Part shown: in pieces, positions 1 through 64,000 of the stretch | Layout of the letters: every line of letters begins with the position of its first letter | Numbering within the stretch: the stretch's first letter is position 1 | Assembly: GCF_964355755.1 (NCBI RefSeq) | Contig: NC_092677.1 | Span: 16,462,101-16,526,100, forward strand | Length of the DNA: 64,000 nucleotides | From: Antedon mediterranea | Taxonomy: Eukaryota; Echinodermata; Crinoidea; Comatulida; Antedonidae | Reading direction: 5' to 3' | Translations under genes and position numbers: made by a program | Notes under the pieces: model-generated | The model's database searches: none | Seen by the model: only the letters and a program-made list of their open reading frames with translations | What the model was told of the DNA's origin: nothing

Positions 1-1526
1 ATTTCATTATATAGAATATCATCCTATTCACCAAATCTACAGTTGACAACAATCTTGTCCTTTTTATTTTCACAGTACAATGTACTTCACTATTTTACAT
101 CAACGACGATAATCCAGATCTCTGCTGATGATACAAAAGGACGCCATGGCGTCTCAGTGCATACTCAATTACATTCCATGGACAAATTTCAATATAATTT
201 TAATGTGAATTAGACCTGAGACTATTTTATACAAGTTGATATTCAGTTTTATACGAAAAATAAAGATTATTAAAAAAATGTGGGCCAATGTTTCATAAAT
301 TCATAAAATATTATTTGTTAGTTTGTTATTTTATACCATGATTAGCAGGGGTGTGGTATGATCATAATTCTTTGGACTTTTTAAAATTTAAAAAAAACCA
401 AGATTAAAATGCCAATAAACAATTAAGAGTCAACACCAAACGAGAAAGAAGAAAAATGTGCTTAGATGTTTTCCAATACGAAGGGCATGCATAGTTGGAA
501 TTGTATCAAGATAAGATCTTTGTATAAAAAAGTAAAACCATTGAGAAGGAAACAAGAAAAAATTAATCTTTTAACCTCTTTCCACACCTGTTACTAGTGG
601 GAACCAAGCTTTACTAGAGGGGGACATAAAACAGAAAACAGTGTTGATTATACGTCCACTTGTAATACGCAATGTTATGCTGTTAGTGTTACGGCACTTT
701 GCATTGATACATTGCGTCTACGTCCTTGCATCGCGTTCCTAGTGGGAAACAAGCTTTAGTTTTTATAATAGAAATCATCATCAAAACACATAACTTATTT
801 TTTCATTCTCGAACCATAGGATAACCATTTATGCATGCAGTCTTTGATAAAAAATATTAGTTTTCAAAATCCAATCAAATGATGTCATGATCAATATTAA
901 GAACAATAAAATCGATTGTATTGTTATTGTTCTTACATATGTCATTTTATTGGGTGTGTGAAAATCCTAGCCATTTAGATTTCTTCTGAAAAAATGCATA
1001 TTTTTCTATTTATTGGCGATCATTATCGTCCTAGTGTAAATGGGTCTTTAGGCAGATCACTCTTTGTATTTTGTTTTTCAATATATTATCCATTGTCACC
1101 TCTCCCTAACCTGTTATAATAGCATTCAAGGCCTATGACAGATGGTGAATACATCAGTGGTAAGGCAAAACAAAATCACAGAAATTTAGTATTAGACTTT
1201 AGAAAACAAGAAATGAACATAATTTATTATATTATTATATTCATTTCAATTTTATTTACACATCAATAAATTGTATTAAATGTCTGTATACATATAAAAT
1301 ATGTACAGTAATATAAATACATTTTCTCAGCAAGTCTGTATTACAATGTTATAGAAATTTTTACAATATTTCAGATGTATAAAACGGTTTTAGCTATTCT
1401 TTAACCTGCAGTTGGTCTTGTGTATTTGTTATTTGTGCAATCAAAACAACGCATTATCATTTCAGTCATAAAAAACCATCGGTAGTTGAAGATAAGGATG
1501 ATTGAATTGTAATCATAAAAGGCATA
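1..1526. other. Intergenic, no gene seen
   Basis: AT-rich sequence downstream of TRIP13. I see no coding exon on either strand. The only recognisable structure is the MITE-like remnant at about 592-759. Confidence 0.6.
592..759. mobile_element. Remnant of the AAGCTTGGTTCCCACTAG MITE family
   Basis: The end motif ACTAGTGGGAACCAAGCTTT occurs at about 593-612 and again, slightly changed, at about 739-758, with 'gcaatg' and 'acgtccttgc' motifs between. The same parts occur in the better preserved copy at 8641-8826 and the copy at 29755-29915. Both ends here are in the same orientation, so this is a rearranged or composite copy. Non-autonomous, no coding capacity. Confidence 0.55.
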
Positions 1527-1539
1527 CTAACTCAGGTAT

Positions 1540-2945
1540 AAAAGCCCAGTCTGGGTTATATGCTCATTCCAGATTATAAGTAGATTATACGCCCAGACTG
1601 GATACCTATACCTAGTCTGGGATTTTAAATGCAGCCTGTAGCCCAGCCTAGGATGGTGAGCTGTAAATAGCCCTGCATGGGCTTTAGAGAAGCCCTGCCT
1701 GGGTTTTAGAGTAGCCCAGTCTGGGTTATAAGTAGTCCAGTCCAGACATCGTATTTTGAGGTGTGGGAGTGCAAACACTCACTTAACACGTAAAATACCC
1801 AGTCTGAGTTATAAGTAACCCAGTCTGAGTTATAAGTAACCCAGTCTGAGTTATAAGTAACCCAGTCTGGGTTATAAGTAACTCAGTCTGGGTTATAAGT
1901 AACCCAGTCTGAGTTATAAATAACCCAGTCTGAGTTATAAGTAACCCATTCTGTGTTATACTCATGACCCATTCTGAGTCATAAGTAACCCAGTCTGAGT
2001 CACAAGTAGCTCAGCACAGCTTGTGTTATGCATACATACAGTAGCCCAGTCTGGGTTATAAGTAGCTCAGTCTGGGTTATAAGTAGCTCAGTCTGGGTTA
2101 CACTCAGCCCAGCCTGTATTCATGTTATACATAGCCCACTCTGAGTTATAAGTAACCCAGTCTGAGTTACAAGTAGCTCAGCCTGTGTTATACTCATAAC
2201 CCAGTCTGAGTCACAAGTATACATACATACAGTAACCCAGTACGAGTCACAAGTAGCTCAGCGCAGCTTGTGTTATACATACATAGAGAAGCCCAGTCTG
2301 AGTTATAAGTAGCTCAGCCTGTGTTATACACATAACCCAGTCTGAGTCACAAGTAGCTAAGCACAGCTGTGTTATACATACATACAGTAGCCCAGTCTGA
2401 GTTATAAGTAGCTCAGCCTGTGTTATACACATAACCCAGTCTGAGTCACAAGTAGCTAAGCACAGCTGTGTTATACATACATACAGTAGCCCAGTCTGAG
2501 TTATAAGTAGCTCAGCCTGTGTTATACACATAACCCAGTCTGAGTCACAAGTAGCTAAGCACAGCTGTGTTATACATACATACAGTAGCCCAGTCTGGGT
2601 TATAAGTAGCTCAGCCTGTGTTATACACATAACCCAGTCTGAGTCACAAGTAGCTCAGCGCAGATTGTGTTATACATACATACAGTAGCCCAGTTTGGGT
2701 TATAAGTAGCTCAGTCTGGGTTATAAGTAGCTCAGTCTGGGTTACACTCAGCCCAGCCTGTATTCATGTTATACATAGCCCACTCTGAGTTATAAGTAAC
2801 CCAGTTTGAGTTACAAGTAGCTCAGCCTGTGTTATACATAGCCCAGTTTAGGTTATTAAGTACCAGTCTGAGTTACAAGTAGCTCAGCCTATGTTATACA
2901 TAGCCCAGTTTAGGTTATTAAGTAGCCCAGTTTGAGTTATACAAC
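1540..2945. repeat. Minisatellite, 21-bp unit with 99-bp higher-order repeat
   Basis: Units of about 21 bp around the core CCCAGTCTGAGTTATAAGTA fill the stretch. Between about 2250 and 2640 the array is organised in 99-bp higher-order units: the start CATACAGTAG recurs at 2381, 2480 and 2579. Both periods are multiples of three, so the minus strand carries long stop-free frames with a repeating ITQTGLL heptad. These are frame artefacts of the array, not a recognised protein. The array begins about 460 bp beyond the TRIP13 stop codon. Confidence 0.9.
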
Positions 2946-3401
2946 ATGTGTGGTCCAGACTGTGTTTTATAAGTCTCGGTTGGCTGTATGTCCAAAACAT
3001 GCTAAAACCATTACTTTTTGTTCTTTCAAATATACCTCAACATCATGTTTAAAATTGAAGTTAGGTAGACAAATAAATAAGGCATCATGTGCTGGTGCCT
3101 GTGTGTCTCTCTTATTGTTATAGATACTTATATTTCAATCTATTGTGAAATTTGCCATTGATGGCATAAAAATATGACTATAGTATTAGTCAAATTTTTG
3201 ACACATTGCAAAAGTATTTTCAATCTATTGTGGTATTTTCCATTGATGGCATAACACTATGGCTATATTTGTAAAATTCTTGAGTTTTTTTTTTCTGACC
3301 ATGTTCACAACTTGTCCCTGCATTGTTATAGTTGTAATGTATTCAGTCAAATAAAAATAGAAGTGACTATATTTCTACTTGCAATTTATCTGAAGACACT
3401 A
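2946..3401. other. 3' flank of TRIP13
   Basis: AT-rich stretch between the minisatellite and the TRIP13 stop, probably including the 3' UTR on the minus strand. A segment of about 50 bp (core TTTCAATCTATTGTG) occurs twice, at about 3132 and 3219. No other feature seen. Confidence 0.5.
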
Positions 3402-6400
3402 TCACTCATTTTTCAGGTTGTCACGGTCAACTAGTTGTTTTTGCACGGCTTTGGACAAACTGTTTAGAAATTGTTCTAAAGATACTGATGGTCTCTAAAA
3501 GAAAAAGAAACACAGATTAACCACTTACAAAAGATTCGCCGGGTTTATTAGATGCACTGGGACACATTAATTATTAGCAATTAACACAATCACTTACTGG
3601 AAAAAGGAATGTAAAAATAATATACTTAAAAATACATTTAAAAATACAAAAACTGATTTACCTGAATAAACAACGCATGTGCTAGAAATGGCATTTTACG
3701 TAGCGTTCTACCGCTTAGCCCATAGCTACCACTGGAAGAAAAAATGTTATCATTCGTAACCATTTACATTCATCAAACAAATCTTCAACAAAAAATGTAT
3801 GTTGGTTCAGTACACGCTTCTTCCACTGAACTTGGATCGAACTATAGCCATATATATGAACACCAGACAAGTAATCTGGAATTACCACCACAGGATTGGG
3901 AAAAAATGTTCAGTGTCAGAGTAGGTCAAAGATTTGACCAATTTTAAAATTAGCTCTATGACAAACAGCTACTGCTGTAATAACTTAACAACCTAACATT
4001 ATGAAAAACAAACATTAAAAAATATCATCAGTCCACCACACAGTTAGTAGTCTTCCAGATCGTAAATTTTCTTAAACAGTAATTATTACCAGCTTCACAG
4101 AATCAACATTAAACCTGTACCCGAACTTCACCACAGCAACATGGGACTGATATTTTACTGTAAACTAAGATTACATTCTGTGGGTCTATAAGAGAGTAAT
4201 ACTCACTCTGCTATTTCTTTTAAACGAAGGCTAAAATGGGTTGCATCCGTCTTTTCAAAGTTTATTGACCTTAGACTTTGCAGATCCAGTAAACTTTGTG
4301 TAGGGTAAATGATTCCAGTCTACAAAAACAAATTATATGATTAAATCAAATCAACGAACCAACATAGAAAATGAGGAAAAAAAAGTGGGGGAAGGGGGAA
4401 AACCAATAATAATGCTTATAAATAAATATGTATATATTGATGATATAAGCATAAATATTGGATTATTGTTTTTTGAAGATTTGCATGGTGAAATCAATAT
4501 GTTGATATAGAGTTTACAGTATACCACATATATTTAGTTCTGGAAAGAACTGTCAAGTTTCTCAACGTTTCGATTAATATACTTAGGTCGTCTGTTTGTC
4601 CTTTATTTTTAAATGGCAATAACACGACAATAAAAACCAATTTATATATACTGTAGATGAACATAAAGGTTTTGGTATATGATTTTTTATTCTGGGCTGA
4701 AACCATAATGCAATTCAATTTAACTGCAGTTACTGCAGTAATTACATTCACTCTTACCCTTTTTATCAACTATTTAAATAAACTTTTTTCACACTCTTTA
4801 TTGATGTGATTGCCTCATTTACATTGAAAAAAAAAAAACAACTAAAAACTACAGAAAATTTGTGTCGGTTGTGTCGCATACCTTCATAAGTTCATTTATA
4901 CAGGATAAATATATTTTATAGATAGCAGCGGGTGATGGAACGCCAATGTACTGCTTGATGTCCGCTCGGTCAACAAACGCAAGATCAATGGCGCCTGTCA
5001 CATTAGACGTCGTTAAAATTAGAACATTAGGAAATCTAGAAAAAACATTAACAAAGTAAAGTACTATGTGGAACCTCCACATGTGTCATAATATGTAAAT
5101 TGTGTGATACAGTATCATGTGTATAACATGTGGCACCTAAACTATTATAAGGTTATATCAAAATTGAGAGTGTGTGGCGCAGTCTGTTGGTTGACTACTG
5201 ATCGTGAAATCCCGAGTTCGAATCCATCTCTCATTGTATGTATCAAATGTGTACAAATGGGTACGTGGTATTATAGGTCGAAACACAACTGCAATAATTA
5301 CTGGCTGAAACTTTATGGGAGTACAGTATGTTTCCAGACATGTTTGATCCAAAAATGGCCGGGATAAGAATGTGAAGTACTTAGAGGATTTGTGCATTAA
5401 CTTATTATTATGGCCTAAGACATAGGTGTCACATGTGATACTGTATTAAAAAATTTGCCTATGATACTAGAAATATATATAGTACCAAGAATCAGGTATA
5501 TAAAAGGTAAACGCTAACAGGCTATCCTTGTCTCGGAAATTATTATTGTGTATACCAACTATTCCAGTTTTGTCTAGACAATAATAAATGTACTCTAAGC
5601 TTACTTTTTAATTTGATCGATCTGTGTAAGCAGTGCATTAACTACTCGTATTGCGTCCGATGGTTCAGTACCATTGAGGGAGCTCTTCCTTGCGGATGTA
5701 AGACTCTCTACCTGTAGAAAATACAGTAGCAAATTAGTGACCTCATTTTTGCTACTGTTTTTCTTAACCAGTGTGTTAAATCCAGGGATACAGTATAAAC
5801 AATATTATTTGTTTATTGAAATAAAAACATTTTACAAACAAACCTGTGCGTTGTCCAGATAAAACGTTCAAAATAAAATTATTTAATAATTAAACTGAAG
5901 TAGATGACTAGCATGTCAACTGGTCACATTAGCAAATTTTTTCAGTTTGGTAAAGTTTGTGGTGGCTGTTTAACCTATGAGTTTGAATGCATATATATTA
6001 TACTCTGGAAAGAGTCAGAGTGATATTGTTGTTATTTCATTTTTTACATCCTTTTTATTGTTATGTAAGTATTGTATAGTAATTTTGTAATTGCAACGTT
6101 TTTAGCCTTTCGGCTACTTGTTGTAAGTTTTATACCAGAATAAATAAATAAAAATAAATAAATAAATAAAAACTTGTACTCACCTCATCTATAAGCACAC
6201 ACACCAAAGCATTTGGGTCATCTATTAATTCCTGAATTTTCTGAAACATCTTCATAACAAGTTTACCGCTCTGAACAAATTTAAGAGTTAAAAAACAAAA
6301 ATTAATCCTTGTCATGGAAGCCATAGAGCTAGTTCCGGAAACACAACATCACTACAAAACTTGTATTGTTTTTCATTCTTTTTGTAAAACAGATCGTTTG

Positions 6401-9400
6401 TAATTGGGAGAGTTTACTGTATGCACAAGTAATAGCTTTATGATTTAATTTGAAATCAGCCGTTTACCATTCAAGACTGCATTCAAAATTAAGTGTACAT
6501 AGCATGATTTAAAATACTTCTTTTCCTTAACTTCACTGTTTCATTCAAAATAGTGTTTATCAGCCGTTTACCATTCAAGACTACATTAAAAATTAAGTAT
6601 AAACAACACGATTTAAGATACTTCTTTTCCTTAGCTTCACTATTTCATTCAAAATAGTGTTTATTGATTGAAATATATATTTATACTGGGTAACCTCTTC
6701 AGTCAAAGACTTGTCTCCCAGAGGGCCCAGTTGGTGATCAGTGGCTGTGATGTACTAATACACCGGGGTAACCCCCTACTCGTCTCGAAAGATGTACTAG
6801 GTTCTTTAAAGTGCACACAAGCTAGATGTGTACACTGGACCTACGGTTTATAGTCCTTATCCGAGAAGACTCGTTCTACCAGAACCATGGAGTGAGTGAG
6901 CCTCGAACCCTTGCCGATGTTATGGCTACGTAATTACGGTTCCACTGTCTTCACCGCTTGGCCACTCACTCACCATCAGCCGTTTACCATTCAAGACTAC
7001 ACTAAAATTGAGTGTACATAACACGATTTAAGATACTGTACTTCTTTCCTTAGCTTCACTATTTCATTCAAAATAGTGTTTATCAGTTTTAACCATTCAA
7101 GACTAGGTTACAAATTGATCATGGCTTAAGTGTAATATACTTGTAACAAGATGTTTTAAAAAATATTGGATTGTCACCCAAACATAAGCACTATATTCTT
7201 TACCTCAGAAAACCACTTTGAAAACAAGCTATGACTATTTATCTCTATCAGTTGACCATAAACATATCTGTAAGCAATTAAACATTAATTATTATTTAAT
7301 TGATAAGAAATAAAAACGATCATGATAATGGAGTTGATTTATAAAAAGTGTTCTGATTTGTGTGGTTCTTCACATTATTTTATGCTATATAAATAATAAT
7401 GTTTATAACAATATTTACCCAGGTGAAAGAGCAACTTTGGAGATTCTCTGCCATAATAGCATAACATTGCTGTTGCTTAGTGAGTTGGAACACTGTGGTA
7501 GTTAATACATCTCATCATACCTTTCAGATAACCTAATACATAGTTTCTGTGCAAGTGATGATGATGTCTGCATATTTAGTGTACCTACCTTTCAGATAAT
7601 CTAATACATAGTTTCTGTGCAAGTGATAACGATGTCTGCATATTTAGTGTACCTACCTTTCAGATAATCTAATACATAGTTTCTGTGCAAGTGATAACGA
7701 TGTCTGCATATTTAGTGTACCTACCTTTCAGATAACCTAATACAGAGTTTCTGTGCAAGTGCTTTACATAACGATGTCTTGCCAGTTCCAGGTGGTCCTA
7801 GGTACAAGACATATAACAACTTAAAGTTAAAGACGACTGCGGGAACTTGACTTGTAAATATAATTCACAATCCAGCTAATGGCTGTAATGTTTTATTTTC
7901 TTTGTAATTTTGCTCGTTTTAATAAAATACTATTATATATAAAATACATACAGTAAATACAAAGGAACATTAGAGAAATGCAAATACATCCACTATATAT
8001 AAACAGTCAAGTCTCTAAAACCAGCAAACAAATTTAAGTTAGCCATGTACAGTATAGATTAAGACTAGATGAACTACTATAGTATTCAGGTGCCAGGTAA
8101 AACATAGTTTGGGTAGAGGGCCTTTAAAACCAGAGTAAAACGGAATAAATTTGGTATTTGGCACAGTAGTGTCCCTGAATTTTGAACCCACTTACCATGA
8201 AGAAGAACCACTCGATTCCACGAGATAATGTTATTATCTACATTTTTGTCAGAGAAAAGTAGTGTTGTGTGAGCGTACTGAAGCAGCTGTGATTTTATAC
8301 AGTCATCAAAAATCAAGTTTTCCCACATACCATCAAAATCAACTGAAAATTAAAAAAACAAATTACACTTTTATCCACCCGGAAATAAAAATACTTAGTT
8401 ACATAGTATGAATCTTTCGATTTGCGATAACTGATGACCCAACTAGGCCATGTCAATTCATTGTGCACATGTGCGGGGATGTTTGTATGTGCTTCCTCGC
8501 TATAACAACATTTCAAAATATTTAAAGTACAGACTACATAGAAATGTGGTTTTGTCATTACATAACATCCTTCTCCCCTACAGGTCATGTGTCAACTGTG
8601 GAACTAAACTGTAGTACACCTGGGTAACACACTAGGTTGTTTAAGCGTGGTTCCCACTAGCGACGCAACACAAGGACGTAACGCAACGCAAGTGAATTGA
8701 CCAATCGCAAGCGATGGCTTATTCGCTTGTGATTGCTAACTGTCTATAACTTCGCTTGTCATTGGTTAAAATGCTTGCATTGCGTTTACGTCCTTGCGTT
8801 ACGTACTAGTGGGAACCAAGCTTTAAGGTGCACAGTTGTGAACCTAAACTTTATAGTTCTTGATCTCAGAAGACTTGCTCTACAACCAGAACAATGTAGC
8901 GAGACAGCCGAAAACCCAAAACGGCTATATATTAATGTTCCCCTGCTTAAAGCATTAAACCATTGGTTTTTAGATTTATTCATGACAATAATACCTGATG
9001 GTAACATCCAATGATTTGCTGCTGCTAATTCCTCATCGTCAAGTTCTTCTTGTCCTGGTCCATCCATGCCCAACTTGTAAACATGAATAAATAACTTCAC
9101 ATGGCACATGTTAATTGCCTACAATCAATAAGAAAACACAAATAGAAAATATAACATTTACAGTTATTATTAAATATTTATTTTATTTTTTATAACATAG
9201 CATTCTATGTTGAATTTGTTCTGTACGCTTGTTTAAAAACACTTAAGACTTTAAAAACACTTACACTTAAAAAGTCCTTAACTAAATTAATTTCAACTAG
9301 AGGGAAGTGTAGACGATGGTTCTCGGAATGATAATGACTCGAGTAAAAAGTTTTAGAAGGACATTCTGATTATTTTATTATTAAGGATGTAATGAGCCAG

Positions 9401-11147
9401 TGAACTTGGGTAATGCACTAACCCTTCCGATTGATGTACTGGTTCTAACACCAAAAGTATAATGGCAGAGGAGTGTCTTTATGACTATAGATTGCGCCGC
9501 ACCTGTCGGCCAATCAGCAAAAGTTATATCAACCAATCTAATGGTGTGTGGTGCAGTGTATTGGACTATTGATCGTGAGTTCAATCAAAAGCTTGTTGCA
9601 TTGCTTAGGCAAGATACTTTATTTATGTTTGTCTCTTTTCACCCAGGTGTACAAATGGGTACTTGGTATACATTACTGATTACTGGCTGCAACATTATGG
9701 AAGTATGTTTTCAGATGTGTTTGATTCAAAACATAACCAGGGTAATAATTTAAAGATATATTGTCCCCCTGAAAAAAATATTCTTAAAACATTTTTTGTT
9801 GAATATGCCATTTTAATATAACATAATAGTTATCCACTTTGACCAAAAATTGGATTAAAAAAAAATGTATTTTAACTGAAAAAAAACTGTAATTTAAAGC
9901 AAAAAATTGTCGAATTGGCTGCCATGCCAGCCAATAGGTTTTTGGTTGAATTTAACCATTTATTTTGTCATTTTATAAGTGAAAACATTAAAGGTACCAA
10001 GCTTGATTAGCTTCGGCTATACCTTGGCTACCTTTTGTATTGATACAATAAAGAAGAAGATTTAATATTTTTTCCATTTTTTTTTCTATGGAAGTGATTA
10101 ACTTTATTAAAACTACAAAATAACATATTCAAAGTCTGATTTAATTAATCTTCATTGTTTATGTTTTTGGGAGACACTACATCTTTAAACGCTTAGAGGC
10201 TTTGCGTATTAAGCACTAGCGTGTAAAACTAGTAAGTTAGAAGTAAAACATACCTGTTTTATTCCACCTTCAAATTCCACATCACACACAGCAATAGACT
10301 TGACGTGTTCAGCAAGGAATGCATCGTCAAATTCTGTAAGTTTCAACTCACCGTAGATCATGCGCTGATTGCGTAGTAAACTTTCTGTCCGTTGTTGTAA
10401 TTGTGACTTTTTTGCTGTGCTAATAAACATAAAAAAGAGAATTTATAGAAGGTGTATAATATATTGTGTTAGTACCAAACATTACTTATAAAATGTACTG
10501 TAGGTATTGCTGAACTGTGCAAACCTAGCGCAAACAAATTCTATACTGTAGATCTGTGGAGAAGTGTGGCCATTACAATCAATCAGACTTATATAGCGCT
10601 GGTATCTATGATTAATGTTCAAGGGTGCTTTACAAAGTTAAACTACAAACAGAAGTTGATTACCATGTAATACAGCAAGTACACTAATAAAAAACATTTG
10701 CCAAAAATACATTGTCAGTGGAATGGAATGACAAACAGGGTATCGCATACAGTATAACAAATATTTTAAAAATGTTTGCAAATCTGAAATGTAATGATGT
10801 GCTATAATAATACCGATATTTATAAATATATGCCTTAAAATGTATATATTTTTATATATGATGACCTTATTATAAAAGCATATCAAGGAGTTGAGTATGT
10901 ATTTCCGTAGTATTTATTTTCACTTCCGTACATAATTAGGCCAAATTTTCGTAGAAATACGGGCATTTCTGCAGTTCTGCTGTTAACCACAGCAACATTT
11001 TTAACAAAGCAACATACAGTAGTTGATATTTCACACACTCACTGAAGGTATAGTTTCTTACCTACAGGGACTTTGGCATACTTCAACATGTATATTCTGA
11101 ACAGGTGTGTTTGGTAAAGAATCCTCTAAATCATTTATTTTATACAT
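3402..11147 (-). CDS. TRIP13: Pachytene checkpoint protein 2 homologue (TRIP13), AAA+ ATPase, complete
   Basis: TRIP13 is a hexameric AAA+ ATPase that, with p31comet, unfolds the N-terminus of HORMA proteins (MAD2, HORMADs) in spindle-checkpoint silencing and meiosis. Exons in order (minus strand): 11147-11062, 10419-10254, 9118-8995, 8342-8196, 7797-7725, 7267-7204, 6270-6184, 5711-5605, 5035-4882, 4319-4207, 3731-3662, 3494-3402. They sum to 1284 nt, 427 aa plus stop (human 432). Every junction is GT-AG and in phase. Visible motifs: Walker A GPPGTGKT (175-182), pore-loop Trp217 in SKWFSE, Walker B VLIDE ending at Glu249, sensor-1 TTSN (Asn296), [10 protein letters not shown], and GLSGR with the sensor-2 Arg382. 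The start is the ATG giving [15 protein letters not shown] follows as in the family. Exon 5 borders a tandem repeat. The gene is divergent from the BRD7/9 gene. Identification is very secure. Confidence 0.97.
5098..5450. mobile_element. MITE with GATACAGTATCA ends, split by a SINE
   Basis: The left arm near 5104 (GTGTGATACAGTATCA) and the right arm near 5430-5445 (TGTGATACTGTATTA) are inverted copies with 'ggcacc'/'ggtgtc' motifs inside. A tRNA-derived SINE sits between them at 5167-5371. A related pair of arms occurs near 55600-55745. The element lies in the TRIP13 intron between exons 8 and 9. Confidence 0.45.
5167..5371 (+). repeat. tRNA-derived SINE, family B, partial
   Basis: The head GTGTGGCGCAGTCTGTTGG carries an A-box-like stretch, and GAGTTCGAATCC is a good B box. 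The body ('tgtacaaatgggtac', 'tactggctg', 'gtatgtttccagac') matches the fuller copy at 37102-37415. The family-B tail ('gggcgctatataaatg') is missing. Confidence 0.6.
6661..6974 (-). repeat. tRNA-derived SINE, family A
   Basis: Nearly full copy in reverse orientation, with the tRNA-like head at the high-coordinate end ('tggccaagcggtgaagac' on the minus strand) and GGGTTCGAGGCTC as B box. The body includes 'taggttctttaaagtgcac' and 'ggtttatagtccttatccg'. It is almost identical to 25233-25555, so the family was probably active fairly recently. It is in the TRIP13 intron between exons 6 and 7. Confidence 0.75.
7521..7765 (-). repeat. 68-bp tandem repeat containing the TRIP13 exon 5 donor
   Basis: CTTTCAGATAA begins a unit at 7521, 7589, 7657 and 7725, exactly 68 bp apart. 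Each unit holds about the last 39 bp of exon 5, its GT donor and the first intron bases, read on the minus strand. The exon-proximal copy (donor after 7725) gives the conserved reading frame. The other copies lie inside the following intron as decoy donors. Using one would add 68 nt per copy and shift the frame. Confidence 0.85.
8600..8930 (-). repeat. Family A SINE remnant carrying a MITE
   Basis: Diverged family A sequence ('ctgggtaacacactaggttg' on the left, 'gtgcacagttgtgaac' and 'agaagacttgctctac' on the right) interrupted at its TTAA by the MITE at 8641-8826. Other family A copies show the uninterrupted site 'ggttctttaaagtgcac' (near 6797 and 23687). Confidence 0.6.
8641..8826. mobile_element. 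178-bp MITE with TTAA target duplication
   Basis: Inverted ends GCGTGGTTCCCACTAG and CTAGTGGGAACCAAGCT are flanked by TTAA at 8641-8644 and 8823-8826. The interior has 'acgtccttgcgtt' motifs and two 'ttgaccaat'/'attggtta' CCAAT-like elements. TTAA duplication is typical of piggyBac-type transposition. Empty target sites in sister SINEs support the insertion directly. Lies in TRIP13 intron 3. Confidence 0.75.
9541..9760 (+). repeat. tRNA-derived SINE, family B, diverged
   Basis: 'gtgtggtgcagtgtattgg', 'ggtgtacaaatgggtac', 'tactggctgcaacattatgg' and 'gtatgttttcagatgtg' align with 37102-37415. The B box is degraded and the tail absent. Lies in TRIP13 intron 2. Confidence 0.55.
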
Positions 11148-13848
11148 TTTAAAGGTAGAAACTGCAAAAGATAAATTAAATTGTTAATCAAGTTCTCTTA
11201 ATCATCAATATATAATAGCAATGTAGGCCTATATACAGTTTTCACCAAATAAAATATGACAGTCAACTGTGCCAATATAAAGTAAAATATTTATTTGGGT
11301 TTAGACCTAATATCACGAAATGATAGCTAACATACAGTTAGTAGGAAACAATAAATTTACATACATGTACGATTAACCATGCCAATAAATAGATGATTTT
11401 CGTGCTACGGAGGGAAGCTATCTTGCAGAGATGACAAACAGGGATAGGGCCTAGTCTGTATGGGAGTAAACGAACCAAATGGCAAAGAAAAGGCTGCCCT
11501 CTTTTAGCTAGAGAGAGGAGTAGGCCTAAAATAATAGGCCTAGCCTACATTACTTACCTACTAGAGGCCTAGTAGATAGGCCTAGCTAGCCACCACCAGC
11601 AGCCAGAATTTTATACTAGCTAAGGCCTAGCTGGGGCCTACCTATAGGGCTAGGCTAGGCCTAGACTAGTAGTAGTAGGCCCCCTACCCCTTACTTAGCT
11701 TAGAGTTAGGCCTCTAGCCTAGCCCCAGCAGGTAGGCCTACTAGCCTAGGCTATATAGGCCGGCCCTAGCTAGGCCTAGGCCTAGCCTAGGTTAGACAAT
11801 TTTAATCTAATAATAACAGAGCATGGGTATTCATTTAGCTTTTAATAGTAATCTTTGAATTTTAAACTACTGCTAAAAAGTCGAAGTTATATTACCACAA
11901 AACTCCGAAACATTCGAAGTTTCCGCTATTAAGTATTATTAGTGAGCATGATGGGATGGATATTTATTGAAAATAATATTTTTTTACATAATACATTATT
12001 ATTTACTTAATAGGTTTTAGCTATGGCATATACTATATCATAAATATCATACATGTTTTATTTCTTTTTTTATTCATGATAGATATTAATAATTATTTAT
12101 TATGTTAGATTACAAATATGTTTTTATAATTATATTAAAACAGAAAGCAAATGGCTGCGTCTTTTCGTACGTCCTCGCAAGACTATGACTTCCGTATAAC
12201 GTGCATTGTGGGTACATCAACTTTTATAGAGAGCTAGGGAATCATAATTTAGTATGCAGAATATAGAGGCGGGGCAACCAAACTTGCTCAGCAAATCAGA
12301 GCTCAGGGAAGTTAATTTTCTGAAACAACTCAACCCATCAATCATAATGGGGTAGAGAGGTAGGCCTAGCCTGGGAGAGATTCGGATTATTAGCCCTTTT
12401 GGAAATTGTACAATCATCATGGCACCGCCACAAGAAAATGTAAACCATCATCGCAAACCAAACAGAGCATACCGATCATGGAGGTATAATTATACCTCCA
12501 TGTGTACCGATCTCAGACTCAGGAAAGACTAAAAAAAAAAGAGTTCAACCATTGAGTAAAGAATAAGAGGAGGCACAACACGGCCTAGCTATCCAGTTAA
12601 TCCAATTAGTATCACGCTGTGCGGTAGTGCTTAAGCATAGGGTAATAAACTTCCCATAACGATCCTTTGAAGAACATCCTGTTACGTGCAGTGCAGCTCG
12701 CTCTGAGTCGGCTCTGATTACGTAACACCCTAATTAAGGAAGAAGCCAGGCATGACATCGGTGACAAGAAAAGTAAACAGAGGCTGCGCAGTAGTTTCTA
12801 ATACATCATAGTGAAGCATGACCTTTGTGCAGTTGTTAATTTCATTGTTCTTTGAGCTTTTTTCTCGAAAAAACCGTTTAAAAATCGAGTAAATTTTCAC
12901 GGAGATATCGCAGTTTTTATACCAGCTAACAAATTAATCATATTTGTTATCAAGCCATAGACGTATCATTTGGTAAATCGAAATTTTACCGTTTAAGCAA
13001 CTTTTTAATTTACGAACCCTAGTGCATTTTGTAGCATATTAAAGACTCACAACTTATTTTAAAATCATATTTTAGTGCGCGCATGAAAACAATTATATAA
13101 TTTGTTCTCATGAATATTCAAAAATATACGTATATTAGAATTCCAACGACACAATTTCTTATTTTTATTACTGTATATGACATTTAATTTATGTGTCAGT
13201 CTATATTTTGACCGTTTAGCAAAACTAAAATTCTTCTGTTTTAGTCTGATATTGTATAATTAAATTAATGATATTAATATCATAAATATATGATTTTTAC
13301 GATCACATACTTAGAGTTCAGTGAAATTGTAGGACTAAATTATATATCGTTTAACGATTTGTGGCTACGCCTACTACATAGTAGGCCTCAGTTCGTAATA
13401 TATTATTAATATTATTTAATAAATAGCCTAAATAAGGATAATATTTAATCCCATAATGATGGACATATTTAGTGCATACCGTAACCGGTAGGCCTAATAG
13501 GTTCAGGCATATAGTAATAATAAACAATATCAATAATAATAGCAATAGGCTTTTTTTTATGTAGGTCTATAATATATTAATAATTGTAATAACGTTAGAA
13601 ATAGTAGTAATATCTTATTAAAGAAGAAATTAATCAATTAGTTTTAGTTTTCGGATAGTCGTTATTATAAAATATGGTATAAAATGGTACTACGAGAATA
13701 TTCGTTTAGTATCAACCCGTAACAACAACTATCATTATACTGTATGTGTTGGTTAAAAATTCAATTACAAATATAGTCTATGCTCTCTCTATAAGCCATT
13801 GTTTAAAAGGATTATGTACAGTTCGTTATATAGCGGTTAATCGTAAAA
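11148..13848. other. TRIP13 upstream region with a TAGGCCTA cluster; no gene
   Basis: TRIP13 promoter and 5' UTR must lie near the left end. From about 11500 to 11800 the sequence is crowded with overlapping TAGGCCTA, CTAGCCTAG and CCTAGG motifs, self-complementary 8-mers that also cluster at 20880-21300, 42660-42900 and 48770-48830. A perfect 26-nt palindrome is at 12477-12502. I see no coding exon. Confidence 0.5.
12477..12502. repeat. Perfect 26-nt palindrome
   Basis: Centre ATAATTAT with arms CATGGAGGT and ACCTCCATG. It is flanked on both sides by the direct repeat TACCGAT ('cataccgat' left, 'tgtaccgatc' right). Could be a hairpin, the footprint of a small transposon or a factor site; the function is unknown. 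Confidence 0.7.
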
Positions 13849-14061
13849 TTAAAAAATAGATAGATCGCCAACATTATTCGTACCCTTTTGCTGTATTGCG
13901 TACGTCGATACAAAGTACACGACTGACGCGGCTGTAAACTTCGCCTGGAAAGTACACATTCTGGTCCCTGGATGGAACATGATATCACACGTAAACCGCA
14001 ATGGATCAGGCCCAATGTTAAACATTTCGTTCAAAGGGGAACCGCCAGACAACGTGCGTAC
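13849..14061 (-). CDS. Unrecognised coding-like ORF
   Basis: An open frame of about 70 codons follows an AG acceptor (TGAATAG before 14061) and contains a possible GT donor near 13882. It reads ...GGSPLNEMFNIGPDPLRF..., with mixed third-position usage and CpG-containing codons unlike the flanking AT-rich DNA. No ATG opens it at the acceptor, so it would be an internal exon. I recognise no family. It may be a single exon of an unseen minus-strand gene, part of a transposon, or chance. Confidence 0.22.
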   Translation of the reverse strand, partial: VRTLSGGSPLNEMFNIGPDPLRFTCDIMFHPGTRMCTFQAKFTAASVVYFVSTYAIQQKGTNNVGDLSIF

Positions 14062-14258
14062 CTATTCATTGTTTATTAGATCGCTGGCAATAATGCATGC
14101 ATATAAAGTGCAATAGCTCTCCGTTCCAACGTACTAAAAGAAATGGAACGTCGCGGTTTTTCTAGGCGCTGAACTTATACGAAGTGAATGCGAATGATTT
14201 TTACTGTATATTATATTCCCCGACGAAAAGTACTCGCGTTTCCCAGACGGGGAAGAGA

Positions 14259-14305
14259 GGGGGGGGGGGGGAGATACATCCCCCGTAGCCCCCCCCCCCC
14301 CCCCC
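14259..14305. repeat. Poly-G run facing a poly-C run
   Basis: Thirteen G (14259-14271) and seventeen C (14289-14305) are separated by 17 bp. This could form a G:C hairpin or, from the C run, a G-quadruplex on the opposite strand. Run lengths may be assembly-sensitive. Confidence 0.7.
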
Positions 14306-14550
14306 GCGGGCACCACCACTGCTGGTCCTTATTAAACCCATTAATCCATCATGATTCATGATAAGTTGTCTGGAGAAATTACCAACATTAATAGTACACA
14401 GTAAACCATATAAATATAAATCGCCTCGCAAGAGTATTGACTTGTGACGTCCTAATACGCATGTGTACTAACACCAAAATTGACCGCGGGCAGTAAACAT
14501 TGTAATCTTTGCTAATTGGGTTACTAACGGCAGTGTTTAGCACCTATTAA

Positions 14551-17500
14551 GAGCCATTGTCTGTAAGAATCAAAGAAATATCAAAAAGAGTGGCAGACTA
14601 AAAAAAATGGATTTCTTTCAAATTTTGCACATGGCTATATATGTGTTGAGAGAAATCAAATATGAAGTATTTTTTATTTCACACGTATATTTCCATGGCA
14701 ACGGCCAAATTTATGTTTTTGACAAATTTTGTCCTTTTTTAAGGTTTTTTAAAATGGATATTGGCACTACTTTGATGAACGATATTTTTATGTTGTTCAT
14801 TTAATTATAAAAAATAATTAGTGTATGCATAATAACAATGCATTGTGTACCTGTTTCAAATTTTTTTATTTTTTTTTATTTCATACTTTGGGAGATACCA
14901 TTTATTTAAAAAGGGGTGTTTTTCACTTTTTTTAAATTGTTCAATGCAACTAAACTTTACTTCACCATAACGCCCAAAGTGGTGTATTTTTTTAGCTGAT
15001 TTATTACAAATAGGTAGTTCTAATGTTTAATAATTGATTTCTAAAATAAAATACTGGGGTAAATTTAAAATCTACAAGCAGTGTTGCGAGAAACATAGGC
15101 ATTTTTATATAAAAAAAAAACATGGTATATTAGTAAAAACATTTTATTTTCTTTGATTATTTGATTTGAAACTCATTGGTCAGAAAAATTCTTAATTTTT
15201 TATATAGTTCTAGTTGTGTTGTGAGAAAAAAAATTAATTTTTAATTATAGATTCTGTAATTTCCAGTTTTAATGTCATTTTATAGGTTATATCCTCTGGA
15301 AATTTGAATAAATTATCAGATCGTTGTGAATTTTAATCTTTGCAACAGATTACTCCTCTCTTATTTTGAAGCTCCTCTTTCATTTGTTTACTTCTTTTAT
15401 TTGCTAACCTAAGCAGATCCCACATGCCCATCCACCACCACTTTCGACTACCACCCCCCCCCCCCCCCACCCCGACTATAACCACAAAAAGATAAACTGC
15501 AACACTTTGGTCGATCATCCACTATAGAGTGTCAAATGCATGCATTCAAGCACCACCCACACTGCCACTACTATCGCCCCAATGAATAGACGGATTCAAA
15601 CTCCTCCATCCCACCACCTCCCCCTTTTCTCCAAGCCCCCACCCACCCCAAGTTAAAAATTGCAATGCAAAAGATAGGACATAAAGTTAAGTTTTTAGAC
15701 CCTCGCCTTTAACCACCTAACTATTTAAAAGTCCTGGATCCACCACTTTCCCCTCCCCAAAATAGAACCAATCAAAAGTCAATGATATACTCAGGTATGT
15801 TAATGCTACATAACAAATATTGAAGCCCTGATTTGAAATTTCATTTCATTTAAGGTCAGCATGTAAAATATCACACTTTATTATTAAATATTGGTTTTAA
15901 ATTCTATATTTTTTTTACTGTGATGGTTGGATTCAGTAATAATTATTAATTAATAATTATCTGATAATTATTTAATTTCCCTTAGTTATGCATAGCAACA
16001 GTTACTATGGTAACTACAAATGAGATATTCTTTAGATTTTGCATATTTATCTCATACAAATTTAAATTTGTAGATTATTAGCAGGCATGCCTTATTTGCA
16101 TTTTCAAATTACCGTTTCACAAGGTCATATTCGTAAGCACTTTCTTCTGTGATTATTTTTATTCATGAAAACCCCATATTTTATTTACAGCGGCCACCTC
16201 CCTTAACGGACCCACTTTGAAAAGCCTGTTTGTTCTTCCTATCTAATTAGTGCATTTGGTGCTTACCGTAAGCAGCTGCGAGCACCTTTTTATACTAAAA
16301 ATGAGATTTTTTGTAAGCGGCCAATCGAAAAATGTGATACTTATTGCATGGACCTATGAATTAGAGGTGCATGTTTATTGTATTTCTTTATATATTAGCT
16401 TTATTTTGAAGAGGTTTTAAAAACATTACTGTGAAGAGATGAGAAAACTAGACAGATTTTGACCGACCATTTTTCATATGATAAAAGTTTTTAAAATTTG
16501 TCTGAAAATGCTAAAAAATACTGAACCACCTGATTATAAATAATAATATGCCTACAATTAGCTGGAAAATTGAGAGGCTCGTTTCGTTAAGAATATCGTA
16601 TATAGCCATAATAAGTGATTTTGGCCCTTTATCGGCAGAACCTCCCGTAAGGGGTCACCGCCCGTAAGCGGCCACTTTTCCAGGTGGTCCCGAGGGTGGC
16701 CACTTACGGGAGGTTCAACTGTATTTAACAAAACAACTATTCTTAGTTACGCATAGAAACCGGTTCTAAGATAACATAAATAATACATTTTGACATAACT
16801 TGACCCAAAAAATGACCCTTTCACAAGGTCAGACATTTTCTGGGATTCAGTAGATAAGTAAATTTGGGAAAAGGTAGTAAAGCTATGTAATCAATTGTTT
16901 GTAGTCATGAAACCCTATATTAAAAATATTGTACTTAGTTACGTATAGAAACAGTTGCTACAATACACTATAGGTAAAAATTTGGCAAAAAGTAGAAATG
17001 TAAAACTATGTAGAAAAAATGTTTTTTATTTATGAAAAACCCCTTATTTTTTTTAAATTTTCGCATAGAAACAGTTACTATGGTAAAATGTTGACCTCAA
17101 AATGAATGAATTTACAAGGTCAAGTTTGTCATTAATGGAATGCAGTAGAAGTAAAATTGAGAAACATGTACAAATGCAATCAATTCTTTGTATTTATAAA
17201 ACGCCATTTTTTACGTTTTTTTTAAAATTACTTTCCTTAGTTACACATAGAAATGGTTGCTAAGGTAACACTATAGGTAAAATATGAAAATTGTTGAGAA
17301 TTGTTATGAACTATCTTGTAAATTTTGATCAAACATTAATAGTTGTAGTAAAGTGGGGACCTGTCCTGTTTTGCATTCTGACCCCTTTTGACCTCAAATG
17401 ACCTATTTACAAGGTCAGATTTTTTGGGAGGTCTTTCTGTATCTCTTTACACAAAATAGATTTAAAAATTTATAAAAACCATTGACTCAATTATTTCCAA

Positions 17501-18270
17501 GTTTAACATTATTTTCCATCAACTAAATATTTCAATGCAAAATACTGTTTTTCTGGCAATTAATTGAAATAAACCTGGCAACACATTCTCCTATTTTATC
17601 TAAACTATTCGTATGACTCTAGTAGCATTATGACAAGCCATATATACATTTTATTATTGGATTAGCCATATTTAAATTGTGTTTCATGTGTTTTGTTTGT
17701 TGATATTTTGTTATATTTTTTGCATTTTTCGTATTTTCCTGGCAACACAAAACCTCTGTACAAAATTTACCCCAGTTTTTTTTTCGTGATTATTGTTGTC
17801 AAACCTATTTACTATCAAATTAAAAAACCTCATTGATTTAAAAACACCACTTTGGAAGTTATAGGTACGTTTATGAGGTATACTTTTATAAAAAAAATAT
17901 TTTTTAAAAACACCCCTTTTTAAAATAATGGTATCAACCAATCTCCATTTTGTAATTTTTTTTTTTTCTACATTAAATGGAACTCAATACATGTTGTTTA
18001 CACTGCTATAAACAAAAACTGTATACTGTAAGTATTTTTGGTTAAAATAAGTATACAAGTTTGTACTTTTTCACTATAGAAAATCTGTGAAAAATGGCAA
18101 AAACATCAAAATTTGGATAATTGACCGTTGTCATGGCAACGGAGGCTAAAAATTAAAATGAATGTTGTAGATATGCTTTTTATTGAAATGTCTATTCATG
18201 GTAAAAATTTGAGAGAAATTTATTTTTTTACATCTGCCACCAAATCTTTGATTTTTACAGACAATGGCTC
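14551..18270. mobile_element. 3.7-kb TTAA-flanked element with inverted ends, no recognisable transposase
   Basis: TTAA at 14547-14550 and 18271-18274 flanks inverted termini starting GAGCCATTGTCTGTAA. Similarity between the two ends continues, more diverged, for roughly 150 bp to a CCATGGCAAC motif at each end. The interior has no long ORF, so this is a large non-autonomous or decayed element. It contains five spaced copies of a segment reading roughly 'cttagttacgcatagaaac' followed by GTTACTATGGTAAC-like sequence (near 15985, 16745, 16930, 17062 and 17237), with 'cacaaggtca' motifs between. A smaller element seems nested at 16187-16721. It fills much of the TRIP13-BRD7/9 gap. Confidence 0.7.
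16187..16721. mobile_element. Possible nested MITE with GGCCAC...CTCCC ends
   Basis: The left end CAGCGGCCACCTCCCTTAA and right end TTACGGGAGGTTCAACTG are roughly inverted and each abuts TA, suggesting a TA-duplicating element. Internal 'aagcggcca' motifs repeat near 16316 and 16667. The inverted match is imperfect, so boundaries are tentative. Confidence 0.4.
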
Positions 18271-18298
18271 TTAAATACTCATTACAAGCATAGCCTTA

Positions 18299-19148
18299 AG
18301 CAAAGAATATATATCACAAGAATGAGTAATCCGCGATTTTCCCTATACCTGTAACAGTAATATTGTCCATGTGGTAGGGCGCCGCCAAGTGTGGATGTAT
18401 CTGGGATGTATACAACTTTTTGTGACGGTTTCACTAATCAAAGGCTGGACCACCGGTAGTATTTTCATGATAAAAAATGTTATCAACTACATGCCAACAT
18501 GATGTTAAATACTATTTGGATATTTAATTGTTCGTTTTATGCAATTTATTTAGTAAAAACTGCCGTATAAACAGTTTGCTTTATCAACCCGGCGCTACGA
18601 TAGCGTGACCGGGCGTGTTGGTGTTTACGCGTTTTCACGAAGGATAGTTTAATAATATTCCTATATTTAACTTGTTTCTGGTAAATTAAAACAAATAAAT
18701 GTTAACGACATTTAACATTTTGTCGTATTAATAACATGTATTTTATACTAATTTATATCATAAAAACAATACTTAATTTACCGGGCGTAGAGTAGTACAC
18801 GGCAATGGTAAAGAATAGGCCGTGCTGAGTAGTAACGATTCGTTGATTTTTGGTGTTGCTGTGTTAGGCCTTTTTTGTGAACTAACTAGCATGTTAGTAA
18901 ATAATTGTCTGTAAAAGTGAATGTACACTAGTTTGTTAATAAAATATGTATTATAAAATAGTTTACAATTGCAAAAACTATTATCATAATTCTATTTAAT
19001 GTGACATGTAATATCTATTAAATCAAGTCTTATTTAGTATGTATACATCCGCCCTTATGAGGGCGGGCATCACTTACTGCAGCTCTCTGTTACAAATTTG
19101 TCATGCAAAAATCGCAGAATACTCATTCGTGTGATATATATTCTTTGC
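18299..19148. mobile_element. 850-bp MITE-like element
   Basis: The left terminus AGCAAAGAATATATATCAC and the right terminus GTGATATATATTCTTTGCT are inverted matches that extend through GAATGAGTA and CGCGATTTT/AAATCGCAG to about 45 bp. Subterminal 'ggatgtat' and 'atacatcc' also pair. The interior contains CCGGGCG motifs but no ORF. It starts about 25 bp after the 3.7-kb element ends. Confidence 0.65.
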
Positions 19149-19252
19149 TATGTTATTTGTTGTAGATTTTTAAGTTTATCCTATTCTTTATCACTGTTCT
19201 CAATTATACCATAATGACTATAGTTGAGAACAGTGTTAAACGGGATCATACA

Positions 19253-19888
19253 TTAAAGACCCCTTCCCTGCAATTTTAAATAATAATTTAAAATAATACA
19301 TATATATCACTTTAAAAACATTAAACCATGTCATTCCTTGTCTTAAATGTACGTTTTATGGTAAATTATGATAAAAAGTGAGAAACAATGCACTACCTAA
19401 GTAGCTCGCGGCGATCGACCTCTCGTGGACGGTCTTAGGCCTAGCCTGGCTAGGCTTAGTTTTGTAGGCCTAGCTGGTAAACATCGGTAACGTGCGAACA
19501 TCGTACGCTAGCTATATACCTAGCCTGACGTTGTATAGTTGCTGCATTAATTGTCTTTCTATTTTTGCCAGACTCCGTTGATACAAATTGGGGAAAACCC
19601 GGTATTTTCGCTGAAAAGTTAGGAGTCTTCCATTTGTTTTGGCCGCACGATCGATCGAAAAGTGGGCGAATTACAGGTGAAAAACAAAAATATCAATCCG
19701 CGCGCAATGCTTTTTGGGATTTATAGCGGGCCACTATAATTATTAAAATCGGCTTATTTTTCACATTTTTTTAAACCGTTTAAAGACGAAAAAAGTTATC
19801 GCAATAGGACCATATAGTATTATTTTTACATTAAATATAGTTTGTGATCTTAAATTAGATCTAAAAAACGTAGGGAATGGGGCTTTAA
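19253..19888. mobile_element. piggyBac-like MITE, copy 1 (636 bp)
   Basis: Inverted ends TTAAAGACCCCTTCCCT and AGGGAATGGGGCTTTAA; TTAA at each border. Nearly the same sequence is present in the opposite orientation at 48406-48996. It is flanked by a direct repeat of about 65-70 bp (19151-19219 and 19891-19955, core TATCCTATTCTTTATCACTG), so it sits inside a duplicated segment. No ORF. Confidence 0.75.
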
Positions 19889-20085
19889 TGTTATTTGTTG
19901 TATTTTATTAAGTTTATCCTATTCTTTATCACTGTTCTCAATTATACCAACATGACTAGAACAGACCTAGCTACAGCATTGCAAAGTTATTTGTTGTATA
20001 CTGTGAGGATCATCCTTCATACTCTCTACTGGGTGCTCAGAAATCGATAGTGTGATAGTGATATAGTGTTGCTATTTTTTCTTAC

Positions 20086-20396
20086 CTCCTGAAGGTTCAG
20101 TTTCCGGTTCAGTTAATGTGCTAATGAAAGTGGTATCCGGCCTGCTCTTACTACTGCTAGGCCTACCTACTTTCTTAGGCGGACTATTGGCAGTAGTAGT
20201 AGTACTTAATCTCTGTTTTTTTTAAATTTCTCCTAGTCATGACTGGCTTTCTTTTTGAAAATCGTTTGCTTGAAAACTGGCCAGTCATTACAGCAAATCC
20301 CCTTTGCTGTAATTGGCCTGTTTCCCCATCAGTGTTGACATTACAGCTAGTACTACTACCTTTATTCTTAAAACCGACAGGATAGTCTCCCTCCAT
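20086..20396 (-). pseudogene. Candidate coding exon with one-base frame break, unknown product
   Basis: From an ATG at 20396 (MEGDYPVGFKNKG...) the minus strand reads a Ser/Thr/Lys-rich protein to an A8 run near 20219-20226. Beyond the run a different frame continues in the same style (...LSTTTTANSPPKKVGRPSSS...EPETEPSGG) up to a good donor, GGAG|GTAAGAAA, at 20086. One A fewer would join the two halves. SPPKKVGRP resembles an AT-hook or nuclear basic patch. Either a sequencing or assembly indel in a real first exon, a decayed gene, or chance. It starts 417 bp upstream of the BRD7/9 start, divergently. I do not recognise a family. Confidence 0.3.
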
Positions 20397-20813
20397 ATTG
20401 ATTTTAATAATACCAATAAAAAGAAACAGTAATAAACACAACAAAATGTCCTACTCCTCCTAGCATTAGAGCAAGCATGGATGGTGGCAGGACAGTTCAT
20501 GATCATCAGGTCGCTCAACTTTATCACTGAATGGGATGGGCTTAGTCTTACCAAAACTTACCATCCAATAAGAAATCCAGTAATTTTCTTTACTACCAAT
20601 CACAATTCAATAAACAAATGAACCCCTAAGCCACTAGCAAGGAAATCAGTATATCCCATTGTACGTACCCGTAGGCTTCATCGTACAGACGTACTGTGGT
20701 AATAGTTCAGAATTCTCAATAGAGCTGGATGATCCCTTTGTTGATGTCCCTTCAAAACAAACAGAAAATAACCCGTTCTTTTTCATTTTGTTCATTTATT
20801 GAGTTGGAGAAAA

Positions 20814-23800
20814 ATGGGAAAGAAACATAAAAGACATAGGGTTGAAAAGAAAGTTGTTGAAGAAGGTAAAACATTTTAATAAAAGATAAAAAAGTAAGCC
20901 AAGGCTAGGGCCTAGCCTCTAGGCCTCTTTGAGTCTTTTCTTATTAGTTTGTCCATCTGGTAGTCAGCCAATCAAGGAAAGCAAAGCGTCTCTGTCTCGC
21001 TATTTATGGAGACTGTCCGGGATTATATAGGCTACTAGGCTAGCCTAGTTAGGCCTATGATGGTAAATCCATATGATCAGTCTGGCTTATTATTAGGCCC
21101 TAGGCTTTTCTGAAATTTTACTATATTTTCAATTAGGCTAGGCCTAATCAATAATAAAAGCCAAAAAAATAATTAATTATAAGTAAATAAATAGAATAGG
21201 CCTGGCCATAGCCTGGCCCTACCTAGGCGAGTTAGGCCTATAATATCTACTACTAGAAACTAGGCCTATAATATATTAAATGCATAGGCCAGTATTAATG
21301 ATTTAATATCATTATATAAGACTACAACAGTACTTTAAATTCTAATTACAGCATGATGGGCATAATACTACTAGGCTAGTATAGATACTGTAGGCTAAAA
21401 AAAAATCATGCCACAGTAAAACTAAATACTGTAATTCTGCTGCTTAACACTTCACTGACTAAATCATCAGGACTTATTATTTTTTTTAGGCACAGAAGCT
21501 AAAGAACCATTGCCAAAATTAGTATTAAAGGTAAGCAGAGGTATTACGAGAAAGAAGGAAGATGTTTCCTTTGAATCGCCCTCTCCACAGCTAAACGAGA
21601 ACTATGAAGACTCGCCACGAGAGGCACACATCAAAAAAAAAAGAAGACGAAGACAAAAGGAAGAAAAAGAATTAGAAAGTGCAGATGAAAAGAAGGTATT
21701 GTATATTTTAAAATGTTATTCTACCTAGGCCTATTTGATGCAGCCAAATGAATTATCTGTAGTGATAAAGCCTTTATAAACCATTTGAATATTTATATTT
21801 TGATCAGAGGAAAAGAGAAGATTTAATTAAAGAAGATCACACTGATGTAGAAGCAAAAGAACTTCCAGAAGATCAAGTGACATCGGCAGCATCAAACGTG
21901 GAAGAAGAAATGGAAGGAGTTGAACCAATACCTTCAGAAGTTACAGAAGAGGAGGAAGAACAACAACCTGTGAAGGAAGAAGATGAGAGCATCGATTGGA
22001 ACTCCACACCAGCACGCCGTGCCTTCCTGTTGAAGTTTGTTGAAAAGAGAAAAGCTCCATCAAGGAATTGCCGTGGGAAGGAGGACCAAGATCCGTCTGT
22101 GTCCCCATTACAGAAAATTCTGGATAATTTGCAGAAAGCATTGCAAAGGTATTGTGATCGTTCTTAATCACCGTAAGAATCACAAGCTAGGTTAAATACT
22201 TAACAAATGCATGTGCTAGTTTTTTCAACTGACCAATTATGACTTGCCTCCTATTCTAAATTCTAAACTCTAATGCAGTTAAATTAATGTGTTTCCAAAT
22301 ATACCTCGAAAACACCAAAGTGTAAAACATTTGCGTACACTAAAGTACATTAGTGTAAACTAGAGAACATAGTGTATGCGGCAAGTGTTTTCAAATGTGT
22401 CCATACTCTGGAAACACCAGTTAAATTAATGTGTTTCCAAATACACCTCAAAAACACCAGAGTGTAAAACATTTGCATACACTAAAGTACATTATTGTAA
22501 ACTAGAGAACATAATGTACACAGGTGTTTTCAAATGTGTCCATACTCTGGAAACACCAGTTAAATTAATGTGTTTCCAAATACACCTCAAAAACACCAGA
22601 GTGTAAAACATTTGCATACACTAAAGTACATTATTGTAAACTAGAGAACATAATGTACGCAGGTGTTTTCAAATGTGTCCATACTCTGGAAACACCAGTT
22701 AAATTAATGTGTTTCCAAATACACCTCAAAAACACCAGAGTGTAAAACATTTGCATACACTAAAGTACATTATTGTAAACTAGAGAACATAATGTACACA
22801 GGTGTTTTCAAATGTGTCCATACTCTGGAAACACCAGTTAAATTAATGTGTTTCCAAATACACCTCAAAAACACCAGAGTGTAAAACATTTGCATACACT
22901 AAAGTACATTATTGTAAACTAGAGAACATAATGTACGCAGGTGTTTTCAAATGTGTCCATACTCTGGAAACACCAGTTAAATTAATGTGTTTCCAAATAC
23001 ACCTCAAAAACACCAGAGTGTAAAACATTTGCATACACTAAAGTACATTATTGTAAACTAGAGAACATAATGTACACAGGTGTTTTCAAATGTGTCCATA
23101 CTCTGGAAACACCAGTTAAATTAATGTGTTTCCAAATACACCTCAAAAACACCAGAGTGTAAAACATTTGCATACACTAAAGTACATTATTGTAAACTAG
23201 AGAACATAATGTACGCAGGTGTTTTCAAATGTGTCCATACTCAGGAAACACCAGGTGGTTTCAAATGTGTCCATACTCTGGAAACACCAGGTGTTTTCAT
23301 AGATTTATACTTACTGTACATCTTACTGTATTTTAATATGTTGTTCTTTAGGAAAGATCAGAATGAGTTCTTCACTTGGCCAGTTAATGATGTCATAGCA
23401 CCAGGATATTCAAGTATCATCGCATACCCAATGGACTTTAGTACAATGAAAGTGAAAATAGAACATGGTAGTTACAATAGTATCAATGAGTACAAGGTAA
23501 TTTAATAATACCACACTGCATGTTTTTAAATTTTATTTTATGTATTTAGGCAATGTGGCCAAGGATTACCAATTAAATTAATCACTGTCCTATCAGATAG
23601 GTGGTAAATCCCCCTGATACAGGTGCTATTTTGTGAACCAGTTCACCGGGGTAACCCCCTACTATTCTTGAATAATGAACTGGGTTCTTTAAAGTGCACA
23701 CAGGTTATAAATGTATACACTCGACCTACGGTTTATAGTCCTTATTTGAGAAGACTTGTTCTACCACCAGAACTAGGAGCGAGTCGAGCTCGAACCATTG

Positions 23801-26800
23801 TCAGAAATTTTTTCTACTGTACTCTAACTTAATTAACCTGAATGATCCGTACATTAAGAATCGGGCTTACTTAACACCGTGATGCAAAACTACTTCATAG
23901 AAAACTAAAACTATTATCAAATATTAATACTACTATTATTAGCAGGCAGAACTTATAAACTGATTATTAATTATTTAGTTTAGTTATTTTACCATTGTTA
24001 GGATTGAAGTTATTTTTTCCTCTATATCATCTGCAATTTGCTTCCCACATTTTCAATGCTGTAGATCAACCATTTTTTGTCTTCAATTATTGTATTTACA
24101 AGAACTTTCAGTGACATTGATTGCAGTAGTTCAGTTGATTGGTTCTAATTATTTTAAATACTTGCCCTTCCTCCTCTGAAAAAAGATACCTACACTATAT
24201 GTATGACAGTAGATAACGTTGGTTTAATTATTTTTATTGTTTGTTTATTTAAAAGGCGGATTTTGTTCTGATGTGTGAAAATGCGATGACGTACAATCGA
24301 CCAGAAACCATTTATTACAAAGCAGCTAAACGACTTCTCAATGTTGGTATGAAAATCATGAATAAGGTAAAATGCTAAATATGAAATTGATTTGTATTTA
24401 TTTTTTTATTTAAATCAATTAATAGAATCTACGATGACCTTTGACTCCTTCAAATTAAAGGAGGATCTTCTTGAGACTTGTACTGTATAAATGCCTGTAG
24501 ATTAATTATGTGGATTGTAAAAAACAGTTAATTACAGTAGATCAGGGAAAACCTATTAAGTGACATTTTCCCACAAAATGAAAGATACTGTCAAATATAA
24601 TATATCTTTTAACACTACTGTATGTCCAACCCTATCCAAGGGAAATAGGAGTGAAGTTGTGGCTTGGTGGTTATGATGCTTAGCTACCACTCCAAGGATC
24701 CTGGGTTCAAGTCCTGTCACATGTCAGGATTTTTTCTAAGGACAAAATTACAACTCCACTCCTAAAGACTTGTAATAAGACTTTGTTTATGTAGAGCATC
24801 TTGTGTATATGTTTGTCTTGTGAACCTCTGAGGTCCCTAATGATTAGAAATTTCTGGATGGATTACCCTCATTAAATATGGTAAAAAAAACTTTGTTGGG
24901 TCCGAAAGGTGTCCCCTTAATAGGGTGCAAGTTAATTTGACATATCTATCTTTTGTAATTGCACAGGAAAGAATTGCTCATCTAAAGCGGACATACAACT
25001 ATTTTGAAGAAGTTGAGACAAAACCAAGACGATCAAAGCCCAAACCTAAGCACACTGAATCGCAGTCATCCGACAGTGGAGAAATAATGGAAGTGCAGTC
25101 ACCTGAAGAAAAATCAAAGGCAAAGGACAAGATGGAGGTTGTAGATAAAGTACCTCTAGGGTGAGTTAATATTTTAAGAAATAATAGAAGAGAAACAACA
25201 ATAATGATTTAAAATTTAGAGGATTTACAAAGTGGGTGAGTGGCCGAGCGGTTAAGACAGTGGAACCGTAATCACGTAGCCATAACATCGGCAGGGGTTC
25301 GAGGCTCACTCACTCCATGGTTCTGGTGGTAGAACGAGTCTTCTCGGATAAGGACTATAAACTGTAGGTCCAGTGTACACAACTTGCTCGTGTGCACTTT
25401 AAAGAACCTAGTACATCTTTCGAGACGAGTAGGGGGTTACCCCGGTGTATTAGTACATCACAGCCACTGATCACCAACTGGGCCCTCTGGGAGACCAGTC
25501 TTTGACTGAAGAGGTTACCCAGTATAAATATATATTTCAATCAATCAATAGGAAAACAAAAAGCTTGATGCTGAGATGATAGAAAAACACAAGGAACATT
25601 GCAGAAATCAAATTGTTAGGAAATAGTATACTGATTATATGAGTTGAATGGGGGAAAATATTTTGTTGAGAATATAAGTTGTTCTACTGTAGCCATTAGG
25701 CTATCAACTCATGAAATGATTTGATTTAACAAATATAAAACATTCATTATTTGTTTTATAACACATCTACTTCCCTAGAGTAGAATCTATATATAAATTA
25801 TGGTTAATTCTGACATAGGTGAGCACAATTGAAAAACTTCGGGACAAATCTCCGCCTTGGATACCTACCTTATCTATCTCAGATGTACCGCAAAACCTAG
25901 GTTTTATAACATTAGTTTATACTATTACGATATTGTTCCATATTTCTATCATAGGAATATATTATAAAGGGTTTTATAACAAAATATCTGATTTCATCGG
26001 TAGATTTTTAACTATGTAGAAATAATTTAAATTACTGGATTCACTGCTTCTGTATTGAATTAATGTAGAATGGTTTCAATCATTTTACTTTTCAGTCACT
26101 ATGATCCAAATGGAAAAGGATTCACAGAAAACCTTGAACCTCACGAGGTTGTAAAAGAAGCTCTTGCAGCTGCGAAAGAAGCTAAAGACAGACTGACTGT
26201 AAGAAATCCTAATGGCAAGGTAAACACAAGAATAAATTTGTTGATATAAAGTTTGTGGTACACCATGTATATTAGCTCTGATAAAGAACAGTTGAGTTTC
26301 ACAACGTTTTGATCAATATACATTTATCGTCCTCTCAGGAGTGAGAATGAATTAATTTATTCATCTTAAGGAAATAAAGGTCCAATAGTATATGTTTTAG
26401 TATAATGTTTTACTATGGCCAACCAGTTCATGTCAGTTCAACTAATCCTGAGGTGGTACTGTATCTAACAAAAACACATCATATGCATAAATATTTTAAA
26501 TATATCTACATGTATATTTGGTTGTTAAATTTTAGCACATATTGTTCTGATTTTAGATTGGATTCCTGCGCAAGGACGAACATGGAACAACAACCCTTGG
26601 TATACTTAACCCAAGCACAGTTGCCAATACAGATCTGAGGGTCGCAAACCTTGGCAATGTGGTTGGAAAGTTAACAAATGGGTCAGGATCATTACCTGCA
26701 TTCAAGGAAGATAAACATAATAAAATTAACCCTGGTATGTATGCTTATTTCTTTACAAATAATATTACCCTAATTCATCCATTATGCAAATTTACACAAA

Positions 26801-29800
26801 GCAAAATATTCCAATAAAGATATCACAGAATTTGGAAAAAATGTAATGTTTCATTTACCTTTAAACTGACTGGGAATGGTTTATGCATGCATGCATGTTA
26901 ATAATGAGCTAAAAACAAAAATTGACACTACCAATAAGAAATATTGCCCATTTTTGGATGAGTTTAGTCTAGTCCTCTACCATTGTTATGGTGGTAGAAC
27001 AAGTCTTCTTCTCAGATAAGGAATTAGTGGATGCATTTCATTTATTTGTTTGAGAAAAATGTCTAGGGCTCTGAAGCTCTATAGGTTGTTAGTTAGCCAG
27101 TCATCCCAGTCTTATGTTCTCATCTAGCTTGTGTGCAGGAAAGAATCCAGTGATTTGAATCTTCCAGATACTTTGGTGTAGAGTACTAATGGTCCATCGC
27201 AGCCCTTGTTGTTTATGCTAGATGCTGAACTGTGGCTGCATGAGTCCATAAAGAGGCTAATATGAAATTCCTCAGTTAGGACAATGTAAAACAAAGATTC
27301 TTTCAATTAAAAACAATCTTTAATCGGAGATCGCTGCCCAATCTTCTTTAGAGAACAGGAGGAACTAAGTCTAAGTAAGTAATCATTTGAATGTGATGTG
27401 AAAGAATCCTTTTATATAATTACTGTATAATGTGTTTTTTTCCCAGTGACATACTTAACCTATGGTCCATTCAGCTCATATGCTCCATCTTATGATTCAA
27501 GTTTTTCAAACATTAGTAAAGAAGAATCTGATTTGTTGTATTCAACATATGCAGACGAGACAGGCATTCAATACTCCAAAAGGTATACTACTTTATATTT
27601 CAGCAATATATTCAATTCGATTATTTTATTCCATCAAATACTCTGGCTCAAAGTCTTGCTTGTCACATATAAAAACATTAACAAGTTTTAGATTAGCAAT
27701 GAATAAAATATTTTTAAAATAGGTCTATATCCACTGTGGACTATAGGTAGTACACTTTTCAACATACACCTTAGCCTGGGTGCAGAACAGTTAATATACA
27801 CATTTGCGGGAAAAAAGTATAGGAAAATTTTTTTGGGGGTTTTTCTGATAGACTATACCATATAGAATGTCAGAAAAAAAATCCCCATCCCAGGGTCTTG
27901 GGGAAAATTTTTTACGCCACTTTTAAATTTTGGCCTATATAACACACACAAATGCCTATTAACACACACAAATACCTATATATAGGGGATAGGGAAAATC
28001 AATTAACGGTTTTTGTTACTTGCAGTTGTGTTTTAAAGATTAAAATTAGTAGAGGCTTACTTTAATAACTACTTCTCATAGTAGTTGATGAATCAAGTTA
28101 GAATCCAATATGGCGTCCAATTTGGCGGGAAAAACAGGGTATTGCTAAACCCCGCAAACCCCCGCAAACCTAAAAAAAAACATAGCAAACCCCACCGAAC
28201 CAACATAAAAGTGATTGAATCATGGAGTGTACGATGGGGATTTTTTTCCTGATATTCTATATGGTATACTCTATAAAAAAAAAAAAAAACATTTTCCTAT
28301 ACTTTTTTCCCGCAAATGTGTATATTAACTGTTCTGCACCCAGGCTAAGGTGTATGTAACTCCACTCCATACCCTGTCTATGCTTGTATTTTCTAATCCA
28401 AAACATCAACAGGACAAGAATAAATTGATTGTATTTTTTTATTAACTCTTAGCATTCAAGACTTCGTTAAGGATGCTGGAAGTTATGTGACTAAGTTTGT
28501 TGACAATCTTCTGGATACATTGACAAATGGAGAACATTCAAAGACAATGAAACAACTGTATGATGTAAGTAACATGAATTTTTAGAAAACCGATAAAACA
28601 AAATTGTCCTTTGATGCTTAATAAACCATTTCTCCTTTTTAGGAATCACATAGTGTAGTGCAAACCACTTAATACATCATCTATTTCTTCCAAAATGGGG
28701 AGTTTCATTGTTGTTTAACATAACATTAAATTAAGATGTATATATTGTATCATAATAATTCATGAGTGAAATGCAAATTTTCATTTTGTTTTGCCGTTCT
28801 GTTAAAAAAAAAAACGGTGGTGGTGTAAAATCAGACATGTTAGTCACACACAAAATTATTGACACAATAGAAAAGGCATTTTTACTTTCTAATTTTTTAA
28901 AACATTATCAAGTGAACATCCCATCTCAAAATTATGTGGAGGGGATGCATTTTCTCATCGCCAGGATCTGTCCATCCCGTGTTCAACAAATACAGTGACA
29001 CCAAAACCATTAAATTAGTTTAAAAAAATGAGTGTTACTGTACGATACAAATGTTTTAGAAACGAAAACCTGATGATGAAATCAAAGACCAAACCAGCAA
29101 TGCAACCACTACTGATGACACAAAGGAAACTGCTTCAAAGAAACAAGATGACAAGATAGCTGATAAAGAAGCAGCAAAAAGTGACAAGAAAGATGAAGGA
29201 GTCACCAAAGACACTTCACAAGAGGAAACCAAAAAAGCTGAAGACGTGGAAATCGATTTTGAAGATTTAAAGAGTCTGTCCAACATTGGAATTGACATGT
29301 CTTTCCTCTCGGACTTTGGTAAGTCTGAACACCTAACAAATGGACTTTGGTAAGTCTGAACACCTAACAAATGGACTTTGGTAAGTCTGAACACCTAACA
29401 AATGGACTTTGGTAAGTCTGAACACCTAACAAATGGACTTTGGTAAGCCTGAACACCTAACAAATGGACTTTGGTAAGCCTGAACACCTAACAAATGGAC
29501 TTTGGTAAGCCTGAACACCTAACAAATGAAATATGCTTTGGATTTTCTTAAATTGTATACTCATGATAGAAATCGAATTTATTCTATAAAAAATATGTAT
29601 TTTGTTATATTTTTATGTTTCTGGTAATGCAATTAAAATATATACTGTATGTTTTTTGAAATATTGTCATGTCTAACTGCTGTACAACAATAGTTTATAA
29701 GCGGATGTAGGGTGGTGATGGTTATACTTGAGTTTCTTTTTCTTCAAATTATTGAAATTGTTCACACTTGGAGGCAACTGTAATGCAATGACGTATGTAG

Positions 29801-32412
29801 AATGCAAGTTAGTTGACCAATCACAAGCGCCAGTTTGGACGATTCATCCTGTTGTCATTGGTCAAATTACTTGCATTTATGGGATGTCCTTGCGTTGCTT
29901 GGGAACCAAGCTTTAATTACCAAAGAAAATTACCATAAAAATTAAAACATTTATAAATTAAATTTAAAAAATGTCCATGCTCATCTAGAGGACCTAGCTG
30001 TCTGGCGAGATATGCAGTTCTTTTGGAGAAACGAGAAATGTTATTAGAATGACATTGGCTAGTGTTACGAGACAAATTATAATGTACATATATTCCTGCA
30101 AATAAATTTCTCGCATTAAGCAGCTATCTTTTGTCAAAATACCCCTTTCAAAGTAAATGAATATTCAACATAATACATAACACCAGTAACTCTTTGTCAT
30201 TAGCAAAATACCCCTTGAAAATTAAATGGAATGTTCTGCTTGAATGTACTGTATAATGGTTTGTAGTAAATAAAGTGGCACAATTAATATTAACATCTTG
30301 ATTTATATAAATAAATATTCATTGCGCACAACATTTTGATTTATATAAATAATACATTAGAAGATTTATAACTATAATACAGAATATCAATAATAATTAT
30401 TATTTTTTTGGATGAAAAAGTTTACATTATATTTAAGTACGTGTCAGAACTATTTTTGCATGTTAGATAAGACTTAACTAACAATCTCCAGATCACCAGG
30501 ATGACATCATACCTTTAGACCACAAACTTGACACAGGTGTCACTGCCTCTATACAATCTCTCAGTCTACATGTATGATGCCAGGCTGGTGATCTGAAGAG
30601 GGTAGATACAGAGTAAATTTAACTACAAGAATTGATTGTCGTAATTTTTAAACTGTACAGTAATATATAATAGTTCAACTATTTTTACTGTCATCGCTAC
30701 ATATTGCTGAAATTTAAAATACCAATATAATGGAATATATTCAATTTATTCTAATTAAAAATTAATTATATTAACTAATTACCATAAATAGCATGTATTC
30801 ACTGATATAGGTAAGAAAGTGACCTTGAAATGAGGTCAAAGGTCGTGTTGCACATACAATAAGCAGATTTCAATGACCTATGGATTGATACGTTGTAGAC
30901 TACACCTAGAAATCACTAAACTGGGTTAATTAAGTAAACATGTCACCACCTTTGCGTAAAAAGAATTTAAATGACCTAACTTGACCTAGGTCGTCGGTTT
31001 TTGCAAATTGAAAGCTCTAGAGCTTGGTTCAAACTTGGACTCGACATAACAACGTAGGTGCAGTCGACAGGTCACCAAAACCAAACTTTATAATTTCTCT
31101 TAGTGATACAATTATAACATGTATTTATATACTTTCTGTACAGTCCTTATGTAAATATTTCAATTTTGGTTAAGAAATACACATTTATATATAAAATTAA
31201 TGTCCATTAATAATTATTTTACACATAGAAAAATCATGGCAAGGAAAGGCGAAGAAAACTGACCTTAACAGTAAGTTGGAATCTACTGCAAATCTAATCG
31301 ATAATCTGGAGAAGAAACAAACTGAGAGACTAAGCCGCAAGCCTCCTGCCCATTTACAATTCATTGAGGGACCTTCACAGGAAGAGAGTAACATAGCTGA
31401 GGAAATCACACAACAGTTACTACAGCTAACATCTAATGTAAGTAAAAACTACAGTATTCATAGTGGTTCTTAGAAGCCATTTTTGCAGTTACTACAGCTA
31501 ACGTCTAATGTAAGTAAAAACTACAGTATTCATAGTGGTTCTTAGAAGCCATTTCTGCAGTTACTACAGCTAACGTCTAATGTAAGTAACAACTACAGTA
31601 TTCATAGAGGTTCTTAGAAGCCATTTCTGCAGTTACTACAGCTAACGTCTAATGTAAGTAACAACTACAGTATTCATAGTGGTTCTTAGAAGCCATTTCT
31701 GCAGTTACTACAGCTAACGTCTAATGTAAATAACAACTACAGTATTCATAGTGGTTCTTAGAAGCCATTTCTGCAGTTACTACAGCTAACGTCTAATGGT
31801 AAGTAACAACTACAGTATTCATAGTGGTTCTTAGAAGCCATTTCTGCAGTTACTACAGCTAACGTCTAATGTAAGTAACAACTACAGTATTCATAGTGGT
31901 TCTTAGAAGCCATTTCTGCAGTTACTACAGCTAACGTCTAATGTAAGTAAAAACTACAGTATTCATAGTGGTTCTTAGAAGCCATTTCTGCAGTTACTAC
32001 AGCTAACTTTAAATTCTAAAAATCATTTTGAAATTTGCTTTGAAAATTACTTCTTGAAAAGTTATACATACATTGTCCAAACAGAGGTTACTCTATCATG
32101 GTCGTTTTTTTAAGTTTTCCATTTATTTTGTAATTTTGGTATGCAAATAAATGTGGAAAAAACCTTATACTGTATACATGTTAATATCACATTACTGTTT
32201 ATTTATAGGCAACACCTGGTGATGTAGCCTCAACTCCAGCCGTCAGAAAAGCAATGGGTGTAGAATTGTCTGTACCTTCTCCAGAAGATGCCACAAAAAA
32301 TCTGGATCCTGCAGCCGACATTGACACAGAGTTAATGGATTTCTTAGATAGTCAACCATCGACATCAAATGAAAAAGATGATGAGCAAGGCCAGCACTCT
32401 GATCAGGGATGA
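20814..32412 (+). CDS. BRD7/BRD9-type bromodomain protein (SWI/SNF subunit), complete
   Basis: BRD7 and BRD9 define the PBAF and non-canonical BAF chromatin-remodelling complexes. Exons: 20814-20865, 21490-21695, 21808-22148, 23352-23496, 24256-24366, 24967-25160, 26096-26219, 26557-26734, 27447-27582, 28453-28564, 29060-29318, 31229-31437, 32209-32412; 2271 nt, 756 aa. All junctions are GT-AG and in phase. The N-terminus MGKKHKRHR and LPKLVLKV are as in both paralogues. The bromodomain spans about residues 200-285, with YPMDFSTMK and acetyl-lysine-binding Asn262 in MTYNRPE. A DUF3512-type region follows. YGPFSSYAPSYDS and the C-terminal VRKAMGVELSVPSP look BRD7-like, while YADETGIQ and FVKDAGSY look BRD9-like. 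It is thus probably the unduplicated ancestor-type gene, longer than human BRD7 (651) or BRD9 (597). Introns 3, 11 and 12 hold tandem arrays. Confidence 0.95.
22276..23300. repeat. 139-bp tandem array with dimeric higher-order structure
   Basis: About seven copies of a 139-140-bp unit (start CAGTTAAATTAATGTGTTTC near 22276, 22418, 22557, 22697, 22837, 22976 and 23115) fill BRD7/9 intron 3 up to about 50 bp before exon 4. Units alternate TGTACACAGG and TGTACGCAGG (22515, 22655, 22795, 22935, 23075, 23214), so recent growth was by 279-bp dimers. The final copy is truncated. Confidence 0.9.
23550..23800 (-). repeat. SINE family A, partial
   Basis: Shares 'ctgggttctttaaagtgcac', 'cggtttatagtccttat' and 'gagaagacttgttctacc' with the copies at 6661 and 25233. 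The low-coordinate part ('ggccaaggattacc', 'gataggtggtaa') is shared with 43999-44155 and probably is the longer 3' region of the family. Confidence 0.6.
24655..24880 (+). repeat. tRNA-derived SINE, family C
   Basis: The head 'tgtggcttggtggttatgatg' contains an A box (TGGCTTGGTGG). GGGTTCAAGTCC is a B box. The downstream body continues with 'ggacaaaattacaactccac'. Related heads are at 44640-44745 (reverse), 50275-50410 and 60060-60300 (reverse). Lies in BRD7/9 intron 5. Confidence 0.65.
25233..25555 (+). repeat. tRNA-derived SINE, family A, full-length
   Basis: The tRNA-like head GGGTGAGTGGCCGAGCGG resembles a tRNA-Ser/Leu 5' part, and GGGGTTCGAGGCTC is the B box. The body ends in 'tatatatttcaatcaatca'. 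Very similar to 6661-6974 in the opposite orientation. It lies in BRD7/9 intron 6. Not a functional tRNA: no acceptor-stem pairing is evident. Confidence 0.75.
27763..28357. mobile_element. 595-bp fold-back MITE with about 128-bp inverted ends
   Basis: The arms start CATACACCTTAGCCTGGG and end CCCAGGCTAAGGTGTATG. They remain nearly identical inward through 'gcagaacagttaatataca', 'tttgcgggaaaaaagtat', 'accatatagaat' and 'atccccat'. The short middle contains 'cccccgcaaacc' repeats. No ORF. The high arm identity suggests recent insertion. It sits in BRD7/9 intron 9 and could form a long hairpin in pre-mRNA. Confidence 0.8.
29311..29527 (+). repeat. 31-bp tandem repeat containing the BRD7/9 exon 11 donor
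   Basis: Seven copies of a 31-bp unit starting GGACTTTGGTAAGTCTGAAC. The first copy contains the end of exon 11 (29318) and its donor. Six more intact TTTG|GTAAG donors follow at 31-bp steps. Since 31 is not a multiple of three, use of a later donor shifts the frame of exon 12. Confidence 0.9.
29755..29915. mobile_element. MITE of the AAGCTTGGTTCCCACTAG family, partial
   Basis: 'ttgaccaatcacaagcg', 'tgtcattggtcaaattac', 'gtccttgcgtt' and the right end GGGAACCAAGCTTTAA match the copy at 8641-8826. The left end is diverged. Lies in BRD7/9 intron 11. Confidence 0.6.
31414..32006 (+). repeat. 72-bp tandem repeat containing the BRD7/9 exon 12 donor
   Basis: CAGTTACTACAGCTAAC begins a unit at 31414, 31486, 31558, 31630 and on to about 31991, with steps of 72 bp (one of 73). 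Each full unit carries the last 24 bp of exon 12, the donor CTAAT|GTAAGT and 43 bp of intron. One copy has GTAAAT and one has an extra G. The unit contains an in-frame TAG (in GGTTCTTAGAAG), so splicing from any donor after the first would end the protein. Confidence 0.9.
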
Positions 32413-34275
32413 ATTTTACTGACCAGCAATGCATTTTACTGACCAGCAATGCATTTTACTGACCATGGTTGATGTTTACTGACCATATACCACTTCCTTG
32501 GTAATACTTTCTTCCTGATTACAGGCTGTATAATCATAATGTCCGTAGGTGAGAAAAAAACCAGATATTCATGTTTGGGACATGCCCAAATATTTTTACT
32601 ACTCTTACGTCTGTATATAAGTAATAAGATCCAATGCTAAGTGGTATTTATTACATGACTCTTATGTGTTCAAAGTCAATTAAGCATAACATAAATAATT
32701 TACAAGCCAATCTTGTCCATTATCAATAAGTAGACAGTACATATCTACAATTATCCATTTTGAAATTGGCTTTTAACATCGCTTCTTCATTTAAAATAAT
32801 ATTATAATTAGCTTTGCAATGTTAACAAAGGACGGTTGAACAATATCAGATATAAAAGTGCTATGATAATTGTTTTAAACATTACTATTAGTTTGCATAT
32901 AGTTAGTGGTTTTAACTCAATAAGCATAACACTGTGATGCTCATTTTGTGCTTAAAAACATATAGGTGTATAATAAGCAATTTGTTGCTATTTATTTAAA
33001 TTATTTTCAATAATTTTGAAGACATACAATATCATTAATCATTCGGCTATTTTATTAAATGTGAATTGTAATGTTAATTTTTAAACCGGTTGTTTATGTT
33101 TGTTTTTATTTTGTAAAGTGCAATCAAAAATATTGTTTACAAGCATTTAACAACAAATTGTTGAATGTCTTGTACACAGACGTTTTACAAACTATAGGCT
33201 GCAGGATGGCTTGCTTGGTAAATTATAAAATCAACTATCTTGCTGAAAATGTTCATAAACATACCCAACGCAATTGATATATGTGGCTAAAGTTTTTATC
33301 GCTATGTATGTAAAATCACAAGTGAACTATGACGCGACATGTGTCAGGAAATCTCCAGGCCGTCTGCTGAATTTTTCCAGCAGATCATCCGCGCAATTTT
33401 CAGCCTCCAATACAAAATTACAATGCTATTTCTGGGGACTTAGAGGTCCATAGTTCTTAAATGTTCATACCTCAGTCCAAGCATGGTGGGGCTGAGGTGT
33501 TGGTCCTGTTGGGCCACTTCTTAGTCCTGGAAACAGCATTTTAGGTCGCAAAATAAAATTTTTGCGGAACGCTGTTGTACACCATAGTGTTGGCACACCT
33601 GCATGCCAAAGGTACCAAACACTACGATCATGAGCACTCACTCAAACAGCTCAGCTCAGCAAACGCGCAAATCAAAATGAAAATTGTAACAATTCTTGTA
33701 GTAAACAATACTAAAACAGTAACGTGATCTATATTTGTATGAGTAAGTTTTGCCTAGTGGAAAGCATGCTATCAATTTAATTTTCAACATTTTCTGGTGA
33801 AATTCTCAATTGTTTTACCGAAAATTAAAAAAGTTTAATTTTCTAGCTAATAAAACTTAAACCCACTGTACCTACAACATTTTATTTTTCAAACCTTATG
33901 TTACTGATTTACTTTTGTTTTTAAAAACCCTATTATGTAATGTACATATATTTGTTGTTTTTTTTTTAATCCTTAACACGTTTTTTAAACACAATGTGTA
34001 CTTGCAACTTAATTGTGTGTTAAAACCTATGTGTATTGTACATGTTATATTACATCTAAAATAATTGCATTACTGTATACTGTTTTTGTCTTCATATACA
34101 TACATTTTATTACAATCAAATAAGAAGTGTATTGCCAGGATTTATAAGGGTCATAATAAAAGTGACCTCTGAACTCTAACCTTGTAAATATGCTACAGGT
34201 TATGGAATATTTGATTCAGTAAAATCATTCCCACACCACTGGCCTAAGCCTTCTTTCCTTCCCCTTTCTCTACTT
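32413..34275. other. Convergent 3' flanks of the BRD7/9 gene and GAN
   Basis: A 22-bp unit (TTTTACTGACCAGCAATGCA) repeats about three times immediately after the BRD7/9 stop. A minus-strand AATAAA at 34106-34111, about 165 nt past the GAN stop, is a likely GAN poly(A) signal. No further exon seen. Confidence 0.6.
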
Positions 34276-37200
34276 TTAAGAGTCTGATACCTTTAACTTC
34301 ATATACACCGATGTCGGCATCCTCATCACGCAGGCTTTCATGTTTCGCTGTCGGAATGGTGGATGATGGAGAACAATCTCATACCACTGGCCAAGGCCTC
34401 CTTGGTCTACCCCTCGCAAACACTGGTTTTCCCACTGCATGTAAAGATCTCCCATGGCAAGTATTTGATCTTCAATATGAAAAACAGCACACACATCTGA
34501 AAACAGAAGTTTTCAGAAGTTAAATATAACCTACACAAACATTTCCTACAATGCAAAATATGTTAACTTTAGTCTTTCATGCTTAAATGTTAAAATTGGT
34601 GTTTTAACACAAATTTCCACAATGCAACAAATTTACTTCATGGATATGGAATACGATCACTTAGTTTTAAGGACTTCCTTTCCTTTTATTTGTGATATAT
34701 TGAATTATTATATTTGATTCATATTTTTTTGTATTGCCTAATTCTGGTGGACATAATACGTTAACTAATTTTGGTTTTCATTTGCAAACCTCTATATTTT
34801 ACATTATAGGATTATTTACAGTACTTACCACCATACAATGTATTAATATGTCTATGGATTTAATTCTTTAAATGACACAAAATGGTATACTCACTTGATA
34901 GATTTTGCATACTACATAAGTTATTCGGCGTTAGGCTAATCCAAAGTCCTTTGCTTCCTATATAAAGCTCTGACCCGCAGAACTTCATCCGATTCTCAGC
35001 ACTCGGACACATTAAGTTACGTTTTCCACCAAACACAAATATTGAATCCCCGACAGCCACTCCAGATGCGTATGCTCGACGTTCCTTCATGGGAGCAGAT
35101 GCCTTCCACTGCTTCAACATTGGATCGTAACACTCCACCGACTCGTACACATGACTTTGCGAACAACCGCCTATTACAAATATTTTTTTTTGCATAACAA
35201 TACAGCATGGAAACATACGCGGAATCGGCATAGATACGGAATATTCCCAAGTATCCGTTAATGTATTGTAAACTTCCATTGAAGTTAGTTCTTGATCGTT
35301 TGAGTTATTTCCACCGATCGCATAAATATCATTGTAAATTGCGACAAGATTATGGTTTTCGCGTGGCGTCAACATCGGTGATATTGCAGTCCATTGGTTC
35401 AAGCAAGGATTATACTTTTCTCCCGTGTTTAGAACGATTCTACGGCGGTTGTGACCATAAGTATAAGTCCTGCTGCCACCAGTTACATAAACTAGTCCCC
35501 CTGCAGCACAAAACAAAATTTTGTTTTAAATGTGTGTATGAAATTTACTTATTTCAATACTTTATTAGCTATGACGTCAAAGTGACAAATGAGATTAGTT
35601 CTTAGTAGTCCCTAATCTTCAAGGTCAAATTCAACACCCATAAAAAAACATTATGAATTTCTATAGACACGCCATCGCCAACCCTCATTATTGGTCTTTC
35701 ACACCTGATTTGTTTTTTTTTCAAACTTATTAGATCGCAACTTAATGTAACATTTTCCTTATGTGCCGCACACCAAAACAATATGTACGTAGCCTCGTGG
35801 TCCATTGTGAAAACAAAATAGTTGCTGATGCAGTATGTGTGAACCTGAACTGGAGTATGTAAAACTGAACTGGAGTATGTGAAACTGAACTGGAGTATGT
35901 GAACCTGAACTGGAGTATGTGAACCTGAACTGGAGTATGTGAACCTGAACAGGAGCAGGTGTGAAAGACCCTTTAAAGAGACAATTCATTGGTCATAGTG
36001 GGTTTACTGTGATTGTAACTGTTACATTAAAATATAGAATATATAAATAGAGTCGGTGGTTTAAAAAAAACTGTTTTGGCATCCACTCAATTCCATGATT
36101 TAATAAGGCAATAGATTAAAAATTAATTTTTCGCTTAAACGTTAACATCGTGATTTACCTGTTGCAACAATGGCATGATCTACTCTGGGCATCAGCATCG
36201 GTGCCATTGGGATCCAATATTGGACTGGTGCTGGCACTATCAAATAGGAACTTGGTGACTCTTTATTTTCCCTGAGGGACAAAATAGGCTATATAGGCTA
36301 TAGGTCATTGAAAAAGGCAATGTTTCAACATTTAGAGATGGTGCGCAAAACAAGTTGATTTCCAAATGCGATCAGTCAACAACGTCGCATAGCAACAATT
36401 CTCAAATTTCAAAATCATGTTAATTATCACTTCACTAGATATTAGGTAGGCTAATTCCAAATGACACATGATGCATAATTAACCAATCAAATTGCAAGAA
36501 TGCAATCAGGTGTGTTATAATTGTAAATGTCACTCACCCTTTAGAAACACTTCCAGCAACCATAATCACATTCTTGTAACCTCTCATATTGCTCGTAGGA
36601 GGATTCGCAAAGTATTTGCGCACAAGTTCTGTAGCGTCTTCATCCGCACTGATCAACGGGTTCTGTAAAATCTCATCATACATGTTCAAAGGTATGTTAC
36701 ACCATCGAACCAATCGTAGAATCTTTTCTAGGTGCACGTGGCGGTACTTCTCATCGTACTGTATCCACTGTATTAATGCACACACGAGAACAAAATCACA
36801 TCTATTTTGTGATACCTAAAAGAAAAAAATATCAATACAGGATTCAACCAAGAAGGAGGAGGGAGATGGATGTAAATATTCTACCTATCAATGCATCCCT
36901 TATACCAGAGTCAATTCAGTTGTGAATTTTAGATCTATTTTAATAATACAGTCAACTCTCCCAATGCCAGACTCTCTGAAAACTGGAAATTCTTCCAAAA
37001 CCAAACGTTTCCATCCAAAAGGTCCTAAATGTCTTTTTACCATTACAAACACAATTTAAAATACCAGATTTTCCTGAAAACTAGATATATTTGGCCAACT
37101 GAGGGCGTGTGACGCAGTGTGTTGGACGTTGGACTACCGATCGTCAGACCTAGGTTCGAATCCACCTCTCGCCGCATTGCTTGTATCCGTAGGCAAGATA

Positions 37201-40200
37201 CTTTACTTACGTTACCTCTCTCCACCCAGGTGTATAAATGGGTACCCAGTTAGATCAAGACACAACTTTGCGCTGGTTACTGGCTGCATTATGGGAGTAT
37301 GTTTCCATACGTGTTTGATCCCAAAAAATACTGGGGTAATAATGCTTGTAAAGCGCCTTTGAGCATGATTACTCATGAAAAGGGCGCTATATAAATGTGG
37401 TATTATTATTATTATTAACAGTGTCCGGTATTGGGAGAGTTGACGGTTTTTCCACTTTTATATAACACTACAGTATAAATTATATGATAAAGTACCGAAA
37501 CTAAAAAAGAAAATCTTCTACATTTGCTTTCTATATAGGAACTGGAATAGAAACAATCACTATATACAACTGTGGCACAAAGTCAGAATGCTGGAACTTG
37601 GGATTGGGAGTCTTAAAATGTTAACAACCACCCAGCTACTGCTCACACCTATGACTATACTTACACTTAATGTATCCATATTGGCAATTTCTTCAATTTT
37701 CGCCAACGGTAACTGCATGAATTCCTCCTCTTTAACAACCGATTCAAAGTTAGTTTCTAGCCAATCAGTTGCGAGACGATGAACTCGAGGACAAGAGTAA
37801 AGCTCTGTAAACGTGCGGATTCCAAGGCAATTGGACGAGCAAATGCAGTCCTCTATAAAATATATAAATAAACAAATACAATACTTCCATGTGATGTATA
37901 GAATAATATTATACAGTGAGTAGCCTATCTAATTAAGTAAGGGCAATTGATTAAAATTGCATCAAAAGACTACCGCTCTGAGGATTGTAATTTGTATATT
38001 ATGTCCTCGAGTATGATGATATTGACCGATTTCACGCGATTATCATGTCCCTATCATTAAACATAACATTTTTGAGGAGTTTGATATTGACTGTAATTTT
38101 CGATTGTGAACTTGTTTCTGTCGTAAACTAAATAAAAGTCATCTACTTGGAATCGAACTCAAAGGATTAGCCTACATCATCACGAGACAACGTTTTCACA
38201 CCGCCCCACGAAATTCGCTTGCAAAATAATCTTAACTATCCATACATAGCGCCCTCATTTTGTTATTCGCCCTCTATAGACGCACCGAAAGACTGTTTGT
38301 GATTGGTCAATAATCATGGTAGTAACCTGGTATACGCACGCTGCTGATTCGCCTAAAAGAAGACAAATTATTACCTAATAATATTGTTACGGTAAATTAA
38401 TATATTACTGTAATGTGTAGAATTATTGATGAAAGTGAATGTTTTATTAGTCATTAATTTAGAATCATTAATTAGTAATTATTTGCCTTTATTCTTTACA
38501 AGGTAACATGAACGCCTAACTAACATTCTACAGTAAAATCTACTGGTTGTTATAATATAACAGATATCGCCTTATAAAAATATTTTTTTTAATACCATCC
38601 ATAAATTTGCAAGAAACACAAAAAAATGAAATACAAGCACTAAAACACTGCAAGTCGTTTTCACTTGGATCACAGTGCACAGTGACGGTATTATTCTAAA
38701 TGAAAGTACCACCTAATAATAAATCTTTACCAAGAAATTCACAGCAAAGGTTCTTCAAGTCAGCCATGAGTAGGACATCCGAGGCCTGCAGGACATCTTG
38801 AATGTTACCCTCGTTTAACTCAATTTCACCACAGTATACATACTTTATAATCTGGTCAAACGTTCTGGCATTTACATCATTAATGTCAATGTTTCTGATA
38901 GCTTTGCCATTTCTGCTTTCAAGACTTGATCTTCCTTCATAGTTAAATAAAGACCTATGGAGTAATAGAATATTCAATTATCAAGACTTGATCTATCTTC
39001 ATAGTTAAATAAAGACCTATAATATGGAGTAATAGAATATTCAATTATCAAATCTGAAACAATTCATTGCAAACCATTTCCTGCCAGATTGCTCGTGTCA
39101 ATTAAATATATACAACTTATGGTAAAACCATCTGTGTTTGCGTTTTATTTTGAATCTATATAATTACACAGAACAAGAAACAATCAGAATAGATTCAGGA
39201 CAACCCAATAGTACTAAAATATTTTCAAGTCTATGCTCACGTTGGTTCTAAGACGCCAGAGAGTGTGCAGAATTATTCATTAAGGCACAAAGTAGCCAGC
39301 TGGGGGCATGAGTATAATATAGCACATATTTTTAATCGTTTGCTTGAGACTGGTATTTTCCCAGATACCCTGAAAATTGCAAAAATTGTTCCAATCTACA
39401 AAGCTGGGGATAAAAGTAGTTTCTCAAATTATCGACCGATCTCCTTTTAAAAAAACTATTTAACACTCTGTTGAAATTTATAGACAAATTTAATATTTTA
39501 TATTCAGGACAATTTGGTTTTTTCAGGAAAAAATATGTCCACTAGCCATGCATTGCTTCATATTTCAGAGTATATACTTAATTTAAAGAGATGAACAGGT
39601 CTAACTATACAATCAGAATTTTTATTGACTTAAAAAAGGCGTTTGATACCATCAACCACAATATCCTTTAAAACTAATTTAAATTGTTTATACATATTAC
39701 AAAAAAAGGCTCTCAGAAAGTCCCATACACCAGTCCAAGTAAACCAATTTTTAATATTTTTTAAAAATCAGTTTCAGTCAGTATCAGTTTGCATAACGGT
39801 TTTCATAACTTACTCCCAGCAATTGTTCGCATTTTATGCTCAGTTGTCCACGATAAATATACTCACCAAAACACCAATTCTACGCACAATTTAAAAGGAC
39901 CGCTCAAAAATCATTAAGTTTAGTCAGTAAAGGGCTTGAACTTTAGCGTGAAATACCTGAGACTCTTAAGTTACATAAGAATCCTATAACTGTTAAAATA
40001 AAATACCAAAATAAATTGCTTTTGCAATACTCTGATTAAAACAGGTATTTTGTTGTTTGTTTATGTCTCCCCTTTTTTAATGATTAAAACTGAACAATTA
40101 CATTTCACTTTCTGAGAAAACTATCTTTTTTTTGTTATGATAAAAAAAATATAAAAAAGCTTGTTTGCATTTTCTTAAAAGTTAAATTTGTTTTTCCTAT

Positions 40201-41941
40201 GCCCTTTGTGCCTTTTTTCATAATATATATATATATATTGTTTTGTAACAGGGGGTTTCTACCTATTATAAGCTGTGCTTCGGAGATTGCTCCTTTCCAT
40301 TCTGTTGTTTTGTAATGATTTTGTGAAAAGAAATAACGAAACCAACAAATGTACTGTATGTATGGTAGTATGAATGCAAGTGTTATGCGCGATTTGAACG
40401 ATTTGCGCAATTTGAAATTGCGCAAAAAAAATCCTTGCGCAATTTGAATTGAAACATGTGTTTCAAATTGCGCAAGCAACGTATTAAATTGCGCAAGTAA
40501 TCTGCAAATTGCGCAAGGTTTTTCGACAGATTGTGAAATCATGCACACCCATATTTTTATAGTAATTCCTAAGAATGATTCAAAATTAAAGATAAATATC
40601 GCATTTCCTTATTTTACTAGTGCAAATATTGTTATAAGTTAGCATACCGTCGAAGAACCGACGAAGGAAAACGAAGCGGTGGTGTTCCACCAGGCGGGCG
40701 CGGCGCGGGCGGCCGGCTATACTACTCTAGCCTAGCTAGGGTCTGGACTACTGATACTGACTAGGTTACATGGCCTAGCTTAAACTAATATTTAAAACTT
40801 AAAAAGTGAGTATTAAACATTATCTTCATTGAAATGGTCTTATTTATATAATAAAATACTAAATTTTAAACTCCTCTGCCTAGGCCTGGCCTAGCCATGT
40901 ATGGGAAAATTTACAGTTCGTTTTCAAATTGCGCAAAGGTGTCATATTGCGCAAGAACTATCTTGCGCAATTTACAAATTGTGCAGCGCAATTTAAAATT
41001 GCGCAAAGATTTTCTTGCACAATTTAAAATTGCGCAAGAATTCTTTGCGCAATTTCAAATTGCGCAAGGATTTTTTTGCGCAATTTCAAATTGCGCAAAT
41101 CGTTCAAATCGCGCATAACACAAGTACCAAGTAGCATGTATTATGACATGTCACATGTAATGTATGCAGTAAATTGGTGGCATATTCAAAGTAGTATATG
41201 CATAATGCAAGTAGTACAATGGTAAAAATCTTGCACATGTAATTTAGTAGCATGATGAAGCAAGTAAATGCCCTTTTTAAAAGGAGATTGATGGCACATG
41301 TATGTATGTAGCATTGTAGCATGTGGTTAGTAGCATGAGTACAGCTTATCATATGTGGCACAGGCATGTAGTATGGTGGAAAGTAGTGCAGAGTAGCATG
41401 GGCATGTCACATGCAATGCAAAATAGCATGGTCATATGCAAAATAGCAAGCATGTTCATGTGACATAGTGTATGCATAAGCATGTGAATGTAGCATAGGC
41501 TAGATAGGCTTTTATATGCAAAGTAGCATATTTATACAAAGAGCATGTGAATGTGGCATGTGTGCATAAGTAGCACAGAGTGGATCATGTGTAAAAAGTA
41601 GAATTACATTTATTATTATTAAATTATTAAAATTTGGAAAACAAATACAGTTTCAAGAAGTTATTCATAAATATTGTTTCAATATCATTACCATATTGTA
41701 ATATTATTATCAATCAGTGTAAATGTTGTGTTTTGTTAAAAAAAGTAACTCACAGCTAGAGGCTAGCTGCTGCAGCTTACCTAAAATATGGCGATACTGC
41801 GCAAAGAACATTCTGCTGAACACTGAACTCTTTTCCATCTACGACCAAAATAAGGTCACAGTGTTTAACATCTTTTCGAAGTTCTTGCAAGCTGTGCAGG
41901 AGCTGTTCTGCGTATTTTGGGGTTTTAAGTAATTTTGACAT
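34276..41941 (-). CDS. GAN: Gigaxonin (BTB-BACK-Kelch CUL3 adaptor), complete
   Basis: Gigaxonin (KLHL16) is a substrate adaptor of the CUL3 ubiquitin ligase controlling intermediate-filament and autophagy proteins. Exons (minus strand): 41941-41781, 38954-38731, 37852-37665, 36815-36538, 36271-36159, 35500-34895, 34496-34276; 1791 nt, 596 aa (human 597). All junctions GT-AG, in phase. The BTB domain covers exons 1-2 (CDLILVVDGKEFSVQ; IQDVLQASDVLLMADLK then NLCCEFL, close to human gigaxonin). BACK covers exons 3-4. Kelch repeats fill exons 5-7 (VFVIGG-type strands; ESVECYDP and KERR as in GAN; NLCSM...ILAMGDLY near the end). The start is the ATG for MSKLLKTP; the frame stays open upstream but has no ATG up to 41974. 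Intron 1 holds a LINE fragment and a palindrome-rich MITE. Divergent from NPEPL1. Confidence 0.95.
35842..35955. repeat. 20-bp tandem repeat
   Basis: About six copies of GAACCTGAACTGGAGTATGT with minor variants, inside GAN intron 5. A related sentence ('cctgaactggattcag', 'aggtgtgaaa') occurs near 61695-61730, so the unit probably arose from an interspersed repeat. Confidence 0.8.
37102..37415 (+). repeat. tRNA-derived SINE, family B, full-length
   Basis: The head GAGGGCGTGTGACGCAGTG has A-box character, and AGGTTCGAATCCACC is a perfect B box. The body has 'gtgtataaatgggtaccc' and 'tggctgcattatgggag'. The tail is 'gtaaagcgcctttgagcatg' ... 'gggcgctatataaatg' plus a (ATT)n run. It lies in GAN intron 3, opposite to GAN transcription. 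Similar 'gcgct' tails near 10590 and 62900 suggest more degraded copies. Confidence 0.8.
38920..39050 (-). repeat. Duplicated GAN exon 2 acceptor
   Basis: A 61-67-bp segment (start CAAGACTTGATC, end ATAGAATATTCAATTATCA) occurs at 38920-38980 and again at 38981-39050. Each contains the start of exon 2 and its AG acceptor. On the minus strand the upstream copy is met first; its acceptor (before 39016) leads to a TGA after 14 codons, so only the downstream acceptor (before 38954) keeps the frame. Confidence 0.85.
39270..39960 (+). pseudogene. Broken non-LTR retrotransposon reverse transcriptase fragment
   Basis: Frames read FPDTLKIAKIVPIYKAGDKS then NYRPIS near 39350-39447, and DLKKAFDTINHNIL near 39628-39670. 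These are motifs of jockey/CR1-type LINE reverse transcriptase. Stops and frame changes separate them and the catalytic core is missing. 'LQKKALR' follows. Lies in GAN intron 1, opposite strand to the gene. Confidence 0.75.
40381..41120. mobile_element. 740-bp MITE packed with TTGCGCAA palindromes
   Basis: Inverted ends TGTTATGCGCGATTTGAACG, flanked by CAAG at 40377-40380 and 41121-41124 as a possible 4-bp target duplication. The outer 130 bp on the left and 190 bp on the right hold 15 exact TTGCGCAA octamers (6 and 9), many in the larger palindrome TTGCGCAATTT-AAATTGCGCAA. The middle, with a GC-rich patch near 40695 and TAGCCTAG motifs, has none. No ORF. Lies in GAN intron 1. Confidence 0.8.
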
Positions 41942-42489
41942 TATTGATAACCCGATTAGTATTATCCTAGCCAAAGTATTAGCATCCTAAAGCGTAGTTG
42001 TTTGCTTCTTGGAGTCGTTGAACTAAACCTAGGCTAGGCTACACCAGTATTTTCAAAACAAGAAGGACGCTGCATTGCTGCTGCTGCTGCAGGCAAGAAG
42101 AAGACGGTGTCGTGTGCCTGTTTTTATTATTTGTTTACTGTATGGCGTATACCATTTTGATTATAGGGTTTAACATACTTTATGTCAAATGACTTAAATT
42201 ATTTTTGAAACTGTAACTGTATATATTAATACTTAAAATCAATGAAAATTCTTAAAAACAATAGCTGTACAAATATTATTCGATAAGATTGAACTAATGT
42301 GAATATTTATGATAAATAACTTTAGGAGTCAAATGGACGATTCTCAACAATAAGGTCAAGTTTATGACCTTTGATCCAGGGTCGTCTATCACATCCGTCA
42401 TCCGCCGCCCATCGTTTTTTGTTGCAAAAAAAGAAGTGGATGCCTCTTTCTGTTCTTTCTCTCTTCTTTAGACCTTAAAAACTTAAATT
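41942..42489. promoter_or_regulatory. Bidirectional GAN/NPEPL1 promoter region
   Basis: Only 548 bp separate the two divergent start codons, so a shared promoter is inferred. An inverted AGGTCA pair with 6-bp spacer (42353-42358 and TGACCT 42365-42370) resembles a nuclear-receptor half-site palindrome. Just before the NPEPL1 ATG a pyrimidine tract ending CTTCTTTAG (to about 42473) looks like a 3' splice site, so NPEPL1 may have an upstream noncoding exon. No TATA box is evident. Confidence 0.5.
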
Positions 42490-45400
42490 ATGTCGAATGT
42501 TACTTTGCAATATAGTACAAATAATAGTATTTCGGATCCAAATGATCGACCGGTTGTTGTTATTGGACAGCTTGGGCATTTAACTTCACTTCCATTTGAC
42601 AAAGTTAAAACCAAATTCGGCACTCGTGTCGACGAGGAGGTAACAAATTGCTGCTGCTGATGAGTGAGCACTAGGCCTAGGCCTAGATAGCTAACCGTAT
42701 TTTGTAGGCCTAGAAATATTTTAGTAAAAGTCAGAGTCAGAACCATTATTTATTATCATTTAATAGGCTAGGTAATTGCCATATATACCCTTTACTGTAA
42801 ATTTACTGTACATAAAAAAAACCCATTTGTATTTACTAGCTAGGCTAGGCCTACCCTTCCATCCGGCTAGAGTAGGGCCAGGCTATCATGAATTTTCTTG
42901 AGCACTGAGCTGACTGATTAATTTGTTTATAAATTGATTAATGATTTTATTTTTCAGACTTTCAAAGTTGCAGTATCGTCTCTACAGCCGTCACCGACAG
43001 ATCACATATCGATTTGGTTCAACAATGCCACTATTGCTTGTCTGCCGTTAAAAGCCAGTAGACATAATACACCGTCGAGAGCTCATGCTATTCCAAAGCT
43101 TGTAAAAGCCTATTTGACCAATGTTGGAAATGAATGTATAGTTGTACGTTAACATCTTGATACTTTCAAAATTCTTATAAACTCCAAAATAATTAGTAAT
43201 CAATCAATCTTTCAATCAATCTTTATTTCCATCATAACAAACATAAAATACAAATTAAGATGGAGGACGTACAACTAAAGATGAAGGACGTACAACTAAG
43301 GCAGAGCCTGAAATAAACGTTGTACTACCTTTACAATAATAACAATAACATTAACAATAACATAATAATGATTAAAAAGATAATGCTATCAGGAAAATTA
43401 GTATTTTATTCATGACCATCATTGACCGTGCGTGAAATTCCTTGTTTTATTAATTGGTAAGGTTTACTAGGCTTTTGCTTCTTAATTCTAACTAAAAGGC
43501 ATAATCAAATAAAGACAATTTTACATTAGATAATTGTTTAACAGTTTCATACTTTATTTCAGTTCCTTTTTAATAATGTAATCATCCATCATTATTTTTT
43601 AAAGATTGTATGTGAGCGGAAGTCTGTGTTTGCTTCTGGTTGTGCTGTAGCACGTGCATTTCCACTCTACTCACGCAAGACCGGTGCAAATAAATTACGA
43701 AAACGCACAGTGACTGTAGAGTTTATTTTAGTTGGCGAAGATAGCGACCAAAGCCTGACAGAAGATGAGATGAATTGTCTGGAACAAGCAGCTAAAGGCA
43801 TCAGGCTGACAGGTCGTATAGTAGATACGCCATGTAATGAAATGCATACAGATGCGTTTATTGAGGCAAGTTATATTATTACTAGGGGTGGATCAGTCCT
43901 GAATTGAGGTCGAAATGGGGTGGGCACATAAGCCAGCAGATGAAGGGTGTCTGATTATTTCTGCTGCCGATTATTTTATTTTTTATATTTTTATTTTATG
44001 TCTTTAGGCATTGTGGCCAAGGATTACCAATAGTGAATTAATCACTGTCCTGTCAGATAGGTGGTAATCCCCTGATGCAGGGTGAAACAGTTCACCGGTT
44101 ATAACTCTTTAGGTATGGTAAACGACGCCTTAACCGCTCGGCCATTTGACTCGGTTATGGAATGCTTAATTCTTGACGAGTCATTTTCTCACTCCACTCC
44201 ATTTTCTCACCCACTCCACTCCATTTTCTCACCCACCATTTAAAGCAGTTTCGAAATTATAATAATAACAGTTTATTTTTATTAATATTTTTTAGGAAAT
44301 TAAAATAGTTGGGAGTGATTTAGGGATTGAACCAATCATTGTCAGAGGTGAAGAACTGGATAGTCGTGGGTTTGGAGGTATCTATGGAGTGGGCAAAGCA
44401 GCTGACCACCCCCCTGCAATGGTTGTGCTCCAGCACAAATCACCATCTGCCACACAGACTGTAAGCTGGGTGGGCAAGGGTATCGTGTATGACACGGGTG
44501 GACTATCTATCAAAGGAAAGGTGAAGAAATTGGTTTTTTTTTTCCATACTCATCCAACAGCGAGCACAAACTCCAGGATGATTACAGGATGAATATTAGA
44601 CTAACTATTTTATAGTTTATCGTGCTTATAAACTTATTTGAGTGGAGTGGAGTTAAAAGAGTTACAACCTTGACACTAGGTCAGGATTGAACCCTGAACC
44701 TTGTGATTGGAAGGCAAGCACGTTAACCATCAAGCTATGTACAGCTCCACTATTAACCACCAAGCTACAGCTCCACTATTTAACCACCAAGCTACAGCTC
44801 CACTATTTAACCACCAAGCTACAGCTCCACTATTTTACCACCAATCTACAGCTCCACTATTTAACCACCAAGCTACAGCTCCACTATTAACCACCAAGCT
44901 ACAACTCCACTATTAACCACCAAGCTACAGCTCCACTATTTAACCACCAAGCCACAGCTCCACTATTTAACCACCAAGCCACAGCTCCACTATTTAACAA
45001 CCAAGCTACAGCTCCACTATTTAACCACAAAGCTACAGCTCAATTATTAACCACCAAGCTACAGCTCAACTATTAACCACCAAGCTACAGCTCAACTATT
45101 TAACCACCAAGCTACAGCTCCACTATTTAACCACCAAGCCACAGCTCCACTATTTAAACACCAAGCCACAGCTCCACTATTTAACCACCAAGCTACAGCT
45201 CCACTATTAACCACCAAGCTACAGCTCAATTATTAACCACCAAGCTACAGCTCCACTGTTAACCACCAAGCTACAGCTCCACTATTTAACCACCAAGCTA
45301 CAGCTCCACTATCTAACCACCAAGCTACAGCTCCACTATTTTACCACCAATCTACAGCTCCACTATTTAACCACCAAGCTACAACTCCACTATTAACCAC

Positions 45401-48400
45401 CAAGCTACAGCTCCACTATTAACCACCAAGCTACAGCTCCACTATTTAACCACCAAGCTACAGCTCCACTATTTAACCACCAAGCCACAGCTCCACTATT
45501 TAAACACCAAGCCACAGCTCCACTATTTAACCACCAAGCTACAGCTCCACTATTAACCACCAAGCTACAGCTCCACTATTTAACCACCAAGCTACGGCTC
45601 CACTATTTAACCACCAATCTACAGCTCCACTATTTAACCACCAAGCCACAGCTCCACTATTTAACAACCAAGCTACAGCTCCACTATTTAACCACCAAGC
45701 CACAGCTCGACTATTTAACCACCAAGCTACAGCTCCACTATTTAACCACCAAACTACAGCTCCACTATTTAACCACCAAGCCACAGCTCCACTATTTAAC
45801 CACCAAGCTACGGCTCCACTATTTAACCACCAAGCTACAGCTCCACTATTAACCACCAAGCTACAGCTCAATTATTAACCACCAAGCTACAGCTCCACTG
45901 TTAACCACCAAGCTACAGCTCCACTATTTAACCACCAAGCTACAGCTCCACTATTTAACCACCAAGCTACAGCTCCACTATTTTACCACCAATCTACAGC
46001 TCCACTATTTAACCACCAAGCTACAGCTCCACTATTAACCACCAAGCTACAGCTCCACTATTAACCACCAAGCTACAGCTCCACTATTTAACCACCAAGC
46101 TACAGCTCCACTATTTAACCACCAAGCCACAGCTCCACTATTTAAACACCAAGCCACAGCTCCACTATTTAACCACCAAGCTACAGCTCAACTATTAACC
46201 ACCAAGCTACAGCTCCACTATTTAACCACCAAGCTACAGCTCCACTACTTGTTAAATTGATAATTTACTTAATATTATCTTTCTACTTTCATCTGCTAGT
46301 TCATGACTTTTCTCATTAGCCTAATGCATCGGCCAGCAAGATAGATCTATGACATAAGCTACTGTGTGTACTTACTAGATTAGAGAGAAAACATGTGCTT
46401 AGTTGCTATCATTAGATCTAAAACAAGTTTAAATGTATTAGGGTCATAATTTCATTCAATAATGTATTCAATTTGTAACTAAAACAGATTTATGGATATA
46501 TTGACTATAATATGCTTTATTCATATACTTATCTTATATTACAGACAGCAATGCCTGGAATGAAAAGAGATTGTGGGGGCGCTGCAGCAATCCTTGGCGC
46601 ATTCGCAGCTGCTGTTAAACTAGTAAGTATAATGTGTATTGGCCTAGGTGGGGAAGTGACTTTCATCCCTGGCCTATGATGTAATGCTTTGTTTGGATTT
46701 TAGTGCTTGAACATTTTGGCAAATTTAAGGGTGTGCTTAGACTCCATATCATTCCCATGATTCATTTTAAGTCATTAAGCATTAAACATAGTTTAGTATC
46801 ATAACAGTGGGGTAGGGTCAGACGCCACAATACCCAAATTACCAACTGTTTATTTGAAACATGTACATATATTGTAGTAACTATTTTTTACCTTTTTAGG
46901 GTTTTAAAGAAAATTTGAATGCAGTTTTCTGTCTAGCAGAAAATTCAGTAGGACCTTTAGCCACACGGCCAGACGATGTTCATATACTATATTCTGGAAG
47001 GTATGGGCATTTTACAATTTAATAATTTATTTATGGCTTGCAATCACCTTTTCTATCTATATATTTTATATTTACTAGCAATTACTTGTGCTCCACACGG
47101 TCTTTGCGGAATCAAGCTCGACTGTACTGAGCATTGATATCAATGGCCACCTGTTTTACTTATTAACTAATAAGCTAACCGTGAATTACGAAATGCATTG
47201 TTCAAGGGATACGTGTAATTAATTAAAACACCAACAATGCGATTAATCAAGACTAAACACTGTTTTAATTTGGCAGCCCTTGGCATGGTATTTGTAGATC
47301 TTGCCATTGCGGTACACAACAGAGGAGGTTGCGTAGTTGATACGAGATGCAACAACATGGTTTCTTTACAGTAATACTGTCTCAAAATACAATGGCCTAA
47401 TGTAATTTACCCTAAGGGTACCTTTTTGCTAGCTCTAATATTAAATTTAGAATTGATATTTGTTATTTTTTTCTTTGCTAGGTCTGTCGAGATTAACAAC
47501 ACAGATGCTGAAGGAAGACTTGTTCTAGGAGATGGTGTAAGTTTTGTTGTCCAACCTTTGACCTTTTCTTGACCTAAACATACTATGTTTGTACACATTT
47601 TCTGCCAGTACGATACTGGACCAATATGATTGTTTTACAGTCTAGCCTCAAGCCTGTTGTCTATTCTTTACTGCAACAACCAATATTGTATTTAATGGTA
47701 ACTTTACTACTGGTTTGCAAAAATAATTGCCGGTTTATATCTGTCAAATGTCTTTAACATACATTGAATTGAATTTCCCTTTGCAAAACATATATAGTAT
47801 TTCTAAGAAAAACTTGAGTTAGTTATATTTAAAATATAATTCAATTGTAGGTTGCCTATGCAGTAAAAGATTTGAAGTCCGACATAATCCTTGATATGGC
47901 AACACTGACTGGAGCGCAAGGAATTTCCACTGGAAAATATCATTCCGCTGTCCTTTGCAACACTGAGCAGTGGGAAGATGCAGCTGTCAAAGCAGGTAGA
48001 TACAAGTACAATAAGGACTGTTTAATTAGAGTGAACATGCACAAAGTTCACGTCCACATGGGTTCTAGTCGACTGATAGGTATATGAACCTCTTGTATAA
48101 AGTGAACGTTCACGTTGACATTCCAGTGTGAACGTATCATGACATCATGATCTTTGTAATTATGGGCTTAGGTCAGGCTGTGTATGAATGATGGCTGGTG
48201 TTCTGATATGAACACATTTTTATCATGTCCCGATATTAATGTCATATTTCAATGCTGTTGTTTTTAATAGGGAAAAATAGTGGCGATCTTGTTTTTCCTC
48301 TGGTTTATTGTCCCGAGCTGCATTTTAGTGAATTTGGAAGTGCTGTTGCTGATATGAAGAACTCTGTAGCTGTAAGTTTTCTATAGTATTACTGTATCAG

Positions 48401-50644
48401 CTATGTTAAAGCCCCATTCCCTACGTTTTTTAGATCTAATTTAAGATCACAAACTATATTTAATGTAAAAATAATACTATATGGTCCTATTGCGATAACT
48501 TTTTTCGTCTTTAAACGGTTAAAAATGTGAAAAATAAATCTATTCTAATAATTATAGCGGCCCGCTATAAATCCCAAAATGCATTGCGCGCGGATTGATA
48601 TTTTTGTTTTTCACCTGTAATTCGCCCACTTTTCGATCGATCGTGAAGGCAAAACAAATGGAAGACTCCTAACTTTTCAGCGAAAATACCGGGTTTTCCC
48701 CAATTTGTATCAACAGAGTCTTGCAAAAATAGAAAGACAATTAACGATGTTCGTACGTTATCGATGTTTGCCAGCTAGGCCTACAAAACTAAGCCTAGGT
48801 AGGCTAGGCCTAAGACCGTCCACGAGAGGTCGATCGCCGCGAGCTATTTAGGTAGTGCATTGTTTCTCACTTTTTATCATAATTTACCATAAAACGTACA
48901 TTTAAGACAAGGAATGACATGGTTTAATGTTTTTAAAGTGATATATATGTATTATTTTCCAAAAAACGTTCAAAATTGCAGGGAAGGGGTCTTTAAATAT
49001 ATTTTCACGCTGCTGCTCTAGCCCGCTACGTCACACGAGATGACTCATTAATTAGATGAAATCAAGCAGCAGTATAGTACTACACTTTGACATTTTTGTT
49101 AAAATGGAAACTCCACTATAATTTATAGGTAGCAGCTGCATTTCTGGTATTTATGAGTCCCATGACAATACTGTATTTCGCTGTCAGATAATCATTGAAT
49201 TATTATCAAAACACTCCATGAAAGTTTTTGTTTGTAATATGATACTTCACACTTGAAGTATCTAAGGCGTGATGAAGTGACCCCCAGACTTAGCAATAAA
49301 ATAAACTAAATTGAGTCTGTTTCATATCAAAGTTATTCACTTCTGTAACAAAATTCACATTATAGAAAGAGAAAAGGAACGTTTAATTATAACTTAAAAA
49401 CCACATTGTCTGACAGACAATTGAAGTATTTTTTGCTTTTAATTACATTCTTTTCAGGTAAAATAACTATTATGTGACAATAAAATGACACATTCAAAAA
49501 CAAATTTGAAATAACAAATATTTTTCAGAGGGACAATATATCTTTAAAACGGTTACGTCAATAAGCGAGCAGCGTTTTTTGTAAGAAATATTTCTTGTTT
49601 AATATTACAATACAGTATATAAGTGTACGAAAATAATTGGAATAATAATTGTTTTAATTTGTATCTCATAGGATCGTGGCAATGCACAAAGCTCATGTGC
49701 TGGTCTGTTCATTGGTGCCCATATTGGATTTGACTACCCAGGCTCATGGATTCATTTAGACATTGCATCCCCCTGTTACACGGTAAGTTTATGGTTTGAT
49801 ATAGCTGTCTGGCTAAACTGGCACTGTATATGGACATTTCTGTTAGAAGCAGAAGCAAGTTCAGTTGGTTTGAGGGTGTCTAGCTATGGTGAGAATTGAG
49901 CACTGAAGAACGTTTAGGCCTTGTTTTCTATGATCCATTTAATTCAAGCCTGCTTTCCTGTCGACGTTATCGTTAAAAATCGGCGATCTTCTATGTAAAC
50001 ATTGAAATGTTAACGATTTACAAGAAAAGGTAGTCGCTATCGTTGTCAATTCAACTTGATCGTTTTCAAACGATCAGCGTTGAACTGTTAACGATCAATT
50101 ACGATAGCGTCCATTAACGTCGACAGGAAAACAGGCTTTAGTTACTGTAGCGATTTAGCAGTTGGTTAGCCTGCTTTATGATAAAGTTATACACCAGCTA
50201 AACCAGTTGTTTGCCTAACTTCTACAGTAGATAATTCTCCATTCAGTTGGTCAACTAAGAAGACAAACCTTGATAGATACACTTGGCTTAGTGGTTGACA
50301 TGCATGCTTACTAATTCTAGAGTCATTGGTTCAAATCCTGTCTGATCATCAATACAACCTTCCAGGAGACTTGATTTAGAAAGAATCGGTTCCCCAGTCA
50401 ACTGATTAGCAATTTTTTTATATCCGTCAGTTGAGTTGATTTTGAAGAATAAATAAAATAATATATATGTAACTTTCATTTCATCTTTTAGGGTGAGCGT
50501 GCCACGGGGTATGGGGTTGCCCTCCTACTCTCCTTATTTGGACGTGCATCTGAGTCCAAGCTGCTGCAATCGGTGTCACCGTTAGGAAGTTCAGCTGAAA
50601 ATCAACACGTTGAAAACGCTAGCAAGAAGATCAGGCTTGTTTAA
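42490..50644 (+). CDS. NPEPL1: Probable aminopeptidase NPEPL1 (M17 leucyl aminopeptidase family), complete
   Basis: M17 enzymes are two-metal aminopeptidases forming hexamers in the cytosol. Exons: 42490-42639, 42958-43143, 43605-43865, 44296-44520, 46545-46622, 46900-47000, 47482-47536, 47851-47995, 48271-48371, 49672-49782, 50492-50644; 1566 nt, 521 aa (human 523). Junctions are in phase; exon 3 ends at a GC donor (GAG|GCAAGT). Metal and catalytic residues all align with bovine LAP at a constant offset of ten: Lys260, Asp265, Lys272, Asp283 (MKRDCGG), Asp342 and Glu344, and Arg346 in NTDAEGRL. It should be catalytically competent. The C-terminus KKIRLV echoes the human KRRRLV. Intron 4 is mostly a SINE-derived minisatellite; intron 9 holds a MITE. 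A poly(A) signal AATAAA is at 50844-50849. Confidence 0.96.
43999..44155 (-). repeat. SINE family A, partial
   Basis: 'gtggccaaggattacca', 'gtcagataggtggtaat', 'acagttcaccgg' and, at the high end, 'ccttaaccgctcggcca' (the tRNA-like head in reverse). Shares order with 23550-23800. In NPEPL1 intron 3. Confidence 0.6.
44640..44745 (-). repeat. SINE family C head (source of the adjacent array)
   Basis: On the minus strand it reads an A box TAGCTTGATGGTTAACGTG and a B box GGGTTCAATCCTG, as in family C at 24655 and 50275. The array at 44738-46245 repeats its first 27 bases. Confidence 0.65.
44738..46245. repeat. 26/27-bp minisatellite derived from a SINE A box
   Basis: Roughly 56 copies of ACCACCAAGCTACAGCTCC plus ACTATTTA or ACTATTA. 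The reverse complement contains TAGCTTGGTGG, which fits the RNA polymerase III A-box consensus. It begins where a family C SINE head ends. Point variants ('aagccacag', 'aatctacag', 'aacaaccaag') recur in the same order, for example near 45330 and 45975, so blocks of several units were duplicated. It fills about three quarters of NPEPL1 intron 4. Confidence 0.9.
48406..48996. mobile_element. piggyBac-like MITE, copy 2 (591 bp)
   Basis: Inverted ends TTAAAGCCCCATTCCCT and AGGGAAGGGGTCTTTAA with TTAA borders. Nearly collinear with the reverse complement of 19253-19888, including 'gaaaataccgggttttcc' and 'cgatcgatcg'. Lies in NPEPL1 intron 9, 35 bp after exon 9. Confidence 0.75.
49946..50140. mobile_element. 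Small MITE with TTTCCTGTCGACGTTA ends
   Basis: The left arm AAGCCTGCTTTCCTGTCGAC and right arm GTCGACAGGAAAACAGGCTT are inverted. The interior has repeated 'gttaacgat' and 'cgatagcg' motifs. No ORF. In NPEPL1 intron 10. Confidence 0.65.
50275..50410 (+). repeat. SINE family C, partial
   Basis: 'cttggcttagtggttgacatg' (A box TGGCTTAGTGG) and 'ttggttcaaatcctgtc' (B box). In NPEPL1 intron 10, 14 bp or more upstream of exon 11's branch region. Confidence 0.6.
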
Positions 50645-51227
50645 TTTTCATTTTCATAGGAAGTTCCCAGGTCCATCTTAGTAGGACCTAGTCGGTTGGT
50701 GATTTTGTGCAAAAAAAAATAATTATTTAAATACATTGTGGTCACAACATTTATTCTCAAAGGACCTAAAATAGTGCCCTTAATTTTAAATGAGGTGTAG
50801 CTGAAAGGTTTAAAGTAGCCCTATATGTCTCCCCAATAACTGCAATAAAGTGGCCTTTAAAGCTTTGCTTTTATTAATGGACAAGTCTCCACTATAGCAT
50901 ATTATGACATCATGTTGAAAGTAATTTTTGTAATAATTCATTCATCCTAGAAATTTTGCTATTGTCAATTTGTCATTGGATAAGTTTCTTTCAACTAGCA
51001 GGAATGATGTTATATTCTGTTTCTACGTCAGACACGCACACACATGTGTCGTATGTGGATTTTATTTATTTAATATTATAGAATATTATAAGGTATGCGT
51101 TCTTAAAATTAGTAGCTTTTACAAATTAAGATCACATAGTGAATTAAGGATAAAAATATTCATGTCCACCAAACCAAAAAGTGCTGTACTATGTACATGA
51201 TGATGCAATGTAGAATTGCGTGGGTAA

Positions 51228-51335
51228 AGCTCTCTGTCCCTCTCGGGTGTGTCAATAATCATGTGCCGTCCCCTCTCGGGTGTGTCAATCATGCACCCTG
51301 TCCCTCTCGGGTGTGTCAATCATGCGCTGTCCACT
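51228..51335. repeat. Short tandem repeat
   Basis: About four variants of CCCTCTCGGGTGTGTCAAT separated by 'catg(c)' sequences, downstream of NPEPL1. Confidence 0.7.
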
Positions 51336-52030
51336 TCCTCTTGGTGCCCATTGGTTGTAATACCAGAAATTATTGAGTGTTATTATTATTTGTAGAAAAA
51401 AATATACCAAACTGAAATTGTTTTATAGTTAGTATTTGTATAAACTGTATTGTAAGACACAGTGCCTTTGTTTGAATACTGTACTTGACTAGTGTAATCT
51501 CTCAGGGCCAGCCACAAATTTGGCAAACATCAGTTAGTGATAATTACTGGGAGATGCCATAATCATGTTTGTTTCATGGCCAGGGATCTAGGCCCAGTTT
51601 TAACTTTTATAACAATGCTGGCCTAGTGAACAGAATTCACTGCAGACTATCTGTCGGATCAGTTTTCTTTTATGAGATTATAATCAAGCACAGGAGATAC
51701 TCTGTCACATATGTTACATTTTGTCAGCTAGGATTGAACGAAAATTCACCAAAACCAAAACATATTTTCCAAAATATGTGTAAAATAGTACGGAGCTATA
51801 AACAATGTTCTATTGATTTTTTAAGAAAGATTTTTCTGAAATGCCTAGTTTATCAATTTATTATACCAAATATGGAGTACTAATAACTACTATATTTTTC
51901 CTGGAAAATTTTATAATTTATTTTAAATATTAAATGAATGTAAAATGTAATCACTACACTTAGATAATAGACATTTGTAAATTGAATAGATTAAAATATC
52001 ATTGCAGCTGTAAATATTATGGAGTATGAA

Positions 52031-52185
52031 TTAAGCTCTGTCTACACTTTCAAACTACTGTAGTTTGACAACAAAATTATGATGTGCCCAAATATGGTAG
52101 TGATACCCAAATATGGTATTGATATGTCATCATGTCCATATATTGGCACATCACATCTTTTGTCAAATAAAGCTTTAGAGTGTGT
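52031..52185. mobile_element. MITE remnant, TTAAGCTCTGTCTACAC family
   Basis: The left end TTAAGCTCTGTCTACAC and interior 'gatgtgccc', 'catcatgtccatat' and 'ggcacatcac' match the fuller copy at 54911-55057. The right end is diverged. Confidence 0.55.
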
Positions 52186-53171
52186 TATCGTCCTTTCATT
52201 CAAACTGCATATAAAAATACTTTGCCATAATGTGTGGCTATTCACTGAAACCTTACACATTATAACTTCCCAATCTCAGGCACCAGAGTAAATATCATAT
52301 ATCATAAAGATGACAATTATGATTTCCTTGTGATCTGCTCGTGATACTGACTTGATCATAAGTAAATCCTAATACTGATAATATTTACTGTAGTTTTTTT
52401 GCAAGGCTTTAGTTAGTGTTCTTGCTCATAAGCAGATCATGAGTAAATCCTAATAAGCCTACTGCTCAATATGTTAGTTACTGGGATTGGAAGATTAACT
52501 GTAAGGTTTCAGCTTAGTGAAAGCATATGTTTATTTCTCACGAGAAGATCATGAGCAAATCCTAATAATGATCAATATTTACTGTAATTATTGGGTTTCA
52601 GTTAGTGAAGACATGTTCTAAATCCTAATAGGTCTACTGATCAATATTGTATTTACAGTAGTTAATGGTAGATATGTGTAAGGTTTCAAGTTTTGTGAAG
52701 ACATGTGCTTGAGCATGATTAGATCATGAGCAAGTTAAGATAAAAAAAATAGCTCATGTGATTGTAAAAATATAGTAGTGTAGTACTGTAGTACCTTTGA
52801 ATAGAATTGTAATACTAGTTGAATTTGATTGAAAAGAAGGAGACTCGAAAGAATGAAATTCTGGACTAATTTTCAATCTTTTATTGTCCTGTGTTTTATA
52901 TGAATGTAACACACATACATTATTTATACACAGTATATGTTATTTCTGTAATCATTGATGTCAATAAAAGAGCCAAATGTTGCAATAGACAGTTTTTGTA
53001 AGCTTTTCTGGTCAGTGCATATATACATATATATATATATACATATACATATATATATACAATTTTTGTTAAAAATTACACAAATTTTATTCATTATTTA
53101 AACTGCATGATACTATACAGTATATAAAAATATCAAAATGTAAATAGTACTATGTTATTACAGTATTATTT

Positions 53172-53390
53172 CTTTATACTGGGTGACATCTTCAGTCAAA
53201 GACGGTTCTCCCAGTCAGGCTGTTTAAAGTGCACATGAGCTAGTGTACACTGGCCCTACGATTTATAGTCCTTATCCGAAAAGACCAGACCCATAGAGCG
53301 AGTAATTACAGTTCCATTGTCTTAAATAAATAATGGCTACATATAAATCGAACGATTGATTGATTAACCGCTCGGCCACTAACTACAGTA
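53172..53390 (-). repeat. SINE family A, diverged
   Basis: 'tactgggtgacatcttcagt', 'aaagtgcacatgagctagtg', 'gatttatagtccttatccg' and 'ttaaccgctcggccact' are diverged family A parts, with an internal deletion. Confidence 0.6.
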
Positions 53391-53862
53391 TATGGTTATA
53401 TATATAAATATAAAAATATTTTAGTAGGAATGTATACATATAGCAAAATTTCAATATATTATTTATACATTTTTGTTCTAATTTTAAAGCTTAACTAATA
53501 GGAGGAAAGTACTCAAATAAAAACAATTAATCTTTAGTTAGACCGGCGTTCTGCAAACTTTTAATTATCTTGGCTCAAAGTTTGCAGAAAGTCGAGTTAA
53601 GCATCAATGAAATCTATATTTATATATGTCTAAAAATTATATTTGCCCAAAAAAAGAATTACAGCAACTCTGAATTAAACACAACAGAAGGAAACTAAAA
53701 AGAAAGTAAAAAGGCCACCAGAAAGATAAAAATATAACTGGATAAACCAAATAAAAAAAGATTTAAAAGACTTTAGTACAATATCAAACCATCCTGCCCA
53801 AAATAGACAAATATGGGAAAAAATCCTGGAAAGCGTAATGTCTGAGAGAAAGTGTTAGAAAG

Positions 53863-53986
53863 TCACACTAAATAAGGTGTGTCTATAACTGAGGCTCCGA
53901 CTCCTACACCGCCCTCATCTACACCATTTGGTTTTGTTCTTACTAAATGTCCTGCAAAGTCGTTCATTACAGCATTTTTTTTGTCA
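53863..53986 (-). CDS. GSS: Alternative (distal) terminal exon of glutathione synthetase
   Basis: 124 nt, the same length and phase as the proximal terminal exon at 57386-57509. It is preceded by a good acceptor (TTTTTTCTAG) and ends in TGA. It reads [39 protein letters not shown] (last 21 split here for clarity: NGVDEGG / VGVGAS / VIDTPYLV). 27 of 41 residues match the proximal exon by my count; changes are mostly conservative, so it has been under constraint. The substrate-loop dipeptide Ala-Ala of the family is Gly-Val here. No other GSS exon copy is visible between the two, so a second gene is unlikely. Confidence 0.85.
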
Positions 53987-54252
53987 CTAGAAAAAAAATA
54001 ATAATTTAGAGTTAAAAAAATGTTAGATTATGGCATTTATATTAGAGAAATATTTTTTTTCAAATAATTATGTCCAATGCATACACACAAAACAACTAAG
54101 GCAATTTGCTGTTATCTGTAAATATTATAACATGGAATGGAACATAAACTAAACAGCACTACATACATACAGAAATATTTGTTCAAATATGTCCCATGCA
54201 TACACTACAAAACACAATACAAACAAACAAGGAAGTCAGTATAGTAAGAGTG

Positions 54253-54370
54253 TAAGCTTGATTCTCCACTTTGATGCAATGCAATGATGTAGGCGCAATA
54301 CAATGATGTAGGCGCAATACAAGTGAGTTGACCAATCATTGTGTTGTGGTCAAATTACTTGATTTTTTAA
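54253..54370. mobile_element. Degraded MITE of the AAGCTTGGTTCCCACTAG family
   Basis: 'taagcttgattctccact', 'gttgaccaatcattg' and 'tggtcaaattacttg' match the 29755-29915 copy. A 17-18-bp piece 'gcaatgatgtaggc' is locally duplicated. Confidence 0.45.
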
Positions 54371-54910
54371 ATAGAATGCAACACACAGTAAATTACAGAA
54401 TCTGTAAATCAAAGTCTCTTGCATACACTATTGAAACTTGCTAGGAAGCAAATGAACTATAAAAAATCTAAAACCTATGGGCGGGCTTTTGCTGATTTTC
54501 TCATGCTTTGACACCACAGGAGCAAATACAGAATAGTTTAAACAGTGCTAACATAAAAAATATTAATATTAGTCAGGGTGGATGAGCACATGTCAATGAG
54601 TGCACCCTGGACCCACCGCGACCCTCTGCATTCTCCCCTGAACGATGTCATATCAAGATTGTTATTTAGTTGCCGCTTTTTTTTTTCTTTGCAAATGAAA
54701 TTTAAAATTTTTTTCAGTGTTGCCATTTTAGCTGCCAAGGCCATTTTGAACCAGTTTTTCTTGCCAGCAGGTCCTATAGCACTGAAAAGCAATATCCCTT
54801 GATGAATGTTGATAATAGCATTGATTAATGGTTATGAAATATATGTCATGCATACAAATTTGATGATGCAACATGTGACATGACAAAAGCATATAGTACA
54901 TACTAAACTA

Positions 54911-55057
54911 TAAGCTCTGTCTAAACTATCAAACTTTATGTGACAATGTGATATGCCCATATATAGATGTGATGATGTCATATCACTACCATATTTTTTC
55001 ACCACCAGATTAAGGCACATCACACTCAAACTAGTTTGATAGTGTAGACAGAGCTTA
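54911..55057. mobile_element. 147-bp MITE with TAAGCTCTGTCTA ends
   Basis: The left end TAAGCTCTGTCTAAACTATC and right end GATAGTGTAGACAGAGCTTA are inverted and flanked by TA. Subterminal 'gtgatatgcccatatat' and 'ggcacatcaca' motifs. Lies between the two GSS terminal exons. Confidence 0.7.
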
Positions 55058-55872
55058 ATAGTAACCGGTCATACCAAAAATTCTCCCAGGAGGCCTTGTA
55101 TCGCCTGGTAGGGTTGTATGATACAGAATGATATAAAGTACATGTTATTATCATGCCCTATGGGTAACTTATATATTTTTTTTCAAAAACAAGTTAAAAT
55201 AATATAGTTCAACTTTTCATTCATCACAACGTGTTCAATGCAGTGCACAAATCATCACTTATCACAGAGGGATTTTTGGAATAAACCTAATCAGTATTTT
55301 CACATTAAAAATGTATAAAACACTGTACAAATAAATATCACAATAACATTTATATCAAAAAACCCTACAGGCCCTAGTATGCCCAGTATGACCAAGCTCA
55401 TACTAACTAACCATTGAACAATCCAACACTTGACTTTACTTGGTGGTAGTATCCATTGTACACTCGTAACACAGAAATTCAAACACACAAACCGAGACGG
55501 TGTCCAGATTAATATTAATTTTTATTAATTCTATGGCAGTGACCCTTTCATTTAAATTAAGTGCTGTATCTCCACATTCGACAATATTTTCCACGTATCA
55601 TTATGAAAATTCCATAATACAGCATCTCATGTGTGTCACATGTGGTGCCTGTATCATGTACTGTAAAGTTAGGTTTAGTGTTAGGAATTATGGTCTTTGA
55701 TTCTAGGCGATACATGTGAAACACATGTGATACTGTATTACAGAATTTAGATAAAGATACTGGAGAATCTAGGTACACTGACTGTGACAGTACCGAGGAA
55801 TGTGTTCAGCACAATTATTCTATCAACCTTCATAAATAATTATTTTTACATTATATTTATTTGTATCTTCTT

Positions 55873-56285
55873 GCAAAGAACTTATAACACAAGAATCTCC
55901 TGTTCGTCCGAAGCGCGTAACAATTTCAAAAGGCATTGTGGGATAGAATAGAGCTATGGGTGGCGCCATTGTGAGCCATGGAGTAGGGCGCCCGCATCAA
56001 ATTAGAAAGTCAAAATCATAGAGGGGATCTGCTAATGCTCTAGGGGGGGATAGAGTAATTGACTGAGGAGTAGGGCGCCCGCATCAAATTAGAAAGTCAA
56101 AATCAAAGAGGGGATCTGCTAATACTCTAGGGGGGGTAGAGTAATTGACTTCCTAGTTTGGAGGGGGCGCTGCTCCATGCTGTGAAATGGCGTCGCCCAG
56201 TTTGACCTTTTAACCCTGTACTTCCGATACTGTGTTTTGAATGCAAATTGAAGAACAGGAGATTCTTGTGTTATAAGTTCTTTGC
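55873..56285. mobile_element. 413-bp MITE with perfect 33-bp inverted ends
   Basis: The ends start GCAAAGAACTTATAAC and match perfectly over 33 bp. TTCTT flanks both sides, a possible 5-bp target duplication. A segment of about 90 bp starting GGAGTAGGGCGCCCGC is tandemly duplicated inside (near 55980 and 56069). Perfect ends point to a recent insertion. It abuts a LINE 3' fragment. Confidence 0.8.
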
Positions 56286-56289
56286 TTCT

Positions 56290-56640
56290 TATCTATATAT
56301 CTATATTTATTTTTAAAAATCCATTTTGGTCCAATCCGTTTGGTAAAGATATTCTGGCTTCTAATAGATTCAGGGATATGTTACCGTCGTACAAATCCGA
56401 TAGACTCAGTACTAGATCTCTCAGAAGTTATGCAGGCAATGGCTTGGAGAGGCGTAGGTGTAGGACTGAAAGACTAAACAAGTCAACAATACCGTACCTA
56501 GCTAGAATCTTGTAACTTTTTAGGTTTACTTGTAATTTGTGTTTTTCATATTTGTATTTTGATGGAATACTTTTGTAAACATTTTCAGCTTTTGCTGCTG
56601 GTGTGGAAGTTGTTTTAAACCATAAATAAATAAATAATAA
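56290..56640 (+). pseudogene. LINE 3'-end fragment
   Basis: Reads PFGKDILASNRFRDMLPSYK then SDRLSTRSLR and CRTERLNKSTIPYLARIL before a stop, 3' UTR and an (AATA)n tail. The same peptide with stops occurs on the minus strand at 60690-60900. The CRT-R-KSTIPYL ending is the style of LINE ORF2 C-termini. Lies between the GSS terminal exons. Confidence 0.5.
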
Positions 56641-57385
56641 ACCTGGATCTGTAATTAAATTAAAAGATTATTAGTGTTGACTTAGACTTGCCACAAGTCT
56701 GTAGTTACTTTTCTTTATGTTAGCCCACAAGTCATTGTTTCCAATATTACGTGAATTATCACCTAGAACCTAGAAAACAGCGGACTGTATTAAATTTCTA
56801 ATCTCATTTGTTAATAATGATTATCAAGAATTTACCAAAAAGTATTTCTTAAAAAAACAACTTTCCAAAAAGGTTGGAAAGACAATTAACTATAAAAAAA
56901 TATTTTACTATTAAAAATAATTTTTGCATAAAAAAGTTATTTTGGCATTTAAAATATTATGAGTAATCAAAAACAACCTCTATAAATACACAGGTACCTG
57001 TATTTCCAATATTGGTATATATTACTGTATTCACTTATTAAAATAATATTTATTTCTAACAAAAAAATAATAATAATAAAATATTACATATTTCATTTTA
57101 AAAATCAATAAAAGGTTTAGGAGACCAACAATCTTTGAACATTTTCATGAAATTTCTGCTCGAATAATTAAGATATTATTAACAAAATCTTAATAAAAAA
57201 TCCTTTCCCACTCTTAGTAATGTTAATTACCTCCTACATAATCAAATATATTTGCCTGTGAGTCTGACCAAAGCTAAAAACAACGTTTATTAGTACAAAT
57301 AAATGGAATATTAGTACACTTTGGTTATTTTACTCAAGGCATGTATTAATTCCCCCTCTAACTATTAAATGTTACAAAACCATAT

Positions 57386-60300
57386 TCATATCAAGAAAGG
57401 TGTATCAAGTGCCGAGGCCCCCGCAGCGACACCGCCCTCATCGACTCCATTGACTTTAGTTCGTACTAAATGTCCTGAATACTCGTTCAGAACAACATCA
57501 TTTTTGTCACTAGAAAAAGAAAAGTGAAATAGATACAAAAATGGGTTAACCATAGGATTGTGAAGTAGTATTCGCTGTAATTAGCAATTATTCTAACATC
57601 ACTGTTATTTGGAGTGGCACTGTCTTAAACGCTCAACACACAATTTTAGCAACCTCAAGTACAACTTAGCAATCAGAAAAACAAATGAATTCTATAATAT
57701 CAACAACATTCCAAATTTATGACTTAACTGAACTACTCATTCAAACTCAAAGATAGTTATATATAAATATTATATAAAAATCACCAGCGCTGGGCGTACT
57801 TTCACATCAAGTATGAATTCAGTTATCTGGTGTCAAGGTTATTCATGTTTACTGTTGATTGGTCAAAAGGTAAAAAATTGTACGATTTTAAGAAACAAAT
57901 GGCTTCTTAATCCATCGCTCCGAATTAGGAGCCCGAATCAGTTATGGATTCAAATCATATGATTTTGGTGTAAACCAATGAACCCGTTTTCCCACAATAC
58001 TTTTCTCAGGGCACCAGACCGAATTTGGTCATGATGTGAAAGCAGCTTTACACCATACTGTATCTCTCCATCGCTGATAACACATCACTGTAAAACCAAA
58101 ACTGAAGGCAAATATTACTGATTATGGTTATTTATGCTGTTAAAATATTCTATATAATCCCTAGTTGCCTCAACGAATGTGAAGGGAAGAGTTGCCAATA
58201 TTATCAATTAATGTATTGTATATTTATTTAAAACAAATCTGAGTTTAATAATTTGCTCACCTAACCAGTGCTCCAAACATGCCAAACTCTGAGACCATAT
58301 TCTGTAGTTCCGGCAGTTCTGGTGACGACACTACTTTGTAGCCTGGGACAGTGACTGGGAATATTCTATCCATCAGGATATATGCATTTCTTTCTGATGT
58401 GTTCTGAATTCCCAGAAGTTTGGTGCGAATGTCAACTCCATAGATATTATTTCCTAAAATAATACCAACACAATTTAGTAAAGCTCATTTAGAGAAAATT
58501 GAATGCTGAACTTGCACCATTTAGATGTTTCAATGGCAAAAACTACATTTAAAAAAGAGTAAAATTAGTTAATTTTGTTTATCTTAATCTTCTTGGTTAA
58601 AAATTGATGGAATAATAACAAAATAGCAAAAAACTGATTTCAAATAATTAATCAACTGGGAATTAAACTAGATTTTATAAACTACGTTTCACAAGGCTCA
58701 AGTGGTGGATCTGTTTTTGGCCAATGAGAAAAGTTGTGGAGATGTAGAACTGCTTTCACAAAGGAAAAGATAGGTATAAGTTATGTCATCCACAACAGCT
58801 ACAAATCCAATGTTATTAATTCTGTATACAAATAACTGTTCTCTCTTTAGAAAGATATTGCAAACAAAAGTTGCTTTAGTCTCTTACCCCCTCCTTCCTT
58901 GTTGGGTTTCATCACAAATTTTTCTGGTGAGGCGATTGCCATTGCGATGGCCTTGTCACCTTCAGCACCCTAAAAGAATTTGACATTTAAAATACTAACT
59001 TTATAGCACTATTCTGTACTTTTTAAGGCAAATTGTTGATGAAAGATGGGAGGTACATTATGTACAATAGGGATGGAATGGTGGAATTGTCAGGAATCAA
59101 AACACAATGTGAGGGAAGGCAATAGGAAGGTTCCAAGGCCTGAATCCGTTGTCTATATTCCTGGACAAGTATAATTAAAATTGCCTATATATAAATATTA
59201 AACTTGAAGGTGAACTTCAATAGAATCAAAAGAACATTCCTAAATTAATTGCTGTTAAAATTTGTATTAACTTGTGGCAATGATATGAAAGTTTTATTTA
59301 TTTATTTATTTTATTCATTTCCTCCTAAACTGTTCGTCCTAAAGACCCATTCAGACAACAAACAGAAACAAATTTAAAAACCAATGACAACGATAAAAGA
59401 CAACCCAGAAAACCACAACTAACTCTTAGCCCAATTACAGGACTTGGCACCAATAAATGAAAGGTTTGTGTACAAATGTTTATTATTTTCCCTCTGTAAA
59501 GTGGTTATCCATAGACGTAATTATGAGGTATATTACGGTACAGTACTTACAATATCAAGAGAGTATTGGCCAGTGAATGTTGCCCTGATTGCCGCCACTT
59601 TATCTGGATTTGATATGAACCTTTCAACCATCCCTGGCTTAGCTATCGCTTGTTGAACTTTCTTAGTTCCAGCTAAATGTAAAGAAACGTTTGGACAACA
59701 TATTGCACGAGACCTCGCTGCCAACAGTACAGCATTCCACTCCTGCATGAATTAAATATTCTACATCAATAAAATGTGGAATCTATTTGTAAATCAATCC
59801 ATACACAATATCTACAAACTATGGAAAGATTAGACTCTGTCTAGGTAATGTTGATAAAAGATGGTGGTAATTAAAGATTAGAAACAAAATAGGAAAAAAA
59901 GATGAGTTTCGAAAAACCTGGCGTAATGTTATAAGAACCGGAGCACTGACCAATTAGCCATATGACTTGATTTATGAAGGAGCGATGTTATTACTAGTTA
60001 AGTCAAATATTACACACCCTCAATTAGGCCGTACAGTAAAGGTAAAGGTGAGTCCCGTGTTCAATCTGAACGTGGGGGAATGAGCTGTTAGGAACTCATT
60101 GTACTAAGCCTCGGCATTAGGGTGGCCAGTTCCTTTCCACGCCGCCTTTTTTCTCCCTAGTATTTTCAACTAGGTACTTAATTACAGCTGAGTGGACTGG
60201 GAGTTGTCGGAAATTGAACCCAGGTCTATCTGTATGACAGTCAAGTGTCCTAACCACTCGGCTTTCCAACCACTTTACCGTAGAGTAGTGTCTGGATTGG

Positions 60301-63300
60301 AGATGCCAAGCGTAGATGCAGCAAATTAAAAAAAAAAGATATGCCTGTTGCATATTCTATGATTTAAATATACATTTAATACATACCGTCTCAGACTTAA
60401 AATGTGAAGGAATGTAACCATCTCTGTAGTAAACTATGGCAACTTCAGTACCATCACTAATTTTAGGGGAAAAAAAAAAATGTAAAACTAAGAAACTGAA
60501 CAAAGTACTGGGCACTCTTTAATATTCAGCCCATATTGAGCATAGATAACGTAACTGATATCAATAATTAAATCTTTTTCTTGATATGGCATGGTCTGAT
60601 GTTATAATAATTAATTTATAAATATTTGCAAATTAAAAATTCAGGGTGGATTACAATAAAAAAAGAAAAAAGACATTAAAATACAAAACAAGTTACAAGT
60701 TACTCTAAATATTCCATAAGTATGGTATTGTGTATTTTCTTCATCTCTCAGTATGACACCTACACCTCAACAAACAATTAGTTGCACTACGTCTGAGAGA
60801 TCTAGTAGTACTGGTTCTATCAGATTTATATGGCAGTAACGTATGCCTGAATTTAGTAGAAGCCAAGATAAATTTACCAAATGCTAAAGCTTTCTTTACA
60901 TGTACTGGTATTGGGAGAGTTGACTGTATTTCTAAAACTATCTGTGCTAAAGTCCATTACATGTATAACATTAGGGACTTTACGAAACATGACAGTTAGG
61001 GGAGGACTTCTTGTGTTCGCTAGAGTGTAAAATTATTTCTAATCGTTCCTCGTAAACGGGAAAATGGCAACTTTATCGTCCTCAAAAAGACGACAGAATT
61101 TCACACTAAGCTCTGCTTAATTTGTTAAGGTTCGTGCATAAATTATTCATGAGCACCGTCCTGTGGCTTCCTGTCCTGTTTCTTAAAATTGACTTGTATA
61201 GGATTTGTCATATTTATATATACATACTATACAGTACTTACACTATTAAGCGCCTATCATCTGACAGTTTTCCTTTTGAACCAATGTCCAATAGGGTAAT
61301 TCTCTTTACTGGAATGTCCAAATTGATTTTCTTAACTTCAAACTCTAAAAGTCTTTGGTCAAATACATTTCTTTCTGTAGTTGAGACAACAAAGACGATA
61401 GCTGCCCTGCATTTAGATGAAATATACAGCATTAGGAACCAAAACAAAACGTCATTTTTCATAATTTACTATAAATCGAAATAGAAGTTCAGACAGGTGG
61501 GAAAAAAGATTTAATGTCACAGACACCTATTAACACCTCCTCCAGTTCCGGCTCTAACGCGGCAAATACAATGGCGTCAAAATGTTTCGATTTCATGACA
61601 CACATGCAGCTCACGCCAATCCTCTTACTTGATATGGTCGTAGCTCCTTGATGAGTCATGAAAATGCTAATGCTGTATGCGCAATTTGACGCAAGCCTGA
61701 ACTGGATTCAGACCCGGAGTAGGTGTGAAAAAAACTTTAAAGCCCTGGACCCGTCACATATGAAACTTACTACAGAAATTTTACTACTCAGACTGCTTCA
61801 GCAGTGAATCTGTTGCCTAATTACATATGGAATACCTGGATACACACTCACTATATTTACTGAGCGTGAAAACTTAGAAAGACTGTTTGAACATAATATT
61901 AAAAATAATAATGCACATACTTGGGTGTGTCGTAAACTTCCCATGCTTTTACAAATGCTTTTGAGTACTTTTCTATGTGATTATTTGTCGGCAGTGACTT
62001 TTCTACATCACATCGTCCACCAAGAAGTTGGGTAGTGTATCTATAAATAAAATAGCATTTTGTGATAGTGATTACTTATAGGTCATCCACGTAGTCATAG
62101 TGGAGGTACCAAGAGCCAAGGTGATGCTATCAAAAGGTAACAAGGTTTGCATAGTATGACAATTTTGTAGATAAACAGAAAAACACAATGATGAGAGGCA
62201 TGTTTTTTTTGTTCCGAGATGTCCAGAGATGTTAATGTGTGCACATGTATTGACCTACAATTAAAGTAACCAATGTAATCGATTTATATAGATGAGACCC
62301 CCTAAGTACTAAAGTTAAATTTGTTGAGACCCACTAACCTACTTTTATTTACCTATGTACTAGAGTTAAATTTGTTGTGAGACCCAATAAGCTACTTTTA
62401 TTTACATATGTACTAGAGTTAAATTTGTTGCTACTTTTATTTACCTATGTACTAGAGTTAAATTTGTTGTGACAGCCCCCAAGCTACTTGCTATAGTGTT
62501 TATCTCAACCATCTTTGGCAGCATCTCATCTGTCGATCCATCCAACAGGTAATCTGATCTTAGAAGTGCTAAAACGCCGGCCTAGAAACAAAAACACACT
62601 TTTAGGTCCCTGGCATTTGAATTGTCTTCTGCATAATTATCATTTTTACTGTACAGTAAAATGTTACAATTGCAATACATTCTTATAATTGTAATCATTG
62701 TTATAATTATCAGAATCACTTTTGATACCATCATCATCATGTATTTTAACTGAAAAATTAAAATCAGTAATACTTTAGTCTTCTAAAGCCTACAATAGCA
62801 AACTTCACAAAACTCATGTTTAAAAACTCAGAGTTTGCTACATTTTGGAGAAATGTCAGGTTTATAATATATATATACATATAATGAGACATTATATAGC
62901 GCTATTTCGTGAAGATCAGAGCGCTTTGAGTGTTAGTTGACTATTAAAATTATCTAGAAAGGCTAACCAAAGGCAAGAAATAGGCTAACAAAAGACAACT
63001 CGTTAATGACAATAAAAAAAATAAAACAAAGATGATTCAAACACCACCCCTATCTACACAATTAAGTTTAAAAGTCCAGTTCCTGGAGGTTGCCACTTTG
63101 CTTACCTCACATAACTACACAACTGTCATTTCAAACCTTAGGAAGAAGCTGTAAAGCACCTACCTTTTGCAAATTAGTTATCTACAGCTTAAAGATTTGT
63201 CATTTAGTTCCCGGTCTTCAACCCGTCCACAGCGCTCTCGCTGCAAAGAAGTTGGGAGCATCCGCAAAGCCGCTGGAGCATGCGCAAAGCATTGTTGTTA

Positions 63301-64000
63301 TGCAGTCATTATGGGCAAGCACTATAATATGGTTGATTGATAGGGCACTTACTTCATCATGTGACTCACAATTGTCCAATCAAATGACTGGAATCTCTTT
63401 AGGTGTTATATAATCTACACTAGCAAACTTTGGCAACTTGTTATTACCAAACTTGTTGTTTGCTAAAGTTTGCAAAGTACATGCTACTGTAGACTAAGCT
63501 TACCAGATGGGTAAAGCAGCCTCAATATCTGTGTACTTACATCAGCAATACCTTCTTCTAATATTTTTTCCAATATCTTCAACAGCCTGCCAGTGAAATC
63601 GTCAGATACTGCTGCTCTGAAACAATTTTCAATAAAAAAAAGATTCAGTATTGATTATAGTCCGGTTGAATAAATAACACAACCGCATACATTCAGTATG
63701 AATCATGGTGTCCCAAAGGAGGGGTTCTACTTTACTTAAGACATATGGATCAGCTAGCTGGTTTACAAACGTGTCCTGTTCAACAAGAAAGAAATATTGT
63801 TTTGTGATTCTTACGATTTCAATGTTTCTCGTATAAAATCATAGTCTTTTGAAATAAGATACAACAGCTCATTAATGTACATTTGCCCGTCTGCAAGTTG
63901 GTGAAAATATTTCCTTGGTATCGGTGCTGGCAGAAGAGCATGTGGCCCACACATCACAGTATCTGAAGAAGTTGGATTCTCAAAGGTCCGAAAAACGAAA
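57386..64000 (-). CDS. GSS: Glutathione synthetase, 5'-truncated by the window edge
   Basis: GSS joins gamma-glutamylcysteine and glycine with ATP, the second step of glutathione synthesis, as a cytosolic homodimer. Exons (minus strand): 64000(partial)-63815, 63616-63541, 62581-62445, 62040-61921, 61406-61242, 60456-60387, 59742-59551, 58969-58888, 58453-58261 and terminal 57509-57386. All GT-AG and in phase. About 30 N-terminal codons are missing. Landmarks: [28 protein letters not shown] (Mg ligand Glu and Asn of the family), [27 protein letters not shown] (glycine-rich loop with the second Mg-ligand Glu), and EFGMFGALV. The end has GHLVRTK (substrate-binding Arg and Lys) and [10 protein letters not shown] minus-strand AATAAA at 57286-57291, 95 nt past the stop, supports this exon as a real transcript end. 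A second terminal exon lies at 53863-53986. Confidence 0.95.
60060..60300 (-). repeat. SINE family C-like, reverse
   Basis: On the minus strand 'gaaagccgagtggttaggac' (A box) and 'tgggttcaatttccgac' (B box-like), with further body 'ccgaggcttagtacaatg'. In the GSS intron after exon 60456-60387. Confidence 0.55.
60690..60900 (-). pseudogene. Second copy of the LINE 3'-end fragment
   Basis: The minus strand reads [23 protein letters not shown]..., RCRCHTER then a stop, and YTIPYL, a degraded match to 56290-56515. The coding reading and stops support a dead LINE remnant. In a GSS intron. Confidence 0.5.
62310..62475 (-). repeat. Tandem repeat containing a GSS exon donor
   Basis: About four copies of a 40-60-bp unit (ACTTTTATTTACCTATGTAC followed by TAGAGTTAAATTTGTTG). 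On the minus strand each carries the end of the exon 62581-62445 and its donor CATAG|GTAAAT. The exon-proximal copy is the one in frame; one intronic copy has a changed exon end (CATAT), another is intact near 62353. Confidence 0.8.

Follow-up and report, generated by a model that had tools for sequence, protein, structure and literature searches.

Can an animal glutathione synthetase (GSS) gene encode two enzymes that differ in the loop that covers the bound acceptor amino acid? The question is raised by a crinoid gene with two candidate last exons, for which the original prediction was that splicing and alternative polyadenylation may give two synthetases with different acceptor preference. 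The gene, here called gene B, lies in the stretch of 64,000 nucleotides that was analysed (the window; C8:16462101-16526100), and its relatives were sought in the whole genome of 354 Mb, comprising 18 contigs.

A single GSS gene is said to be present in almost all eukaryotes (PMC5919673). In the crinoid, a second GSS gene, gene A, is located in tandem directly upstream of gene B (C8 16533592-16528704, minus strand), and a divergent third copy, gene C, is located on contig C4 (about 14636379-14641110, plus strand). Searched against the whole genome, the distal last exon of gene B returned exactly four last exons, namely this exon itself, the proximal one of gene B, and one each in genes A and C; no retrocopies or extra orphan last exons were found elsewhere in the genome. 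In human numbering, residues 461-464 of the encoded loops read V-AA-G (B-proximal), V-GV-G (B-distal), I-MV-G (A), and L-ST-G (C), and the common Ala-Ala dipeptide is present only in the proximal exon of gene B. The exon pair is part of a larger set, consisting of three GSS genes with four versions of the loop. In gene C, 3 residues of the gamma-Glu pocket are altered (E214D, N216A, and Q220H).

The same assembly contains one Hox cluster, on contig C2, in which Hox1 to Hox8, Hox9/10, and three 11/13-type genes, one inverted, were read by eye. Read in this way, the cluster marks the animal as an ambulacrarian (echinoderm or hemichordate).

Gene models were made by spliced protein-to-genome alignment with human GSS, whose C-terminal residues were matched by 2HGS in a PDB search. 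Gene B is encoded on the minus strand, with nine common coding exons followed by two candidate tenth exons. Extrapolated into the neighbouring sequence, its start codon is found at 64092, which is 92 nt past the window, and is preceded by an AG acceptor. The features of the locus, in window coordinates, are as follows:

63815..64000, minus strand: coding exon 1, truncated at the window edge (spliced alignment; ATG preceded by an AG acceptor, with conservation in gene A)
63541..63616, minus strand: coding exon 2 (spliced alignment to human GSS)
62445..62581, minus strand: coding exon 3, with Mg/ATP and Cys-side residues, VEINTIASS (spliced alignment)
61921..62040, minus strand: coding exon 4 (spliced alignment)
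61242..61406, minus strand: coding exon 5, ERNVFDQR, with a canonical gamma-Glu pocket (spliced alignment)
60387..60456, minus strand: coding exon 6, YRDGY (spliced alignment)
59551..59739, minus strand: coding exon 7, AGTKKVQQ (spliced alignment)
58888..58969, minus strand: coding exon 8, KPNKEGGG (spliced alignment)
58261..58453, minus strand: coding exon 9, whose donor TTAG/GTGAGC (slash at the exon end) is common to either last exon
57386..57509, minus strand: proximal last exon, 124 nt including the stop TGA, with the Ala-Ala loop; acceptor second of 234 AG sites
57286..57291, minus strand: AATAAA, candidate poly(A) signal, 94 nt past the proximal stop
55873..56285, unstranded: short transposon-like inverted-repeat element between the last exons, with 36-nt arms that are 97% complementary
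53863..53986, minus strand: distal last exon, 124 nt including the stop TGA, with the loop DEGGVGVGASVID; acceptor first of 234 AG sites
53560..53565, minus strand: ATTAAA, nearest candidate poly(A) signal for the distal exon, 297 nt past the distal stop

The protein encoded by gene B is about 42% identical to human GSS. When genes A, B, and C were compared exon by exon with the profile of eukaryotic glutathione synthetase (PF03917), 16 exon matches scored above the curated cut-off. Gene B retains R125, E144, N146, S151, E214, N216, Q220, R267, Y270, K305, K364, and E368, along with G369-371, N373, E425, the catalytic R450, and K452, while S149 is replaced by Ala; gene A also carries Ser151Gly. 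By its profile and by its pocket, ATP/Mg, and catalytic Arg residues, gene B is classed as a eukaryotic glutathione synthetase, and it is predicted to produce glutathione.

The description of the exon pair in the original prediction held to the base. Both minus-strand exons, 57509-57386 and 53986-53863, are exactly 124 nt long, and either one joins exon 9 through a split Ser codon to give, with exons 1-9, an intact frame of 477 amino acids. The encoded residues are identical at 27 of 41 positions (65.9%), with 73.6% nucleotide identity over 121 nt, a similarity far above chance (tblastn 2e-10 to 6e-17). This similarity extends to the exon ends and is absent from the 300-nt flanks up- and downstream. 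The pairwise dS is 1.04, with a dN/dS of 0.19. An artefact of assembly or haplotype was ruled out, because the exons are only 73.6% identical and their flanks and introns cannot be aligned. Two homologous terminal exons in the same phase, each with its acceptor, frame, and stop, are the features of homologous alternative last exons. We consider it probable (roughly 0.62) that gene B has two genuine exons of this type, with both mRNAs predicted from the genome.

In the explanation that we propose, the 41-residue carboxyl terminus, including the loop that closes over the acceptor amino acid, would have been duplicated in tandem long ago. Joined to the proximal exon, which is followed by an AATAAA of its own, exon 9 would lead to the canonical Ala-Ala enzyme. 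When the proximal exon is skipped and the distal one is used, the first 436 residues would stay the same, while the protein would gain a Gly-Val loop and the mRNA a different 3' UTR. Both mRNAs would be produced, and, as the last exons are terminal, the choice of exon would be tied to polyadenylation. Most likely, both isoforms would ligate gamma-Glu-Cys, since the dipeptide pocket is canonical except for Ser149Ala, and would differ in affinity for the acceptor, in rate, or in regulation, and not in the tripeptide that they make.

Whether the distal exon is in use was approached through its acceptor, its coding sequence, and its downstream signals. The acceptors had been called good in the original prediction, and both exons are preceded by AG. 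A weight matrix built from 26 other introns of genes A, B, and C was used to score the 234 AG sites that lie from exon 9 to 53.6 kb, and the acceptors of these exons came out as the best two, with 13.5 bits for the distal and 11.1 bits for the proximal exon, compared to -1.2 to 10.4 bits for true acceptors. The distal exon contains no stop or indel and keeps 11/11 of the family-invariant residues, those common to A, B, C, and human. Such retention has P <= 0.011 when 20 or more changes are simulated under neutrality, and the pairwise dS of about 1 points to a longer history. Changes unique to the distal exon are distributed 2/2/7 over codon positions 1, 2, and 3, with similar distributions in the other two exons. 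A codon-model branch test on the distal exon alone gave a 2dlnL of 2.7, a value from 40 codons with rough optimisation and an unstable fit, by which neutrality is not firmly excluded. It also counts against use that the poly(A) signals are farther from the distal stop (ATTAAA at +297 and the first AATAAA at +771, 53091-53086) than from the proximal one (AATAAA at +94), and that the exons lie 3.4 kb apart, with transposon-like sequence in between. On balance, the distal exon is probably used in mature mRNA, and its disuse, if it has occurred, could be recent.

Comparison of genes A and B places the exon pair in a wider pattern of divergence. Their exons 1-9 are 84-95% identical, with a dS of 0.24 and a dN of 0.06. 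Most of their introns, however, do not exceed shuffled sequence in similarity (z <4 in 8 of the 9; intron 8, z = 5.2), and BLAST similarity between the genes stops within about 4-43 nt of the exon ends. The last exons are far more diverged, with a dS of 1.08 (A-proximal), 0.90 (A-distal), and 1.04 (proximal-distal), and a dN of about 0.2 each; the synonymous excess over exons 1-9 is significant for both comparisons with gene A (Fisher 5e-5 for A-proximal, 8e-4 for A-distal). Exon 8 likewise stands out (A-B dS 0.88, Fisher 0.002), the range for exons 1-7 and 9 being 0.06-0.33. We infer that A and B arose by an old duplication and that their exons were homogenised later, for which gene conversion is the simplest cause; the last exon, and perhaps also exon 8, would have been spared, the diverged ends appearing as if shielded from this process. 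The proximal-distal split is of about the same age as the A-B split. In a tree of the four sequences, the distal exon pairs with the last exon of gene A rather than with B-proximal (bootstrap 70), a grouping which weakly suggests that the exon pair may predate the gene duplication.

The same pattern could be read differently. The distal exon may be all that is left of a third GSS copy in tandem, which followed gene B and lost its exons 1-9; the exon may have no function now, appearing intact because the body was lost recently. On the minus strand, the locus would then run as a tandem array from gene A through gene B to an orphan exon. The near-equal distances among the three tandem last exons are those expected of three sister genes, and the clustering of the distal exon with that of gene A, at a bootstrap of only 70 in a small tree, as well as the weak branch test, fit this reading too. 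Against it stand the best acceptor in the interval, the intact frame, and the retention of all invariant residues. Moreover, no remnant GSS exons of a third gene were found between the two last exons (57.4 to 53.9 kb), and even an orphan exon could have been captured by gene B, which would make it functional. We regard a functionless relic as unlikely, while taking it as the main rival reading. A shared transposon sequence (44 nt) upstream of both the gene A last exon and the distal exon was ruled out as a sign of common origin, as the element is present in multiple copies in the window.

Returning to a pair of alternative exons that are both used, it remains to be asked what the exchange would do to the enzyme. 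The contrast between Ala-Ala in the proximal and Gly-Val in the distal exon, which the original prediction mapped to the specificity positions of homoglutathione synthetase (hGS), is real: the dipeptide aligns without gaps to Leu487-Pro488 of soybean hGS (PDB 3KAJ) and to Ala462-Ala463 of human GSS. A change in acceptor, by which the Gly-Val isoform would make a gamma-Glu-Cys-X other than glutathione, would be in line with the difference at this position in the soybean enzyme, and with the four loops in the genome all being different (AA, GV, MV, and ST). In fission yeast, replacement of Ala-Thr by Leu-Pro alone lowered the rate and admitted some use of serine (PMC3473041). However, neither isoform carries the hGS signatures, which are Leu-Pro in the loop and Met-Val before the catalytic Arg; both isoforms have Leu-Val at the latter site. 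Use of beta-alanine by the fission-yeast enzyme required two more changes, to this very Met-Val beside the catalytic Arg, and the wild-type enzyme is specific for glycine despite its Ala-Thr (PMC3473041). Likewise, the Clade 1 housekeeping GSS of nematodes differ from Ala-Ala and those of Clade 2 vary, and the tested enzymes of both prefer glycine (Lilley and colleagues; PMC5919673). The only relatives found in bacterial genomes, four enzymes of SAR324/Lambdaproteobacteria type, have the loop GGVSAG (Ser-Ala), so that the first Ala cannot be called universal. In the literature searched, homoglutathione was not found reported for any animal.

Because the nematode and yeast enzymes lacking Ala-Ala prefer glycine, and because both isoforms have Leu-Val, an effect on affinity or rate seems likelier than a new product, and altered kinetics or regulation would be the more likely outcome overall; a switch of acceptor appears improbable. 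The prediction of two synthetases made by splicing and polyadenylation is upheld as far as intact, homologous, and phase-matched exons differing at the hGS dipeptide are concerned, while the step from this dipeptide to acceptor preference is weakened by the nematode and fission-yeast enzymes. It is similarly doubtful that the locus is combinatorial, with bodies kept alike by gene conversion and old, diverged loop exons (Ala-Ala, Gly-Val, and Met-Val) that would yield different gamma-Glu-Cys-X thiols, partly chosen by splicing. The main output of the switch could instead be the 3' UTR, acting on mRNA stability or localisation, with a nearly neutral change in the protein. Most of the 14 residue differences are conservative and the sequences downstream of the two exons are unrelated, but the dipeptide change itself is non-conservative, and the same positions were altered, independently or ancestrally, in gene A and gene C. 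We consider a switch acting mainly through the 3' UTR very unlikely.

Homologous alternative exons as such are already known, and the closest precedent found is the GMC-beta4 oxidoreductase of Anopheles gambiae (PMC1891103), in which a common N-terminal exon is combined with one of several homologous, tandemly duplicated carboxyl-terminal exons containing the substrate-binding region, also within a tandem gene cluster. It belongs to another enzyme family, has four such exons, and has EST support for two isoforms, whereas gene B is known from genome sequence alone. Animal tandem duplicated exon substitution events (PMC9741552, PMC4465641) similarly involve homologous exons used in an either/or fashion, usually of ancient origin; the gene B pair differs in being terminal, and no GSS case was found among them in the literature searched.

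Within the GSS family, the legume hGS (soybean, 3KAJ/3KAK/3KAL) has the same fold and a change from Ala-Ala at loop positions 487-488, but is encoded by a separate gene; its loop carries Leu-Pro where the distal exon has Gly-Val, and Met-Val takes the place of Leu-Val ahead of the catalytic Arg. The GSS-like families of plant-parasitic nematodes (PMC5919673) are animal GSS duplicates with a variable loop dipeptide as well, but these are whole genes for which no exon pair was described; some of them have lost the gamma-Glu pocket, which is kept by gene B and partly lost in gene C. The rice hydroxymethyl-glutathione synthetase OsGS2 (PMC6508825) is a GSS paralogue named for its serine acceptor, unlike gene B in being a paralogous plant gene and not a choice between exons. 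No report of a GSS exon pair in any organism was found in the literature searched, a search that left subscription papers mostly outside, and within that scope the pair is without an earlier report.

Were the distal exon no more than a dead relic, the locus would remain a clear example of homogenisation limited to exons, with one exon diverging. If the proposed reading is true, animal GSS would join the few metabolic enzymes in which the substrate end is swapped by splicing, and the locus, with variation in the acceptor-loop exon only, would constitute a natural experiment on the third residue of glutathione-like thiols.

Outside the shared exons 1-9 and the two last exons of GSS gene B, the glutathione synthetase gene at the end of the window, the following features were recorded in the window and on contigs of the same genome:

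G000:C8:16533592-16528704, minus strand: GSS gene A (L009), tandem, upstream of the window
G000:C4:14636379-14641110, plus strand: divergent GSS paralogue (L011/L012)
G000:C2:7827797-8206141: Hox cluster (L013-L026)
Window 23125-23505, plus strand: bromodomain exon
Window 34860-35525, minus strand: Kelch-repeat exon
Window 43542-43907, plus strand: exon with a match to Pdase_M17_N2, the N-terminal domain of M17 aminopeptidases
Window 45397-45878: tandem repeat, several frames open
Window 52338-52743: degenerate 38-nt direct repeats, core CTCATGATCT-like
Window 55873-56285: short inverted-repeat element between the proximal and distal last exons of gene B

The inverted-repeat element contains a 70-nt tandem duplication (97%) at 55980-56136. 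The Pdase_M17_N2 exon lies on the opposite strand to the GSS gene. The single Hox cluster on C2 appears intact, its genes being, as we take them, Hox1-8, 9/10, and three 11/13 genes; on this reading the genome was assigned to Ambulacraria.

Genes A and B share 84-95% identity in their exons, while their introns are unalignable. Gene A carries a Ser151Gly change and has a last exon of its own, separate from those of gene B, with the loop IMVG. At synonymous sites, exon 8 of gene B (window 58888-58969) has a dS of 0.88 versus gene A, far above exons 1-7 and 9 and resembling the last exon.

Eukaryote-type glutathione synthetases were also found in SAR324/Lambdaproteobacteria and one Deltaproteobacteria bin (L027-L030), all with the loop GGVSAG.

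In the C4 paralogue, the loop is LSTG, the gamma-Glu pocket is altered at E214D, N216A, Q220H, and D268T, and Gly369Ser is also present. This paralogue is a candidate for a wholly different substrate.
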